Positions 1-64,000 of a stretch of DNA of 64,000 nucleotides are shown here, one piece after another. The stretch covers positions 2,046,001-2,110,000 of the forward strand of contig NC_017455.1 of assembly GCF_000165465.1 (NCBI RefSeq), given 5' to 3'. Numbering within the stretch: position 1 is the first letter of the stretch; each line of letters begins with the position of its first letter. This DNA comes from Halanaerobium praevalens DSM 2228 (GTDB lineage: Bacteria > Bacillota > Halanaerobiia > Halanaerobiales > Halanaerobiaceae). A program made the translations under genes and the position numbers. The notes beneath the pieces were generated by a model. It had not been told where the DNA came from. It searched no databases and worked only from the letters and a program-made list of their open reading frames with translations.

Positions 1-1834
1 ATTGAACTCGATAACTTCGGTAATATTTTATTTCTTCTTTTATTTTTTTAGTTTGATTCATATAGTATTTATTTTTAATTTCTTTATATTTCATAGACTC
101 TACAATCAGTATGCGTTCAATACAATATTTAACATTTTCTAAAGACTTTAATTGATTCTCTAAACTCTTTAACTTATTTTGGAATTTAATTATCTCTCCC
201 CTAGCTAATTCATTAGTATATTTAAGCTTTTTTTCCATATCACTTATTAAAGATAACTGCTTCGCAGACAAAACTATAGCCTGATTTAATTCTTGAAATA
301 AATTTTTAATAGAATTCTCCAACTTGTTTTTAGGATAGTCATGTTTAACCGTTTCATATGTATTTTTTAATAATATTTTGGCATTTATATTAATATCTTC
401 CTCACAATATTCTTTAATTGCCTTTTTCATAGTTTTAATTTCTGTATTCTTTATTTTTGCGCCACCTTCTGTAGCATCAATATATTTTCTGTCAGGATGT
501 TTAGCAAAGTAATTATTAAAGAAACTTATCATTGTCATAAATGTTTTACTCGTCAAAACTTTCTCCCCTGTATAACTATCCACTGCAATCAAATTTTCAT
601 TTGAAACTTTCTCATCCTCTTTATATGTTCCAGCAGCATGAGTTTTGCCATTAGCATATGCAAGATCTTGACCAGCTAAAATTATAGGATTTGCACCCAT
701 TTTATAAGCTAAATCAACCATGCTGTGTGCAACTGTTCCCCCTGTTTTAATAGGTGTATATTCACCATTAATTTTTTCTACCCAACCACTAAAATTTCTT
801 TTCATAGTAAAAAAAGATAATTTATCATTCCAGCGTCTTGGCGCCTTATAATAAGTACCTAACTCTAAAAATAAAATTATATCATTTAAATCTTTTACTT
901 TTTTGAAATCAGAAAATTTATCTAAATGACCATCCATTGCTACTACTATATCTGGTTTTATATCATTTTTTATTAATGCTTCTAAAGCAGAATCTACACA
1001 TATTATTAAAGCTTTACCTTCAGCATTTTTAATATCATTGATATTTTTATCTAATGAAGGGCCAGCAGAAACACAAATTGCTGGTATATCTTTAAATTTT
1101 TCAAAAAAAGCATCAGCTTTAGGATTATTAAAAATAAAAAGAAGGTTAGCAATAATGTTATTCCTCCAATGTTTAGCTGATTTAATATTGGTAGCCAATT
1201 CGGTTTTCTTATAATTTATTCCTTCTTTAATTTCTTGATAAATATCTTTATATTCTTCACTAAATAATTTTACAGAAGGACTGTGTTCCAAAAAGTCCAA
1301 ATCCTTTTCAAGATTCAACTCATAATAAGCTATAATAGCATCAAATAATTCTTGTTTATTATCTAAAACAAAGATTATATTATCACTTTTTAATAATTTT
1401 CTTAAATCTATATACTTTAAGGCAATATAAAAAATAGAAAAGTAAGGTTCAATGATAAAAATTTTATCATATTTATTTTCAGCTGCTAATTTATTCAAAT
1501 GATATCCTAAACCAAATCCTAGGGCAAAAACCTGCTGTTTATTTTGAGTTTTAAACTCCTTAATCTGTCGTTCTGACTCCCTGATAGGATTATATGTGCT
1601 GTGAAAATATATATCATTATTCTTATATTTCACACGCATTGTGAGACCATCATTCTTAGCTTTTTCTAAATAAATAGTTAAATCATTTTCTTGATCAATA
1701 ATTTTTTTGATTATCTCTTTATCTTCTTCATCATTTATTTCAAGAAAATTATGTTCTTCATATTTTTTTATGCATTGATATAAATTTGGTTTTTTACTTT
1801 TAATTGCTCGCATATTTTTATTATAATTATCCAA
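1..1834 (-). CDS. Maf-type motility accessory factor (flagellin glycosyltransferase, DUF115/MptE-like), 3' end beyond window
   Basis: The reading frame is open from about 1834 to the window edge, giving roughly 611 residues with no stop, so the C-terminus is missing. The middle of the protein has the DUF115 Rossmann-like motifs: ICVSAGPSLDKN, a CVDSALEAL strand, VVAMDGH, and GGTVAHSMVDLAY followed by AGQDLAYANGKTHA. This family transfers nonulosonic acids such as pseudaminic or legionaminic acid to flagellin in the cytoplasm. The C-terminal part is rich in Lys/Glu helices. I prefer the TTG at 1834 because AGGA lies 10 bases upstream; an in-frame ATG at 1813 is the alternative. The gene follows fliD after a terminator, which fits a role in modifying the neighbouring flagellin. 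The family is secure; the sugar donor is unknown. Confidence 0.85.
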   Translation of the reverse strand, partial: MDNYNKNMRAIKSKKPNLYQCIKKYEEHNFLEINDEEDKEIIKKIIDQENDLTIYLEKAKNDGLTMRVKYKNNDIYFHSTYNPIRESERQIKEFKTQNKQQVFALGFGLGYHLNKLAAENKYDKIFIIEPYFSIFYIALKYIDLRKLLKSDNIIFVLDNKQELFDAIIAYYELNLEKDLDFLEHSPSVKLFSEEYKDIYQEIKEGINYKKTELATNIKSAKHWRNNIIANLLFIFNNPKADAFFEKFKDIPAICVSAGPSLDKNINDIKNAEGKALIICVDSALEALIKNDIKPDIVVAMDGHLDKFSDFKKVKDLNDIILFLELGTYYKAPRRWNDKLSFFTMKRNFSGWVEKINGEYTPIKTGGTVAHSMVDLAYKMGANPIILAGQDLAYANGKTHAAGTYKEDEKVSNENLIAVDSYTGEKVLTSKTFMTMISFFNNYFAKHPDRKYIDATEGGAKIKNTEIKTMKKAIKEYCEEDININAKILLKNTYETVKHDYPKNKLENSIKNLFQELNQAIVLSAKQLSLISDMEKKLKYTNELARGEIIKFQNKLKSLENQLKSLENVKYCIERILIVESMKYKEIKNKYYMNQTKKIKEEIKYYRSYRVQ

Positions 1835-1893
1835 AATAAACACATCCTAAAATTTGTATCATTAATATTACAAATAAATTCATTCAAATTTAT

Positions 1894-1932
1894 AAAAAGG
1901 AGATTGATATTTATTAAATCAACCAATCTCCT
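1894..1932 (-). terminator. Rho-independent terminator after fliD
   Basis: Read on the minus strand, a perfect 9-bp stem AGGAGATTG/CAATCTCCT (1924-1932 with 1898-1906) is followed by TTTTT. It lies 24 bases past the fliD stop and ahead of the Maf gene. Confidence 0.85.
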
Positions 1933-1955
1933 CAACAAAAATTATCTTATCATAT

Positions 1956-3386
1956 TTACATCATACTGCTTACAGTAGATCCCCCCATACTCTGGAGTTG
2001 ACTCATCATCCAGCTCTGCTGACTCTGCATTTCTGAAATTGCTTCTTCCATAGCTGAAAACTGATCAACATATCGCTGTCTAGTCATCTCTACTTTTCGC
2101 TGCACATCTTCTATATCATCATTCAATCCATCTATCCTGGTATCATAGAAGTCAAGTCTTCTTGGGATCAAACCAGTATTGGACTACATCAATTGGTCAA
2201 GATAACTATCCATTCTAACAGCCATTCCTTCATAGCCATCAGAATCACTTTCAGCAGTAAAGATAGATATTACTTCTTCTGGAGAATCTTCAAGAGCTTC
2301 AGTAAATTTAGAACTATCAAAGCTCATTACTCCATCTCTGTCAATTTCTATACCTACAGAAGTTAGAGTATTATAATCTCCACTATCTTTAACTTTAGAA
2401 GTTACAAGTTCTCTTAAGCGCATCTGTAAGCGCATAGCAGTACTATCACCCTGAAGAACAGCACTTTTTTCTGTTTCCTCATCATAATCAGTCTTACCAT
2501 CCAGAAAGCTCATTGCACTGTTGTACTGGTCTACAAAAGCCTGAACTGCTTTAGTAGCTTTACCAGTATCTTTAGCTACAGAAACACTAGAAAAAGCAGT
2601 ATCTGTTCCGTCATTAGCAACAGCATCTGGATTGATATTAAAGGTAACACCTTCTACTGCTTCTGAAAAAGTATTGGAAGAACTTGTTATACCTGTAATA
2701 CCATTAATATCTATTTCTGCATTAGAGGCTGATTGAACTTCAATATCATTTGTTATAGCTCCACCATCTAATATCCCTAAAGTTTCTAAGACACCATCAT
2801 TAGTATTACTATCAATCAGATTATTTCCAGCGACTAAAGCATTCTCTTCCCCTGTTTCACTAGTTTCCAAAACTAAATGATTATCTACAATAGAAGCTTT
2901 TACTCCTGCATTTGCATCATTAATTTTATTGCTAATATCTCTTAAGCTGTCTGTGTCATTAATAGTAATAGCTTTTTCATTAATAGTTATTGTATTTTCT
3001 GCTGCAAAATCACCAAGTCCACTAATTGGAGCACTGGTATCATCAAATCTTGTTCCAGCAAGTCGCTGAACCTGAGCTGTACTCTTTACGGTAACAGAAT
3101 AATTAGCTTCATCAGAACTATTACTTGCAGTAGCTGTAACTACATCTTCATTACTACTATTAGCTGTTCTAGAATTATAGGTTGCAGAAAGCTTTAAATC
3201 TGTAATCCTATTTTCTAACTTATCAAGCCTGCTGTTAACATCTCTCCAGGCACCTTTAGTTTGTTCCAGTTCGGATATTTCTTGCTGGTAATTATAGATT
3301 GGACGCTGTTCTAATTGAACCAACTGACTAATTATTGATTCGGTATCCATACCGGTTGCTAATCCACCAAGACTTAAATCACTCAT
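1956..3386 (-). pseudogene. fliD: Flagellar filament cap protein FliD, interrupted by an in-frame amber codon
   Basis: The frame runs ATG (3386) to TAA (1956) and would encode 476 residues, normal for FliD, but codon 401 is TAG (2186-2184). The first 400 residues contain the FliD N-terminus (LGGLATGMDTESIISQLV) and the variable central domains. The next codons, in the same frame, read S-N-T-G and then L-I-P-R-R-L-D-F-Y, continuing into the conserved C-terminal coiled coil with RYVDQFSAMEEAISEMQSQ. FliD caps the filament tip and promotes flagellin assembly; the C-terminal helix is part of the coiled coil that packs in the cap. A 400-residue product would lack it. No frameshift is needed to join the halves, so this is a nonsense codon, a sequencing error, or a suppressed or recoded TAG. 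No fliS follows, although fliS commonly follows fliD. Confidence 0.85.
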
Positions 3387-3402
3387 TTATAACACCTTCT
3401 TC

Positions 3403-3774
3403 CTAAACCGTCTCATCTATTAAGATTCCTACCATTTCATGAATTCGTGCTTGTAAATCAAGCATTTCTTCTGGAGGTAGTTCTTTAATTACTTCATCTG
3501 TATTTAAATCAACTACCTTAACCATCATCTTTTCTGTATCTTCATGAATCTGGAAGGAAAGTCCTTCTTTTACTTTATCTACTATTTCGTTTACATCTTT
3601 AACTGATTCTCTGACTTCATCTTCAAGTTCTTGCTCGGAGTATTCCTGTTTTTCTCGAAGAGACTCAGGCTTGCGATCACTATTATCATTTCTATTAACT
3701 CTAGTGTTTTGATTATTACTGTTATTGTTATGAATCTGACGGTTGGAAATAGATTCCACACTATCTACTCTCAT
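3403..3774 (-). CDS. flaG: FlaG family flagellar protein
   Basis: This 123-residue protein has a low-complexity Asn/Arg-rich N-terminus (about residues 10-45) and a conserved C-terminal FlaG domain with LSFQIHEDTEKMMVKVVD and the signature EVIKELPPEEML. FlaG is a small protein encoded next to fliD and flagellin that influences filament length. The ATG at 3774 is chosen because AGGGTGG lies eight to nine bases upstream; a GTG 12 bases earlier falls inside that ribosome site. It lies 16 bases before fliD and is probably co-transcribed with it. It ends in TAG, showing that amber is an ordinary stop in this genome. Confidence 0.9.
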   Translation of the reverse strand: MRVDSVESISNRQIHNNNSNNQNTRVNRNDNSDRKPESLREKQEYSEQELEDEVRESVKDVNEIVDKVKEGLSFQIHEDTEKMMVKVVDLNTDEVIKELPPEEMLDLQARIHEMVGILIDETV

Positions 3775-3796
3775 AATAGCTTCCACCCTTTCTTCT

Positions 3797-3825
3797 AAAA
3801 AAAGCCAGCCGGAAAACCGGCCGGC
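3797..3825 (-). terminator. Terminator after flagellin
   Basis: On the minus strand GCCGGCCGG-TTTT-CCGGCTGGC forms a 9-bp GC-rich stem with one G-U pair, followed by seven T. It separates the flagellin transcript from flaG-fliD and would let flagellin be made in excess. Confidence 0.93.
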
Positions 3826-3865
3826 CTATTTATTAGTCTATATCTATTTTATTCTCTTCAAGAAA

Positions 3866-5095
3866 TTAACCGAGTAACTGAAGTACTCCCTGTGGTAACT
3901 GATTAGCTTGAGCCATCATAGCTGTACCAGCCTGACTTAAGATCTGTGACTTAGTAAAGCTCATCATTTCTTTAGCCATATCTACATCAGAGATTCTTGA
4001 TTCAGCAGCTGTTAAGTTTTCTTCAGCTGTGTTTAAGTTATTAATTGTATGATCTAATCTGTTTTGTTTAGAACCCAATTTAGATCTTTCTGCAGAAACT
4101 TTTTGAATAGCTTTATCTAAAGCAGTAATAGAAGCATTTGCTTGTGATTGAGTTTCAACTTTTACTCCAGCCACTCCCAAATTACTAGAACTCATGTTTT
4201 CAATATCTAATGATAAACTTTGAGATGAGTTTGCTCCAATTTGGAAAGTAGCTGTTCCATCAGTTCTCACATCGGCTGCTTTTGTTGTTTCTTGGAAATT
4301 TGAAAGAGCATCAGTTGCAGCAGATTTAACTTCTCCAGAAGCATTTTTGACAGTCATAGTTACTCCATTAACGGCATCTGATACACCAGTATTAGCAGCT
4401 GTAAATGTTAAAGTACCTGAAGCTACTGAAGTAGTTATATCCGCTGATGTTAAGGCAGTAACAGCTGTTCCAGAAGCAATAGTAATACTTTCTGTAACAG
4501 TATCATCACCTTTTACATAAGATAATTCAACAGTATCTCCAGCAGCAATACCTAAGTTATTATCATCAGAATCTTGTAAGCTAACAACAGTAGAACCAGA
4601 GGCAATATTAGAACCTCCGGATTTCAAGCTATCGTTTTCATTAACATTTGCTACAGCAGTATTTACTGCAGTTCCTAAATCACCATTTAATAATTTCTTA
4701 GTATTAAATTCAGTAGTATTTGAAATTCTATCTAATTCATTAACCAATTCATCTACTTCTTTCTGAATTTCTTCTCTATCACCAGCGGTGTTTGTATCAT
4801 TAGCAGCCTGTACAGAAAGTTCTCTCATACGCTGTAGAATTGAGTGCGACTCTTTAAGAGCACCCTCAGCAGTCTGAATCATTGAAATGCCATCCTGAGC
4901 ATTTCTTTGCGCCATTGACAAACCTCTAGTTTGAGACATCATTTTTTCACTAATAGCAAGACCCGCAGCATCATCAGCCGCCTTATTAATTCTTTTACCT
5001 GAAGAAAGTCTCTCCAACGATTTACTTAAACTACTCTGTGTGTTTTTTAGCTGGTTGTATGAATTCAACGCAGCAATGTTTGTGTTAATTCTCAT
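3866..5095 (-). CDS. hag: Flagellin
   Basis: This 409-residue protein is the flagellar filament subunit. The N-terminal D0/D1 region (MRINTNIAALNSYNQL, LSSGKRINKAADDAAGLAIS, MRELSVQAANDTN) and the C-terminal D1/D0 region (SRISDVDMAKEMMSFTKSQI, ending QGVLQLLG) are canonical. The central part (about 150-290) is Ser/Thr/Ala-rich and variable, so it is the surface-exposed domain and the likely site of glycosylation by the Maf enzyme downstream. The start has a strong AAGGAGG site. The gene has its own terminator and a highly structured leader, both consistent with dedicated high-level, post-transcriptionally controlled expression. FliW and CsrA, which often lie between flgL and hag in Firmicutes, are not here. 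Confidence 0.97.
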   Translation of the reverse strand: MRINTNIAALNSYNQLKNTQSSLSKSLERLSSGKRINKAADDAAGLAISEKMMSQTRGLSMAQRNAQDGISMIQTAEGALKESHSILQRMRELSVQAANDTNTAGDREEIQKEVDELVNELDRISNTTEFNTKKLLNGDLGTAVNTAVANVNENDSLKSGGSNIASGSTVVSLQDSDDNNLGIAAGDTVELSYVKGDDTVTESITIASGTAVTALTSADITTSVASGTLTFTAANTGVSDAVNGVTMTVKNASGEVKSAATDALSNFQETTKAADVRTDGTATFQIGANSSQSLSLDIENMSSSNLGVAGVKVETQSQANASITALDKAIQKVSAERSKLGSKQNRLDHTINNLNTAEENLTAAESRISDVDMAKEMMSFTKSQILSQAGTAMMAQANQLPQGVLQLLG

Positions 5096-5126
5096 TTTTT
5101 ATTCCTCCTTGAAATTTTGTGTTGTT

Positions 5127-5144
5127 ACTGGCATCCTTGCCAGT
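5127..5144 (-). promoter_or_regulatory. CsrA-site-like hairpin upstream of the flagellin ribosome site
   Basis: On the minus strand ACTGGCA-AGGA-TGCCAGT forms a perfect 7-bp stem that presents GGA in the loop, within CAAGGATG, a close match to the known CsrA consensus core ACARGGAUG. A second GGA lies in the AAGGAGG ribosome site about 30 bases downstream, a layout like the two CsrA sites of the Bacillus subtilis hag leader. Binding is inference. Confidence 0.5.
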
Positions 5145-5263
5145 TGAATCTATTTATAGTGGTTATATGAGCACCTCCGCAGCAACACTTCGGCCGATAG
5201 TGTTGCCAGCAACGGTGTTTTAGTAACCATTACAACTATGGTAGTTTATTGAAAGCCATAGTT
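5127..5263 (-). promoter_or_regulatory. Structured 5' leader of flagellin mRNA
   Basis: The 186 bases between flgL and flagellin hold three strong hairpins in minus-strand order. The first is AACTATGG/CCATAGTT (5256-5263 with 5234-5241). The second is GCAACACT/AGTGTTGC (5199-5206 with 5182-5189), extended by CACC/GGTG and GGTTA/TAACC outer pairs. The third is ACTGGCA/TGCCAGT next to the ribosome site. The stretch is much richer in GC than its surroundings. I see no clear sigma-28 promoter inside it and no match to a c-di-GMP riboswitch core. The pairing is seen directly; regulatory function is inferred. Confidence 0.6.
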
Positions 5264-5281
5264 ATAAAAGCCACTAAAATT

Positions 5282-6175
5282 TTATCTAATAAAATCTACT
5301 AATGACTGCTGCATAATTCTTGATCCAGAAGCTAAAGAAGCTCTATAAACCGTTTCTTCCATTTTTAAATTAGTAATTACTTCTGCTAGATCAGCATCTT
5401 CATTTTTAGACTTTAAGCTTTTAATATGAATTTCGTTTGCTTCTAATCTATCAATAACATTTCCAGTCCGCTGAAGTTTTCCACCAACTTCTGCTCTTAA
5501 CTCAGCATATTTATTAATTGAATCATCCATTTCAGATAAGTTATTACCTATATCCTCACCTGAAATACTCTCATCTTCTAGTTGATTATATATTTTATTA
5601 ATGCTCTCTATTTCATCTTTAAAAACCTCATGCCCATTAAGATTAATATCCATCTCTACATTTTCATTTAATCTTCTGGCTACCTTACTTGTATCTCCAT
5701 TATACTTCACATAATTATCAATGCCATTATCAACAACTTCAAAAGGTTTTGCATCTGTTTTTTGGCCTGAGAAAATATAACTATCACCAAGTTTAGCATT
5801 AGAAATATCTATTAGCTCATCTCTTAATTCTTTCATTTCTTTTGCCACCATTTTTCGATCACCAGAAGTCAAAGAATCATTAGCAGTTTTAATTGTTAAT
5901 TCTCTTGCTCTCTGAATAACCTTTGTCCCACTTTTAAGAGCACTCTCAGTTGTGTTTAACCAATTCTCTGCTTGGTTAAGATTCCGCTGAAACTGAGAAT
6001 TCCTATTTAACTGTGATTTGTAATTCATGCTTTCTGAAACTTTAATTGGAGCATCAGAAGGTGTCTGGAATAACTTACCTGAACTCAATTGTTCATTTAA
6101 GTCATTTAAATCTCCCATATTATTTTTAAGATGATCTAACATATTTTGAACCATCATTGAATTTGTAACTCTCAT
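5282..6175 (-). CDS. flgL: Flagellar hook-filament junction protein FlgL (HAP3)
   Basis: This 297-residue flagellin-like junction protein connects the hook to the filament. The N-terminal motif MRVTNSMMVQNMLDHL with LSSGKLFQTPSDAPI and the C-terminal DADLAEVITNLKMEETVYRASLASGSR are typical of FlgL. The length matches the family. The ATG at 6175 is favoured because AGGAG lies nine bases upstream; a TTG three codons earlier lies against the ribosome site. It follows flgK by 19 bases in one transcription unit (flgM-flgN-flgK-flgL). Confidence 0.95.
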   Translation of the reverse strand: MRVTNSMMVQNMLDHLKNNMGDLNDLNEQLSSGKLFQTPSDAPIKVSESMNYKSQLNRNSQFQRNLNQAENWLNTTESALKSGTKVIQRARELTIKTANDSLTSGDRKMVAKEMKELRDELIDISNAKLGDSYIFSGQKTDAKPFEVVDNGIDNYVKYNGDTSKVARRLNENVEMDINLNGHEVFKDEIESINKIYNQLEDESISGEDIGNNLSEMDDSINKYAELRAEVGGKLQRTGNVIDRLEANEIHIKSLKSKNEDADLAEVITNLKMEETVYRASLASGSRIMQQSLVDFIR

Positions 6176-6194
6176 AGCTGTCAACTCCTGTTAT

Positions 6195-7913
6195 TTATAC
6201 TATAGTCATTAATGTTTCTAATAATTGATCAGTTTTATTTATATATTTAGCTGCTGCTGCATATGACTGCTGATATTTAATTAAATTAGCCATTTCTTCA
6301 TCTAAAGAAACACCAGAAACACTTTTGTCAAGTGTATTTAATTGTTTTAAAACAACATCTTGATTGTTTTTCATCTGCTGTGACCTTGATGATTCAGCCC
6401 CAACTGAAGTTACAATAGTTCGAAAATAACCCTCTATTGAAGCTCCTTCTATTACATCTCCACTGTTAAATAAATTAGCAAGTGCATTTGCATTTTCACC
6501 ATTACCAATTGCTTTATTTAAACTAATGTTTATATTACCTTCTTTGTTGATTGTTAATTTAAAATCATCAGTAGTAGAACCTGTAACTGGTGTCTGAATA
6601 CCACCGCTACCATCCACTTCTAAATCAATAGTAGTTCCAGCATCAACTGTCTCAACTCCTGAAGTTGGATATACCTGATTTCCATCAGAATCACTAATTA
6701 CTAAATCTAATTTACCAGGAGTTGCATTTTCTGTAACTTCAACCTGATAATTTCCACTTAAAGAATTGCCAAGAGTATCTAATTCAACAAAAGTATCAAT
6801 ATTTTTATTTCCAGCTGCTATTTTATCAAGTCCATTTTCTAAATCTTTGATAGCCGCTGTCAAATCTAATTGAGAAATAGCGCTTTGATCACTATCTTCA
6901 TCTATTGGTTTAAAGAAATCTCCTCCATCAACACCATTAGCATCATAACCTGCCTTATGTTGACTATTAAACTCTTTCACCATTTCTGCTGCTAACTTAT
7001 CTAAACGACCTCTATAAAAATCAAGTTTATCATCTCTCATATCCATCCAAGCATCAATTTTACCATTAGTTGGTCTAATTTCATTTCCTGTTTGGCTGTG
7101 GATTAATTTATCTTGGTTTTTAGGAATAGTTTTATCCTCAGTAAAACCTTTAGTTTCTAAATCATAAGAATCAGAACCATTAACTAATTGTAAACCATTA
7201 GTGGAAACTACTAAATTTCCCTGTTCATCTTCTCGGCTTTGAACATTAATTAGAGAACTCAATTCTTTATATAAAGCATCTCTTTCATCAAGTAAGTCAT
7301 TCGGATTCTGTCCGCTGCCTTTAACAGAAACAATTTGTTTATTTAAATCAGCCATTTTACCAGTAATATTATTAATATTGGCTGCTGCATTACTCAAATT
7401 ATCATTAATACTTTCCTTATAATCATTCAACTGATTTTCTACACTCTGAAAAGAATCAATTACATTATAAGCATTTTCTCGAACCATATTCCTAGCTGCA
7501 GTATCACTTGGATTATTACTTAAATCCTGAAGTGAATTCCAAAATTGATTAATTGAACTATCAATTCCAGATTCAGAAGGTTCATTTAAAATATATTCTA
7601 CCTTTTCTAAACCTCTCTGCATTTCTTTCCAATAACCTGAAGTTTGAGTCTCTTTAAAAATTTGAGAACTTATAAACTGATCTTTAACTCTTTCAATTTG
7701 AGCAATTTCAACTCCAGTCCCCATTTGACCAGCACTTCCATTATTAGAAAGTCCAGGAGCTGTATAAGGATAAGAAGCCTTATGTACTGCTCGTTGTTTA
7801 TTATATTTTTCGTTATTTGCATTTGCTATATTATGTCCTGTCACATCGAGTGACTTACGCTGAGTTTCTAAAGCTCTTAACCCAACACTCAGGCCACTAA
7901 ATATATTATTCAT
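6195..7913 (-). CDS. flgK: Flagellar hook-associated protein FlgK (HAP1)
   Basis: This 572-residue junction protein sits between the hook and FlgL. The N-terminus has the flagellar rod/hook signature SVGLRALETQRKSLDVTGHN followed by IANANNEKYNKQR. The C-terminus has SGVSLDEEMANLIKYQQSYA and ends in a helix (TDQLLETLMTIV), as in other FlgK proteins. The central region (about 320-480) is variable. A GGGGAGA ribosome site precedes the ATG. The gene is 13 bases downstream of flgN, its likely export chaperone. Confidence 0.96.
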   Translation of the reverse strand: MNNIFSGLSVGLRALETQRKSLDVTGHNIANANNEKYNKQRAVHKASYPYTAPGLSNNGSAGQMGTGVEIAQIERVKDQFISSQIFKETQTSGYWKEMQRGLEKVEYILNEPSESGIDSSINQFWNSLQDLSNNPSDTAARNMVRENAYNVIDSFQSVENQLNDYKESINDNLSNAAANINNITGKMADLNKQIVSVKGSGQNPNDLLDERDALYKELSSLINVQSREDEQGNLVVSTNGLQLVNGSDSYDLETKGFTEDKTIPKNQDKLIHSQTGNEIRPTNGKIDAWMDMRDDKLDFYRGRLDKLAAEMVKEFNSQHKAGYDANGVDGGDFFKPIDEDSDQSAISQLDLTAAIKDLENGLDKIAAGNKNIDTFVELDTLGNSLSGNYQVEVTENATPGKLDLVISDSDGNQVYPTSGVETVDAGTTIDLEVDGSGGIQTPVTGSTTDDFKLTINKEGNINISLNKAIGNGENANALANLFNSGDVIEGASIEGYFRTIVTSVGAESSRSQQMKNNQDVVLKQLNTLDKSVSGVSLDEEMANLIKYQQSYAAAAKYINKTDQLLETLMTIV

Positions 7914-7926
7914 TATCTCCCCACCT

Positions 7927-8421
7927 TTAGCCCTGTTTATTTATAATTCTCGGCTGTTCTTTTTTTAATTTTTTATCTTTAGAATAAGTAGTATCCTGTT
8001 CTTTAATAGTTTTAACAATTGTTTCAAATGAAAGTTGGTTAAGCTCTAAGGCCTGATCCAGCAGTTTTTGGTTTTGCTCATTTAAATTATGAAATTCATC
8101 TGTTAACTCTATTAATTCTTCTCGCAGAGGATTTAAAAGTTCTCCCCACGCTTCTGGTAATTTTTCAATTAGATTACTGTATGAATCTTTTTCTAATTCT
8201 ATTTCAAATTCAGACTTAATCGCTTGAATTTTATTATTTCTTTGCTCATCTTTAGTTTCTATCTCGGCAATTACTTCTCTATCATTTTCTACTATTTCTA
8301 CTAATTTGTCTGTATCGTTATTTACTAAAGCTTCATTTTTTGCTTCTGCAATTTCAAAAAGCTGCTGATAAAGAGCTTTTTCTTCTTTTAATATCTTTAG
8401 TAATTCATCTTTTAAAGCCAT
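7927..8421 (-). CDS. flgN: FlgN-like flagellar export chaperone
   Basis: This 164-residue, strongly charged, almost wholly helical protein matches the FlgN family in size and in its helical pattern (ILKEEKALYQQLFEIAEAKNEAL near the N-terminus, HNLNEQNQKLLDQALELN near the C-terminus). FlgN binds the C-termini of FlgK and FlgL in the cytoplasm and delivers them to the export gate. The position between flgM and flgK is the standard Firmicute order and is the strongest support. The family is variable in sequence. Confidence 0.88.
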   Translation of the reverse strand: MALKDELLKILKEEKALYQQLFEIAEAKNEALVNNDTDKLVEIVENDREVIAEIETKDEQRNNKIQAIKSEFEIELEKDSYSNLIEKLPEAWGELLNPLREELIELTDEFHNLNEQNQKLLDQALELNQLSFETIVKTIKEQDTTYSKDKKLKKEQPRIINKQG

Positions 8422-8424
8422 CTA

Positions 8425-8697
8425 TTACACCTGCTCAACATTATTTATAATTTTTGTAGCTAATGTTTTAGAATCAATTTGATAATTACCAGCTTGAACT
8501 TCTTTTTTTAAAGCTGCTACTTTTTCTTCTCTAATCTGAGGCACCTTTTTAAGTTCAGTTCTAGCAGTCATGATTTCCTTAGCTTTAGCAGAAATTTGAG
8601 TGCTATCATCTTTATTCTTTTTTTGCTCAGTTTGTTTCTGCTGCATCTGTTTATAATATTGATTAATTTTGCCAGCTTGAATATTGTTAATTTTCAT
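8425..8697 (-). CDS. flgM: Anti-sigma-28 factor FlgM
   Basis: This 90-residue protein has a disordered, Gln/Lys-rich N-terminal half beginning MKINNIQAGKI and the conserved FlgM C-terminal region RTELKKVPQIREEKVAALKKE followed by VQAGNYQIDSKTLATKIIN, which contacts sigma-28. FlgM holds sigma-28 inactive until hook completion allows its export. It is the first gene of the flgM-flgN-flgK-flgL unit and has a sigma-28-type promoter about 45 bases upstream, consistent with the usual feedback loop. The ribosome site is AGGAAGGGGG. Confidence 0.93.
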   Translation of the reverse strand: MKINNIQAGKINQYYKQMQQKQTEQKKNKDDSTQISAKAKEIMTARTELKKVPQIREEKVAALKKEVQAGNYQIDSKTLATKIINNVEQV

Positions 8698-8743
8698 GGC
8701 TGCCCCCTTCCTGAAAATAATTCATTTTTATCTTCTGCTTATA

Positions 8744-8770
8744 ATATCGTCAGAGAGGGGGATTTATTAA
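8744..8770 (-). promoter_or_regulatory. Sigma-28-type promoter upstream of flgM
   Basis: The minus strand reads TTAA-N15-GACGATAT, close to the known sigma-28/sigma-D pattern TAAA-N15-GCCGATAA. The same arrangement, with GACGATAA and matching flanking bases, occurs upstream of the neighbouring MCP gene at 10653-10679. The match between two flagellar/chemotaxis genes supports both calls. Confidence 0.7.
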
Positions 8771-8878
8771 ACACCATTTAATTAGTCTTTAAGCTATTTA
8801 ACCAGATTATCTGGCTTTAACTCTTTTTTACTCTATCTTTTAGCTTTATTTGATTTTTTATTTTAATTTTAAATGAAT

Positions 8879-8909
8879 TGCATAAAAAAAGACTCAAACT
8901 AAGTTTAAA
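8879..8909 (-). repeat. 31-bp direct repeat, copy 1 (MCP 3' end, terminator-like)
   Basis: This stretch is identical over 31 bases to 10770-10800. On the minus strand it reads from the MCP stop codon through AAACTTAGTTT and GAGTC into seven T. It probably acts as the MCP terminator, and it overlaps the TAA stop at 8905-8907. Confidence 0.75.
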
Positions 8910-10611
8910 TATTAAATTTTTTAACCATTTCTCCTAACTTCCTAGCTGAATCAGCTAAATCTTCAGCCGACTCCGCTATAATCTTTGTTGAAGTTGACTG
9001 TTCATTACTAGCTGCTGCTACTGCTTCTGCATTTTGAGCTGCTTCTTCACTAACTAAAGCAACTTCTTTTACAGCTGATCTAACAAGTTCACTATTAGTA
9101 TCCATACTTTTACTTTGGTGCTCAATCTCTGCTATTAATTTTTCTAACTTGGCTGCTGTTTGAATAATCTTCTTAAAAACAAAAGCAGTATCTTTAATTT
9201 CAACTACACTTTTTTCAACTTTCTCTTCATTTTTTTCCATTTCAGAAACTGTATTTTTAACATCTTTTTGAATAGAAGTTATCAATTTAGAAATATCCTC
9301 AGTAGCAGCTGTAGACTGTTCAGCTAATCCTCTGATTTCATCTGCTACAACTGAAAATCCTCGACCCGCTTCTCCAGCCCGTGCTGCCTCAATTGCAGCA
9401 TTAAGAGCTAAAAGATTAGTCTGCTCAGAAATATTACTAATTAAATTCACTATTTCGCTAATTTTTTGGGAAGATTTCCCTAAAGAATCAATAACTTTTG
9501 ATGTTTCTCTAGTGTTTTCACTTACCTCTTTAAAACTATTTTCTGAATTTTTCAAAGAACTATTACCACTTTTAATCTGCTCCATTACTGTTTTAGATTG
9601 TGCTGCCATCTGCTCAGAATTAGCTGAAATTTGATCAATACCTTCAGTTAGTGTATCAATAATAGAAGCAGTTTCTTCTATTTGAGCCGACTGTTCTTCA
9701 GCTCCCGAAGCAATTTGTTGAATTGAATCTCCAACCTGATCTGCAGAGGCTGCTAGCTCTTCTCCAGTTGCAGTTAATTCCTGACTAGAATCGCTTAAAT
9801 CTTCTACTGTATTATCAATACCACTAATTAAGTTTTGTAAACTGGACCTCATTTTAGCAAATGCCTGGGCCAGTTTTCCCACTTCATCCCTTTTATTAAG
9901 ATAAGAATCTTCAATTTCAATATTTAAATTACCAGCTGCAATCTCAACTGCATAATTACTCAAATCATTAATTGGCTTAGTCACTTTAGCAATAAAAATA
10001 AAAATCAGTAAAGCTAAAATAATTCCAACCATTAAAGTTGATAACGCTGTACTAGTAGTAATTCCATTAACCATCCCTTTAACAAAGGCCATAGAAGTAC
10101 CCACATACCAGATTCCAACTATTTCTCCCTCTTGATCACGCAAAGGTTGATAAGCAGTTTGATATAAATGTCCAACTACATTTGCTTCTCCAAAAAACTT
10201 TTGGCCTGATCTTAATACAGTTTCTTTAACTGGGCCAGACACTCTAGTTCCCACTGCTCTTTTACCAGAGTCCATTACATTTGTAGCAACTCTTTTATCT
10301 CCTGCAAAAATAGTAACAGTATTTCCCTGAGTCAACCTCCCTATTTTATCTACCAGCTGATAATTTTCATTCATTAGGGTTTGACCTTTATAAAGCTGAT
10401 CCCCTTCTAGTCTCCAATCTCCGGGATACTGCTGATCTATTATCTCATAGCCAGTAGCTAAATCAGCCCTAGCTTTAGTTAGAGCAGCCTTTTTTGCTTC
10501 TAAATTTGAGACATCTCTAACCCGCCAAACTACTACACCTGTCATGAGAACAATCCCCAGCATCACTATTAACAACAACTTAAATTTAATTGACATTTCT
10601 TTAACTTTCAT
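8905..10611 (-). CDS. Methyl-accepting chemotaxis protein with a single-Cache-type sensor domain
   Basis: This 568-residue receptor has an N-terminal membrane helix (about 10-30) and a periplasmic Cache-type domain (about 35-185) with [18 protein letters not shown] and GSGK-free ligand-pocket segments. A second membrane helix (about 190-212), a HAMP linker (about 213-265) and a methyl-accepting signalling domain follow. The signalling tip contains [20 protein letters not shown] and [18 protein letters not shown], which contact CheA and CheW. The sensed ligand cannot be read from sequence. A sigma-28-type promoter lies about 40 bases upstream, and cheV is the next gene upstream. No C-terminal CheR-tethering pentapeptide is present. 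Confidence 0.95.
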
Positions 10612-10652
10612 CTAATTCCTCCCCAAATAAATATTTTTAATTATTATTTATA

Positions 10653-10679
10653 TTATCGTCAGACTCCCTATTTATTTGA
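10653..10679 (-). promoter_or_regulatory. Sigma-28-type promoter upstream of the MCP gene
   Basis: The minus strand reads TCAA-N15-GACGATAA. It aligns base for base in layout with the promoter of flgM: the same spacing, the same CTGACGATA core, and a matching AAATAAAT block just after the -35. Confidence 0.68.
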
Positions 10680-10769
10680 ACTAAGAACTAGAGTTATATT
10701 GACTCTCAGTCAGTTTGTGAGCTAATTAACTTGCTTAGGCTTAAACATCTAACTCATTTACTAATTTTC

Positions 10770-10800
10770 TGCATAAAAAAAGACTCAAACTAAGTTTAAA
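10770..10800 (-). repeat. 31-bp direct repeat, copy 2 (downstream of cheV)
   Basis: A perfect copy of 8879-8909, here forming the downstream half of the cheV terminator. The pair brackets the MCP gene, which suggests that the receptor was inserted or duplicated between the two copies. Confidence 0.75.
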
Positions 10801-10820
10801 CTTCTCACTTAATTTAAGTC
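10775..10820 (-). terminator. Terminator after cheV
   Basis: On the minus strand GACTTAAA (10820-10813) pairs with TTTGAGTC (10789-10782), with one G-U pair, and is followed by seven T. Confidence 0.65.
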
Positions 10821-10861
10821 TTATTCTAAATTTAATCTTATTTTAGTTTTTAAAATAGATA

Positions 10862-11812
10862 TTAATAATCAGCAACTGGTTTAGTAGATTTTACTAACTG
10901 GTCTACTACCCCCACCAATTTATCTAACTCTGGTTTAGTAATTTGAGCATCCGCTCCCACATCTTTACCCTTATGCAGTAAATCTTCTGTAATTAAAGAT
11001 GAGAAAATAACAGTCGGCAGCTGCCTTAAATAACGATCTTCATGAATTTTCCTAATCAAAGTATGACCATCCATATTTGGCATTTCAATATCAGTAATAA
11101 TTCCCTGAACATGGTCTAAAATACTATCGTCAGGAAACTCCTCTTTAATCTCCTGTAAATGATCATATAATTTTTGACCGTCACTAAAGATTTTAAAGTC
11201 TTCATAGCCAGCCTCTACTAAAGTATCTTTAATCATGTTTCGAGTTGTAGGAGAATCATCTGCTAAAGCAAGTGTCTTAGTTTTTCTCCTTGCTCTAACT
11301 TCTGCCGAAGCCTCAGGTTTAACATTAACTTGGTTACCAAGCTCAGGTTGTAGATCTTCTAATATTTTTTCGAAATTTAAAAAGTTAATCAAATCTTTGT
11401 TTTCAGACTTAATAACACCATTAATTAGCTCACCCATCATTCTATCTGGCGGCTGAATGTCATCCCAACCGATTCTATCGATACCTACTACATTATCAAC
11501 TGCAAACAATATTTTAGTTGCATTAAATTCCGCCAAAATAGCCATTACAATTCCTTCATTCTCAATTAGCTCTGAATTTAAATAAGAACTCAAATTGACA
11601 ATCATGATTACTTCTCCCCGAATATTAGTCATACCAAGGATTACATCTGATTTTTCAGGCAGTTTTTTAATATCTCCTTTTTCCACTCGCAAAATTTCTC
11701 TGACTTTAAGTACATTAATAGCATATGAACTATCATCAACTATAAATTTTAATATTTCTAGTTCCCCAGTCCCACTTTCCAGCAATATATCTTGCTTTTT
11801 AGTTTTAGCCAT
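10862..11812 (-). CDS. cheV: Chemotaxis adaptor CheV (CheW domain plus receiver)
   Basis: This 316-residue protein joins an N-terminal CheW-like domain (about 15-160; MTNIRGEVIMIVNLSSYL) to a C-terminal receiver domain (about 180-310). The receiver has the acidic pocket LALADDSPTTRN, the phospho-acceptor aspartate in GIITDIEMPNMDG, and the lysine in ITKPEL. CheV couples receptors to CheA, and its phosphorylation aids adaptation. It stands alone between an MCP and a divergent c-di-GMP gene. A GGGGG ribosome site precedes the ATG. I see no convincing sigma-28 promoter upstream. Confidence 0.95.
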   Translation of the reverse strand: MAKTKKQDILLESGTGELEILKFIVDDSSYAINVLKVREILRVEKGDIKKLPEKSDVILGMTNIRGEVIMIVNLSSYLNSELIENEGIVMAILAEFNATKILFAVDNVVGIDRIGWDDIQPPDRMMGELINGVIKSENKDLINFLNFEKILEDLQPELGNQVNVKPEASAEVRARRKTKTLALADDSPTTRNMIKDTLVEAGYEDFKIFSDGQKLYDHLQEIKEEFPDDSILDHVQGIITDIEMPNMDGHTLIRKIHEDRYLRQLPTVIFSSLITEDLLHKGKDVGADAQITKPELDKLVGVVDQLVKSTKPVADY

Positions 11813-11939
11813 AATTTACCCCCTCTAACTCGATAATTTAGTTATTATTATCATTATATAATAAATTGACTGAATTTAACAGCTTTTGCTAAAAAAAATT
11901 CTGAACTTTCTTTTTGAGTAGATTTTAATCTAGTTAAAT

Positions 11940-11969
11940 TTGTAACTTAAAGCCAGAAGATGTTATAAT
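11940..11969 (+). promoter_or_regulatory. Sigma-A-type promoter of the GGDEF/EAL gene
   Basis: TTGTAA-N18-TATAAT ends 44 bases before the start codon at 12014. The -10 is perfect; the -35 is moderate and the spacer is one base long. Confidence 0.6.
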
Positions 11970-12013
11970 TAATTAAAGTAATAAAATAAAATAAAGCAGG
12001 TGTCCATCAAAAT

Positions 12014-14362
12014 ATGAAAAACATCAATTTCCGCAATAAGATACTCAGTTTACCTCTTTTAATAATTGTAATTTTTACTTTAGCAATCATAATTAGTATT
12101 ACTAATAGTTTTAATAGTATTTTAGAAGAAATTATTTTTGAAAATCAAACTAATAATATAGCTCAAAAATCAGAATTAACTGCCCACTGGCTGGAAGAAA
12201 AAAAATCGGATTTAAAAATTTATGCAAATACAAAAGTAATCCAAAATGGAAGCTGGCCAGAAAAAATAAATTATCTACAGCAAGAACTACATAAAAGAGG
12301 CTCTAATTACTTTTTCTTTTTTATAGCCGATAAAAATGGCAATTATAGTACAACCTTAAAAAAAGATGCAGGCAATATTGGTAATCGAGCTTATTTTGAA
12401 CAAGTTCTAAATGGAAAAACTATTGTTTCAGATCCAGTAGTTTCTAAATCAACCAAAAGACCGATTATAGTAATTGCTTCTTCAATTAAAGGAGATAATC
12501 TTTCCTTACTAGGAGCCAGCATAGAAATTAAAGATTTATCCAAAAATATTAATCGCTATACCAACTCTGAAGAAGGTATCTATTCTTTTTTAATTAATGA
12601 AGAAGGAAAGTTAATAGCTCATCCTAAGCAAAATATTTCAGATAGACAGCCATTTTATAATATTGACAATTTTTTAGTCAATGAATATGATTTCACTACC
12701 CAAATTAAGGCTAAAAAACAAGGCACTTTAACTTTTACAGAAAAAAATAATAAAAAGCATGCCTTTTATCACAGTATACCAGGCACTAACAATTGGAAAA
12801 TAGTAACTATTATCCCTCAAAGTTATTTACAAAAATCAATTAATAAAGTTAATAAAATTATAATAATTATTTCAATTATTACCATTCTGATTGCTATTAT
12901 TTTAAGTATCTTAATTTCAAATAATATTGCAAGACCAATTACTCAACTTAAAAACACTTTTCAAAAAGGAGCAGCTGGAAATTTAAATGTCCGCTCTCAG
13001 ATCAATAGTAATGATGAACTAGGAGAAGCTGCAGCTAGCTTTAATAAAATGATGGAAGTAATTAAGGATTTAAGTTATAATGATGCTTTAACTGGTTTAC
13101 CAAATATAAATATTTTTAAAAAAGAATTAAATAAATATCTCAGCCAACTCAAAAATGAAAAACTTTACCTTTGTGCTATCGGAATTGATGATTTTAAATC
13201 GATTAATGATAGTTTTGGGCATGATATAGGTAATAAAATTTTAAAAAAATTAGCTCAAAGATTGACTAATCAATTAGAAGCTGAATATTTGGTGAGTCGA
13301 GTTGGTGATGAATTTTATTTTTACCTAACAGCAGATCATTTAGCTAAAAAAGCAGAAATCAGAAATCGTCTAAATGAAATTTTAGAAGTGATTAATAATA
13401 ATTATTTTATAGAAAATAATATAATTTATCTCAAATCAAGTTTAGGAGTTTCAATTTATCCTGATGATCACCAAAATATTGATATTTTAATTAAAAATTC
13501 TAGTTTAGCCATGCATGCTGTTAAAAAAAGTAGTTCTAATAAATTAGCTTTTTATTCACTTAATATTGACCGCAGTATTTCTGAAAAAAAGAGATTGGAA
13601 AACCAACTAGCAACTGCTTTGGAAAGAGATGAATTCCTCCTCTATTATCAAGGCTTTAATGCTGGAAAAGAGGGTGAGCGAGTTGGCTTTGAAACTTTGA
13701 TTCGCTGGGATCATCCGCAAAAAGGATTAATCTCACCTGGAGTTTTTATTCCTCTGGCAGAAGAAAATGGTTTTATTAAAGAAATTGGGAACTGGGTTTT
13801 AGAAAAAGGCTGTCAGGATCTATACAAATTAAATCAAAAATTTAAGAGTGATTATTATCTTTCAGTTAATATCAGCCCCGAACAATTTATTGACCGTGAT
13901 TTTCTAAAAACAGTCCAAAATGTCTTAAAAAAGACGGGGGTAAAGCCCAAAAATCTAGAACTAGAAATAACAGAGAGAACAACTGTGGAAAATATTGGCT
14001 ACACAATAGAAGTTTTAGACAAATTAAATAGTCTTGGAGTTAAAACTGCTATTGATGATTTTGGTACTGGCTATTCATCTTTAAATTATATTAAAGAATT
14101 TAAAATTCACACTCTAAAAATTGATAAATCATTTATTGATTATTTTATTAATAATGCCAATAATCGGGCCATCGTAAAATCCATTATCAATTTAGCCCAT
14201 AATTTAAATTTAAGAGTTGTAGCTGAAGGTGTTGAAACTAAAAAGCAGGCAGAAAAACTTAATCAAGCTGGCTGTGACATCATTCAGGGTTATTATTATA
14301 GTTATCCTTCCCCATTAGAAGATGTGATTAAAGAATTAGAAAAAAAAGCTGCTGACAATTAA
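12014..14362 (+). CDS. Membrane c-di-GMP phosphodiesterase: dCache-HAMP-degenerate GGDEF-EAL
   Basis: This 782-residue protein has a membrane helix (about 10-32), an extracytoplasmic Cache-type sensor (about 35-275), a second membrane helix (about 280-302), HAMP (about 303-355), GGDEF (about 360-520) and EAL (about 530-775) domains. The GGDEF signature is degenerate: it reads RVGDEF, losing one of the two glycines, so cyclase activity is doubtful. The EAL domain keeps its key motifs: FETLIRW, NISPEQF, LEITERT, IDDFGTGYSSL, LKIDKSF, AEGVET and QGYYYS. It therefore probably degrades c-di-GMP, with the GGDEF part regulatory. This would favour motility, which fits the neighbouring flagellar genes. 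Domain calls are strong; enzymatic direction is inference. Confidence 0.92.
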   Translation: MKNINFRNKILSLPLLIIVIFTLAIIISITNSFNSILEEIIFENQTNNIAQKSELTAHWLEEKKSDLKIYANTKVIQNGSWPEKINYLQQELHKRGSNYFFFFIADKNGNYSTTLKKDAGNIGNRAYFEQVLNGKTIVSDPVVSKSTKRPIIVIASSIKGDNLSLLGASIEIKDLSKNINRYTNSEEGIYSFLINEEGKLIAHPKQNISDRQPFYNIDNFLVNEYDFTTQIKAKKQGTLTFTEKNNKKHAFYHSIPGTNNWKIVTIIPQSYLQKSINKVNKIIIIISIITILIAIILSILISNNIARPITQLKNTFQKGAAGNLNVRSQINSNDELGEAAASFNKMMEVIKDLSYNDALTGLPNINIFKKELNKYLSQLKNEKLYLCAIGIDDFKSINDSFGHDIGNKILKKLAQRLTNQLEAEYLVSRVGDEFYFYLTADHLAKKAEIRNRLNEILEVINNNYFIENNIIYLKSSLGVSIYPDDHQNIDILIKNSSLAMHAVKKSSSNKLAFYSLNIDRSISEKKRLENQLATALERDEFLLYYQGFNAGKEGERVGFETLIRWDHPQKGLISPGVFIPLAEENGFIKEIGNWVLEKGCQDLYKLNQKFKSDYYLSVNISPEQFIDRDFLKTVQNVLKKTGVKPKNLELEITERTTVENIGYTIEVLDKLNSLGVKTAIDDFGTGYSSLNYIKEFKIHTLKIDKSFIDYFINNANNRAIVKSIINLAHNLNLRVVAEGVETKKQAEKLNQAGCDIIQGYYYSYPSPLEDVIKELEKKAADN

Positions 14363-14377
14363 GTCGGCAGCTTTTTT
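14346..14377 (+). terminator. Terminator after the GGDEF/EAL gene
   Basis: AAGCTGCTGAC pairs with GTCGGCAGCTT (one G-U pair) and is followed by TTTT. The stem overlaps the stop codon at 14360-14362. Confidence 0.88.
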
Positions 14378-14409
14378 AGCTTTAACTAAACTTAAAGCAA
14401 AATTCAATT

Positions 14410-15096
14410 TTAACTTTGTTCCTTTTCAAAAACACTTAAAATACTATTCCAAGCTGCCTTAATATGTGCTTCGGCAGACAAGCGAGCCTCTTGGGCCTCA
14501 CCATTAATTATAGCAGCTGCCAGCTCTTTATGTTCTGCTAAAAACTCCTCCATTCTACCTGCCCGCGAAAAACTACTGCGGCGAAAACGAGTTGCCTGTT
14601 CAAAGAGGGTATCTAAAAATTTAGCTAACCATTTGTTTTGAGCAGCTTCTTTAATTATTCGATGAAAAGCAATATCAACTCTAATACAGCCCCTTTGATC
14701 ATTACTTTCAATACAATTTTCAATCTCTTGAATATAATTTTTTAACATTTTTCGCTGTTCTTGATCAATGTTTTTAGCAGCTAGATAAGCGGCTAATCCT
14801 TCCAGTTCAACCCGGATTTGAAAAATATCATCAATTTCTTTTTTAGTTTCTATTCCAGCTATAAAGACCCCCTGCTGAGGAATAATATTAATTAATTCTT
14901 CTTGTTCTAACATGCGGAAAGCTTCTCTGACTGGGGTCCGACTAACACTTAGTTCAGAAGCAATTTCCATCTCAGTTATTTTTTCTCCAATCATTAGTTC
15001 TCCTTTTAAAATAGCCTCTCTTAAAACTTTATAGACTTGTTTACGCAGTGGTTCATAACTATAAGAATCAATTGCATTTAAATTAAATTTACTCAT
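14410..15096 (-). CDS. GntR-family (FadR/FCD subfamily) transcriptional regulator
   Basis: This 228-residue regulator has an N-terminal winged helix (about 15-80; GELMIGEKITEMEIASELSV followed by SRTPVREAFRMLEQEELI) and a C-terminal FCD all-helical ligand domain (about 90-220). The likely metal-binding residues are in RVDIAFHRII and AEHKELAAAI, followed by AHI. FCD regulators usually bind organic acids or sugar acids. It is the last gene of the sugar operon, 22 bases after galT, so it probably controls that operon. The effector is unknown. Confidence 0.9.
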   Translation of the reverse strand: MSKFNLNAIDSYSYEPLRKQVYKVLREAILKGELMIGEKITEMEIASELSVSRTPVREAFRMLEQEELINIIPQQGVFIAGIETKKEIDDIFQIRVELEGLAAYLAAKNIDQEQRKMLKNYIQEIENCIESNDQRGCIRVDIAFHRIIKEAAQNKWLAKFLDTLFEQATRFRRSSFSRAGRMEEFLAEHKELAAAIINGEAQEARLSAEAHIKAAWNSILSVFEKEQS

Positions 15097-15118
15097 ACTT
15101 TTAACCCACTTCCTAAAA

Positions 15119-16684
15119 TTAAAACTTTATCAACTCAATCCCAACACTTTTTAAAAAAGAATTAAAACCTTTAAAGCCCTGCTCAGTATTTTTATAAACT
15201 CCAGCTGCTTCCAAAACCTGACTAAACTTATTTGCAACTTCATATTCTAAAACTGCAGCTGCTTTTTTAGCTTCTAAATCAGATCCATATTTTTCTTTCA
15301 ATTCCAAAATCCAATCCAGATGTTTAACTAAACCTTTTTGCTTTTTTAAATCTTTTAAGTTTAAATTGCCACTTAAATAAGCTGAAATTTGCTCTAATTC
15401 TGTTTTTAATCTCCCTGGTAAAATTGCTCTCCCCATCACTTCAATTAAACCAATATTTTCTTTTTTAATATGATGTAATTCAGAATGAGGATGAAAAATT
15501 CCGGCTGGATATTCTTTGCTTTTACGATTATTTCTTAAAACTAAATCAAGTTCATATAAGCCGGTTTTTTTGCGGGCAATCGGAGTAATTGTATTATGAT
15601 CAATTTTAACTCCTTCACCTTTAGAATAAGCTAAAATATCAAGTTCAGGTGCAGAATATTGACGCCAATTATCTAAAATTTTAACAGCTAAGTTTATAAT
15701 ATCTTCCCGAACTTCAGCTTTTAATCTAATTACAGATAAAGGCCACTTGATTTTGCTGATTTCTACTTCTGGAAAAGCTGGATGTTCATATTTTTGCTCT
15801 GTTTCAGCTTCTTCCATCGGGAAAATATGGCGGCCGCCTTGATAATGATCATGATTTAAAATTGAACCTCCAACTAAAGGTAAATCTGCATTAGAACCAA
15901 TAAAATAATGTGGAATCTGATCAATAAAATCTAATAAAACTGCAAAAGTTTGTTTATTAATCTGCATTGGAATATGCTTTTTATGAAAAACAATACAGTG
16001 TTCATTATAATAAACATAAGGAGAATACTGCAAAAACCAATCTTCATTTTGCAATTTTAAAGGAATTACGCGATGATTTTGACGAGCTGGATGATTTAAG
16101 CTCCCTTGATAACCTATATTTTCTAAACAAAGATAACACTTAGGATAATTAAGCTGCTTTTCTTTTTTAGCTTTTGCTATTTCGGCTGGATCTTTTTCTG
16201 GTTTAGAAAGATTAATAGTAATTTCAAGCTGACCGTAATCACTATCTGCTTTCCAATTAAGGTCTTTTTTTACTCGGGCTTGGCGGATATAATTACTTGC
16301 CTTAGCAAAATTATAATATTGATCTGTAGCCCTTTTAATTCCTTCTTGGGCAGCAGTCTCATAAAATCGACTGCTGATTTCTGATTCTCTAGGAGTTAAA
16401 GCTCCCATGATTTTAGTATCTAAAAGATCTCTTTCACTTATCTGATTATTAATCAATTTTTTTTCTACAGCAAAATCTAATAATTGATCTAATAAAGGCT
16501 GTGGTTCAGATGGAATTTCCAAATTTTTTTCAGCTTCACCAAGATAATTAGGAGCAGCTTCTATCTCTAAAATCTCTCTAATTTGATTCCGAGCTGCAAC
16601 TTTATCCCACTCACCTAATAAATCCTTTTGCTCACCATAAACTAATAATTTTTCAATTACTTGATTTATTTTATCAACTTTCAA
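15119..16684 (-). CDS. galT: UDP-glucose--hexose-1-phosphate uridylyltransferase, Firmicute type
   Basis: This 521-residue protein belongs to the long GalT family of Firmicutes. It exchanges UMP between UDP-glucose and galactose-1-phosphate in the Leloir pathway. Visible motifs are VVNP-equivalent CYLCLENIGYQGSLNHPARQ and the active-site stretch GGSILNHDHYQGGRH near residue 285. The start is taken as the TTG at 16684, seven bases after GGAGGG; a TTG 18 bases upstream precedes that ribosome site and is unlikely. No galK or galE is in the window. Its place after a sugar transporter and an oxidoreductase suggests use of a galactoside. Confidence 0.92.
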   Translation of the reverse strand: MKVDKINQVIEKLLVYGEQKDLLGEWDKVAARNQIREILEIEAAPNYLGEAEKNLEIPSEPQPLLDQLLDFAVEKKLINNQISERDLLDTKIMGALTPRESEISSRFYETAAQEGIKRATDQYYNFAKASNYIRQARVKKDLNWKADSDYGQLEITINLSKPEKDPAEIAKAKKEKQLNYPKCYLCLENIGYQGSLNHPARQNHRVIPLKLQNEDWFLQYSPYVYYNEHCIVFHKKHIPMQINKQTFAVLLDFIDQIPHYFIGSNADLPLVGGSILNHDHYQGGRHIFPMEEAETEQKYEHPAFPEVEISKIKWPLSVIRLKAEVREDIINLAVKILDNWRQYSAPELDILAYSKGEGVKIDHNTITPIARKKTGLYELDLVLRNNRKSKEYPAGIFHPHSELHHIKKENIGLIEVMGRAILPGRLKTELEQISAYLSGNLNLKDLKKQKGLVKHLDWILELKEKYGSDLEAKKAAAVLEYEVANKFSQVLEAAGVYKNTEQGFKGFNSFLKSVGIELIKF

Positions 16685-16796
16685 AATTAGCCCTCCTGTC
16701 AATATTAGCTAAGATATTTTAATTAAATTACAAATCAACTATTATTGTATTTGATTTAGCAGCAAAAATCCAGTCAAGAGCCTAATTAAATAAATT

Positions 16797-17789
16797 TTAA
16801 ATTTTTATAACCTTTGCTAAAGCTGCTGACTCTCGCAAAGCATCCATTACTTTTAAATTAGCAAAGCTTTCGTTTTCTACTTTTAGCGGCAGCTCTTCCT
16901 GCTTAAGTACTGCGCGAGTAAAAGCTTCAATTTCTAATTGATATTGGGGGCCAGTCTCTAGCTTAATTTTTTCTTCTTGGCCAGCTTTTTTTAATAAATA
17001 GTAATTTTCAGCTTTCCAATCAAAAAAATCTGGAAACTCAATTATTCCTTTAGTCCCAATTAAGCTTAAATCTTTTTTAGGGTACGAATTCAAACTATAA
17101 TAAATACTAGCAAAACGACCGCCTTCAAAAAATAGGGTCCCGCTTCCACTTAAATCCACACCAGCTGCTGTCTTCTGCTCAAAAAAATTAGCTACCCTAG
17201 TTGGCATCTCTCCCATTAAATACCGCGAAATATTAACTGTATAGCAGCCAATATCATTTAAAGCACCGCCATCTAAATCGGGATTAAGTCTAATCTCATT
17301 TTGACGGTCACTAATATCAAAAGCAAAATCAGCCTGAATTTCTTTTAACTGACCAATCTCACCTTTGTCAACAGTCTTTTTAAGCTCTATTACAAAAGGC
17401 TGAAAGCGATACATAAAGGCTTCCATTAATTTAACTTGATTTTTTTTAGCTGCTCTTAACATCTCTGCTGCCTCTTTTATATTTTTTCCCGAAAGAGGTT
17501 TTTCACATAAAATATGTTTACCAGCGGCAGCTGCTTTTAAAACCCATTTTTTGTGTAAACTATTTGGAAGCGGGATATAAACTGCTTCAACTTCAGGATC
17601 TGCCAAAAGCTTGTCATAAGCTGAATAAGCTTTTTCTGCTCCAAACTTTTTGGCAAACTCAATTGCTTTATCTGAATTTCTACTCGCCACTGCCCACAAC
17701 TTCGAATTATCTGCTTTTTTAATAGCTGGAATCACAGCTTTGCGGGCAATATTAGCACAACCTAAAATTCCCCAATTTATTTTTTGCAT
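16797..17789 (-). CDS. Gfo/Idh/MocA family NAD(P)-dependent sugar oxidoreductase
   Basis: This 330-residue enzyme has an N-terminal Rossmann fold (WGILGCANIARKAVIPAI), the family EKP motif in ILCEKPLSG, and a C-terminal alpha/beta domain with the conserved GGGALNDIG-like stretch DLDGGALNDIGCYTVN. Members oxidise or epimerise sugars and cyclitols; the substrate cannot be assigned. The ATG at 17789 is used because AAAGGAG lies eight bases upstream; a GTG three codons earlier is too close. It lies between the permeases and galT, separated from the permease by hairpins. Confidence 0.9.
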   Translation of the reverse strand: MQKINWGILGCANIARKAVIPAIKKADNSKLWAVASRNSDKAIEFAKKFGAEKAYSAYDKLLADPEVEAVYIPLPNSLHKKWVLKAAAAGKHILCEKPLSGKNIKEAAEMLRAAKKNQVKLMEAFMYRFQPFVIELKKTVDKGEIGQLKEIQADFAFDISDRQNEIRLNPDLDGGALNDIGCYTVNISRYLMGEMPTRVANFFEQKTAAGVDLSGSGTLFFEGGRFASIYYSLNSYPKKDLSLIGTKGIIEFPDFFDWKAENYYLLKKAGQEEKIKLETGPQYQLEIEAFTRAVLKQEELPLKVENESFANLKVMDALRESAALAKVIKI

Positions 17790-17846
17790 CTGATTCACTC
17801 CTTTTTTTCTTATTTTAATTGTTTAAATTAATTTTAATGAAGAAAT

Positions 17847-17894
17847 CAAAAAAATTCAAGCAGACTAAAACTCAGCCTGCTTAAGACTGAGTTT
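17847..17894 (-). terminator. Overlapping alternative hairpins between the permease and the oxidoreductase
   Basis: On the minus strand AAACTCAG (17894-17887) can pair with CTGAGTTT (17875-17868). Alternatively AAGCAG (17882-17877) pairs with CTGCTT (17863-17858), followed by a T-rich run. The two stems overlap, so they exclude each other, and the second resembles a terminator. This could set the ratio of transporter to downstream enzymes. Confidence 0.45.
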
Positions 17895-17931
17895 ATCAAA
17901 ATAAAACTAAAATTCTACTAGCTGCTAAATA

Positions 17932-18759
17932 TTAACCTTTAACAGAACCGGCCAGCATTCCTTTAATAAAATAGCGGCCAAAAATAATATAAACTAAAAG
18001 TGTTGGCAAAGCTGTTATAATAGCTCCACTCATCTGTACATTCCATTCTACAACCTGACTCCCAGCTAAATTTGTTAAAGCAACAGTTATCGGCTGGCTT
18101 TGGGTATCAGTTAAAGTTACAGCAAATAAAAATTCATTCCAAATATTTGTAAATTGCCAGATAAAAACAACCACAAATGAAGGAATAGAAATTGGTAAAA
18201 ATATATACCTATAAATACTAAAAATATTAGCCCCATCTACTTTGGCTGCTTCTGTTAGGGCTTGAGGTACATCTTGATAATAATTTCTAAACATTAAAGT
18301 TGTAATTGGCAGTCCATAAACTACATGGACTAAAATCAAACCAGGAATAGATCCATAAAGACCTATAGATTGCATAAATTGAACTAAAGGAAAAAGTACA
18401 CTTTGATAAGGAATAAACATCCCAAATAAAATTAGGGCAAAAAGTGTATCAGAACCTTTAAACTTCCAGTGTGCTAAAACATAACCATTCATTGAGCCCA
18501 AAAGAGCCGAAAATAAAGTAGCTGGAATTACTAAATATAAACTATTAAGTACATTAGGGGCTAAACGAGCAAAAGCAGTTTTAAAACCAGCAAAAGAAAT
18601 ACTCTGTGGTAAATTCCACATAGTATTAATTGAGACTTCACTAAAACTTTTTAAACTAGTAGTTAAGAGGACATACATTGGAATTAAAAAGAAAATAGCA
18701 AAAATAATTAAAATGGAATAACGAATTGCTTTTTCAGCTGCAGTATTTTTTTCTTTCAT
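17932..18759 (-). CDS. Sugar ABC transporter permease, MalG/CUT1 type
   Basis: This 275-residue inner-membrane permease has about six hydrophobic segments and the EAA loop EAAKVDGANIFSIYRYIFLP near residue 190, which docks the ATPase. It ends with the typical IIFGRYFIKGMLAGSVKG. With the MalF-type partner it forms the channel of a CUT1 sugar importer. It starts just after the upstream permease, and that gene's stop lies near its AGGAGG site, implying translational coupling. No ATPase gene is in this operon. Confidence 0.95.
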   Translation of the reverse strand: MKEKNTAAEKAIRYSILIIFAIFFLIPMYVLLTTSLKSFSEVSINTMWNLPQSISFAGFKTAFARLAPNVLNSLYLVIPATLFSALLGSMNGYVLAHWKFKGSDTLFALILFGMFIPYQSVLFPLVQFMQSIGLYGSIPGLILVHVVYGLPITTLMFRNYYQDVPQALTEAAKVDGANIFSIYRYIFLPISIPSFVVVFIWQFTNIWNEFLFAVTLTDTQSQPITVALTNLAGSQVVEWNVQMSGAIITALPTLLVYIIFGRYFIKGMLAGSVKG

Positions 18760-18762
18760 TAT

Positions 18763-19683
18763 TTAATCCTCCTTAAAGCTGTGGATCAGGTAAGGGATAA
18801 TTAGTAATCCTACCATCATTAATAACACAATAGCAATGGCAGATCCAGTTGAATATCGATTTGATCTAAAGGTTGCTTCAAACATATAAACAGCTGGAAT
18901 ATCAGTTACATTATTTGGTCCACTACCTGTCATTGCATAAATTAAAGCAAAAGCTTTAAGTGAAACATGAGCCAAGACTATAATTGCTGATAAAGTAATT
19001 GGTTTCTGCATTGGAAATAATATTTGAGTAAAAATTTGCCATTTGCTTGCACCATCTATCCGCGCTGCCTCGATCAACTGCTGATCAATACCGCGCAAAC
19101 CAGCTAACCACATTGCCATAGTATAACCAGAATACTGCCAAATAGCAGCAATAATGACCGCAATTAAAGCTATATTAAAACCAAAAACATTATTAGTACT
19201 AGTAAACCAACCCCACTGTAGTGCTTCTAAATTTAATTGTTCAAATAAAAGGTTAATCCCGCGTGGATTTAAAGGTAAACGACCTGGAGCAAAGATCCAG
19301 CGCCAAACTGTACCTGTTACCACAAAAGAAATTGCCATCGGAAATAAATATAAGTTCTGAAAAAAATAACTACCTTGAGGCTTATTATTTAAAATTAGGG
19401 ATAAAATAATCCCAATTGTCAAACAGCCTAAAATGAAAAATAAGGTAAAATAAAGGGTATTCCAAAGATCAGTCTGAAATCTACTTTCTTGCAAAAGCTG
19501 ACGGTAATTTTCCAAACCTATATAATCTTTAGCCTTTCGCATAAAACTACCAAAGGTATCCCAATCAAGCAGAGAAATTTGAACACTTCGGCTAATAAAC
19601 CCATAAACAAATATAGAAAGAGCAATAATTGATGGTGATAAAATTGCAAGTGAAGTTAAAGACTCTTTATGTTTTCTTTTCAT
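18763..19683 (-). CDS. Sugar ABC transporter permease, MalF/CUT1 type
   Basis: This 306-residue permease has six predicted membrane segments and the EAA loop EAARIDGASKWQIFTQILFP near residue 225. The ATG at 19683 follows GGAGTGG; an in-frame extension up to 19740 crosses the intergenic hairpin and is rejected. It pairs with the MalG-type permease three bases downstream. The solute is unknown, but galT and an oxidoreductase in the same operon suggest a galactose-containing or related sugar. Confidence 0.94.
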   Translation of the reverse strand: MKRKHKESLTSLAILSPSIIALSIFVYGFISRSVQISLLDWDTFGSFMRKAKDYIGLENYRQLLQESRFQTDLWNTLYFTLFFILGCLTIGIILSLILNNKPQGSYFFQNLYLFPMAISFVVTGTVWRWIFAPGRLPLNPRGINLLFEQLNLEALQWGWFTSTNNVFGFNIALIAVIIAAIWQYSGYTMAMWLAGLRGIDQQLIEAARIDGASKWQIFTQILFPMQKPITLSAIIVLAHVSLKAFALIYAMTGSGPNNVTDIPAVYMFEATFRSNRYSTGSAIAIVLLMMVGLLIIPYLIHSFKED

Positions 19684-19708
19684 TTTTACCACTCCATAAA
19701 ATAAATCT

Positions 19709-19730
19709 TCCCCTCCTAGATAGGAGGGGA
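19709..19730 (-). terminator. Intergenic hairpin between binding protein and permease
   Basis: TCCCCTCC (19730-19723) pairs perfectly with GGAGGGGA (19716-19709) around a 6-base loop. There is only a weak T-rich tail. Such hairpins after binding-protein genes often stabilise the upstream mRNA or partly stop transcription, giving more binding protein than permease. Confidence 0.6.
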
Positions 19731-19739
19731 GATATTGCA

Positions 19740-20999
19740 TTATTGGACATATTCTTGATGATTTTGCTGGAAGCTTTCAAAAGCTTGATCAACATCACCA
19801 GAAGTAATAAAGCTATTAATTGTATCACTTAAAGCAGTGATAAAACCTTCAGGTGCAGCAGAACCATGAGCAATCGAAGGAACTAAAGTGTCATTAGCAA
19901 AGTCATCCATTGTGTCTGAAAGATAGGCATCATATTTACTTTTATCTGCATCTAAACGAGCAGGGATTGAACCTTTAATTGGATTAAAAGTATCCTGCCC
20001 TGCTACAGAGGCAATTGTTTTTAACCATTTTTTAGCATTTTCAGGATTAGGAGCACCTTTTGGTAAACCAAAAGTATCAGTGACAACTACAAATGAACCT
20101 TCAGTACCAGGTACAGGCAGCCAGCCAAATTCTTGCCCAGGAGTCCAACCTAAAGTTTTCATATAACCTTCAGCCCAGTCACCCATTATATTAAATCCAG
20201 CTTCTCCTTCTTGCATAATCTGAGTCGCATCCTGCCAAGTTAAAGCAGAGTGATCTGAATTAACATATTCCATAATTTGATCAAAATAAACAAGAGCTTC
20301 TCTTACTGCTGGATCATCAGCAGCTGTTTCTCCTTCCCAAAGACCATTATAAGCATCTGGGCCTAAAGTCGCTACTAATAAAGTCTCAAAAATTTGAGTT
20401 GCTGGCCACTTATTAGTATCACCTAAAGCAAGTGGAACTACTCCAGCTTGGTCAAGTTTTTCTAAAGCAGCAATAAAGCTATCTAAATCTGTTGGTACTT
20501 CAACATTATTTTCTGCAAGTACTTCTTTGTTATAAAACATAGCATTTGAGCGGTGAACATTAACCGGTACTGAATAATACTCACCTTGATAAGCAGACAT
20601 TTCTAAAATTTGCTGATTAAACTTATCTTTGACACCCCATTCTTCTAATAAATCAGTAATTGGCTGCATCATACCTGTTTCAACATAAGTATTAATTAAT
20701 TCTGCTCCACCATGAACCTGAAAAGAATCAGGTGGGTTAGCTCCAACCATTCTTGTTTTAAGTACTGCCTTAGCATTTGAACCAGCTCCCCCAGCTACTG
20801 TAGCATTTACAACTTCAATATTTGGGTATTCTTCATGGAAAAGTTCAATTAAAGCATTCAGACCTTCTTCTTCTCCACCGCCAGTCCACCAGCTAAAAAT
20901 CTCCACTTCTTCATCCTGAGCTGCAGCTGGTAAGCTGAAAGCTAAAACTAAAGCCAAAATCAATAGTCCACTTAACAAAGCACTTTTTTTCAATAACAT
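19740..20999 (-). CDS. Extracellular sugar-binding protein of an ABC importer (family 1)
   Basis: This 419-residue protein has a signal peptide (about 1-27, KKSALLSGLLILALVLAFSL followed by PAAAQD) without an obvious lipobox cysteine. The mature start EVEIFSWWTGGGEEEGLNAL is typical of family 1 solute-binding proteins, as are the Asp/Trp-rich stretches such as MGDWAEGYMKTLG. Lack of a lipobox fits a diderm cell, in which the protein can be free in the periplasm. It is the first gene of the sugar operon. The ligand is unknown. Confidence 0.93.
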   Translation of the reverse strand: MLLKKSALLSGLLILALVLAFSLPAAAQDEEVEIFSWWTGGGEEEGLNALIELFHEEYPNIEVVNATVAGGAGSNAKAVLKTRMVGANPPDSFQVHGGAELINTYVETGMMQPITDLLEEWGVKDKFNQQILEMSAYQGEYYSVPVNVHRSNAMFYNKEVLAENNVEVPTDLDSFIAALEKLDQAGVVPLALGDTNKWPATQIFETLLVATLGPDAYNGLWEGETAADDPAVREALVYFDQIMEYVNSDHSALTWQDATQIMQEGEAGFNIMGDWAEGYMKTLGWTPGQEFGWLPVPGTEGSFVVVTDTFGLPKGAPNPENAKKWLKTIASVAGQDTFNPIKGSIPARLDADKSKYDAYLSDTMDDFANDTLVPSIAHGSAAPEGFITALSDTINSFITSGDVDQAFESFQQNHQEYVQ

Positions 21000-21246
21000 T
21001 TTTGACCCCCTCTTTTTATTAATACTTTAGTAAAACTGAAATAAAATTATCATTTTATATACTTATTATATCATAATTTTAAACAATTAAAAGATTATTT
21101 TGAAAATTAAATAAAAAATGAAGCCCGTCTTTAAACTGACTCCATTTAGATTGATTTCAAAATATTATTGAAATTTTAGTTGCCGTGCTACATATTATTT
21201 ATCTTAATTTAGCCGCAGCTGCTTTGATGATTAATTTTAATTTAAA

Positions 21247-21663
21247 TTAGTTATTTCTTTTAAATCTATTTTTCAAAAACATACCTTTACTATCTTTAGA
21301 TTTTTTAGGATCTTTCGGCTCTTCTTCTTTTTCTCCTTCGCCAAAATCATTAATCATCTTTGCTCTACAACTTTGACAAAAAATGCCAGACTTAATCTCT
21401 TTAGCACAGCGTTTGCATTTTAGAGTATAATCAATTAATAAACCTTCGGCAGCTAATCTATCTTCGCGCATAAACTTAATTATCAATTCTTTTTCTACTC
21501 CAGTTTCTTTGGCTACTTTTAAAGCTGTGGAATTAGGATTATCCCAGAGATAATCTTTAACCTTTTCAAATTTTTCCTCTTCACTTTTTCGACAGTCAGG
21601 ACAAATTTTCTTACCAGTAGAAGAAAAAAGTTTGCCACATTCTTTACAATTTATCAACTTCAT
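21247..21663 (-). CDS. YvyF-like flagellar-region zinc-ribbon protein (TIGR03826 type)
   Basis: This 138-residue protein has an N-terminal CX2C...CX2C zinc ribbon (CKECGKLF...CPDC), a helical segment resembling a winged helix (about 35-75, KVAKETGVEKELIIKFMRED) and a second CX2C...CX2C ribbon (CKRCAKEI...CQSC). This layout matches the YvyF/TIGR03826 proteins encoded in flagellar regions near flgM in Bacilli and Clostridia. The role is not established. Here it is away from flgM, next to cheB-cheR on the other strand. The ATG at 21663 has GGAG nine bases upstream. The last 20 residues are Lys-rich. Confidence 0.82.
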   Translation of the reverse strand: MKLINCKECGKLFSSTGKKICPDCRKSEEEKFEKVKDYLWDNPNSTALKVAKETGVEKELIIKFMREDRLAAEGLLIDYTLKCKRCAKEIKSGIFCQSCRAKMINDFGEGEKEEEPKDPKKSKDSKGMFLKNRFKRNN

Positions 21664-21893
21664 CAGGCTCAACTCCTTTTAGTTAGTTTATTTACACTTA
21701 AAATCACCTTTAATTTAAGCTATTCTGTTTTTATTATAACATAGTCTTATTTCTGGCTCCAGCTATTTTAGCTATTTTCTAACAAATTAAAGTGTTTTAA
21801 TCAATTTTAATTAAATAATTGAATTTTTAAAAAGGTTTTTTAACTTAAATACAGAATATGTAAGTTAGGAACAAAAAATAAGGAGGTAAAAGA

Positions 21894-22904
21894 ATGCTTA
21901 AAGTCTTAATCTGTGATGATTCTGCTTTTATGAGAAAAATATTTTCAGATACCATTGAAAAGGATCCAGATTTGAAAGTTGCAGCAACCGCCTATAATGG
22001 CGAAGATGCCCTCCGCAAACTAGAGAAAATGGATGTTGATCTTTTAATGCTAGATATAGAAATGCCGAAACTAAATGGATTGGAAACACTTGAAATTGTA
22101 AAAAAGGATTACCCAGAAATACCTGTAATTATGGTTAGTGCACTCGATAATAAACAAACAGTATTTAGAGCTTTAGAATTAGGAGCTTTTGATTTTATTG
22201 CTAAGCCTTCTGGCTCTATTTCTTTAAATATTGATTCAATCAAAGAAGAATTAGTACTTAAAATAAAGGCTGCTGTTGAATCAAAAGCTAATTTTAAAAC
22301 TAAAAAAATTAAGAAAAAAAGAATTAGTACTAGTAACTCTTTTCCGATTGTAGCAATTGGTTCTTCTTCTGGTGGACCAAGGGCTTTAAACACTTTATTT
22401 GAAAGTATAGATCAAAAACTGGATGCAGCTTTTATCATTGTACAGCATATGCCAGCAGGTTTTACTGAAACTCTGGCGGAAAGATTAAATAATGTTTCTG
22501 GCCTTAGCATTAAAGAAGCTCAAGCTGGTGATCAGTTAAAACCAGGACATGGACTTTTGGCCCCAGGTGATTTCCATATGGAAATAGATGCTCAAGGAAA
22601 AGTAAGTTTAAATAAAAAAGATAGATTACATGGAGTTCGACCTTGTGTTGATTATATGATGACTAGTTTAGCCGAAAATTTTGCTGGTGACCGACTTTTA
22701 GGAGTTGTACTCACTGGTATGGGCCGTGATGGTGGTCAAGGAATGGCCGATTTAGTTAATAAGGGTGGTTATGGTATTATAGAATCTAAGGAAACAGCCC
22801 TTGTTTATGGAATGCCTTCTGCCGTCGCAAAACTGGGTGCTTATCACGAAATTAAAAGAATAGATGAAATTGGAAACAGAATTATAGAAATAACGGAGGG
22901 ATAA
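21894..22904 (+). CDS. cheB: Chemotaxis methylesterase/glutamine deamidase CheB
   Basis: This 336-residue response regulator has a receiver (about 1-115; LICDDSAFMRK, phospho-Asp in LLMLDIEMPKLNG, lysine in FIAKPSG) and a CheB esterase domain (about 150-332). The Ser-His-Asp triad is visible in GSSSGGPRAL, VQHMPAGFTE and GMGRDGGQGM. It removes methyl groups from MCPs and deamidates glutamines, resetting receptors. It has an excellent AAGGAGG site and lies five bases ahead of cheR, so methylation and demethylation are co-expressed. No cheA, cheW, cheY or cheD is in the window. Confidence 0.97.
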   Translation: MLKVLICDDSAFMRKIFSDTIEKDPDLKVAATAYNGEDALRKLEKMDVDLLMLDIEMPKLNGLETLEIVKKDYPEIPVIMVSALDNKQTVFRALELGAFDFIAKPSGSISLNIDSIKEELVLKIKAAVESKANFKTKKIKKKRISTSNSFPIVAIGSSSGGPRALNTLFESIDQKLDAAFIIVQHMPAGFTETLAERLNNVSGLSIKEAQAGDQLKPGHGLLAPGDFHMEIDAQGKVSLNKKDRLHGVRPCVDYMMTSLAENFAGDRLLGVVLTGMGRDGGQGMADLVNKGGYGIIESKETALVYGMPSAVAKLGAYHEIKRIDEIGNRIIEITEG

Positions 22905-22909
22905 TCTAA

Positions 22910-23701
22910 ATGACAATTACTTTTACAGAATTTAAAGATCAGGCTAAGAAAATTTTAGACATTGACTTAGATGGCTATAAATTAGATCGAGTTGAGAGAA
23001 GAACAAAAAGTTTAATGCGTAGATACCAAGTTGAGGATTTTGCTGAATGTATTGATTTGATTAAACATGATACTGAGTTTAAGGATGCTTATTTAAACCA
23101 TTTTACTATTAATACTTCTGAGTTTTTTCGCAACCCTGAAAACTTTGAGTTTTTACAATCAGATGTTTTTCCAAAATTATTTGATGAAAATGACAAAATA
23201 AATATTTGGAGTGCACCTTGTTCAAATGGATCTGAACCTTATACAATGGCAATTATTTTAAAAGAAATGGGGATTAGTCCTAGCAAATTTAAAATTTATG
23301 CCACAGATTTAGATCATACTATTCTAGCAACTGCTAAAGAAGCAAAATACAAAGAAAATTCTCTTAAGAATGTTTCTGACAAATTATTAAATAAATATTT
23401 TGAAGAGAGTTCTGATGGTAAAACTTATGCTTTGAAATCTGAAATAAAAAGAATGGTTAAATTTGAGCAGTTAGATTTAATCAATGCTCGTTTTAAAAAA
23501 GACTGGGATTTAATTTTAAGTCGTAACTTCTTTATTTATCTGACTAAAGATATGAAAGATCAATTAATTAAAAAATTTACTTCTGTTTTAAACCCAGGCG
23601 GCTATTTTTTCCTTGGTAATACTGAATATATTTTCTCACCTGAAAAATATGGCTTAGATAAAATATTCCAATCTTTTTATCGATATCAAAACAAGAAGTA
23701 A
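22910..23701 (+). CDS. cheR: Chemotaxis protein methyltransferase CheR
   Basis: This 263-residue enzyme transfers methyl groups from SAM to glutamates of MCPs. It has the N-terminal helical CheR domain (about 1-70) and a SAM-binding domain with the family motifs HFTINTSEFFRNPENF, IWSAPCSNGSEPYTMA, YATDLDHTILATA and DLILSRNFFIYLT. It is translated just after cheB (GGAGGG site overlapping the cheB stop). Three MCPs in this window are plausible substrates. Confidence 0.96.
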   Translation: MTITFTEFKDQAKKILDIDLDGYKLDRVERRTKSLMRRYQVEDFAECIDLIKHDTEFKDAYLNHFTINTSEFFRNPENFEFLQSDVFPKLFDENDKINIWSAPCSNGSEPYTMAIILKEMGISPSKFKIYATDLDHTILATAKEAKYKENSLKNVSDKLLNKYFEESSDGKTYALKSEIKRMVKFEQLDLINARFKKDWDLILSRNFFIYLTKDMKDQLIKKFTSVLNPGGYFFLGNTEYIFSPEKYGLDKIFQSFYRYQNKK

Positions 23702-23723
23702 TAGCACACAAATCAAAAAATTA

Positions 23724-23749
23724 ATCGTCCCGATTTGGGACGATTTTTT
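23724..23749 (+). terminator. Bidirectional terminator between cheR and uvrC
   Basis: ATCGTCCC-GATTT-GGGACGAT is a perfect 8-bp stem followed by a T run; an A run before it serves the minus-strand uvrC, which ends at 23752. Confidence 0.93.
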
Positions 23750-23751
23750 CT

Positions 23752-25587
23752 TTAATAAGCCCGCATATGTTCGCGCAAATAATCATAAATTTTGCGAGCA
23801 GTTTTGCCACTAATTCCTTTTACTTCTTTTAACTGCCAAATTTTAGCTTCTCTAATTTTAGCTAAAGAACCAAAATGCTGCAGTAGAGCAGTTCTCCGAG
23901 TTTCTCCAACCCCAGGTATCTCATCAAGCATTGAATGAGTTAGCCTTCTTGATCTCAATTTACGGTGATAACTGACAGCAAAACGATGTGCTTCATCTCT
24001 TACCCTCTGCAAAAGCTGTAAAGTTGGGGTGTGATGAGGCAGAGTAATCGGCTCACTTGTATTTGGCCTAAATATTTCTTCTTCTCTTTTAGCTAAACCA
24101 ATAATTGGCAAGTTTCCAATTCCTAAAAACTCCAAAATCTCATAAGCTGCATTCAGCTGGCCTTTACCACCATCAATTAAAATTAAATCAGGTAGTTTTT
24201 TATCTTCTCGCAAAAGCCTAGCATAACGCCTTTCAACAACTTCTTTCATACTAGCAAAGTCATCAGGGCCAGTTACAGTTTTAATTTTAAAACGCCTATA
24301 ATCCTGTTTAGATGGTCTACCATCTTTAAAAACTACCATTGATGCAACTGAATCGGTCCCCTGGATATTTGAAATATCAAAACCTTCTATCTGATAAGGA
24401 GCTTTTTCAATTCCCAAAATTTCTCCTAATTTTTCCACTGCACCTGAGGTTCTTTGCTTTTCATATTTACTGCGAATATTTTCTTTTTTAAGATTCTGTT
24501 GAGCATTTCGCTCAGCCATCTCCAACATTTTTTTCTTATCTCCCTTTTGGGGATATTGAATACTTACTTTTTTATTTTTAATTTCAGCTAATCGCTGGCC
24601 AAGCAAATCCTGCTCTTCTAATTTAGTATTTAATAAAAGTTCATCTGGAATTCCAGCTGCTTGTTCATAATACTGCTGTAAAAATGAAGCCATTGTTTCT
24701 GACTCCAATTCTGCTTCAGTTCCTTCTAAAATAAAATATTCTTGACCTAAAAGACGGCCACTTCTAATCAATAACAGTTGAGCACAAGCTTGATTTTCAG
24801 TCCCTTGAACTAAGGCAACTACATCTTGATCAATATTTTTATCTGTCATTACTTTTTGGCTTTCACTTAATTTTGTAAACGCTTTTAAGGCATCACGAAA
24901 ACGAGCTGCTTTTTCAAAATTTCTCTGAGCAGCCGCTTCTTTCATCTGTACTTCTACTTGTTTTTTTAATTGACTCTGTTTACCGGAAAGAAAGAGGCAG
25001 ACCTGGTCAATTAATTGATGGTAATCTTCTTTACTAACTGCGCCAATACAAGGTCCTAGACATTTATCAATATGGTAATTTAAACAAGGGCGATCTTCTG
25101 GGTCATTTGCTTTTAATTCTTTTTTACAACTTCTTAATTGAAAAATGTCTTTGATTACATCTAAAGTTTTATAAATAGCATCAACATCAGCAAAAGGGCC
25201 AAAATACTCAGCTCCATCATTTTTTACTATTCTAGTTTTAAAAACTCTGGGAAAATCAACATTTTTAGTGATTTTTATATAAGGATAACTTTTATCGTCT
25301 TTTAAGCGAATATTAAACTTTGGCTGGTGCTTTTTTATTAAATTAGCCTCTAAAATATAGGCTTCTACCTCTGTATCAGTCATTATATAATCAAAGTCAG
25401 CTATATATTTAACTAACATTTGAGTTTTATATGTTTGATTATTTTTGCGAAAATAAGATCTAACTCGGTTCCGCAGTGATTTTGCCTTACCTACATAAAT
25501 AATCATTCCAGTTTCATCTTTCATTAAATAAACACCTGGCTGCCGAGGCAGTTCCTTCAATTGAGCCTCAATCTGCTGTTTTCTCAT
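23752..25587 (-). CDS. uvrC: Excinuclease ABC subunit C
   Basis: This 611-residue nuclease makes both incisions in nucleotide excision repair. The order is a GIY-YIG domain (about 10-95, PGVYLMKDETGMIIYVGKAK), a Cys-rich region (RSCKKEL...CLNYHIDKCLGPC), a UVR helix hairpin (about 200-240), an RNase-H-like endonuclease domain (about 380-540, FDISNIQGTDSVASMVVF) and C-terminal helix-hairpin-helix motifs (LDEIPGVGETRRTALLQHFG). The ATG at 25587 follows AAGGGTGAT. An in-frame extension to 25647 reads through a repeat and the end of the transposase gene, and is not credible. The transposase separates it from uvrA. Confidence 0.96.
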   Translation of the reverse strand: MRKQQIEAQLKELPRQPGVYLMKDETGMIIYVGKAKSLRNRVRSYFRKNNQTYKTQMLVKYIADFDYIMTDTEVEAYILEANLIKKHQPKFNIRLKDDKSYPYIKITKNVDFPRVFKTRIVKNDGAEYFGPFADVDAIYKTLDVIKDIFQLRSCKKELKANDPEDRPCLNYHIDKCLGPCIGAVSKEDYHQLIDQVCLFLSGKQSQLKKQVEVQMKEAAAQRNFEKAARFRDALKAFTKLSESQKVMTDKNIDQDVVALVQGTENQACAQLLLIRSGRLLGQEYFILEGTEAELESETMASFLQQYYEQAAGIPDELLLNTKLEEQDLLGQRLAEIKNKKVSIQYPQKGDKKKMLEMAERNAQQNLKKENIRSKYEKQRTSGAVEKLGEILGIEKAPYQIEGFDISNIQGTDSVASMVVFKDGRPSKQDYRRFKIKTVTGPDDFASMKEVVERRYARLLREDKKLPDLILIDGGKGQLNAAYEILEFLGIGNLPIIGLAKREEEIFRPNTSEPITLPHHTPTLQLLQRVRDEAHRFAVSYHRKLRSRRLTHSMLDEIPGVGETRRTALLQHFGSLAKIREAKIWQLKEVKGISGKTARKIYDYLREHMRAY

Positions 25588-25607
25588 TTTACATATCACC
25601 CTTACCC

Positions 25608-25639
25608 TTTGGTACCTGGTTATAATTATTTTTTTCACA
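25608..25639. repeat. GTACC-type repeat, copy at the 3' end of the transposase
   Basis: The motif TTGGTACCTGGTTATAATTA plus TTTTTTTCACA overlaps the transposase stop at 25635. It is nearly identical to the copy at 29191-29233. Confidence 0.7.
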
Positions 25640-26213
25640 ACTCGCATTCAGCTTTTATTTCTTGGTCCAACTTTTTATTAATTTCTTCAGTTTCAGTGAA
25701 TTTTTTGTAAATTGTTCTATTCTGCTCAAAATAAGACAAGATCTCACTAGTATCAACAAGGTCATCATTTTTTTGGGCCAAATAAATATTATAGCTACTT
25801 TTACTATATAATTCAGGCTTATTAACAATTGAAGCTACAACTGGATTTAAATGAATATAGCGATTGACAGCTAAATTATATAATTTATCTTTAATTATTT
25901 TTGAAAAATAGCGCCCTTGAAAAAGATGGCCAACTAAATCATATTTATAATTAAAATATTTAGCATAGAAAAGATTTATTTGATGCATCAACCGCCAAAT
26001 TTCAACTTCTTTAGTCCTAATTTGTAGATGAACATGATTTGTCATTAAACAATAAGCAAGTAAAGAAAAGTCATATTTAGCCTTTGTTTTTCTCAAAATA
26101 TCAAGGTAAAATTTATAATCTCTTTTATCCCTAAACAAATGACCTTTACGATTAGCTCGGCTGACAACATGATAAGCTGCTCCTGGATACCAAACTCTCT
26201 TTTTTCGAGCCAT
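25635..26213 (-). CDS. REP-associated / IS200-like Y1 transposase (RAYT)
   Basis: This 192-residue protein has the Y1 HUH single-strand transposase fold. It has the GAAYHVVSRANRKGHLF N-terminal strand typical of the REP-associated group, the HUH metal motif in CLMTNHVHLQI, and a candidate nucleophilic tyrosine in LFYAKYFNYKYDLVGHLFQG. The conserved AVNRYIHLNPVVA follows. Such proteins nick at hairpins and are linked to spread of short REP repeats. The ATG at 26213 has GGAAGGTG seven bases upstream. The gene interrupts uvrA-uvrC and is flanked by GTACC repeats and an inverted repeat around its promoter. Confidence 0.88.
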   Translation of the reverse strand: MARKKRVWYPGAAYHVVSRANRKGHLFRDKRDYKFYLDILRKTKAKYDFSLLAYCLMTNHVHLQIRTKEVEIWRLMHQINLFYAKYFNYKYDLVGHLFQGRYFSKIIKDKLYNLAVNRYIHLNPVVASIVNKPELYSKSSYNIYLAQKNDDLVDTSEILSYFEQNRTIYKKFTETEEINKKLDQEIKAECEL

Positions 26214-26216
26214 ATT

Positions 26217-26286
26217 CATTCACCTTCCATTTATTGGATTTATTGTATAAATTATATCATTTATTTTATATAATGGAAAGTGAATG
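26217..26286. repeat. 15-bp inverted repeat bracketing the transposase promoter
   Basis: CATTCACCTTCCATT (26217-26231) and AATGGAAAGTGAATG (26272-26286) are inverted copies with one mismatch. They flank an AT-rich segment with TATAAT-like -10 elements, and the inner arm covers the transposase ribosome site. It could be an operator or a hairpin recognised by the transposase itself. Confidence 0.65.
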
Positions 26287-26300
26287 TGAAATATTTATTC

Positions 26301-26336
26301 TGTACCCGGTACCAAAACGCAGGTACCAAAACGTAC
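26301..26336. repeat. GTACC-type repeat cluster at the uvrA 3' end
   Basis: TGTACCCGGTACCAAAACG is followed by a second GGTACCAAAACG, ending at the uvrA stop codon. GGTACC is palindromic and also opens the repeats at 25611 and 58050. Confidence 0.6.
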
Positions 26337-29149
26337 TATCCCAAATACTCTTTTAAAAATTTACCGGTATAAGAATTTTCATTTTCAGCAACTTCTTCTG
26401 GGGTTCCAGTAGCTACAATTTGGCCACCCTTTTCTCCTCCTTCAGGTCCTAAATCAATCAAATAATCTGCAGATTTAATAACATCCAAATTATGCTCAAT
26501 TACAATTACAGTATTACCATCTTCTCGTAAACGGTGTAATACTTCTAAAAGTTTTTTGATATCTGCAAAATGCAAACCAGTTGTCGGCTCATCTAAAAGG
26601 TAAAGTGTTTCTCCTGTACTCCGCTTACCAAGTTCTTTGGAAATCTTAATTCTTTGGGCTTCACCACCAGAAAAAGTTGTAGCAGGCTGTCCTAAACGAA
26701 TATAACTTAAACCTACATCATAAAGTGTCTGCAGACGGCGTCTAATCGGCTCAATATTTTCAAAAAATTCCAAAGCTTCCTCAACAGTCATTTCCAAAAC
26801 ATCTGCTATTGTTTTACCTTTATATTTAATCTCTAAAGTTTCACGATTATAACGCTTACCATTGCAGACATCACAAGGAACATAAACATCTGGCAAAAAG
26901 TGCATTTCAATTTCTTCAATTCCCTGACCTTTACAAGCTTCACAGCGGCCGCCCTTAACATTAAAGCTAAAACGTCCAATTTCATAACCTCTCTGCTTAG
27001 CCTCAGGTGTACTAGCAAAAACATCTCTAATATAATTAAAAATTTTGGTATAAGTTACAGCATTAGAGCGTGGAGTTCTGCCAATTGGAGATTGATCAAT
27101 ATTTATTACCTTATCAATTTGATCTATTCCTTCTAAATGATCATGTTCTCCCGGGTGTAAAGTTGAATCATATAGTTCTCTCATCATTTTTCGCTTCAAA
27201 GTATTATTAATTAAAGTACTTTTACCAGAACCAGAAACTCCTGTTACACAAGTAAAGGTTCCTAGAGGAAAATCAACATCTATATTTTTTAAATTGTGCT
27301 GTTTAGCTCCCTTTAACTTAAGCCATTTTTCTCCAGTTTGATAACGGTCTTTTGGTACCTCAATTTTCTTTTTGCCAGCCAAATATTGACCAGTAAGTGA
27401 CCTTTTTTCAGCTATAATATCAGCCACAGAACCTTCTGCTACAATTTCTCCACCATGTTTACCAGCTCCAGGGCCCATATCAATAATATAATCAGCAGCC
27501 CTAATTGTGTCTTCATCATGTTCAACTACAATTACAGTATTTCCTAAATCACGAATATGCTCTAAAGTATTTATTAGACGATTATTATCTCGCTGATGTA
27601 ATCCGATACTTGGCTCATCCAAAATATATAAAACTCCCATCAAACCAGAACCAATTTGAGTAGCTAACCTAATCCTTTGAGCTTCTCCACCCGAAAGAGT
27701 TCCAGCCGAACGATCAAGGCTTAAATAATCCAAACCTACATCTAATAAAAAACGAAGTCTTTCTTTTATTTCTTTCAAAATTTCCTTACCAATCTTGGCT
27801 CGGCGCTGGTCAAACTCAACTCCTTTTAAAAATTCATGGGCTTCTTTAATAGTATAAGAACTAAAATCCGCTATTGAAATTCCACCAACAGTAACTGCTA
27901 AAACCTCTGGTTTTAAACGCTGGCCTTCACAAACATTACAAGGAATTTCATTCATATATCTTTCCATTTTTTTATGTGTACCTGGACTATCTGACTTTTC
28001 CATTCTTTCTTTCAAATAACCTGTTATTCCTTTAAATCTTGTTGTATGATCCCTAGTTTTACCATAACGATTTGTATAAGGAAAAGTAATTTTATGATCA
28101 TCACCATAAAGTAGTTTATCAATAATTTTTTGATCAAGATTTTTAATTTTAGTTGCTAAGCTAAAATCATATTCAGCTGCCATTGCTTTTAAAAGGGCTG
28201 GATAATAACGACTAGATGAACTAGACCAAGGAATAATCCCCCCAGCATCAATTGATTTTTCTTCATCTAAAATCAAATCTGGATCAAATTCTTTTTTGAC
28301 TCCTAAACCACCACAGTTTTCACAAGCTCCATAAGGAGAGTTAAATGAAAACATACGAGGAGACATTTCTTCTAAACTTATATTATGCTCTGGACAGGCA
28401 AATTTTTCACTATAAGTTGTTGTCTCAGCTTCAATTTGGTCAATCATTACTAATCCATCTGCATATTCTAAAGCAGTTTCTACAGAATCAGCCAAACGCT
28501 CTCTAATTCCTGCTTTAACTACTAATCTATCAACTATAATTTCTATATCATGTTTAAAATTCTTATCTAATTTTTCTGCCTCTTCCAGCAAAATAGTTTC
28601 TCCATCAACTCTAGCTCTAACAAATCCATCTCTTTGAGCCTGCAAAAAAGTCCTTTCATGTTCACCCTTACGTCCACGAACAATAGGAGCTAAAACTTGA
28701 ATTTTAGTTCTTTCTGGTAATTCTAAGACTTGGTCAACAATTTCATCAACAGTTTGAGACTTTATTTCTTCCCCACAAACTGGACAGTGAGGAATCCCAA
28801 CTCTAGCATAAAGTAAACGCAAATAATCATGAATCTCAGTTACTGTCCCTACAGTTGAGCGGGGATTGCTATTAGTTGATTTTTGATCAATAGAAATTGC
28901 AGGTGAAAGTCCCTCTATATATTCTACTTTTGGTTTTTCCATTTGGCCTAAAAACTGGCGAGCATAAGCTGAAAGTGACTCCACATATCTTCGCTGACCT
29001 TCTGCATAAATAGTATCAAAAGCCAAAGATGATTTACCAGAACCACTTAAGCCAGTTATTACTATTAATTCATCACGGGGTATATCTAAATCTACTTTTT
29101 TTAAGTTATGCTCTTCAGCTCCCTTAACAATTAAACGTTCTAATCCCAT
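26336..29149 (-). CDS. uvrA: Excinuclease ABC subunit A
   Basis: This 937-residue ATPase is the damage-recognition subunit of nucleotide excision repair. It has two ABC modules. Walker A is [20 protein letters not shown] near residue 32 and [14 protein letters not shown] near 640. ABC signatures are [12 protein letters not shown] and [11 protein letters not shown]. The zinc modules are [17 protein letters not shown]...CNVCEGQRL, and CEACKGQG...CDVCNGKR. The length is standard. It ends in TAG. It lies about 100 bases downstream of uvrB with a GTACC repeat between, so co-transcription as uvrB-uvrA is likely. Confidence 0.98.
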
Positions 29150-29190
29150 TTATAATTACACCTCTTTTATTGTTTTGTGATTAATTTCTT

Positions 29191-29233
29191 TTGTACCCGG
29201 TTATAATTATTTTTTTCACATTTTTTTCACATT
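29191..29233. repeat. GTACC-type repeat between uvrB and uvrA
   Basis: TTGTACCCGGTTATAATTA plus TTTTTTTCACA, with the TTTTTTTCACA segment repeated once more directly after it. Confidence 0.7.
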
Positions 29234-29250
29234 TAATCTAATCCACTAAT

Positions 29251-31272
29251 TTAATCCAATTTTGCTTCTAACTCTTCAATCTCATCTCGAATCTGAGCTG
29301 CGATTTCAAATTCTAAATTGTCAGCAGCAGTTTCCATTTCTTCTTCTAAATCTAAAATCAAATGTTGAATTTCTTTGCGGTTCATCTGATCATAGTTTTG
29401 GCTGTGATCATCAGGATCAGTATTAGACTGACTTTTATCATAATAACGGCTCTGATCTTCTGAAACCACCATATCTACTGGTTTAACAACATCTCTAACT
29501 GGCTTAATAATTGTTTCTGGAGTAATATTATTATCCAGATTATGCTGAATTTGAATTTTTCTTCTTCTTTCAGTTTCCGAAATAGCAGTTTGCATTGAAT
29601 CAGTAATTTTATCTGCATACATTATTACTTTACCCTCAACATTCCTAGCAGCACGTCCAATAGTCTGAATCAAAGCACGTTGAGAACGCAAAAAGCCTTC
29701 TTTATCAGCATCTAAAATAGCAACTCGAGAAACTTCAGGTAAATCAAGTCCCTCTCTTAATAAGTTAATCCCAACTAAAACATCAAATTTTCCTAAACGC
29801 AAATCTCTAATTATTTCTGAGCGCTCAATAGTATCAATATCTGAATGCAAATAGCGGACTTTAATCCCAGCTTCAGCTAGATATTCTGTTAAATCTTCAG
29901 ACATTTTTTTAGTTAAAGTAGTAACTAAAACTCTCTCTTTACTAGCCACAACTTGCCTAATTTCTTCTAACAAATCATCTATCTGGCTTTTAGTTGGTCT
30001 AATATCAATTTCAGGATCAACTAAACCTGTTGGCCGAATAATTTGTTCAACAATTTGTTGGCTGTGTTTTCTTTCATATGGCCCAGGGGTTGCAGAAACA
30101 TAAACTGCCTGAGGTACAACCTGCTCAAACTCTTCAAAATTAAGTGGTCTATTATCTAAAGCAGATGGCAGGCGAAAACCATATTCTACTAATTTTTCTT
30201 TACGAGACCTGTCTCCAGCAAACATCCCTCCAATTTGAGGAATTGTCATATGTGATTCATCAATAATAACCATAAAATCATCAGGAAAATAATCTAAAAG
30301 GGCCATCGGTCTTGAACCAGTTTCACGGCCAGCTAAATGCCGGGCATAATTTTCAATCCCAGAACAAAACCCCATCTGCTCCAACATTTCTAAATCATAA
30401 CGGGTTCTTTGCTCTAATCTTTGAGCTTCAACTAAGCGATTTTCTGCTCTCAAATCTTTTAAATGTTCTTCTAATTCAGCTGTAATTGTTTTAATTGCTC
30501 TTTCAACCTTATCTTCTGGAGTTACAAAGTGACTGGCAGGATAAATAGTCATTTCCTCAATTTCGGCCTGAACTTCACCTGTCACTGTATTAATTCTAGT
30601 AATTCGATCTATCTCATCACCAAAAAGCTCAACTCTAATTGCAATATCTCTATAAGCAGGGAAAATATCAACTACATCACCTTTAACTCTAAAATGTCCC
30701 CGCGAAGTATCCATATCATTACGACTATACTGCATAAAAGTTAAACTTCTAGTAATTTTTTTGCGATCCATAATTTTGCCAACTTTTAAATCTAAAGATA
30801 AATTTAAATAATCATCTGGAGAACCAAGACCATAAATACATGAAACACTTGCTACAATTAAAACATCTCTTCTTTCAAAAAGAGAAGTAGTAGCTGAAAG
30901 CCTCAATTTCTCAATTTCATCATTTACAGATGCATCTTTTTCTATATAGGTATCAGTTTGGGGAACATAAGCTTCTGGTTGATAATAATCATAATAACTT
31001 ACAAAATATTCAACTGCATTATCAGGAAAAAATTCTTTAAACTCACTTGTTAATTGGGCAGCTAAAGTCTTATTATGAGCAATAACTAAAGTTGGTTTAT
31101 TAACTTCTTCCACTAATTTAGCCATTGTAAAAGTTTTACCAGTACCTGTTGCCCCAAGTAAAGTCTGGTGTTGATATCCATTTTTAATCCCTTGAGCTAA
31201 TTTTTCTATTGCTTCAGGCTGATCACCTTTAGGTTCAAAAGGGGCCTTCAACTTAAATTTACCCTCTCTCAT
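29251..31272 (-). CDS. uvrB: Excinuclease ABC subunit B
   Basis: This 673-residue helicase-like protein receives damaged DNA from UvrA and recruits UvrC. It has Walker A ([15 protein letters not shown] near residue 40), the beta-hairpin region ([20 protein letters not shown]), the DESH box (VIIDESHMT), helicase motifs V and VI ([23 protein letters not shown]) and a C-terminal UVR domain (about 635-670). The ATG is preceded by a GGGGG site. It is the first gene of the uvrB-uvrA unit. The stretch upstream is gene-free and rich in hairpins. Confidence 0.98.
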
Positions 31273-31361
31273 TGTTTTTCCCCCTTATAAGCTAAAACTA
31301 AATAACTTTTTTTGTTAACTAAAATAATTATTCCACTTTTATCTAAAACATTCAAAGAAAA

Positions 31362-31787
31362 CTCCATCTAAACTACTGTATTAAGTGGAGATGAATTTGG
31401 ATAATATTTGTAAGGTTCAACACCTTCAAATATTCCAGTTAGTATGATATAATACTAATTACAAGGTTATAAAAATAGTAATGCTAACTCACAACCTGAG
31501 TTCAGCCCCTTGTCGTAAAAGTGAATATATGGAGTTGCAAACACTAATCCTTGTTTGTGTAAAATATTCAAGGTATCGCAGAATTAATGTATTCCCAGAA
31601 TAGCTATATAGCTATGAGGGATAATGGGTTTGTGGACAGCCCCTAGTGAATAAGGTAATCTACATTTGTAGAGGAAACTTAAACTACAAACTTCACTAAA
31701 AAGCTACTAGTAATATACTTGTTTTTTTGAGTATATGAAGTATAGCGAAGCTCCATCTAAAATTTTAATTTAGGTGGTGAGGTTCAC
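31362..31787 (+). ncRNA. Orphan structured RNA resembling the omega/reRNA end of an IS200/IS605 TnpB element
   Basis: Within the 795-base gene-free stretch 31273-32067, about 425 bases carry a dense series of hairpins. Examples are ATATTTG/CAAATAT with AAGGT/ACCTT (about 31404-31432), TTAGTAT/ATACTAA, AACTCA/TGAGTT inside ACAAGG/CCTTGT, CAAACA/TGTTTG, a TAGTGAA/TTCACTA stem enclosing CTACA/TGTAG, and ATATACT/AGTATAT. The 3' end reads GAAGC, then the hairpin CCATCTAAA/TTTAGGTGG, then TGAGGTTCAC, the pattern known for the right end and guide-RNA scaffold of IS605-type TnpB elements. CTCCATCTAAA occurs at both ends (31362 and 31751). No TnpA, TnpB or IscB frame is visible. The strand and class are inference. 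The remainder of the gap holds only AT-rich sequence and a terminator. Confidence 0.45.
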
Positions 31788-31990
31788 ACTTTCTGTTTAA
31801 GCATAAATTAAAAGAAAATTTTTTTCAGTAAAATTCACACTATAGCTAAAAGTGAATATATGTTTAGTCATTTATTCTATTATAGCAATAATCATTACTG
31901 ATTTAAAGTTTTATTTTAATAAATAAAGCTCTTCTCCTAAATCCAAAACAAGACTAAGATTATTTTTTAGCGATTTAAAATAATCTTTCT

Positions 31991-32038
31991 AAAAAAATAA
32001 ACGACAAAAGCCTTTCATATCAAAAGACTTAGCCGTTT
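31991..32038 (-). terminator. Terminator after the PRC-barrel gene
   Basis: AAACG (32038-32034) pairs with CGTTT (32003-31999), enclosing a CTTT/AAAG helper stem, and is followed by a T run on the minus strand 30 bases after the stop. Confidence 0.55.
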
Positions 32039-32067
32039 AATTAATTTTATTTTATTTTCAATTTCAC

Positions 32068-32853
32068 TTAGAGCCAATATTTATGGTGATTATAATGGTC
32101 ATAAAGTAGATCTTCATAGCCTCTACTAATTAATTTTTGATCTGCTGGCTGTTCATATTCAGGAGCATTTTCTATTTCTTTTTTATCTTTATCAACAAAA
32201 ATTTCTGCTCCCTGCCAGCTAATAGAATCGATCCATTCAGGTGCAATCAAAACTGATTTGCCTGGAATATGATCTTTAGTATCAATTAGAAAATATCTAA
32301 TTAACCAATTTTCTTCATCAACAAAAATATCTTCTAAATGACCAAATTTTTCATCTTGAGCATGAATTTTATAACCAGTAACTTCTTCTAAACTTCTTAA
32401 ATTACTTTGTTTTTCTGCTGCAGCATTTTTTTCTGCTGCTTTTTCAGCATCTAAGGCTTTAATGTCAAGTAGCTTCTTTCTTTGTTGGAGACCAGCATGA
32501 ATAAACTCACTGTCACTTGCATGGTGTTCTGACCAATAACCAGGCCAATCAAAATATTCTACTATTCTTTTTTCTTCCAACTGAGAAATAGGTTTATTTT
32601 TAGCAAGACTTGGAGAATCTTCAAGCTGAGATTTTTCTATATCTACTTTAACCATTTTTTGATCAAAATTTATTTCTAAAACCGAATGAGTAGAAATTAA
32701 ATTTGTCTCGTGTTTTAGCCAGCTTCCTGTATCTAAAACTAAATATCTAAGTACAAGGTGATCTTGGTCAAAATAAAAATCATCAATTTCCCCCAGCTTC
32801 TCTTTTTTTCCCTGCACAGTAAAACCCTTAAGATCATGAAGCTTTCTTAACAT
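32068..32853 (-). CDS. Protein with two PRC-barrel domains
   Basis: This 261-residue soluble protein holds two PRC-barrel-like beta domains, about residues 3-80 (KGFTVQGKKEKLGEIDDFYF) and 165-240 (VTGYKIHAQDEKFGHLEDIF). A charged, Ala/Lys-rich helical linker (about 125-160) joins them. PRC-barrels occur in photosynthetic reaction centres, RimM and many stress or envelope proteins of unknown role, so function here is open. The ATG at 32853 follows GAGAGGTG; a GTG three codons upstream lies inside that site. It appears monocistronic, with its own terminator. Confidence 0.85.
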   Translation of the reverse strand: MLRKLHDLKGFTVQGKKEKLGEIDDFYFDQDHLVLRYLVLDTGSWLKHETNLISTHSVLEINFDQKMVKVDIEKSQLEDSPSLAKNKPISQLEEKRIVEYFDWPGYWSEHHASDSEFIHAGLQQRKKLLDIKALDAEKAAEKNAAAEKQSNLRSLEEVTGYKIHAQDEKFGHLEDIFVDEENWLIRYFLIDTKDHIPGKSVLIAPEWIDSISWQGAEIFVDKDKKEIENAPEYEQPADQKLISRGYEDLLYDHYNHHKYWL

Positions 32854-32993
32854 TTTAAACACCTCTCTTTTATTTTTTAAAGCAATAGTTAAGCAAGTTC
32901 AGTTAAACAAATCCTTTTGTTAAAATTATAAATTTTATCTACTCTAATTACAAGTAGTTTAAGATTAAAATTGGATTAAATCCAGATTAGATT

Positions 32994-33836
32994 TTATTCT
33001 TTTAAGCCCTGAGTAGCAATTCCTTTCACAAAAAATCTTTGGGCCAGCAAAAAGACAATTAAAGTTGGAATCACAACCATAATTGTTCCAGCCATAATTA
33101 AGCCCCATTCTCTTTCAGCAGCACTAGCAAATAACATTCTAATTCCCTGCTGAGAAACTTTCATTTGATCTGAATTCAAAATAATTAAAGGCCATAAATA
33201 GGCATTCCACATTACTAAAAAATTAACTGTAGCCAAACCGGCTAAAGTTGGGCCAGATAAAGGAATTAATATTTGAAATAAGAAGCGCAAAGGTCCACAG
33301 CCATCAATTTGGGCTGATTCCATTAACGATTTTGGGATAGTTAAAAAATGCTGCCTCATTAAAAAAGTTGTTGTGGCACTAGCTAAAAAAGGCATTACTA
33401 AACCCGTATAACTATTAGTTAAGCCCAATTTGCTAACAAAATCGAAAAGTGGAACAACCCGAACCTGCATTGGCAGCATCAAGGTAAATAAAATTGAAAA
33501 AAACAGAATTTTTTTACCTTTAAATTTAAAATGAGAAAAAGCATAACCACTTAAAACTCCCAAAGTTAATTTGCCCAGCATCACAATTACAGAAGCAATT
33601 AAACTATTTGTCAATAATCTCCCCATATTTACCATTTCCCAAGCCCTCAGATAATTACCAAAATATAATTTATCTGGAAAAAAAGATGGGGGATAAGTAA
33701 AAACTTGGGCTCGAGTTTGTAAACTAATACTAATAGCAAACAAAATAGGCATAATAACTATAAAACTTAAAAAAATTAATAAAATATGGCTTAAAATTTT
33801 ATCGACTAATTTCCTTGTAGATTGTGACTTCAACAT
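32994..33836 (-). CDS. Sugar ABC transporter permease, MalG/UgpE (CUT1) type
   Basis: This 280-residue permease has six hydrophobic segments and the EAA-type loop ESAQIDGCGPLRFLFQILIP near residue 195. It ends VFLLAQRFFVKGIATQGLKE, typical of the MalG/UgpE group. It is the last gene of the second sugar importer operon, 117 bases after the MalF-type permease. The ligand is unknown. Confidence 0.94.
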   Translation of the reverse strand: MLKSQSTRKLVDKILSHILLIFLSFIVIMPILFAISISLQTRAQVFTYPPSFFPDKLYFGNYLRAWEMVNMGRLLTNSLIASVIVMLGKLTLGVLSGYAFSHFKFKGKKILFFSILFTLMLPMQVRVVPLFDFVSKLGLTNSYTGLVMPFLASATTTFLMRQHFLTIPKSLMESAQIDGCGPLRFLFQILIPLSGPTLAGLATVNFLVMWNAYLWPLIILNSDQMKVSQQGIRMLFASAAEREWGLIMAGTIMVVIPTLIVFLLAQRFFVKGIATQGLKE

Positions 33837-33953
33837 AAATAAACATCTCCCTTATCTTATTCCTGCCTTTGACCAAACAAAATTAAAAATAATTAAACAA
33901 CAGCTAAAACTTTAGCTCTATTTTTTAACTGAACAGATTTTAAAAATAATAAT

Positions 33954-34841
33954 TTATTGATAATGAACCCCTTTACTGCTGTATTTAAAGTGAAAAAATG
34001 TTATAATCAAAACTAAAAATAGTAAAATCACAGACTGAGAAGCTGCCAGTCCCGGCTTGAAATTAACAAACATATCTCTATATAATTTATAAATAACTAA
34101 ATTAGTTGCATTTGCCGGTCCTCCTTGAGTCATAATATCTATAATCCCAAAGGCCTGAAAGACAGTAAAAAGAATATTCATGATAATTAAATAAAAAGTT
34201 GTGGGAGAAAGTAAGGGGATAGTTATTTTTCTAAAAATTTGCCAAGAATTAGCGCCATCAATTTTGGCTGATTCATAAACACTATCTGGTATTGATTGGA
34301 GGCCAGCTAGAAAAAATATTATATTAAAGCCCATGTTTTTCCAGATAGTAGCGATTATAATTGCTATAAAAGCAAAAAAACCATTAGTCAACCAGGGAAC
34401 CTGAAAACCAAAAAGAAAATTTAAAACATAATTTACATGACCAGCAACTGGATTTAACAAAAAGATCCAAAGTGAACCAGCTACTGTAGGGGAAATAGCA
34501 TAAGGTATAAAAAATATTGTTCTATAAATGTGAATTCCTTTTAGCTTTTTATTTAAAAATATAGATAAAACAAGTGAAAATGAAAGCCCTCCAAAAATTG
34601 TAATTAAAACAAAAACTGCAGAACGTTCTAAACTTTCTAAATAAGCTGGATCAGTAAATAATTTTTTATAATTATCTAAACCAACATAAATAACTCGAGC
34701 ACCGAAGGGAGCAGTTTTATATAAACTTAAAACAAAAGATTGAATAGTAGGCCAATAAAGAAATAAAAGCAAAATAATCATTGAAGGTATAATTAATAGA
34801 TATGGGACTAAAAAATGAGCATTGTAATCTTGTTCTTGCAA
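33954..34841 (-). CDS. Sugar ABC transporter permease, MalF/UgpA (CUT1) type
   Basis: This 295-residue permease has six hydrophobic segments and the EAA loop ESAKIDGANSWQIFRKITIP near residue 215. The TTG at 34841 is chosen because GGGAGGG lies seven bases upstream. The longer frame to 34931 passes through the intergenic hairpin and would encode an unlikely N-terminus. It works with the neighbouring permease and the upstream binding protein. Confidence 0.93.
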   Translation of the reverse strand: MQEQDYNAHFLVPYLLIIPSMIILLLFLYWPTIQSFVLSLYKTAPFGARVIYVGLDNYKKLFTDPAYLESLERSAVFVLITIFGGLSFSLVLSIFLNKKLKGIHIYRTIFFIPYAISPTVAGSLWIFLLNPVAGHVNYVLNFLFGFQVPWLTNGFFAFIAIIIATIWKNMGFNIIFFLAGLQSIPDSVYESAKIDGANSWQIFRKITIPLLSPTTFYLIIMNILFTVFQAFGIIDIMTQGGPANATNLVIYKLYRDMFVNFKPGLAASQSVILLFLVLIITFFHFKYSSKGVHYQ

Positions 34842-34881
34842 AATAATTCCCTCCCGGTGTTTACTGACTAAACAAAACAAC

Positions 34882-34911
34882 TTCCCTCCTGCTCTTAAAA
34901 GCAGAAGGGAA
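34882..34911 (-). terminator. Intergenic hairpin between second binding protein and permease
   Basis: TTCCCTTCTGCT pairs with AGCAGGAGGGAA (12 bp with one G-U) around a 6-base loop. There is no strong T tail. Same position and probable role as the hairpin at 19709-19730 in the other sugar operon. Confidence 0.6.
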
Positions 34912-34948
34912 AAGTTTTGAATAAAAATCAATTAAGTCTAACTCAAGA

Positions 34949-36295
34949 CTACTTGTAAAGAGAGTTATATTCTTTAAGTAGTTGATCAACTTTAGCAGCA
35001 GCTTCTGACATTGCTGCTTGAGGAGTCATATTAGCTTGCAAAGTTTCTTCAATAGCATTTTCTACTATTTGTCTAAGTTCAGGGAAACTTCCAACTAAAG
35101 CTCCTTGAGTAGCAGCAGATTTTTTACTTAATAAAAGCTGTAAAAAAGCAGTCATATGATTAGGATTTTGAGCAAAAAATTGCTTATTCATTTCTTTTTC
35201 TACTGCAGATTTAGTAACAGGAAAATATCCAGTCTGCTCAAACCAATATACCTGCTGTTCTTCTTCAGATAAAAAGCTCAAAAATTCCCAAGCAGCCTTT
35301 AATTCTGCTTCTGGATGATCCTTAAGTGCCCAGAGACTTGCTCCACCAATTACTACTCCACCTCTGTCAACATTTTCAGGCCGAGGTAAAAAAGCAGTAC
35401 CCAGCTCATAACCAGAACTTTGAGCATTTTGACTAAAGTTTTTAACCTGAGCGGTAGATTCGATCATCATTGCAGCTCGCCCTGATAAAAATGCTTGTTT
35501 AGCTCCATCCCAACCACGGCCAGGATTTAACATAATCTCTTCATCAACCATTTCCTTCCACAATTCAATAAATCTAACCACTGGTTCTTGATCTAAATAA
35601 GATTCAGTTGCTCTAGCTGAACGCCCATTATTATTATTAACTAACAAGGCATCTTGGTTTGCTGCCATTTGCTCTACAAACCAACCAACTATTCCTAAAG
35701 TAAATCCATAGCGCTCAACATCTCCATCTTCATTTCTAATAGTTAGTTTTTCAGCATATTCTTTTAATTCAGCAAAAGTTTGAGGAGGATCATTTGGATC
35801 TAAGCCTGCCGCCTGAAAAGCATCTTTATTATAATATAAAATTGGAGTTGAAGAATTAAAAGGCATAGAATTTAATTCTCCATCTACTTGGTAATAATTA
35901 GAAACTGGAGTTAAAAATTTACCCCAATCAAAGTTTTTATCTTGAGCAACTTCGCGCCCCAATTCTTCAATTGGAATTATAATTCCACTATCTACCATTA
36001 CTTGAGTTCCAATTTCATAAATTTGAACAATATGAGGAGCATCACCACTTCTTACTGCAGATTCTGTCTTAGTTAAGGTATCATTATAACTACCAGTATT
36101 TTGGGCCACAACTTCGATATTTTCATGTTCTGCATTAAACCTTTCAACTAAAGTTTCTGTAACCTCTAAATTATGACCACCCATTGCATGCCAGAAATCA
36201 ATAGTAACTTTTTCTTGAGCTGCTGCACTAAAACTTAAGAGTAAAATCAAAGCCAAAACCAACAAAAAATTTAATTTTCTCATTGAATAATTCAC
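34949..36295 (-). CDS. Extracellular sugar-binding protein of an ABC importer (UgpB/MalE-like)
   Basis: This 448-residue protein has a signal peptide (about 1-26; MRKLNFLLVLALILLLSFSA then AAQE) and a family 1 binding fold. The mature N-terminus VTIDFWHAMGGHNLEVTETL is typical of the UgpB group, which binds glycerol-3-phosphate or oligosaccharides. The ligand itself is not determinable. It is the first gene of the second importer operon, behind a near-consensus promoter, and ends in TAG. Like the first importer, the operon lacks an ATPase. Confidence 0.93.
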   Translation of the reverse strand: MNYSMRKLNFLLVLALILLLSFSAAAQEKVTIDFWHAMGGHNLEVTETLVERFNAEHENIEVVAQNTGSYNDTLTKTESAVRSGDAPHIVQIYEIGTQVMVDSGIIIPIEELGREVAQDKNFDWGKFLTPVSNYYQVDGELNSMPFNSSTPILYYNKDAFQAAGLDPNDPPQTFAELKEYAEKLTIRNEDGDVERYGFTLGIVGWFVEQMAANQDALLVNNNNGRSARATESYLDQEPVVRFIELWKEMVDEEIMLNPGRGWDGAKQAFLSGRAAMMIESTAQVKNFSQNAQSSGYELGTAFLPRPENVDRGGVVIGGASLWALKDHPEAELKAAWEFLSFLSEEEQQVYWFEQTGYFPVTKSAVEKEMNKQFFAQNPNHMTAFLQLLLSKKSAATQGALVGSFPELRQIVENAIEETLQANMTPQAAMSEAAAKVDQLLKEYNSLYK

Positions 36296-36420
36296 TCCCC
36301 TTTATTATTTTAGCTAAATAAATAAAATTGAAAGCAAGACTTTTTTAATTTATTTCTGATCATAAAATCAAAGCTTTATTGTAAATAAATCAATTAAAAT
36401 TTTAACTGACTCCAATTATA

Positions 36421-36448
36421 ATTATACCACTTTAAAATTGTTTGTCAA
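36421..36448 (-). promoter_or_regulatory. Sigma-A promoter of the second sugar importer operon
   Basis: The minus strand reads TTGACA-N16-TATAAT, both hexamers perfect, about 125 bases upstream of the binding-protein start. The rest of the 364-base gap 36296-36659 is AT-rich leader plus the MCP terminator. Confidence 0.8.
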
Positions 36449-36582
36449 TTTAGAATATTAACTAAATTAAAACAAAAACTTATTTTGAATTAACATTTAA
36501 CTAAATCATAAAGGTTCAAAGTTAAAAAGAAATGTCTAAAAAGTTAATTTAATGTTAACTTTAATTAGCCCCCAATTTAAGC

Positions 36583-36616
36583 AAAAAAAGAGCCCAACCT
36601 TTTTAGGTTAGACTCT
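36583..36616 (-). terminator. Terminator after the second MCP
   Basis: AGAGTCTAACCT pairs with AGGTTGGGCTCT around TTTT-complement AAAA, with G-U pairs, and is followed by seven T on the minus strand. Confidence 0.9.
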
Positions 36617-36659
36617 TTTAACTTTAATTTACATATATAATTTTTAGCTTCAGCTCAAT

Positions 36660-38708
36660 TTAAATTTTAAACTTATTTGAGATCTCAGCTAATTCTTCTG
36701 CCATTTCAGTTAATCTCTTAGCAGATGATACTATTTCTTCAGTTGAAGCAATCTGTTCTTCACTAGAAGCTGCAACCTCTTCCGAATTACCAGCAAAATC
36801 CTGACTGATTCGGTTAATTTCATCTACCTGAGATTCAATTTCTTGACTAGTATCAGATGCCTGCTTAATATTTTCAACACTATTAAAGATAATATTGATT
36901 AGCTTATCAATCTCTTCACTGATTCGATCAAAGATCTCTCCATTTTCATTAATCTTAGCAGAACTTTGATTAACTCGGTCAGTACTTTGATCCATTTGAT
37001 CAACAGCCAAATTAACATCTTTTTGAATAGCACTAATTAATTTAGCAATATTTTCAGTAGCTTTAGAAGATTCTTCAGCTAACTCTCTAATTTCATCAGC
37101 AACTACTGAGAAACCACGTCCAGCTTCACCAGCTCTAGCAGCCTCAATTGCTGCATTTAAAGCAAGTAAATTAGTTTGACTAGAAACACTATTAATTAGC
37201 TGCACTATTTCTCCAATTTCTTCAGAACGCTGACCTAATCTTTCAATAACATCACTAACTTCTTTAGTATCTTTTTCAACTTTAGCAATCTGATCAATAG
37301 ACTCATCAATTGATTTTTGACCAGTTTCAATTTCTTCTAAAACCTCACTTGAAACTTGATTCATATCTTGAGCTTGATCTTCTACTGATTTAACTTTAGA
37401 TCCCAATTCATTTATATTTTTAGTTGCAGCATCTAATTTAGCTGATTGACTTTCAGCTCCATTTGCCACACTCTGAATTGCAATTCCTACTTCTTCAGCT
37501 GCTGTACCAACTTCATCTCCAGAAGCAGATAATTCTTCACTATAAGCTGCAACCTGTTGGGCCATTGACTGAATTTGCCCAATAATTTCTCTTAAATTAT
37601 CAGTCATATTCTGTAAAGAAGAACCTAAACGGCCAAATTCATCTTCACGTTTTACAAATACTTCTGGAAGCTCAGCATTTAAGTTACCATCAGCTACTTT
37701 TTCTGCATGTGAGACAGCCATAGTTAAATAATTAAGCACTAATTTTTTAATAATAAAGTAAATTATCAATAAGAAAATCAACATTGTGATTACAGAAATA
37801 ATAGAAGAATTAATTACACTTTGAGTAATTCCCAATTCTGACTCAGGTAAAGTTAAAATTAACTTTAAACCACTATCTCCTACTTCCTGATAAGAAAGCA
37901 AATAATCTTCTCCATTAATTTTAGTACTAATTAAACCTGGCTCATTAGCACTAATAATTTGATCTCCTACTGCTGCTAAAGAACTTTGAGAAGCAGTTAT
38001 TTTAGTTTCCATTGGTTTATTTATATTCTGATTAACAATAAAGTTACCTTGGTTACTGATCACAAAGGCCTGACCATTTTCCCCAATTTCAAGCCCACCT
38101 ACATATTCTTTCATATTTGCTAGTCCGATATCAAGTGTAACAACTCCAATAGCCTCATTATTTCTTCTAACAGGAGAAGAAACAGTAATCATTGGCACAC
38201 CTGAGATTGGATCAGTATAAGGTTCTGACCAAACTGATTCTTGACCTAAACCATCTTGATACCATTCATATTGAAAATAATCTCCATCTTGATTACTGTA
38301 TTCCCATGAAACCTGAATGGAATTGTTTTCTAAATATAAAAATGGTCCATAATATTCTTGATCCTCTACATACTCACCGGGCTCCATCCAAACCCCACCA
38401 CCAACAATTAAATCATTACTCTGCATTATATCTTCAAAAAAATCAAATAATAAATCTTGATTATTACTTTGATCATTAACAATCAAAGCAGCAATATTTT
38501 CAGATCCTGTCTGGCTTCTTGTAAATTCATTGTTTAAATAACTAGATTCAGCCCTCATTTTCTCGTGTAGATAATTCTCAGCCTCACGCCTCATATTATC
38601 CCCATAATAACTACTACTAATATAAATTTGAACCCCGAATATAATAACTCCTGCCACAACTAAAAAAACCATCAATTTCGCAAATAAACTCTTTTTTAGT
38701 ATATTCAC
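36660..38708 (-). CDS. Methyl-accepting chemotaxis protein with a double-Cache sensor
   Basis: This 682-residue receptor has a membrane helix (about 8-28), a large extracytoplasmic dCache domain (about 30-285; [37 protein letters not shown]), a second membrane helix (about 290-312), HAMP (about 313-370) and a signalling domain whose tip is [20 protein letters not shown]. The GTG at 38708 follows GGGGAGA by seven bases; a GTG nine codons earlier lies upstream of that site. dCache domains often bind amino acids or other small molecules directly; the ligand here is unknown. No sigma-28 promoter is obvious. Confidence 0.94.
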
Positions 38709-38945
38709 AGAATCTTCTCCCCTCTTGAAATCCACTTTTTTAAAATAAAAGTAATATTAAATTAATGATAACATAACTTTAGTTTGCTCACAAGTCAGAG
38801 TTAACAATTTTCTACTTTTTTTGACAAATTAAAACAAATTATTTTTATTTTTTGTAATTTTCAGATATTTAAAACTAAAATTTTTGAGGATGAAAATAAA
38901 TTATTCTTTTTTAAATTAATATATTTTCACCCCCAAAGCTTTTAA

Positions 38946-39587
38946 TTAATCACTTAGATAACGATAAATGGTTGCATCTGAAGTATATAATCTATTTGCC
39001 ACTTTAGAAACAGAATTTTTAAGTAAAAAGACTCCTTTTTCATCAAGCGTTTTGGTTATATTCTTTTTTTCATCAGCTGTCATTCTTTTGGGATGGACCT
39101 CTGAATTGCCAATAGAATTTTCAATAATTGAATCAATTAGTTCTTCAATCGAAGACGTAAATTGTTCTGAATAATCATTATTAGTTTCTGCTTTTTCTAA
39201 TTCAGAACTTTGACCAATAAAAGAATCTAAAAGATCTCTTGCTTCAACAAATTTACTCACATCTATATTTATACAAAGCATACCCACAACTTTTTTATCT
39301 TTTTTAATAAAATAGGTAGATGATTTAAGTTTTTTACCGGCAAAGGTTTTACCAGTATAATTAGTTAAATAACCATTTTCTAATTTTTCTTGGTCTTTTA
39401 AAACATTTAGAGCTAAATCAGTTAAGGAATCACCAACCTTACGTCCACTAATCTGACCATTTTCAATAGCAATTACAGAATTTTCAAAATCTTCTAGATC
39501 GTGAAGTACTATTTCACAGTTTTTTCCCAAGACCTCAGCTAAAAATTTAACTAATGGTTTATACCGTTCAATACATTTTAGACTCAA
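38946..39587 (-). CDS. YheO/DauR-type transcriptional regulator (PAS-like plus HTH)
   Basis: This 213-residue regulator has a YheO-like PAS domain (about 5-120; CEIVLHDLEDFENSVIAIEN, GKTFAGKKLKSSTYFI) and a C-terminal helix-turn-helix (about 160-213; VFLLKNSVSKVANRLYTSDA followed by TIYRYL). The family includes DauR, which controls D-arginine catabolism. Relatives often sit beside ridA and amino-acid lyase or transporter genes, as here. It has its own promoter and probably regulates the upstream symporter, desulfidase and tyrosine phenol-lyase genes. The effector is unknown. Confidence 0.88.
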   Translation of the reverse strand: MSLKCIERYKPLVKFLAEVLGKNCEIVLHDLEDFENSVIAIENGQISGRKVGDSLTDLALNVLKDQEKLENGYLTNYTGKTFAGKKLKSSTYFIKKDKKVVGMLCINIDVSKFVEARDLLDSFIGQSSELEKAETNNDYSEQFTSSIEELIDSIIENSIGNSEVHPKRMTADEKKNITKTLDEKGVFLLKNSVSKVANRLYTSDATIYRYLSD

Positions 39588-39685
39588 TTTTAATCCTCCT
39601 TTGTTTTTCTTATTTATTATTTGATTTAAAATAGATTATTTAAACTTATAATTAAAAGGAGCCAAAAAATAAATAGCGAAAATTT

Positions 39686-39714
39686 ATTATATCATTATCT
39701 TAAGCAAAGAGCAA
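39686..39714 (-). promoter_or_regulatory. Sigma-A-type promoter of the YheO/DauR-type regulator
   Basis: TTGCTC-N17-TATAAT on the minus strand, about 100 bases upstream of the start. The -35 overlaps the base of the preceding terminator hairpin. Confidence 0.6.
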
Positions 39715-39755
39715 AAGCTCTAAAAAAATTAATTTTTACTAATAGACTTTTGCTC
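39706..39755 (-). terminator. Possible terminator after the DAACS symporter
   Basis: GAGCAAAAG (39755-39747) pairs perfectly with CTTTTGCTC (39717-39709), followed by a short TTT. The loop is long and AT-rich, so this call is moderate. Confidence 0.45.
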
Positions 39756-39770
39756 CTGGAATAAGTTATT

Positions 39771-40934
39771 TTATCTCTTCTTATTTAAACCGCTAAGCAT
39801 CAAAGCAATAGCACCATCACCAGTTATATTACAAGCTGTCCCAAAACTATCTTGAATAGCAAAAATTGTTAAAACTAGGCCAACTCCTGTTTGATCAAAA
39901 CCTAAAATTCCTGTTACTAAACCCAAAGAAGCCATCACTGTTCCTCCAGGAACTCCTGGAGCACCAATTGCAAAAATACCTAATAATAAAGCAAACAAAA
40001 ACATTGTAGCTAATGGTGGTACACTTCCATATAAGACTTTAGAAATAACCATTACAAAAAAAGTCTCGGTCAAAACTGAACCACAAAGATGAATTGTAGC
40101 TCCTAAAGGAATTGCAAAATTTGTTATTTCTTTATCTAAAACTTTAGATTTTCCAGCTGATTTTAAAGAAACAGGTAAAGTAGCAGCACTAGACATTGTC
40201 CCTACAGCAGTTAAATAAGCAGGTAAATAATGTTTTACAACTTCTAATGGATTTTCACCTGAGATAAGTCCAGCAATAGAATAAAGTACAGTTAACCAGA
40301 TAAAATGCCCAACTAAAACTAAAATAATCACTGTTAAGAAAACAGGTAAATGTTCAGTTATTGTTCCTTCATAAGCAAGTTCAGCAAAAGTTGTAGCAAT
40401 AAAAAATGGCAAAATCGGTATAATTATTTTCTCAACTAATTTTAAAATCATAGCTTGAATCTCATCTAATAATGAAGCAACTTTTTCAGCTTTTGTCCAA
40501 GCAGCAGCTAAACCAACAAATAAAGCAAGAACCAAAGCACTCATCACAGGCATTATTGGTGGAATATCAAGTTTAAATATAATTTCAGGTAACTCTCTTA
40601 GTGCTTTTGTTTCTTCTGTTATATGTAAGTACGGAATAATTAAACTACCTGCTAAAATAGAGAACATCGCAGCTCCAACCGAAGATAGGTAAGCAATAGA
40701 AACAGCCTGCCCTAATAACTTACTTGCTTTTTCTTGTAATTTAGTAATTGAAGGTGCTATAAAACCAATTATTACTAAAGGAACTGAATAAAAAATCAAT
40801 TGTCCTAAAACATATTTAATAGTTGATATAATCTGCATTAAACCCTGTTCTACAAAAACCCCCAAAATAACACCAATAGTAACCGCTATTAATAATCTAA
40901 AAACTAAATGATCAGTAATTTTTTTCTTTTTCAT
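39771..40934 (-). CDS. Dicarboxylate/amino-acid:cation symporter (DAACS family)
   Basis: This 387-residue inner-membrane transporter has about eight hydrophobic segments and family features in its second half: the serine-rich loop TAVGTMSSAATLPVSLKSA, NFAIPLGATIHLCGSV, and the late ion/substrate-site stretch QDSFGTACNITGDGAIALML. DAACS members import glutamate, aspartate, serine or C4 acids with Na+ or H+. Its position 18 bases after a desulfidase/serine-dehydratase-like gene suggests serine, cysteine or a similar amino acid. The ATG at 40934 follows GGGGG by eight bases. Confidence 0.9.
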   Translation of the reverse strand: MKKKKITDHLVFRLLIAVTIGVILGVFVEQGLMQIISTIKYVLGQLIFYSVPLVIIGFIAPSITKLQEKASKLLGQAVSIAYLSSVGAAMFSILAGSLIIPYLHITEETKALRELPEIIFKLDIPPIMPVMSALVLALFVGLAAAWTKAEKVASLLDEIQAMILKLVEKIIIPILPFFIATTFAELAYEGTITEHLPVFLTVIILVLVGHFIWLTVLYSIAGLISGENPLEVVKHYLPAYLTAVGTMSSAATLPVSLKSAGKSKVLDKEITNFAIPLGATIHLCGSVLTETFFVMVISKVLYGSVPPLATMFLFALLLGIFAIGAPGVPGGTVMASLGLVTGILGFDQTGVGLVLTIFAIQDSFGTACNITGDGAIALMLSGLNKKR

Positions 40935-40951
40935 GCTCAAAACCCCCTTTT

Positions 40952-42226
40952 TTAATTAGCTTGCATTACTTTTAAAATAGCCTGATCTGTTTCTATCATT
41001 CCTGGCTGACAAACATAGGCTAAATTATCAATTAACTCTTCAAAACTAGCAGCTAAAATTCCATCTTTTTGAGGCACAGCTTTACCAGCAATGGCTAATT
41101 TAGCTGCGATAATACTCCAGTCAACAGCTGTAGCTACTTTGTAAGCACAACCTTCTTTAGCTCCATCACATACAATCCCGGTTAAAGAACCTAAAACATT
41201 TAAACTAGCTGCCAAAATTTCTTTTTCTCCACCTCCTAACAAATAAACAGTGCTGGCACTTACTCCAACACCAGCTGCCACTGCCACTCCACACATAGCA
41301 GAAAGGCTGCCAGTAGCCGTTTTAATATATAATGTTAATAAATTGCTTAAAGCTAGGGCTCTCAGCAATTTTTCATGACTAAGGTTTTTTGCTTCTACAA
41401 CTACTGCATTTGTAATAAAATTAACAACTCCTTGATTCCCACTACCTGCACTAGTCATAATTGGGAGTTTACTGCCATTCATTCTTGCTTCAGAAGCAGC
41501 TGCAGCCTTCATTTTAGCTTTTGCTAGCAGATTATCATTTAAAAATCCACTTGCTATCAGCTCTTCAAATTTACTGCTCAAACTATTTTCGGTTTTTAAG
41601 CCTTCAGCAGCAACTTTCAAATTCATATCTACTCCCTCTTGCAAAAACTCTATTTCTGCTAAAGGAACTTCTTTAATATAAGTTAAAATATCGGCTAAAG
41701 AAAAATCTAAAATTGCTCCAAAATCATTTTTGCGATCAACCTCGATTTGATAAGTTTCAAATTCCAAATCAGCTTTTATTTTTTCAGTTTTAACTACATT
41801 TAAATGATTATCGATAATAATTACTCTGGCTTTTTCAGCAGCACTTAAAACCCTTGTTTCAATATAAATACCATTAACTTCTTCCATCACTTTTAAATTA
41901 ATTAAACCAGAATCAATAATTGCTTGCGCTTTTTTGATATCAGCTTCAGTTACATTTTCAATTACTTCTAATTCTTTTTTATAATCTCCCCTTACTAAAC
42001 TCAAAGCTGCAGCCATCATTGGCCCCTTATAATTTGTTCCCGGAATTCCAACTCGAGCCGCATTTTTATAAATATTAAGACTAACCATAATTTCTACTTT
42101 TTCAATTTCAGAACTTAATTCACTTTTGGCTTTAGCCAAAGCATAAGCAATTGCAATTGGCTCAGTACAACCTAAAGCAGGTCTAACACTTGCTTTTAAT
42201 AATTTAGTTAATTCTCTGTTTTTCAT
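40952..42226 (-). CDS. L-cysteine desulfidase / L-serine dehydratase-like protein (CyuA/UPF0597 family)
   Basis: This 424-residue protein matches the CyuA (YhaM/UPF0597) family along its length. It has the N-terminal RPALGCTEPIAIAYALAKA and TSAGSGNQGVVNF, and three C-terminal cysteine positions (MCGVAVAAGVG, CDGAKEGCAYKVAT) that fit the iron-sulfur cluster ligands of the family. Members split L-cysteine, and sometimes L-serine, into pyruvate, ammonia and sulfide, through 2-aminoacrylate. It lies in the same unit as a DAACS symporter, giving uptake plus degradation. RidA encoded nearby could clear the aminoacrylate. Confidence 0.88.
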   Translation of the reverse strand: MKNRELTKLLKASVRPALGCTEPIAIAYALAKAKSELSSEIEKVEIMVSLNIYKNAARVGIPGTNYKGPMMAAALSLVRGDYKKELEVIENVTEADIKKAQAIIDSGLINLKVMEEVNGIYIETRVLSAAEKARVIIIDNHLNVVKTEKIKADLEFETYQIEVDRKNDFGAILDFSLADILTYIKEVPLAEIEFLQEGVDMNLKVAAEGLKTENSLSSKFEELIASGFLNDNLLAKAKMKAAAASEARMNGSKLPIMTSAGSGNQGVVNFITNAVVVEAKNLSHEKLLRALALSNLLTLYIKTATGSLSAMCGVAVAAGVGVSASTVYLLGGGEKEILAASLNVLGSLTGIVCDGAKEGCAYKVATAVDWSIIAAKLAIAGKAVPQKDGILAASFEELIDNLAYVCQPGMIETDQAILKVMQAN

Positions 42227-42265
42227 AACTATTAACTCCTATTAAAATTATTTTAAACCAACAAA

Positions 42266-42317
42266 CAAAAAAGCTCCATCTCAGATCAATATAATTATTA
42301 AAAATGAGATGAAGCCT
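42266..42317 (-). terminator. Terminator between the NhaC-type antiporter and the desulfidase gene
   Basis: GGCTTCATCTCA pairs with TGAGATGGAGCT around an AT-rich loop and is followed by TTTTTT on the minus strand. Confidence 0.85.
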
Positions 42318-42367
42318 ACTACTATTATTCTTTAAGAACTACTATTTTCCTTTTAATAATTATAAAT

Positions 42368-43813
42368 TTACTTAGAAACTGATTGTATTTCTTCTAAATT
42401 ACTTCTATCAGATACTATTTCTTTACTTTCATCCAATTTGAAAACTGCTATACCTAAAAAGGCATAGATAATCGAAATTATTGGTGAAATAAAGGGAGTA
42501 AAGGTATAAGGAATATAACCTAAGCCGATATCTAAAATATTTTGAATATAAACTGAAACAACTCCCCAAGGTAAAACAGCACAACCTAAAGTTGCAGCTG
42601 ATTCTAAAGTTCTAGATAAAACATTTGTCTTAATATTCATCTCTCTATAAGCTGGAGCTAATGTTCTACCTGGCAAAAGCATTGAAACCATCATTTCTCC
42701 AGTAGCTAAAAGCATTAAATAGGCAGAAAATAAAGTAGCCAAAATTAAATTTCTAGGATTTTTAATATATTTCATTACATGATTTAAAATGACTTCTAAA
42801 ACACCTATTTTTTCTAAAATTCCTCCCATAGCTGTAGCAGCCATTATAATAGCTACTGTACTCATCATACTATTTACTCCACCTTGAGTTAAAAGACCAT
42901 CAATTAATTCAACTCCTGTATTACTCGTATAACCATTTGCAGCTACATTAATTAATTGATTAAGACTAGCACCTTGAGTTATGACTGCAAAAATACTAGC
43001 AGTTAAAAAACTAGCTGTTAGTGTTTTAATCGCAGCAGTTTTGTTTAGAGATAAGATAATTACTATAACTGGTGGAATTAAGGTCCATAAAGAAATATTA
43101 TAATTATTTTGAAGAGTAGTTAAAATTGTTTCAACAGTTTGGATATTTTCACCTGCTGTGGCAGCTATCCAATTACGTCCTATAAAAGTGTAAATAGCTA
43201 AACTAGTTAAGGCGGTAGGGATAGAAACATACATCATAGAACCAATATGATCAAATAATGTTGTGTCACTCATAGCGGCAGCAAAATTAGTAGAATCTGA
43301 CATCGGAGATAGTTTATCACCAAAAATAGAACCTGAAACAACAGCACCAACTGTAATCGGCACTGGAACTCCTAATCCTTCAGCTACTCCAAGCATTACA
43401 ATCCCCATTGTTGCAATAGTACCAAAAGAACTACCTATCAATAAAGAAGTTATTGTACAGAGCAAAAAAGCACTAGGTAAAAATATTTTTGGAGATAAAA
43501 AAGTTAAACCATAATAAACCATTGTCTGAATTGTTCCACCTAAAATCCAACTTCCGACTACCATTCCAATCATAATCAAAATCATCAATACACCAAGACT
43601 ATTACTTACACCACTTATCATACCTTTTTGAATATCTTTCCATTTATACCCAAGGTATGTTGCAAACATGGCTGCAGTAATAGCACCTAAAACCATCGCT
43701 GTTTCTAAAACTAAAGCAGTATTGATACTAATTAGGATTATTAAAATAACCAAGGCTAAAGCAAAAATAGATTCTTTGAAAGTAGGTTCTCGCTTTTCCC
43801 TATCTTCTACCAT
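42368..43813 (-). CDS. NhaC-family Na+/H+ antiporter or exchanger
   Basis: This 481-residue membrane protein has about eleven hydrophobic segments and NhaC-family motifs such as GTIATMGIVMLGVAEGLGVP, GAVVSGSIFGDKLSPMSDST (the signature ion-binding region) and a C-terminal TLGCAVLPWGVVSVYIQNIL. Biochemically known members exchange Na+/H+ or malate/lactate. In amino-acid loci, relatives may serve as amino-acid exchangers. Immediately following tyrosine phenol-lyase, it could import tyrosine or support it with a Na+ gradient; that is inference. An intergenic hairpin separates it from tpl. Confidence 0.9.
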   Translation of the reverse strand: MVEDREKREPTFKESIFALALVILIILISINTALVLETAMVLGAITAAMFATYLGYKWKDIQKGMISGVSNSLGVLMILIMIGMVVGSWILGGTIQTMVYYGLTFLSPKIFLPSAFLLCTITSLLIGSSFGTIATMGIVMLGVAEGLGVPVPITVGAVVSGSIFGDKLSPMSDSTNFAAAMSDTTLFDHIGSMMYVSIPTALTSLAIYTFIGRNWIAATAGENIQTVETILTTLQNNYNISLWTLIPPVIVIILSLNKTAAIKTLTASFLTASIFAVITQGASLNQLINVAANGYTSNTGVELIDGLLTQGGVNSMMSTVAIIMAATAMGGILEKIGVLEVILNHVMKYIKNPRNLILATLFSAYLMLLATGEMMVSMLLPGRTLAPAYREMNIKTNVLSRTLESAATLGCAVLPWGVVSVYIQNILDIGLGYIPYTFTPFISPIISIIYAFLGIAVFKLDESKEIVSDRSNLEEIQSVSK

Positions 43814-43877
43814 TATTGTATACCCCTCTCGCTATATTTGCATTTTTCTTATTTTTCAGATTTTTTTAATTTTTAAT

Positions 43878-43908
43878 AGAAGCAGCCCTAATCTTAAAGG
43901 CTGCTTCT
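43878..43908 (-). terminator. Intergenic hairpin between tpl and the antiporter
   Basis: AGAAGCAGCC (43908-43899) pairs with GGCTGCTTCT (43887-43878), a perfect 10-bp stem with no T run after it. It is probably an mRNA-stabilising or partial termination element. Confidence 0.55.
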
Positions 43909-43933
43909 ACTAATTTATAATTGGTTTAATAAA

Positions 43934-45725
<1,792 letters not shown>

Positions 45726-45825
45726 TATAAGCCCTCCTTTTTAAATTTAATTAGAAGATTACTATAGGTTTTCTTCCTGTAGTTAATAATTTTTTAACTA
45801 TTTAATGATTATTTTTTATTATGTT

Positions 45826-45868
45826 AATAACTTATTATTATAATAACTTATTATTATTAAAATGTCAA
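45826..45868 (-). promoter_or_regulatory. Sigma-A promoter of ridA-tpl with two tandem 16-bp repeats
   Basis: The minus strand reads TTGACA-N17-TATTAT (45868-45840). Two perfect, adjacent copies of AATAACTTATTATTAT (plus strand, 45826-45841 and 45842-45857) cover the -10 and most of the spacer. This looks like a regulator binding site. The surrounding 307-base gap 45726-46032 otherwise holds an AT-rich leader and the hairpin after the third MCP. Confidence 0.65.
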
Positions 45869-45939
45869 CAGTTTATTTAAAATATTTAGAAAATTTAATT
45901 CATTGAGATAATTAGAATAAATAAGCTAGCCTAAATAAG

Positions 45940-45981
45940 TTAATCCCTGCTCAAGCCAATTTTGGCCGAAGCAGGGATTAA
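45940..45981 (-). terminator. Strong hairpin after the third MCP
   Basis: TTAATCCCTGCT pairs perfectly with AGCAGGGATTAA (12 bp), with an inner GCCAA/TTGGC stem. There is no long T run, so it may be a terminator or a mRNA-protecting hairpin. Confidence 0.6.
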
Positions 45982-46032
45982 AAGTCATTTGCTTATTCAT
46001 TTTTAATTTAAATGATTTCATTTTCTAGTTAA

Positions 46033-48048
46033 TTAAAAATCAAAACGATTAACAGATTTAGCTAATTCTTCAGCAATTTGAGCCATATTTTTGGCAGAAG
46101 AAATAATTTCTTCTGTGGCAGCAACCTGTTCTGCTGAAGAAGCAGCAACACTTTCTGCATTCGAAGCAGCCTCACGACTAACACTATTAACTTCTCTTAA
46201 ACTATTTTTAACTGTATCACTAGCTGTTTCTACTTTATCTGTCTTCTCATTGATATCATTGATTCCTTCAACTACAGATTCAGAATCATTTTTAATGTCC
46301 TTAAAGACTTTACCAGTATTTTCAATATTATTTACACTTTCTTGAACTTTATTCTGGTTTTTATTCATTTTAGTAACTGCATTTTCTACATTAGACTGAA
46401 CCTTAGCAATTAAATTAGAGATATTATCAGTAGCACTCTGTGATTCTTCTGCTAACTGTCTAATCTCATCTGCAACTACTGAGAAGCCACGACCTGACTC
46501 ACCTGCTCGAGCTGCCTCAATTGCAGCATTTAAAGCAAGTAAATTAGTCTGATCTGCTATTCCCCTAATTAACTCAACAATTTCTCCAATCTCTTGTGAT
46601 AACTCACCTAAGTCATTAATTGTAGAAGCAGCTGCTTCTGTATCTACTTTAACTTCATTAATACCTTGTACAGACTGTTTAACTTGTTCAGTTCCTGATT
46701 GAATATTATTCATTACATTTTTAGTTTCTTGTCTCATATTACTAGCACGCTGAGAAATTTCTCTTAAATAACCTTCTAAATTCTCAAAAATATTTTCAGT
46801 TTCATCAATTTGAGCTGACTGCTCTTCAGCTCCAGAAGCTACATTTTGAATTGAGCGCCCAACATTTTCTGCACTATCTCCCACCTGCTCACCTGCAGCA
46901 GATAATTGCTGACTAGAAGCAGCTACCTGTTCAGCCTGATGTGAAATATCAGCAATAATTGCCATCAAACTATCTCTCATTTTATTTAAAGATTTAATTA
47001 AAAGGCTAAACTCATCTTGATTATTATTATCTGCCAGTTCTGCCTTTAAATTTCCAGCTGCAATTTGATTTGAAAACTCTAAAATAGAATTAATCGGTTT
47101 TAAAATATATTTTTTAAAAGCAAATAAAATAATTAAGCTTAAAACTACTAAGATTATAATTGAAGCAATAATTAATCGCTGAATTATACTATTTGAAGCA
47201 GCTTCAATCTCACTTTGAGGAACACTTGCTAAAATATAGCCTGGGATTTCAGTTAATTCTAAATAAGAAACTAAATAATCTCCAGCTTCAGATTGATATC
47301 TAAAAGAGCGTTCAGTATTATTTTCTAACTTCGAAATACTAAAATTATCTTCAATATTTTCTTTTTCTAATACTTTATCAATTTCTGGATGAGCTATATA
47401 TTGACCATTTTCGTCAACTACATAAGCCTGGCCTGCAGCTCCAACTACAGCTTCATTAACTATATTACTCAGAAAATCTAAATTAACATCTCCCCCCAGA
47501 ATTCCTTTAAATTCTCCATCCATAAATACAGGTAAAGCTATAGTAATAACCTGTTCTCCTGAAGCTGCATCAAGATAAATATCTGTCCAAATAACTCCCG
47601 ATTCTCTCTCAGCTGCCTGATACCAACTACGATCACGAGGATCATAATCTGGACTTAAGCTTGCTTCTGGATAAGGATAATGATTACCTTGAGGACTACT
47701 AAAATATAAGTATTTAAATTGAGGATTAGAATCTACAACTCGGCTAAATATTTTTTTCTTTTCTTCGTAATCTCCTTCAACAACATTTTTATTAGTTGCT
47801 AAAGTCTCCATAACTTTTCTAGTCGCCTTTAAATTACTTTCCACTTCATTATCAACACTTTCAACTGTTTTTAAGTTTCTACTTAAAGCAAGTTGAGTTG
47901 TTTCTTCTTCTACTTTACTGCTAATAAAATAAGTTAAACCGGAAAACGCCAGAATCAAAACTACTACTACTGTCAAAATTGCCTTAACTGAAAGTCGATT
48001 CATAAATGAAATATTTTCTTTTTTTGCTAAATTCTGATTATTTTTCAT
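46033..48048 (-). CDS. Methyl-accepting chemotaxis protein with a dCache sensor
   Basis: This 671-residue receptor has a membrane helix (about 22-42), an extracytoplasmic dCache_1 domain (about 45-285) with [20 protein letters not shown] and [20 protein letters not shown], typical of amino-acid-binding Cache domains. A second membrane helix (about 290-310), HAMP (about 311-365) and a signalling domain with [20 protein letters not shown] follow. It lies directly upstream of the tyrosine/cysteine catabolism genes on the same strand. A link between sensing and amino-acid use is plausible but unproven. GGGGGA precedes the ATG. Confidence 0.94.
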
Positions 48049-48186
48049 ATTTATCCCCCTTTTAAGATTATAATTATATATTAATAATCCAAGCTCAGCC
48101 TTTATTTATCAACTAAAGAAGACTTTAAATATTGTCTTCTCTAGTTAATAAATTTTAGTTTTTAGCCTACTTAAATTAATTGCCTC

Positions 48187-49410
48187 TTATTCCCCTGCTG
48201 CTTTTTGCTTTTGAAAATCACGCACAAAAATCATATTTTCCATTTCAGCTATTGCCTTTGCTAACTGATTATCACTACCATCTGCTTGAGCAGCTTCCAA
48301 ATCTAATTCAATATTTAAATCAGCTTTAATCCCCTTTTGGTGGATATAATTACCAGCAGGAGTATAATAACGAGCAGTTGTTAAACTCACTGCTGAGCCA
48401 TCTTCAAGTGGGACTACAGATTGAACAACTCCTTTACCAAAAGTCGTGGTTCCAATTAATTTGCCACGATTATAGTCTTTAATTGCACCTGCTACTATCT
48501 CTGAGCCACTAGCAGAACCTTTATTAATTAAGACAATTAGTGGTATTTCAGTATCAGTTTCTAAATCTTGATTAACTTCTAAAACTCTTTCAGTCTCATC
48601 TTTTTGTCTCACTGAGACTACAACACCTTCTTCTAAAAATACAGAAGCTACATCAACTGCTTCATTTAGTAGACCACCAGGATTATTTCTTAAATCTAAA
48701 ATAATTCCCTTAGCACCTTGAGCTTTTAAATCCTGCACAGCAGTTTCCACATCACTGCCTACATTTTCTATAAATTGAGCTAAACTAATATAGCCAATTT
48801 GCTCAGTTTTCATCTCAGTTTCTACATAAGATACTTCTATATCTTTTCTAGTTATTTTCTGGTCAAAAGGAGAATCATCTCCCCGATCAATAGTTAAAAT
48901 AACCTCTGTTCCCTCTTCACCCCGCATCATCTCAACTGCTTTTCTTTGTGATATTTCTTCGGTTTCTTGGCCATCTATAGCAGTTATTATATCTCCTGCC
49001 CTCAAACCTGCTTTCTCACCTGGAGTATCTTTGATAGGAGAAACAATTGTTAACTTATTGTCTCTCATGGTAATTACAATTCCAATTCCTCCATAATGTC
49101 CTTCATATTCTTCCTGCATCTCATCATATTCAGAAGCATTCATGAAATATGAATAACGATCTACCTCATTTAACATCCCGTTGATTGCACCCTCAATTAA
49201 GGTTTCAAAATCAACATCTTCTACATAATAATTTTGAAGTAAAAACATTACATCTTGAAAAGCATCTGCTTTAGTATAATCTACTTTCTGCTCTGCTTGC
49301 TTGGAAGAATTAGCAGCTGCTCCGGCTGTGAAAGTTAAAGCGCTGAGCATTAAGACCACTAAAATTAAAATTCCAAATTTGTTAAAAAATTTTTTTCTAA
49401 ATTTATCCAT
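48187..49410 (-). CDS. ctpA: C-terminal processing serine protease, CtpA/S41 family
   Basis: This 407-residue protease has an N-terminal membrane anchor or signal (about 8-30, FGILILVVLMLSALTFTAGA), a PDZ domain (about 100-180; GEKAGLRAGDIITAIDG) and an S41 peptidase domain. The catalytic serine is in INKGSASGSEIVAGAI and the lysine in TTFGKGVVQSV. It acts outside the cytoplasmic membrane, trimming proteins after their C-termini. The ATG at 49410 follows AGGTGGAG by six bases; a TTG eight codons upstream is outside that ribosome site. Confidence 0.95.
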   Translation of the reverse strand: MDKFRKKFFNKFGILILVVLMLSALTFTAGAAANSSKQAEQKVDYTKADAFQDVMFLLQNYYVEDVDFETLIEGAINGMLNEVDRYSYFMNASEYDEMQEEYEGHYGGIGIVITMRDNKLTIVSPIKDTPGEKAGLRAGDIITAIDGQETEEISQRKAVEMMRGEEGTEVILTIDRGDDSPFDQKITRKDIEVSYVETEMKTEQIGYISLAQFIENVGSDVETAVQDLKAQGAKGIILDLRNNPGGLLNEAVDVASVFLEEGVVVSVRQKDETERVLEVNQDLETDTEIPLIVLINKGSASGSEIVAGAIKDYNRGKLIGTTTFGKGVVQSVVPLEDGSAVSLTTARYYTPAGNYIHQKGIKADLNIELDLEAAQADGSDNQLAKAIAEMENMIFVRDFQKQKAAGE

Positions 49411-49467
49411 TAAATTCTCCACCTGCTTTCTCAAAATTAATAACTAATAAAAATAAACTTAAATTAG

Positions 49468-50310
49468 CTACTCCATAATTTCTGTAAAACCTTCTCCTAA
49501 AACTTCATGTACATCATTAATTATTACAAAAGCATCCTGATCAATATCAGTTACTGCTTTTTTGAGCTCAGAAACTTCTGAACGCGAAATAATACAAAGC
49601 AGTACTTTCTTTTCCTCACAGCTATAACCACCTTTGGCTGCAAATTCAGTTGTACTCCGATTTAAATTATCAACTACCATTTGGGTTATCTGATCAGGTT
49701 TATTGGAAATAATAAGTACACCTTTTTTGACATTTAAACCTTCTTGCACAATATCTATAGTTTGTGATTGAATAAAAATTGTTATAGCTGCATAAAGAGC
49801 AACTTCTAAATTAAAGAAAATCCCAGCTAAAACAACCACAATCCCATCAGCCATCAAAAGTCCTTCTCCAACTGTAATGCCTGTATAATGATTAACTAAA
49901 GAAGCTATCATATCTGTCCCACCAGTTGTTCCTCGAGATCTAAAAACCAGACCGAGGCCAATTCCACCTAAAATACCTCCATAAATTGAAGCTAAAAGTA
50001 AATCATTAGTTAAAGCTGTCATTCGCGGCTGCAAAAAATCGGTGAAAATTGATAAACTGATTATACCATAAATAGTCCTGATCCCAAAGCCAGCTCCCAT
50101 AATCTTTAAGCCAGTTAAAAAGAGAGGGATATTAATAATTAACATTGTAATTCCAATTGGAAAAGTAGTTAAATAAAAAATTACAGTTGCCAGACCAACT
50201 ACACCACCAGCTGCAATTCTATTTGGCACTAAAAAAACGGCCAAAGCCAAGGCAATTAAAAATGAGCCAATAGTAATTCCCAAATAATCAAAAAATATTC
50301 TTGTTTTCAA
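49468..50310 (-). CDS. YitT family membrane protein (DUF161 plus DUF2179)
   Basis: This 280-residue protein has five or six hydrophobic segments in the first 190 residues (PNRIAAGGVVGLATVIFYLT, FRSRGTTGGTDMIASLVNHY) and a cytoplasmic DUF2179 domain (about 210-275). YitT proteins are widespread in Firmicutes; transport has been proposed, but the function is not settled. It lies between ctpA and the tagA-csaB operon on the same strand and ends in TAG. Confidence 0.88.
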   Translation of the reverse strand: MKTRIFFDYLGITIGSFLIALALAVFLVPNRIAAGGVVGLATVIFYLTTFPIGITMLIINIPLFLTGLKIMGAGFGIRTIYGIISLSIFTDFLQPRMTALTNDLLLASIYGGILGGIGLGLVFRSRGTTGGTDMIASLVNHYTGITVGEGLLMADGIVVVLAGIFFNLEVALYAAITIFIQSQTIDIVQEGLNVKKGVLIISNKPDQITQMVVDNLNRSTTEFAAKGGYSCEEKKVLLCIISRSEVSELKKAVTDIDQDAFVIINDVHEVLGEGFTEIME

Positions 50311-50395
50311 ATTTTACCCCCTTAATAATAGAGACCTTTCTCCTGCTCAAAATAAAAATATAATTTTTATTTACTTCAATTTCTTTACTCAAAGT

Positions 50396-51130
50396 TTAAG
50401 CTAAAAATCTAGCTTTAATTACTAAATAAAGAAATTTGGGTAATAAAAGTATGCGTTTAAAACGGGATGGCTCCTGTAATAAACGATACAGCCATTCTAA
50501 ACCAATTCTTTGAACCCATAAAGGTGCCCTGTTGACCTCACCTGCTAAAACATCAAAACTACCACCAACAGTAATTGCAACTCCTACATCTAATTGAGCT
50601 AAATTTTGGTCAAGAAATTTTTCCTGCAGAGGAAATCCCATCCCAACTAATAATAAATCAACTTTGCTCTCATTAATCTCTCTAAAAACTTTTTTTTGAC
50701 TTGCTTGATCAAGGTAACCATGATGAGCACCAACAATATTTATCTGAGGGTAATCATTTTTTAGATTAGCAATTGCTTTTTCTACAATTCCTGGTTTAGA
50801 ACCTAAAAAATAAAAGTTTAAATCTGACGCTGCAAATTCTTTAAATAAATTACTAATTAAATCAAAACCAGCAACTCTTTCTGCAAGTGGTTCTCCCATT
50901 ATTTTAGAAGCTAAAACTACCCCAATTCCATCTGCTGTTGCCAAATCTGCTGAATTTAAAATACGAGCTAAATTCTCATTTTCAGAGGCAAGGGCCAAAA
51001 TTTCCGAATTAGGAGTTACAACTAAAGCAGAATGACTTTGAGTATTAATTAAATTTTTAACTCTAGCCACTGCTTCCCTCATTTTGAATTGATCAATATT
51101 AACTCCTAAAATATTTATTAACTTTCTCAA
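50396..51130 (-). CDS. tagA: WecG/TagA/CpsF family glycosyltransferase
   Basis: This 244-residue GT26 enzyme transfers N-acetylmannosamine or a related sugar to a polyprenyl-linked acceptor in wall or surface polymer synthesis. Family motifs are SADLATADGIGVVLASKI, FLGSKPGIVEKA, LVGMGFPLQEKFL and the C-terminal VGGSFDVLAGEVNRAPLWVQ plus GLEWLYRLLQEPSR. The TTG start overlaps the csaB stop (TTGA) behind GGAGG, showing translational coupling. Together with csaB it points to a pyruvylated surface polymer. Confidence 0.92.
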   Translation of the reverse strand: MRKLINILGVNIDQFKMREAVARVKNLINTQSHSALVVTPNSEILALASENENLARILNSADLATADGIGVVLASKIMGEPLAERVAGFDLISNLFKEFAASDLNFYFLGSKPGIVEKAIANLKNDYPQINIVGAHHGYLDQASQKKVFREINESKVDLLLVGMGFPLQEKFLDQNLAQLDVGVAITVGGSFDVLAGEVNRAPLWVQRIGLEWLYRLLQEPSRFKRILLLPKFLYLVIKARFLA

Positions 51131-52188
51131 ACTTCTACCTCCTCTAAAACTAGTTGAGCAAATTCTGCAGCTGCAGCTTTTTGGGACTCTAAATATCCTT
51201 TTAATTTTTTGCGAATACTATACCTCGCAGCAAATATTTTTTCCAAAGCAGCTTCCAGTTTTTCTGCTTCTAATTCCTCTAATTTAATTAAAGGCAAATA
51301 ATCTAAATCTGCTACTAAACCTTCAATTTTCGGATCATAACTTAAGGCAACTAAAGGCAGCTGATTTAAAAGAGCAAAAATTAAGCTATGTAAGCGAACC
51401 CCTACAAATAAATCAAGCTGACTAAAACTTTTTAAAGCTAGCTCTGGTTGATCTGCTAAATTTAAAATCTCTGTCTCAGCCTTTAATTGAGCTTTTAATT
51501 GCTCTGAGATTTCTTCGTCAGCTCCTTTATGCATCGGAAATAAAATATATTTAATATTTTTTGAAGCCGCAAATTGATTTAAAGCAGCTGCTAATTGTTC
51601 TAAATAATCTACAGACCAAGGTCTAACTGAAATACCCACTTCTACTTTAGCTTTTATTTTTTGTCTTTTAGTAACTAAAGGATCATAAAGCCCAAAAACA
51701 GGGTCAACTGTTAACTTAATCTCTTTTTTAACTCCAATTTTTTTTAATAAATTCTTGGTTTTTTGGTCTCTTGCTCCTAAAAGATTAAATCTATTTAAAG
51801 TTATGGCTGTTAATTTCTGGCTCCATTTTTTAGTTAAGGGGCCAGCCCCTTGGGCATAATAAACTACTTTTGTTCCCTGCATTTTCGCCAACCAAGCCAC
51901 AGCTAAATAATAAGGGACCGAAAAATTACCAGTTATATCCTGAAGCAAACTACCTCCACCACTTAGAAAAAGGTCTGCTTCTGCCAAAACAGCCAAAATA
52001 TTTATTAAAGAATTACGACTAACAGCCTCTACCCCATACAGACTTTTAGTTTTAGCAGGATTAGCTGATAAAACAGTAATTTGAACTTCCTCATTTGTCT
52101 TTTTTAAAAGAGAAATAATACCAGCTAAAATTGCCTCATCTCCAAGATTGTCAAAACCATAATAACCTGAAATTACAATTTTTTTCAT
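51127..52188 (-). CDS. csaB: Polysaccharide pyruvyl transferase CsaB
   Basis: This 353-residue enzyme adds ketal pyruvate to secondary wall polysaccharide, the ligand of SLH domains on S-layer proteins. Visible features are the N-terminal ISGYYGFDNLGDEAILAGII, a glycine-rich LFLSGGGSLLQDITGNFSVP, VVYYAQGAGPL and the C-terminal LFVGVRLHSLIFALLNQLPL. It overlaps both neighbours by four bases, forming a tight unit with the DUF5693-like protein and tagA. This supports an S-layer or similar surface coat. Confidence 0.93.
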   Translation of the reverse strand: MKKIVISGYYGFDNLGDEAILAGIISLLKKTNEEVQITVLSANPAKTKSLYGVEAVSRNSLINILAVLAEADLFLSGGGSLLQDITGNFSVPYYLAVAWLAKMQGTKVVYYAQGAGPLTKKWSQKLTAITLNRFNLLGARDQKTKNLLKKIGVKKEIKLTVDPVFGLYDPLVTKRQKIKAKVEVGISVRPWSVDYLEQLAAALNQFAASKNIKYILFPMHKGADEEISEQLKAQLKAETEILNLADQPELALKSFSQLDLFVGVRLHSLIFALLNQLPLVALSYDPKIEGLVADLDYLPLIKLEELEAEKLEAALEKIFAARYSIRKKLKGYLESQKAAAAEFAQLVLEEVEV

Positions 52189-54143
52189 TCTTTAACTCCA
52201 TTTAAATAATATTTTTGAGCAAGATAAACAACTAATTGATAAGCACCAATTACAAGTGCTGCTAGCAAAAAGCTCAACCAATAAGCATGAAAAGTCCTCA
52301 GCAGTGAAACTAAAACAGGGGTATGTAAATGAGAAAATGTATTAACTACAGTAACTAAACCCACAGAAGCTAACATTAATAAAGGATAAAAATAGATATT
52401 TTTTCTTTTCGGAGCAGCTAAATATAAACTAAAAATAAATAGCGGGTGCCCAATTAAAAACTCCTTAAACCGTGGTCTAACATAAAGCAGCTTTTCTAAT
52501 AAACTCCTAATGGTTAATTCCCAAGCAGGAACTGGTAATAAAGGGAAATTGCCAGTACGGCCAATATAAATAATTGCTATCAGCAATAAAAAGACAGCTA
52601 AAACTAAATGTTTAACCTTAATTACTGTTTCCAAAATTTCTTTTATCTGAACTACTAAAGTCTGCGAATTAATTTTTAATAAATAATAAGCAGAAATAAT
52701 TAATAAAGGAATTAAAAAAGCTAATTTAACTCCTCTGAAATTATTAATTTTAAAAATAAAATCACTGCTATTTAAAGCTGCACTAACAAAAAGACCTCCA
52801 ATTAAAGCTGTAACCACAGCAGCTGTAAAATTACAAAATAAAAAAGATAAGTTTAAAGGAAAATCAAATTCTTCTGCACCTCTATCTTTTTTTAGCAAAA
52901 ATACAATTACTGCTAAAGCAGGAAAAATAATAGCTGCACCTAAGGCCAAAATCTGTCTTAATAAAATTTCTCGCCCTGAACTTAAAAAATACCAGGCTGC
53001 TGCTAATGCTACAAAAAATAATAAATTTAATAATTTATCATATTTAAAATCACTAAAATAATTAACTAATAAAATACCAGCAGCTGTAACTCCTAATAAA
53101 ATAGCTAATAAATGCCAAGTTGAATTACTAAAATAGGCTGCAGTTTTTGCATTGCCAAACTGATAACCTTCAGCTTTTAAGTTTGAACTTAAAGACTCTA
53201 ATAAGTTTAAGTTCTTTTGGACAAGCTGATTTCCCTCAAGATAAGGTTTATAATAAAGTAATTTTACATTTCTTTCGCGAACAGCAAGTTGATAGCGCTC
53301 AATTATTTTTTGAGCAGTCATCTGCTCAACCTCATCCTGCTGTAAGCTGTGAGTCCTTAAAAAATGATAATTATTTAATTTAGCTAATTTGGCTGCACCT
53401 TTTTGGGCTGCAATAAAAGCTTCTACTTTAGCAAAAATTATCTCATTTTCTTTCATCAAAGCAGCAGTTTCTTCAATTTTAGCTGGGTAACCAGTAATTT
53501 CTTCTCCGTCAAAAATTAGAAACTGAGCTTTAATTGACTCTAAACTTTTAGCTAAAGCAGCAAAGCTATTTAAATTATTATTAGGTCTTAAAGCAAGCTT
53601 TAAATCATTTGTGGCAGCTTTTTCTACAAGCTCTTGGTTATAAGCTAAATTTAGATCTGCTAGCTTTTGCTGCCAGTTAGGAAAATAAAGAAAATTATAA
53701 GCTTTAGTTTGTAAAAGCTTAGCTCCATATTCAGCTGCTAAATCTGGGGCCAGATTATTGAGCTGCTGCCATAAAGAATCACTAAAAACAGCAAATAAAG
53801 CTTGCTTTTCAAATTCTTTAAAATTAAGACCCTTTGCTTTTAATTCTGTTTTTAATTCTTGCTCTTTCAAATTTAAAGGACTTACTTTTTCTAAAGCCCC
53901 TTTTTCCAGCAATTCTTCTAAGCTCTGCTGATAAATTGCCAAGGTTGTAAGTCCACTCGCCTTTAATTTATCTAAACTAATTTCAGGCTCTAAAGCTTTT
54001 AATTCTGTATATGCTTTTCCATCTAATATTATTTCTAAATCCTGGTTTTGATCAATTTGATTAACTCTACCAACCAAAGTCCAGGCTGCAATTATAAAAG
54101 TTATTAAAATAACTCCAACTAATATTTTCTTCAAGAAATTCAC
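52185..54143 (-). CDS. DUF5693-type polytopic membrane protein
   Basis: This 652-residue protein has an N-terminal membrane helix (about 5-25), a large non-cytoplasmic domain (about 30-340) rich in Leu/Ala/Lys, then about ten hydrophobic segments (about 345-645). It resembles the DUF5693 proteins that lie just upstream of csaB in many Firmicutes; their function is unknown. Coupling to csaB suggests a role in export or assembly of the pyruvylated polymer. The start is GTG at 54143; a TTG at 54134, eight bases after AAAAGG, is an alternative. Confidence 0.8.
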   Translation of the reverse strand: MNFLKKILVGVILITFIIAAWTLVGRVNQIDQNQDLEIILDGKAYTELKALEPEISLDKLKASGLTTLAIYQQSLEELLEKGALEKVSPLNLKEQELKTELKAKGLNFKEFEKQALFAVFSDSLWQQLNNLAPDLAAEYGAKLLQTKAYNFLYFPNWQQKLADLNLAYNQELVEKAATNDLKLALRPNNNLNSFAALAKSLESIKAQFLIFDGEEITGYPAKIEETAALMKENEIIFAKVEAFIAAQKGAAKLAKLNNYHFLRTHSLQQDEVEQMTAQKIIERYQLAVRERNVKLLYYKPYLEGNQLVQKNLNLLESLSSNLKAEGYQFGNAKTAAYFSNSTWHLLAILLGVTAAGILLVNYFSDFKYDKLLNLLFFVALAAAWYFLSSGREILLRQILALGAAIIFPALAVIVFLLKKDRGAEEFDFPLNLSFLFCNFTAAVVTALIGGLFVSAALNSSDFIFKINNFRGVKLAFLIPLLIISAYYLLKINSQTLVVQIKEILETVIKVKHLVLAVFLLLIAIIYIGRTGNFPLLPVPAWELTIRSLLEKLLYVRPRFKEFLIGHPLFIFSLYLAAPKRKNIYFYPLLMLASVGLVTVVNTFSHLHTPVLVSLLRTFHAYWLSFLLAALVIGAYQLVVYLAQKYYLNGVKE

Positions 54144-54213
54144 CTTTTCCTATACTTTTACTATTAATCTTGCTTTTAATCTCATCCTTAAGCTTATCTT
54201 TAAGTTGACCTTT

Positions 54214-54231
54214 CTCGGGGCAAGCCCCGAG
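54214..54231. terminator. GC-rich perfect palindrome between prfB and the DUF5693-type gene
   Basis: CTCGGGGC-AA-GCCCCGAG is an 8-bp perfect GC-rich stem with a two-base core. TTTT follows only on the plus strand, where no gene ends. On the minus strand it could be a weak prfB terminator or an mRNA end-protecting hairpin. Confidence 0.4.
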
Positions 54232-54255
54232 TTTTGCGAGTAGAATTTCACTCTA

Positions 54256-55354
54256 TCACTTTTCACTTTTATATTTTAAATATGATTCTATAAATTCATC
54301 TAAATAACCATCCATTACTTTATCTACATTTCCTTCTTCAAAATCAGTTCGATGATCTTTAATCATACTATAAGGATGGAAAACATAGGAACGAATCTGA
54401 CTGCCCCAAGCGATCTCTTTATGTTCTCCTCCCAGCTCATCAATTTTTTCTGCCTGAGCTTCTCTTTTTAATTCTAAAAGCTTAGAGCTTAAAATTTTCA
54501 TTGCTGTTTCCTTATTTTTATGCTGTGATCTTTGATTTTGACACTGGACTACAACTCCAGTTGGCTGATGAGTAATCCGCACTGCAGAGTCTGTTTTATT
54601 TACATGCTGGCCCCCAGCTCCACTGGCACGATAAGTATCTATCTTTAAATTGTTTTCATCAATTTCCACTTCTAAATCAGAATCAATTTCGGGCATTACA
54701 TCAACCGAAGCAAAAGAAGTGTGGCGGCGACCAGAAGCATCAAAAGGGGAAATTCGAACTAAACGATGAACCCCTCTTTCTCCTTTTAGATAACCATAAG
54801 CATAATCACCAGAAATCATTAAAGTGACACTTTTAATTCCAGCTTCTTCACCTGGATTAAAATCTAGAGTTTCTAACTGATAATCATTAGCCTCTGCCCA
54901 GCGACTGTACATTCTCAAAAGCATTTGTGCCCAATCTTGAGATTCTGTTCCTCCAGCTCCAGGATGAATTGACAAAATTGCATTATGATCATCATATGGT
55001 TCATTTAGGCGTAATTTTAATTCAAGTTTTTCAATCTCTTTTTCTAATTCAGCTAAAGTATTTTGTAGCTCCTTATTTAAATTTGCATCTTCTTCTGCTG
55101 CTAATTCTAAATAAATTTCTGCTTCTTCAAATTTTTCTTCTAATGACTGAATAACTTTGATTCTTTTTTTAATACGATCAAGCTGTTGTGATTTTTGGCG
55201 AGCATTTTCTTTATCATCCCAAAAACCACCAGCAGCCATTTCAGCTTCTATACTATTTTTAGTTTCAAATAATTTTTCCCGGTCAAAGTAAATCACTCAA
55301 ATCCTGAAAACTGGCCTTTAATTCTGCTAATTTATCGCTAAACTCTTTTGTCAC
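54256..55354 (-). CDS. prfB: Peptide chain release factor 2 with programmed +1 frameshift
   Basis: RF2 releases proteins at UAA and UGA. The gene starts at GTG 55354, nine bases after GGGAG, and frame 1 runs 23 codons to the in-frame TGA (55285-55283) within CTTTGAC, the classic RF2 autoregulatory shift site. After a +1 shift the frame continues as D-R-E-K-L to 54256. The SPF tripeptide is in RISPFDASGRR and the catalytic GGQ in RASGAGGQHVNKTDSAVRI. The internal Shine-Dalgarno-like stimulator is weak here. It begins six bases after secA, whose stop lies in its ribosome site; the secA-prfB order is common in Firmicutes. Confidence 0.96.
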
Positions 55355-55360
55355 TTAAAA

Positions 55361-57928
55361 TCATCTCCCACAACACTTTTTATATTTCTTCCCACTACCA
55401 CAAGGGCAGGGATCATTGCGACCTGGTTCTTCTTCTTTCACAATAGTCTGCTGGCCTACACTTCCAGAACCAGCATTTGAATTATTTTTCCCTTTTGACT
55501 TACCTTCTAAGACAGTTTCTGGAGAAGAATAATTTAACTGATTAAGCATAATTTCTTTTTTGGGTAAATTTTCTTGGGCTTCAACTTCAATTTGAAAGGC
55601 AGTTTCAACTATGTCTTCTCTAATTGAAGCAGTTAGTTCATTAAACATATCAAAAGACTCGAATTTATACTCAGTTAAAGGATCTTTTTGACCAATAGCA
55701 CGGAGTCCAATCCCCTGTCTTAATTCATCCATATTATCAAGGTGAGTCATCCACTTGCGATCAATTACTCTTAAGGCTAAAAACTTAATAATACTATTAA
55801 ATCTATCTGAGTCAATTTTTTCTCTTTTCTCTTGGTAAGAGCTTAAGGAACTTAAAGTTATTTTTTCTTTAATCTGAGCTCTAGATTTACTTGCTAGCTC
55901 AGCTAAGCTTAAGTCCTGGGCCAGCCCCTTATTCTGCAGATAATCGAGCATTCCCTCTAAATCCCATTCATCAGGATGCAAATCTTCGGAAATATGCATC
56001 TCCATTATATCCTCTAAAAACTGTTCTAACATTCCAGCAATTTTTTCTTCTAACTCAGCTGTAGTTAATAAGGTTTTGCGCTGAGCATAAATTACTTCTC
56101 TCTGCTTATTTAAAACATCATCATATTCTAAAATAGCCTTTCTAATATCAAAATTACGGCCTTCTACTTTTTGCTGAGCTCGCTCAATAGAATTAGAAAT
56201 CAGCTTGTGTTCAACTGGCTTATCTTCATCTAAACCAATTTTATCTAAAAGCCCATTTATTTTATCTGAGCCAAATAATCTCAGCAGATCATCTTCTAGT
56301 GAAACATAGAATTGTGAAGCACCAGGATCACCCTGTCTACCTGCTCTTCCTCGCAGCTGATTATCAATCCGACGACTTTCGTGACGCTCTGTTCCTAAAA
56401 CATGGAGTCCACCTAATTCTACTACTCCTTCTCCTAAAACTATATCTGTTCCTCGACCAGCCATATTAGTAGCAATTGTTACACTTTTTTTCTGACCAGC
56501 ATCTTTAATAATTTCAGCTTCTCGCTCATGATTTTTAGCATTTAAAACTTGGTGAGGAACTCGTGCTCTTTTTAATTCTCTGCTCAACATTTCTGAGTTT
56601 TCAATATCAGCTGTACCAACTAAAACAGGCTGACCTTTTTGATAAAGTCTTGTAATTTCAGCAATAACATGTTTGTATTTAGCTTCCTTATTTGTAAAAA
56701 CTAAATCTGGCATATCTTCCCTAATCATGGGCTCATTTGTGGGGATAACAACTACTGACATATCATAAATTTTAATAAATTCTTCAGCTTCAGTTTCAGC
56801 TGTACCTGTCATTCCTGCTAATTTATTATACATTCTAAAAAAGTTTTGGAGAGTTATTTTAGCAAAAGTCTGACTTCCTTTTTGGACTTCTACTCCTTCT
56901 TTAGCCTCAATTGCCTGGTGAAGCCCCTCACTATAGCGGCGGCCCTCCATAACTCGACCTGTAAACTCATCTACAATTTTAACTGCTCCATCTTTAACAA
57001 TATAATCTCTGTCTTTTTTCATTAAAGTATGAGCTTTTAAAGCCTGATTGAGCTGGTGATTTAATTTAAAATTTTCTTCAGAATAAAGATTATCTAAATT
57101 TAATTTTTTTTCTGCTTTGCTAACTCCAGCTTCTGTTAAAGTAACTAATTTATTTTTTTCATCAATTTCATAATCGACTTCTGCTTCTAAAGCTGGTATA
57201 ACTCGATTAAATTTCTTATAATCTGAACTTTTTTCCTGAACTGGGCCAGAAATAATTAGAGGAGTTCTGGCTTCATCAATCAAAATACTATCTACTTCAT
57301 CTAAAATAGCATAATGATGATCTCTTTGGACTAAATTCTCTTCTTTGTAAGCCATATTATCTCGCAAATAATCAAAACCAAATTCATTATTTGTACCATA
57401 GGTAATATCACAATTATAAGCTTCTTTTCTGGCTGCAGGAGTCATTCCACTTAAAATTACTCCAACAGACATTCCTAAAAAGCGATAAATTTGGCCCATC
57501 CACTCACTATCTCTTTCAGCTAAATAGTCATTAACTGTAATTACATGGACCCCTTTGCCTGTTAGGGCATTTAAATAAACTGGTAGAGTAGCAGCTAAAG
57601 TTTTACCTTCACCTGTTTTCATTTCTGCAATTTTACCCTGATGAAGTACAATTCCACCTAAAAGCTGTACATCATAATGTCTAAAACCAGCTTCAGTTGC
57701 TCGCTGTGCAGCTTCTCTAACAACAGCAAAGGCTTCTACTAATAAATCATCAAGACTTGCACCTTTTTCTAGTCTTTTTTTAAATTCTTCTGTTTTCGCT
57801 TTCAATTCGAAATCACTTAAAGCCTTTATTTGGGGCTCTAAGGCATTTATTGCTTCTACTAAAGGTTCTAATTTTTCTAATTCTTTTTGATTTGGATCTT
57901 TAAATAAGTTCTTGAGGAACTTAAGCAT
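55361..57928 (-). CDS. secA: Preprotein translocase ATPase SecA
   Basis: This 855-residue motor drives Sec-dependent export. Visible parts are the N-terminal helicase domain with Walker [21 protein letters not shown] and the DEVD box ([20 protein letters not shown]), the preprotein-binding domain, the second motor domain ([27 protein letters not shown]), the helical scaffold, and a C-terminal Ser/Gly-rich linker ending in the zinc motif [15 protein letters not shown], which binds SecB or ribosomes. It lies between hpf and prfB, a typical Firmicute arrangement. Confidence 0.98.
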
Positions 57929-58047
57929 TTATCTTCCTCCCTAAAAATTTTATTTACAAATTTACTAATCTGAATTTACTAATTCAATCAAAATAATTAT
58001 ATCATCTAGGGCTTTAAAACTCAATTAAAGCCAGATTAGATTATTTG

Positions 58048-58108
58048 TTGGTACCTGGTTATAGTGAATTCCCTCACTTGTACCCGGTTATAGTGAAATT
58101 TTTCTCAT
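58048..58108. repeat. Tandem GTACC-type repeat between hpf and secA
   Basis: Two adjacent units of about 30 bases begin TTGGTACCTGGTTATAGTGA and TTGTACCCGGTTATAGTGA. They share their first half with the repeats around the transposase gene at 25.6-29.2 kb. Confidence 0.7.
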
Positions 58109-58120
58109 AACTAACAATTT

Positions 58121-58152
58121 AAAGAGGATGCCCAGCCAGAGCATCCTCTTTT
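58121..58152 (-). terminator. Terminator after hpf
   Basis: AGAGGATGC pairs perfectly with GCATCCTCT around a 9-base loop. T runs occur on both sides, so it can work in either direction. Confidence 0.85.
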
Positions 58153-58195
58153 TTATAATTATTATTTTCTTTTTCCTATAATTTATAATTTCAGC

Positions 58196-58780
58196 TTAAC
58201 CAAATTTAGGTTCAATTAAGCCATAATTACCATCTTTTCTTTTATAAACTACATTTGTTTCTTCAGTATCTGGATTATGGAAAACAAAGAAGTCGTGATC
58301 TAAAAGATCCATCTGCATACACGCTTCTTCTACATTCATTGGCTTCATTGGAAAACGCTTAGTTTTTACTACTTGGGGCTCAAAAACATCAGTATCTATA
58401 GTTTCCTCTTCATTACCTAGCTGATGATTTAAAACCTGTTCTTTTCTTTTAGCTTTATATTCTTCCTTATATTCCTGTTTTCTTTCAATAAATCTATCGT
58501 GAATCTTAGTTTTATATTTTCTAATTTGTCTTTCAAGTTTATCCATCACACCATCAATAGAAGCATACATATCACCAGTTGCTTCTTCACCACGTAGGAT
58601 TAAACCTTTGACATAAGTTGTAACTTCTACAATATGTCTTTCTTTTTCCACTTCCATGGAGATCTGAACTTCCATCGGTTCTCCATTGAAATACCTCTCA
58701 AGCTTCTGTACTTTCTCCTCGGCGTGCTTCTTTAGAGCTGGGGTAACATCAATGTTTTTACCATAAGTCATAATTTTCAT
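58196..58780 (-). CDS. hpf: Long-form ribosome hibernation promoting factor
   Basis: This 194-residue protein has the N-terminal S30AE domain (about 1-105; IMTYGKNIDVTPALKKHAEE, VQISMEVEKERHIVEVTTYV) that binds the decoding region. A linker precedes a C-terminal dimerisation domain (about 130-190; DLLDHDFFVFHNPDTEETNV). The long form drives 100S ribosome dimers in stationary phase. The ATG at 58780 follows GGAG by eight bases; a GTG three codons upstream overlaps the ribosome site. It is monocistronic with its own terminator, upstream of secA. Confidence 0.96.
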   Translation of the reverse strand: MKIMTYGKNIDVTPALKKHAEEKVQKLERYFNGEPMEVQISMEVEKERHIVEVTTYVKGLILRGEEATGDMYASIDGVMDKLERQIRKYKTKIHDRFIERKQEYKEEYKAKRKEQVLNHQLGNEEETIDTDVFEPQVVKTKRFPMKPMNVEEACMQMDLLDHDFFVFHNPDTEETNVVYKRKDGNYGLIEPKFG

Positions 58781-58894
58781 GAAGCTCACTCCTCTCTGAC
58801 AACTATTATTATTAAATCTTAGTTTATCTCTCTGTATATATTACATTCTACAAACTAAAACTAATTCCTGCTTTAAAATATAATTTTCTTGAAA

Positions 58895-59641
58895 TTAATT
58901 TATTTTAACTGGGACAGAAGCTGTTGTTAGCACATAAACATTAGCAGCTCCCATTTCTTTTAAAACAAAATGAGATATTTCTGCAGAAGTTGTACCAGTT
59001 GTCATAATATCATCAATAATTAAAAGGTTTTTATCCTTAAAAATTGAAGGATCTACCCCATCTTTTAAGGCAAAAGCTCCTTCTAACTCTAATTTCCTTG
59101 CCTTTTTAGTCAAAGCATAAAGAGGAAGCGAATTTTTGACCCTCAAAAGTACATCTTTATATTCTTTATTAATTTTTCCAGCCAAATTTTCAGCCAAAAG
59201 AGCAGCCTGATTATAACCGCGATAAGTTCTGCGGTCACCATGCATGGGCACTGGAATTAAGTAATCTATTGCCTCTTTTTGAAAATATTCAGCATAATAA
59301 AGTCGCAGTAGCCTAGAAAAAGGTTTTGCTAAATCCGGTCTGTGTCCATACTTATATTCTAAAAGAACTTCTCTAGCATAACCAGCATAGCTAAAAACAC
59401 TGCGCGCAAAATTATAAGGTGGCTTCTCTTTTTCACATTCAGGACAGGGATGGCCTTCAATTAAAGCTGCTGGTATAACTTCTCTTCCACACAGAGGACA
59501 GGCTTCAGTAATAAAAGAAAATTTGGCTAAACAGCGATCACAAATAGCTTTAATTTCAGAATGATCATATCTACGACCACAAGCTAAACAAACTGGTTTT
59601 TCGGGATAAACTAAATCTTTTAAAATATCTAAAACCTTCAA
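58895..59641 (-). CDS. comFC: ComFC/GntX-type phosphoribosyltransferase-like protein
   Basis: This 248-residue protein has an N-terminal pair of zinc-ribbon-like Cys motifs (CLACGRRYD, CDRCLAKF, CPLCGREV, CPECEKEK) and a phosphoribosyltransferase fold ending in the PRPP motif NLLIIDDIMTTGTTSAE. ComFC supports DNA uptake and late steps of transformation. The start is uncertain: the TTG at 59641 lies 12 bases after AGGAG, and a TTG at 59653 directly abuts it. It follows sigH by a few bases, so the two may be co-transcribed. No comFA is present. Confidence 0.88.
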   Translation of the reverse strand: MKVLDILKDLVYPEKPVCLACGRRYDHSEIKAICDRCLAKFSFITEACPLCGREVIPAALIEGHPCPECEKEKPPYNFARSVFSYAGYAREVLLEYKYGHRPDLAKPFSRLLRLYYAEYFQKEAIDYLIPVPMHGDRRTYRGYNQAALLAENLAGKINKEYKDVLLRVKNSLPLYALTKKARKLELEGAFALKDGVDPSIFKDKNLLIIDDIMTTGTTSAEISHFVLKEMGAANVYVLTTASVPVKIN

Positions 59642-59659
59642 TTTAATTAACAACTCCTT

Positions 59660-60286
59660 TTAGTTAACAACTCCCTTGAGATTATAATGCTGGCGGAGAT
59701 CATCAATTTTTTTGCGAGCTCGCTGTAAAGCATTATCCACAGTTTTAACATTAATATCTAGTTGATCTGATATTTCCTGATAAGATTTACAATCTAAATA
59801 AAGCATAAAAGCATTCCATTCTAAATCAGTTAAATCCTCAGAAAGTTCTCCAATAATTGTACTGAGAGTTTCCTGACAGATAAACTTTTTTTCTAAATTT
59901 TCCCCTTCATCAGGCAAAATTTCGTTAAATGTCCTCCCTGATTCAGAACCATAATCAAGACTCTTATCAAGTGAAGCCGAAGTATTTAAAGGTACATGTT
60001 TTTGTCTATTTGCTTTTTTAATTGCAGAGATTAGCTGTCTGTGCACACAAAGTTGGGAAAAGCCCCGAAAAGAAGCACCTTTTTCTGCTCTAAAATCTCT
60101 AATTGCTTTATATAAGCCAACTCTTCCTTCCTGGATTACATCATCATGGTCTAAACCCTTAATAAAGAAAAAACGAGATTTAGCATAAACAATATCCATA
60201 TTTTGATTAATTAAATACTCAATTGCAAAGTCATTTCCAGCTTGGGCCATCTGTATGATTTCTGCTTCTTCTTTTTCTTTAAACAA
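59660..60286 (-). CDS. sigH: RNA polymerase sigma factor SigH (Spo0H)
   Basis: This 208-residue sigma-70 family factor has region 2 (about 20-95; MDIVYAKSRFFFIKGLDHDD and VIQEGRVGLYKAIRDFRAEK, FRGFSQLCVHRQLISAIKKA) and region 4 (about 150-205; DLTDLEWNAFMLYLDCKSYQ, EISDQLDINVKTVDNALQRA). Its sequence fits sigma-H, which governs entry into sporulation and competence in Bacilli and Clostridia. The pairing with comFC fits a competence link. Sporulation is not general in Halanaerobiales, so its regulon here is open. Confidence 0.92.
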   Translation of the reverse strand: MFKEKEEAEIIQMAQAGNDFAIEYLINQNMDIVYAKSRFFFIKGLDHDDVIQEGRVGLYKAIRDFRAEKGASFRGFSQLCVHRQLISAIKKANRQKHVPLNTSASLDKSLDYGSESGRTFNEILPDEGENLEKKFICQETLSTIIGELSEDLTDLEWNAFMLYLDCKSYQEISDQLDINVKTVDNALQRARKKIDDLRQHYNLKGVVN

Positions 60287-60317
60287 GAAAATCCCCCCAT
60301 CCTGGTTTAGCTTGCTT

Positions 60318-60428
60318 TTAAAAACTGATTAAATCCTTAAAGGAAACCCCTAACTCCAGCATTGTTGCTCCCAAAAGTAAGAGAGTCATTAAAATCAGAA
60401 TTAAAGTCTGAAACTGGTTATTTTTCAT
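60318..60428 (-). CDS. Possible 36-residue single-pass membrane peptide
   Basis: A short frame starts with the ATG at 60428, inside the last codons of rfaE2, and ends in TAA at 60318. The product, MKNNQFQTLILILMTLLLLG followed by ATMLELGVSFKDLISF, has one strongly hydrophobic helix (about 9-22) between a polar N-terminus and a short tail. The overlap with rfaE2 would allow coupled translation; the ribosome site is weak. It matches no family I recognise. It fills most of the rfaE2-sigH gap. Confidence 0.42.
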   Translation of the reverse strand: MKNNQFQTLILILMTLLLLGATMLELGVSFKDLISF

Positions 60429-60903
60429 TTTTGCTCTGCTTTATTTTCTGAATTAAATTAGTTGTTGATTTACCTTTAACTTCTGTCACCAGAACAATTT
60501 TACCACCATAATTATAAACAGTTTCTGCCTCTGGCAGATCCTCAATTCTATAATCTCCACCCTTAACATAAATTTGGGGTTCAATTTCTCTAATCAATTT
60601 AGTAGCATCAATTTCGGCAAAAGAAACTAAGTAATCAACCATTTCTAAAGCAGCCAGCATTTCTAGTCTTTCTGACTCTGGCACAAATGGTCTCATCTCA
60701 CCCTTTAAACTCTTAACTGAGCTATCACTATTAACTGCCAAAATCAGCTTATCACCTAAGGCAGCTGCCTTTTTTAAATAGCGGATATGACCAACATGTA
60801 AAATATCAAAACAGCCATTTGTAAAAACTAGTAACTCAGATTCTGCTTTATCTTTTTTGGCTTGGGCTTTTAATTCATCTAATTGCATTATTTTAGCTGT
60901 CAT
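60418..60903 (-). CDS. rfaE2: D-glycero-beta-D-manno-heptose 1-phosphate adenylyltransferase
   Basis: This 161-residue nucleotidyltransferase makes ADP-heptose for lipopolysaccharide core. It has the cytidylyltransferase-type HXGH motif in TNGCFDILHVGHIRYLKKA and the C-terminal TEVKGKSTTNLIQKI, which replaces the family ISTT-type motif. It overlaps rfaE1 by 11 bases; in Escherichia coli the two activities are fused in one protein, HldE. Such genes indicate LPS and therefore an outer membrane. Confidence 0.95.
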   Translation of the reverse strand: MTAKIMQLDELKAQAKKDKAESELLVFTNGCFDILHVGHIRYLKKAAALGDKLILAVNSDSSVKSLKGEMRPFVPESERLEMLAALEMVDYLVSFAEIDATKLIREIEPQIYVKGGDYRIEDLPEAETVYNYGGKIVLVTEVKGKSTTNLIQKIKQSKNEK

Positions 60904-61897
60904 TTTTTTTCACTTCCTTTATTAATTCTGTTTTAGTAACCGTAGCTACACCACTTTTGCGAACAACAATTCCAGCTGCATGATTAGCAATTCTAATTGC
61001 TATTTCTACAGGTGCTCCAGCAGCTAAAGCTAAAGTCAAAGTCCCCACAACAGTATCACCAGCTCCAGTTACATCAAAAACCTCAGAATAATTAGCTGCA
61101 GCTATATGATCAACAGTAGAATTGGGACCAAAAAGAGTCATTCCAGCTCCACCTTGTGTTATTAAAAGATATTTTAAGTCTAAATCAGCTCTCATTTGCA
61201 AACCAGCCTTTTCTACCTCAGCCTGATTTGCTAATTCACTGCCATAAACAGCAGCTGCTTCCTCTAAATTAGGAGTTGCAATCAAAGCCCCCTTAAAAGC
61301 TTCCAGCTGATAACGGCTATCTACTGCCGAAATTTTATCAGCAGCAGCCTCAAGAAAATGGGCTGTAGTCTTAGAATTAAAAATACCATTACCATAATCA
61401 GAAAAGAGGATGGCATCACTTGCCTCAATTTTAGCTTTTAAATAAGTCTCTAACTCTTTTACTAACTTAGGATTAAGATCAAAACTTTTGACCTTATCAA
61501 CTCTAACTACCTGTTGTCTAACAATTTGTTCACCACCAGCTAAAATTCTAGTCTTCTCAGCTGTAGGACGCTCACAATCTTTTATAATCCCTGTTGTCAT
61601 AATTTTTCTTCTTTCTAGCTCCTCTTTGAGGGCTTGAGCTGCTAAATCAGAGCCCACAACCCCCATCAAATCAACTTCTGCTCCCAAACTAGCCAAATTA
61701 GCAGCAGCATTAGCACCACCACCAGGCAAAATTTTCTCGCTTTGATGCTGTAAAATCAAAACAGGTGCTTCCCTTGATAATCTTTCAGGATCAGCAATAA
61801 TAAACTTATCTGCTATTAAATCCCCTAAAACCATAATCTTTTGTTGTTCAAATTTATTTATATATTTAATTAAATCAGCTGAATGATAATTATCCAT
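60893..61897 (-). CDS. rfaE1: D-glycero-beta-D-manno-heptose-7-phosphate kinase
   Basis: This 334-residue PfkB-family kinase phosphorylates heptose-7-phosphate at C1, the step before RfaE2. Motifs are the substrate loop ILPGGGANAAANLASLGAEV, the anion hole and catalytic aspartate in FDVTGAGDTVVGTLTLALAA, and the lid region with VVRVDKVKSF. The product of the pair is ADP-heptose. The ATG follows GGAGG. It is ten bases from the outer-membrane-like gene upstream, consistent with an envelope operon. Confidence 0.95.
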   Translation of the reverse strand: MDNYHSADLIKYINKFEQQKIMVLGDLIADKFIIADPERLSREAPVLILQHQSEKILPGGGANAAANLASLGAEVDLMGVVGSDLAAQALKEELERRKIMTTGIIKDCERPTAEKTRILAGGEQIVRQQVVRVDKVKSFDLNPKLVKELETYLKAKIEASDAILFSDYGNGIFNSKTTAHFLEAAADKISAVDSRYQLEAFKGALIATPNLEEAAAVYGSELANQAEVEKAGLQMRADLDLKYLLITQGGAGMTLFGPNSTVDHIAAANYSEVFDVTGAGDTVVGTLTLALAAGAPVEIAIRIANHAAGIVVRKSGVATVTKTELIKEVKKNDS

Positions 61898-61906
61898 TGC
61901 TTCCTC

Positions 61907-62434
61907 CTACATTCTATATTTAAGCCCAAGTTTAAGCACATCATTATCTAAATCCCAATACTGGTTGCCAAAACTGATTACTAAATCACTCCGGCCTCCA
62001 AGTCCATAATTAACTCCACCAGTATAATAAGCATGGTCATCTAAATCATCATCAATAAAATAATATGTTTGCCAAAAAAAGCTAAGCTCTCTACTTCTAG
62101 TCTCTGCTTTCAAACCTACAGCTTTACCTAAATCCTGATTATCGACTTCACTTGTTAACATTAAATTAAGATCCAATTTTAAATTATCAGCTACTAAAAG
62201 GTTCAGACCCAGATCTGTTCCTAAATAAAAATCGTCACCATCAAAGGCCAAATTAATTTTGGCTGGATAACCTCCTCTTAAACGAAATTCTGGCTCCAGC
62301 TCTAAAGTATCAATATCAGAAGAATCTCCTGCAATTGAATAACTAATTGATTTTAAATCTGCTGCACTAACTGTGGTCAAACTAAGTCCTAAAAAAACTA
62401 TTGTCATTACTAAAATAATTGATTTTTTTAACAT
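61907..62434 (-). CDS. Predicted outer-membrane beta-barrel-like protein
   Basis: This 175-residue protein starts with a clear signal peptide (about 1-24, MLKKSIILVMTIVFLGLSLT then TVSAAD). The mature part has alternating hydrophobic/polar stretches of 8-10 residues with many Gly, Asp and aromatic residues (GDDFYLGTDLGLNLLVADNL, FFWQTYYFIDDD, VLKLGLKYRM), the pattern of a small beta barrel. I do not recognise the family. The final residue is Met rather than the usual aromatic. Location between rfaE1 and the glycosidase-type gene fits an envelope protein of a diderm cell. Confidence 0.65.
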   Translation of the reverse strand: MLKKSIILVMTIVFLGLSLTTVSAADLKSISYSIAGDSSDIDTLELEPEFRLRGGYPAKINLAFDGDDFYLGTDLGLNLLVADNLKLDLNLMLTSEVDNQDLGKAVGLKAETRSRELSFFWQTYYFIDDDLDDHAYYTGGVNYGLGGRSDLVISFGNQYWDLDNDVLKLGLKYRM

Positions 62435-62462
62435 TTAATTACTCCTTATAGCCTATTTGAAA

Positions 62463-64000
62463 TTAATCTTCATCTTTTTCTTCAGCTTCTTCTCCAACCA
62501 AAATCCCATTAGAAATTAATCTTTTTTCACTTGGATTACTCATTGTAAAATTGCGAATAACCATTCGAGCTGAACCACCACCATCTAAATTAATAGCAGA
62601 AACAGCTCCCATTTCTTGCAGAGTTTTAGCTAATTCCCTTAAAGTCATGCCAACACTTAAATCAGATTGTCTACCATCAATTGTTAATAATAAAAGGTGG
62701 TTATCAGCTGTTAAAGCCACTGCAGTTCTCGGGGCTCTACCAGTTAAAATATCTGCCTGAAAATTTTCTGCTTGACCAGTAATCTCAATTTTGCCAGCTT
62801 TTAAAAGCTGAGGGCCACCTCCAAGAGCAGATAAAATATTTTTTTGCTTAAAATCAGGTTCAAAACTATGTTCTAAGCTAAATTTTTGAGCTTGAGCTGC
62901 TAAAATTTGAGGCTTCAGCTTTTTTTGCAGAGACTCAACCGCTGGAATCCTGAGTACAAAACCATTAGCTGGAATCGGCGAGCTTTTGCCTGTTTCAGTT
63001 TCTAAACCCAAAAAGTTTTGATTACGCACAATCAAATCTAACTCTCCTGCTGCCAAAGGTGGCATCTGGGCACCATAGTAATGGTTAAAAACAATTAATT
63101 CCCCAGCCCTTGCTTTGCGATTTATACCATCAATTGCAATTGACTTTTCTGCTTGACCAATTACTATTTTACCAGACCAATCTACTTGAGCAAAAGCAAT
63201 TTGATTTTGAGGGCCAATCAAAAGTGAGCTGCGCTTATAAAGCGGTTCACTAACCAGCTCACCCTCAAGGTAAACTAAACCCAAAGGAGTTCCCTGACCA
63301 TCAAAATAGCTTCCATTAACTCCAGCTAAAGCAGAATGTTTTTTAATTAAAGACCGCAAATCTTCTTTACCAATAGTTTTTCCCTGAGCTAAAACTGGCT
63401 TTAATTTTAAATTATCACTATTTAAATCTAAATCTAAAATTGTTAAAACCCTCGGGCCAGACCAACTAAGCTGCCTGATTTCTCTAAACTTTAGCCCCCG
63501 CTTAATCCGAGCTTCAACTGTCTGCTCACTATCTAAAAGTTCATTTAAATTTTCAATTTTAGACCTACGATAATAATAATTTATCATTCCTTGGTAATCA
63601 TAATCTGTTTTTGCTAAAGCAATTAAACCAGCTTTGGGTTTTTTAATCTGCTTGAGAGAAAAGTCACTATTATAATAAAATTCATTTGACTTAGTCAAAA
63701 CTTCTCCCTCAGTTGCAGCTGCTGCTTTTTTGAAAACAGTTTTTAAAAGGCCAAAATTTACATCAATTAAATTTGTTAAGCGGGCTCCTTTAACTTCAAG
63801 CTGATATAAAAGATTAGTTCGATAAATTATTGCTTGAGCCTGAAGTGCTTTGGGATCTGTCTCAGCTTTACAGTATTTTTGCAAAAGGTAAGCAGTTAGC
63901 TCTTCCAAATCAGTCTTATAGCTAAATAAAACTGATTTTGCTAAAGGGCCAAAACTATATTGACCACTCATTTTTCTACCTGCTATCTGAAAATCACCTT
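62463..64000 (-). CDS. SpoIID-like plus phosphodiester glycosidase (NAGPA) domain protein, 5' end uncertain or beyond window
   Basis: The N-terminal part (about residues 10-75) resembles the SpoIID/LytB region (TDPKALQAQAIIYRTNLLYQ, like the family ALKAQAVAARTY). The C-terminal part (about 190-495) is the phosphodiester glycosidase domain formerly called DUF2233, with LAGVNGSYFDGQGTPLGLVY, ILSALGGGPQLL, RAPRTAVALT and the terminal AINLDGGGSARMVI. It is probably exported and acts on wall or surface glycans. An ATG at 63971 gives 502 residues. However, the frame stays open to the window edge and this start lacks a signal peptide, so the true start may lie outside. Confidence 0.82.
   Translation of the reverse strand, partial: GDFQIAGRKMSGQYSFGPLAKSVLFSYKTDLEELTAYLLQKYCKAETDPKALQAQAIIYRTNLLYQLEVKGARLTNLIDVNFGLLKTVFKKAAAATEGEVLTKSNEFYYNSDFSLKQIKKPKAGLIALAKTDYDYQGMINYYYRRSKIENLNELLDSEQTVEARIKRGLKFREIRQLSWSGPRVLTILDLDLNSDNLKLKPVLAQGKTIGKEDLRSLIKKHSALAGVNGSYFDGQGTPLGLVYLEGELVSEPLYKRSSLLIGPQNQIAFAQVDWSGKIVIGQAEKSIAIDGINRKARAGELIVFNHYYGAQMPPLAAGELDLIVRNQNFLGLETETGKSSPIPANGFVLRIPAVESLQKKLKPQILAAQAQKFSLEHSFEPDFKQKNILSALGGGPQLLKAGKIEITGQAENFQADILTGRAPRTAVALTADNHLLLLTIDGRQSDLSVGMTLRELAKTLQEMGAVSAINLDGGGSARMVIRNFTMSNPSEKRLISNGILVGEEAEEKDED

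Follow-up and report, generated by a model that had tools for sequence, protein, structure and literature searches.

The flagellar filament is capped by FliD (HAP2; Pfam PF02465/PF07195). In the cap structure from Campylobacter, domain D0 is made of the terminal helices, and mutations there impair motility (PMC7316729). In P. aeruginosa, a laboratory truncation, FliD(1-405), which removes the 69 C-terminal residues, reduced swimming and left visible flagella absent (PMC8533109). A different kind of known system is the recoding of in-frame amber codons as pyrrolysine, described for Acetohalobium and others. Halanaerobium praevalens GSL(T), the type strain, has been reported as non-motile despite its many flagellar genes, whereas other isolates of the species are motile (PMC3156398; also PMC4237134). 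The genome paper did not explain why this strain, which represents the type species and carries a flagellar gene set, does not swim while other isolates do. We analyzed a stretch of 64,000 nucleotides (the window; positions 2046001-2110000 of the 2,309,262-base single-contig genome) in which the fliD frame is interrupted by a single TAG.

An amber codon within the fliD frame

The fliD frame of GSL(T) lies on the minus strand (window 3386-1956) and has, in common with the described caps, homology over its full length, a fit to residues 4-465 of Salmonella FliD (9gnz), and a position adjoining flaG, flagellin, flgL, flgK, flgN and flgM. It differs in having a TAG at codon 401 of 476 (2186-2184), so that no C-terminal leg helices are made. 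The front part (2184..3386, with its ATG at 3386) encodes a truncated cap protein of 400 amino acids containing a complete FliD_N and positions 1-180 of the 236 positions of FliD_C. Directly past the TAG, the frame continues as S-N-T-G-L-I-P, and the untranslated remainder (1956..2183) holds 75 codons for the C-terminal helices and a TAA at 1958-1956. This back part matches FliD_C positions 193-236, and when the frame is read through the TAG, FliD_C is matched from 1 to 236 at 182.6 bits. The FliD of H. salsuginis aligns with all 476 residues, and joining the halves needs no indel. On all of these points (one frame, two halves that keep their family likeness, the TAG at 2186-2184 followed by S-N-T-G, no indel), the original prediction proved accurate.

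By our own estimate, a stop would be expected about every 12 codons in random codons at 30% GC; 75 open codons past the TAG, together with the homology, exclude chance as the source of the back part. A mechanically called ORF of 71 amino acids, with a TTG start at 2171, lies within the remainder on the same strand. The intact C-terminal helices are absent from the translated FliD, as the ORF ends at residue 400. Modelling with AlphaFold on five sequences gave a poor result (mean pLDDT 47.5), which was left out of the evidence. No relative was found in a scan of viral contigs, and we found no literature naming fliD together with praevalens.

The codon in relatives and the state of the flagellar genes

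Of the 101 genomes searched, 75 have fliD, with one copy in GSL(T) and two in H. salsuginis. The closest fliD is that of H. salsuginis (88% identity; contig NZ_FOTI01000004.1), followed by that of another genome of the same family, G013 (86%). The context TTG-ATG-TAG-TCC-AAT of GSL(T) reads TTG-ATG-CAG-TCC-AAT in H. salsuginis, H. kushneri and G013, and Gln (CAG or CAA) stands at codon 401 in the other genus members examined; TAG is absent from the site in all aligned genus homologues. The same five-codon context with CAG in the nearest relatives, and Gln across the genus, point to a single C-to-T transition, and this comparison backs a recent break.

With G013 as the outgroup, the 75 codons past the stop carry 9 synonymous changes and 1 non-synonymous change on the GSL(T) branch, while approximately 39 non-synonymous changes would be expected without constraint (our figure, from site counts of 182.8 to 42.2). 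This excess of synonymous change argues that the fliD break is recent. Taken alone, constraint fits a young break, a gene that is still translated, or a wrong base. General decay of the flagellar genes is not indicated, as their ratio of non-synonymous to synonymous counts is 1.03 on this branch and 1.29 on the sister branch (raw counts, uncorrected for multiple hits).

The neighbors of fliD in the window are intact, all on the minus strand: flaG (3403..3786), the flagellin gene (3866..5095), a flgL-like gene of flagellin fold (5282..6184; 95% identical to that of H. salsuginis), flgK (6195..7913), flgN (7927..8421) and flgM (8425..8697). The main flagellar cluster (genome 611,838-643,847) contains flgB, flgC, fliE-fliJ, fliK, flgD, flgE, motA, motB, fliL, fliM, fliY/N and fliO, followed by fliP, fliQ, fliR, flhB, flhA, flhF, flhG, ycgR, fliA, flgF, flgG, flgA, flgH, flgI and flgJ. 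All of these are open, with lengths near those of H. salsuginis and/or G013, and fliS, located elsewhere in the genome, is also open. Among the flagellar genes compared with these two genomes, fliD alone has an internal stop. Where a few further comparisons of flagellar genes showed apparent stops, these traced to antisense query frames, to overlaps between frames or to query ORFs extended at the N terminus, and the GSL(T) genes themselves are open. Downstream of fliD lies a large gene (window 5-1843, minus), with a 55% identical homologue beside fliD in G013; it may be an accessory to motility or act in flagellin glycosylation.

Probable loss of the cap and the non-motile type strain

Taken as a whole, the evidence is very probably best explained by a real and recent single-base nonsense mutation, C to T, that changed Gln401 to amber in the sole fliD of GSL(T). 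The mutation could be of natural origin or a product of culture. Counted against this explanation is the presence of another TAG-interrupted frame approximately 7 kb from fliD. Aligned to Salmonella FliD (9gnz), the 76 C-terminal residues lost by the stop fall on its C-terminal helices, a loss similar in extent to the 69 residues removed from the P. aeruginosa protein. That truncation, however, was engineered in a distant organism, while the one in GSL(T) is natural and known from sequence. With translation stopping at residue 400, FliD would be made without its C-terminal leg helices (D0 and part of D1). Such a protein would probably be unable to cap the growing filament, and without a working cap, flagellin would not be expected to polymerize. 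A missing filament of this kind could account for the description of GSL(T) as non-motile.

An ordinary loss-of-function mutation is probably behind that description, and as a candidate cause it is both sufficient and specific. A defect in regulation or chemotaxis at another locus could also contribute; the comparison covered a subset of the motility genes. A single amber codon is a specific answer to the question of non-motility in GSL(T), and one that is cheaply testable, and fliD in this strain should be annotated as a pseudogene. The case also calls for caution, since gene content is a poor guide to motility and one in-frame stop is a poor guide to recoding.

Recoding, readthrough and other readings of the TAG

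In the original prediction, the break was taken as recent, artefactual or tolerated through suppression, and pyrrolysine, as in Acetohalobium, was raised as a possible recoding. GSL(T) resembles those systems in its in-frame TAG, in being an anaerobic halophile and in belonging to the same order, where PylS is above the cut-off in 3 of 38 genomes. However, all three are in another family and none is a Halanaerobium. In the GSL(T) genome, the best match to PylS (TIGR02367) reaches 25 bits against a cut-off of 178, and that to PylB (TIGR03910) 170 bits against 348; control genomes without pyrrolysine also give matches at such levels. Anticodons were assigned to all 53 tRNA genes and none is CTA, and RF1 (prfA) is intact (360 amino acids, frame open for 360 codons, 82-94% identical to genus members). 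A stop that one comparison placed within prfA lies outside the gene. TAG is also a normal terminator here. In a scan of 524 kb of the strain's own sequence (~23% of the genome), it ends 77 of 475 sampled ORFs (16%), and the open run past it, leaving out runs that pass into another ORF, has a median of 4 codons, the same as past TAA. That flaG ends at TAG, as predicted, was confirmed, and the same holds for 12 flagellar genes of the main operon (fliE, fliI, the PF12611 gene, fliL, fliY/N, fliQ, flhB, flhF, flhG, fliA, flgH and flgI). As a positive control, the recoding scan recovered two cases of UGA recoding, presumably grdA and grdB of glycine reductase, named from known selenocysteine contexts; the frames concerned, with in-frame TGA as selenocysteine, are at L100:12286-12477 and L100:12856-14178. 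With no PylS, no CTA tRNA, a normal RF1 and ordinary termination at TAG, pyrrolysine recoding and efficient general suppression are not supported in GSL(T). Insertion of pyrrolysine at the fliD TAG, a codon that is conserved in no relative and replaced there by Gln, has a vanishingly small probability and is refuted for practical purposes. Of the pyl genes to which the prediction pointed, pylS and pylB were sought in the genome without success, as was an amber suppressor tRNA, and suppression is the part of its proposal that is not supported.

Some full-length FliD could still be made if a real TAG were read through to a useful degree, whether through ribosomal ambiguity, by a near-cognate tRNA or by a suppressor that escaped recognition. 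Both TAG-interrupted frames in the 524 kb have open, homologous downstream parts, as such reading would suggest, but the tRNA set, the normal RF1, the use of TAG as a terminator in the sampled ORFs and operon genes, and the non-motile report (PMC3156398) all speak against it, and we regard it as very unlikely. It is highly improbable that low-level reading by an unrecognised suppressor leaves fliD and the second interrupted gene conditionally expressed and motility switchable. An error in base calling or assembly, with a sense codon in the actual strain, is unlikely. A single assembly stands behind the base call, the remainder looks as fully constrained as in an intact gene, and the stated bound of fewer than 1 error in 100,000 leaves room for some errors genome-wide (PMC3156398). 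That bound, however, belongs to a finished genome with 375x combined 454/Illumina coverage and Illumina polishing (PMC3156398), and by our rough estimate, ~0.02 errors creating a stop would be expected in any flagellar gene. In addition, a lesion is what a non-motile strain should carry, and fliD is the sole broken flagellar gene found. Assembly of FliD from two pieces, the second begun at the internal TTG at 2171, is extremely improbable: the 71-residue frame exists, but no ribosome-binding site precedes its TTG and FliD is a single chain in relatives. Flagellar export signals are N-terminal, and the second piece would be without one. The recent mutation remains the reading that joins CAG in relatives, constraint past the stop, otherwise intact flagellar genes and the report of non-motility; of the three options first proposed, it is the one that stands, with artefact kept as a minor one given the sequencing depth and polishing.

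The second TAG-interrupted frame lies at genome 2040443-2041297 (L112:14443-15297, minus strand), approximately 4.7 kb beyond the left edge of the window, and consists of 164 amino acids, the TAG and 119 amino acids. The one intact homologue found (297 amino acids, 37-39% identity) comes from a distantly related genome within the phylum (L124) and adjoins genes that resemble restriction-modification genes. Conservation is lacking at the residue corresponding to the TAG. Elsewhere, the tRNA-Trp(CCA) and tRNA-Thr(TGT) genes form a tandem duplicated pair (genome 1107825-1108171), and prfB (RF2; window 54256-55296, minus strand, with its upstream part reaching ~55390) carries CTT TGA C, the programmed +1 frameshift site that is usual for this gene.

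Follow-up and report, generated by a model that had tools for sequence, protein, structure and literature searches.

A conserved CsrA-type hairpin and an upstream self-complementary loop in the flagellin mRNA leader of Halanaerobium praevalens

The flagellin leader of Halanaerobium praevalens DSM 2228 carries a GGA-presenting hairpin that is very probably the more upstream of the two sites of a CsrA switch in the flagellin mRNA, together with an upstream structured element, termed element B, that could let two leaders pair loop to loop. For the CsrA part, the sequence, fold, conservation, covariation and regulator genes come from this analysis, and binding and repression are taken over from published work on Bacillus subtilis, Campylobacter jejuni and Clostridioides difficile. 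The locus was analyzed in a stretch of 64,000 nucleotides beginning at chromosome position 2046001 (hereafter the window; coordinates refer to it unless stated otherwise). All features of the leader lie on the minus strand. The leader spans 186 nt (5281-5096) between an flgL-like gene (5282-6184, named from flagellin similarity and position) and the flagellin gene (3866-5095, 409 amino acids). Its 5' side contains a long imperfect hairpin recognized in the sequence (5218-5279, 24-nt arms, 79% complementary), and relatives also seem to have a hairpin immediately before the GGUUACU motif described below. The hexamer CGGCCG of element B occurs again at 3818-3823, within a GC-rich hairpin just past the flagellin stop that is probably the flagellin terminator; hairpins resembling it were seen at two relatives' loci (L007 and L008).

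The CsrA-type hairpin occupies positions 5144-5127 and reads ACUGGCA-AGGA-UGCCAGU, with seven perfect pairs and its GGA at 5136-5134. RNA folding of a 52-nt piece gave exactly this hairpin (-11.2 kcal/mol, z -3.77), and its folding energy was equalled by one of 200 shuffles. The first-pass annotation had proposed a perfect 7-bp hairpin presenting CAAGGATG in its loop; the seven pairs stand, but the folded loop is AGGA, and CAAGGATG is AGGA plus two closing pairs. A second GGA (5108-5106) overlaps the ribosome site CAAGGAGGAA (5102-5111), which shows a weak local stem in the fold; an overlap of this kind is what a hag-type leader requires. The published hag and fliC leaders likewise combine an upstream GGA with one at the ribosome site (PMC7652899, PMC8523840). 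The distance from the first G of the hairpin GGA (5136) to the first G of the ribosome-site GGA (5108) is 28 nt, close to the 30 bases estimated at first and inside the bridging distance of 10-63 nt given for CsrA in PMC7652899. On motif alone, the hairpin is not beyond chance in 64 kb: CANGGANG hairpins with at least four further pairs occur once in the window, with 0.47 expected (0.2 for at least five pairs). Its position and its conservation with compensatory changes do exceed chance.

Both regulators are encoded in the genome. FliW (PF02623, 140.2 bits, over the cut-off) was found at 605927-606286 and CsrA (PF02599, 79 bits, over the cut-off) at 606316-606474 of the chromosome, 1.44 Mb from the flagellin leader, and each protein resembles a chain of the solved entry 5dmb. 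On reading the open reading frames, the one next to the pair resembles FliS, and a CheA-like frame and other chemotaxis-like frames follow. The earlier claim that fliW-csrA are missing from the cluster is therefore true of the slot between flgL and flagellin, but both genes are present elsewhere in the genome. The suggested genome search thus recovered csrA as well as fliW, and the proposal that the regulator acts from elsewhere gains ground, as the two genes lie together at a distance and so can act; the alternative offered with it, use of the hairpin by a different protein, need not be invoked.

Among 61 genomes (H. praevalens and 60 relatives), csrA was over the cut-off in 42 and fliW in 42. 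Setting aside the genus Halanaerobium and G013 leaves 48 genomes, of which 28 have csrA upstream of a flagellin at a distance of no more than 0.7 kb; 18 of the 48 are without csrA over the cut-off or without a listed flagellin, and G055 has the two genes 3.3 kb apart. This position, found in most csrA-bearing relatives outside the genus, agrees with the earlier statement that fliW-csrA lie between flgL and hag in many Firmicutes. By the same measure, csrA was just upstream of flagellin in none of the 10 genomes of the genus plus G013 that have both genes (G003 has csrA and no flagellin match). The fliW-csrA pair sits elsewhere than flagellin in Halanaerobium.

In order to follow the hairpin among relatives, a set of 52 distinct flagellin leaders was compiled from the H. 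praevalens genome and its relatives, after removal of four duplicates, of starts resembling flgL (MRVTN) and of any leader shorter than 200 bases; no flagellin start was found at L047, L057, L144 and L261. One masked leader (L008+238) was counted in the 52 as being without the hairpin and was dropped from later counts. CANGGANG is present at -75 to -25 in 43 of the 52 leaders, and at least three pairs extend beyond the closing C-G in 41 of these 43, compared with a mean of 12.5 and a maximum of 22 when the arms were shuffled among sequences. An alignment, A2, was made from the 40 distinct sequence windows of the 43 leaders; because these were picked by CANGGANG, the inner pair of the CsrA stem is itself selected. 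Covariation in A2 amounted to 83 double-changed cells versus 28 by shuffling, with a score of 0.68 versus 0.18 shuffled and at most 0.244 when slid. The stem and the GGA loop, whose conservation in related leaders had been named as a check, are thus retained with compensatory changes. Beyond the relatives, a first sample of Bacillota showed CANGGANG with at least two further pairs at -75 to -25 in 36 of 47 leaders (at least three in 32), and among Bacillota leaders collected later, an ANGGA hairpin with at least four pairs was present in 62 of 93.

The exceptions are of several kinds. Two leaders without CANGGANG have a GGA hairpin with a different core (L007) or a weak GGA hairpin (L027). In the leader of the flagellin at 297 on the minus strand of L018 (G056), the CsrA stem is kept (UUUUCAGC/GCUGAAAA), the loop is AAAGAA and the GGA is gone, as if this paralogue had been freed from CsrA; two other flagellin paralogues at this locus retain the GGA. 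Inspection of the 52 gave no convincing GGA hairpin in five unmasked leaders (L033, L036, L037, L041 and L046), and the genomes of the last four have csrA, indicating that not every flagellin is under the CsrA switch. L036 (G004) and L037 (G001) belong to second flagellins starting (M/V)IINTNIAALKAYNNLTHNY. L033 is from G007, a complete relative of the same genus (L033, L066) whose sole flagellin-like gene is diverged and of uncertain start; a profile search found neither csrA nor fliW there, and no CsrA-type hairpin is present, which speaks for the CsrA reading. In G059, no fliW was found, csrA scored 24.4 bits (below the cut-off), no hairpin was seen by eye and the flagellin start is uncertain. 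G028 and G035, which count against that reading, retain the hairpin and csrA was not found in them; their contigs end near the leader.

The leader also contains a second conserved structure, so that the initial description of the slot as containing only the leader holds for genes and is incomplete for RNA structure. Three leader fragments that include the region 5' of the CsrA switch have folds far more stable than those of shuffled sequences (z -5.46 to -6.38). Element B, at 5153-5238, matches model R1, derived here, with 84 bits. It has an outer stem, P1 (5' arm GGTTA at 5224-5228, 3' arm TAACC at 5161-5165), and an apical hairpin, P3, supported by fold and alignment (5181-5207, arms 5207-5199 and 5189-5181), which closes a 9-nt loop, AU-CGGCCG-A (5190-5198), with the self-complementary hexamer at 5196-5191. 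In relatives, GGUUACURAAAC or a similar motif is followed by an apical loop with CGGCCG, and the distance from motif start to loop is 33-35 nt in 17 of 18 chosen elements and 31 nt in L051. A MAFFT alignment of 30 elements, from which five had been left out beforehand, gave no consensus fold, which led to a narrower alignment, A1, of the 18 among the 30 with a recognizable GGTTAC-like motif. Since the 5' arm of P1 was selected by the motif and the loop by the palindrome search, P3 provides the fair test in A1. Double changes were found in six of seven apical-stem pairs and one of seven outer-stem pairs, and both stems together scored 0.33 versus 0.135 shuffled and at most 0.164 when slid. Taken by itself, A1 contains a single double change in the palindrome, a result reached by 23 of 500 shuffles, and L019 breaks the palindrome.

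Among 59 genomes of the class, 21 contain matches to model R1, 24 in total, every one on the flagellin strand and shortly upstream of a flagellin start according to coordinates and locus reading, with a single match in the H. praevalens genome. With stricter filters, eight of 398 genomes of the phylum were matched, all of the class. A domain-wide pattern search returned 20 loci, 11 in Halanaerobiales and nine scattered elsewhere, which we take as chance because the hand estimate for chance is of that order (about 26). Other functions considered for element B were rejected. A riboswitch was set aside on the Rfam covariance-model search of the window, the leader and 10 relatives' loci, which gave nothing plausible; in L024, positions 2264-2404, downstream of the flagellin start, resemble the L20 leader family (30.2 bits, E 0.025, below the gathering score). 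A third CsrA site was rejected on the ground that the GGA of element B, in GCGGAGGTG, is GCAGAGGTG in L005. On the minus strand, GTTGCTGGCA of element B (5204-5213) is complementary, apart from one G-U pair, to TGCCAGTAAC in the 3' arm of the CsrA hairpin (5124-5133), which would allow an alternative fold; a cis switch built on these ten bases was discarded, since on visual inspection the pairing is shorter in L012 and L016 and L006 lacks it.

Loops of the same type were found in flagellin leaders across Bacillota. A GC-rich palindromic hexamer in a hairpin loop of 8-10 nt occurs in 31 of 51 leaders of the relatives' set (3.5 expected) and in 19 of 47 of the first Bacillota sample (6.6 expected), the latter being the sample that prompted the generalization. 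A further 93 leaders were fetched after the idea had been formed, from other genomes partly of the same genera, and before they were read the thresholds were changed from a stem of 4 at -300 to -55 to a stem of 5 at -160 to -45. The palindromic loop was present in 27 of the 93 (2.7 expected by shuffling) and in three of 92 equal stretches further upstream; the other 66 leaders are without it by these criteria. Among the later leaders, the CsrA hairpin accompanies 24 of the 27 palindromic loops and is present in 38 of the 66 leaders without one (p 0.0036). At 39 loci longer than 2.5 kb, there were 12 palindromic-loop matches in 4485 leader bases versus six in 257961 other bases. Within the window by itself, this loop type does not exceed chance, with two matches and 0.9 expected.

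The placement of the hexamer is asymmetric. In 9-nt loops on stems of at least six pairs, the palindrome stands at offset 2 in 14 of 44 hairpins of the relatives, nine of 29 of the first sample and 12 of 39 of the later leaders, with 0 or 1 at each other offset; off-leader hairpins with 9-nt loops had it at offset 2 in 0 of 56 and at other offsets in four. With stems of at least five pairs, 61 of 191 leaders (190 distinct, the G060 leader being shared by the relatives' set and the first sample) have the palindromic-loop hairpin, in registers 2+6+1 (34), 2+8+0 (13), 1+6+1 (10), 3+6+1 (3) and 2+6+2 (1). The loop of the HIV-1 dimerization initiation site has the layout 2+6+1. The mirror registers admitted to the search occurred in none of these 191 leaders, and the offset test counts two hairpins at offset 1. 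In register 2+6+1, the base 3' of the hexamer is a purine in 30 of 34 loops, and the 5' neighbour can be any base (U in the window). The palindromes are CGGCCG (36), GGGGCCCC (5), CCGGCCGG (4), GUGGCCAC (3), UGGCCA (3), GGGCCC (3), GCCGGC (2), CCCGGG (2), CGUACG, CGUCGACG and CGCGCG (1 each), so the letters vary across Bacillota but the loop stays palindromic, the palindrome usually being flanked by two bases on the 5' side and by at most one on the 3' side, as in retroviral kissing loops. Because the sequences are related, shuffles and tests make the results look more certain than they are; we place most trust in the asymmetry of the registers and in the range of different palindromes. A loop that changes its letters yet stays self-complementary is what a homodimerizing loop needs, and from this we infer loop-loop pairing of flagellin mRNAs. 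We regard it as evenly balanced whether the flagellin mRNAs of many Bacillota dimerize in this way, through a kissing loop of palindromic sequence on the immediate 5' side of the CsrA switch.

Three other readings were weighed. It is hardly credible that the GGA hairpin is a chance stem or serves a protein other than CsrA: such a hairpin is not rare by chance in 64 kb and the regulators are not encoded beside the flagellin gene, but csrA and fliW are in the genome, and the hairpin and its position are conserved with compensatory changes, in other Bacillota too. The palindrome could instead act in DNA, as an operator, a sigma-28 promoter or a terminator. The sigma-28 -10 consensus contains GCCG, as does the hexamer, and sigma-28-type promoters are close by. 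Of the 42 matches outside the relatives' set, 29 have a sigma-28-like -10 (CGATA) located 15-60 nt upstream of the loop, with 3.0 expected; none of the 27 matches within the set has one there, and six of its leaders have a stricter promoter pattern ending TCGATA further up, at -197 to -303. A -10 at 15-60 nt places the hairpin downstream of the promoter, against a role in DNA, and in genomes outside the class it would put the hairpin close to the mRNA 5' end. CGGCCG as a sigma-28 promoter was rejected on spacing and promoter position, and neither a terminator nor a sigma-70-like promoter was found in the window's leader. A terminator was likewise rejected, as no T-run follows the stems (mean T fraction 0.22). 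In addition, the axes of stem and palindrome are half a base apart in register 2+6+1, mirror registers are nearly absent, and pairs outside the selection include 55 G-U versus 21 A-C, as expected of RNA (69 matches by a looser rule, some of them chance). With these points against it, a DNA feature is improbable.

A protein or ligand site, for example for FliW, with the palindrome as a by-product, is a rather unlikely reading of element B and its Bacillota counterparts, though one with more in its favour. Members of the class mostly share the same loop letters (CGGCCG) and the flanks GGUUACURAAAC, as expected of a recognition site; FliW has also been reported to bind the hag leader for reasons unknown (PMC6529632). 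Against this reading, the loop letters change across Bacillota while remaining self-complementary, and no Rfam family matched.

Under the preferred reading, a CsrA dimer would grip the GGA in the hairpin loop and reach 28 nt downstream to the ribosome-site GGA, by analogy with the known systems, and bridging both would block flagellin translation. CsrA and FliW would be supplied by the distant fliW-csrA pair, and FliW, freed on flagellin export, would remove CsrA. Two leaders would pair loop to loop via element B, so that the message could be a dimer when CsrA meets it. Judged from its sequence, the CsrA site belongs to the known hag-type switch, and the likeness to two-site repression of hag first suggested for it is well supported by the regulator genes and the conserved, covarying hairpin, with CsrA binding predicted. 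As far as the accessible texts go, the H. praevalens system is like B. subtilis hag and C. difficile fliC in its two GGA sites and in the mutual adjacency of fliW and csrA; it differs in that this pair is distant from flagellin and in element B, which is unmentioned for hag and fliC leaders in the accessible parts of PMC7652899 and PMC8523840. The C. jejuni flaA leader, in the part of PMC4894983 available, is similar in that CsrA binds GGA in apical hexaloops with a CANGGANG core, but there two adjacent hairpins lie 21 nt apart, whereas H. praevalens combines a hairpin with the ribosome site at 28 nt. A further difference is the polar localization shown for the flaA message.

A hairpin with a self-complementary loop upstream of the CsrA site is apparently undescribed. 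No description of a palindromic loop in flagellin mRNA was found in the literature searched, mostly non-subscription, and a text search for "flagell" gave nothing in PMC2864571 and PMC8040213. A close likeness is to the HIV-1 dimerization initiation site, where the apical loop likewise contains a GC-rich, self-complementary hexamer followed by a purine (PMC7357161). That RNA is unrelated and has conserved flanking purines, whereas a U stands just 5' of the hexamer in the window; dimerization is proven for HIV-1 and proposed for the flagellin leader. The Drosophila oskar mRNA has a GC-rich kissing loop too, described in the same source, but in a eukaryotic 3' UTR and with a role in localization shown, while the flagellin loop is in a bacterial leader.

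These results resolve an apparent paradox, in that the regulators are not missing but are encoded elsewhere, and the leader has kept its CsrA site. If the loop part is true, a highly abundant message would form homodimers in a wide range of bacteria. The loop part would also bear on the reason for FliW binding to the hag leader (PMC6529632) and on the mechanism of flagellin mRNA localization (PMC4894983). Candidate roles for a dimer are stability, localization, sensing of message abundance and CsrA action across two messages. Because dimerization rises with the square of message concentration, it could report the amount of flagellin message in the cell. Finally, a dimer could let one CsrA dimer act across two messages, and it could gather messages for localized translation.
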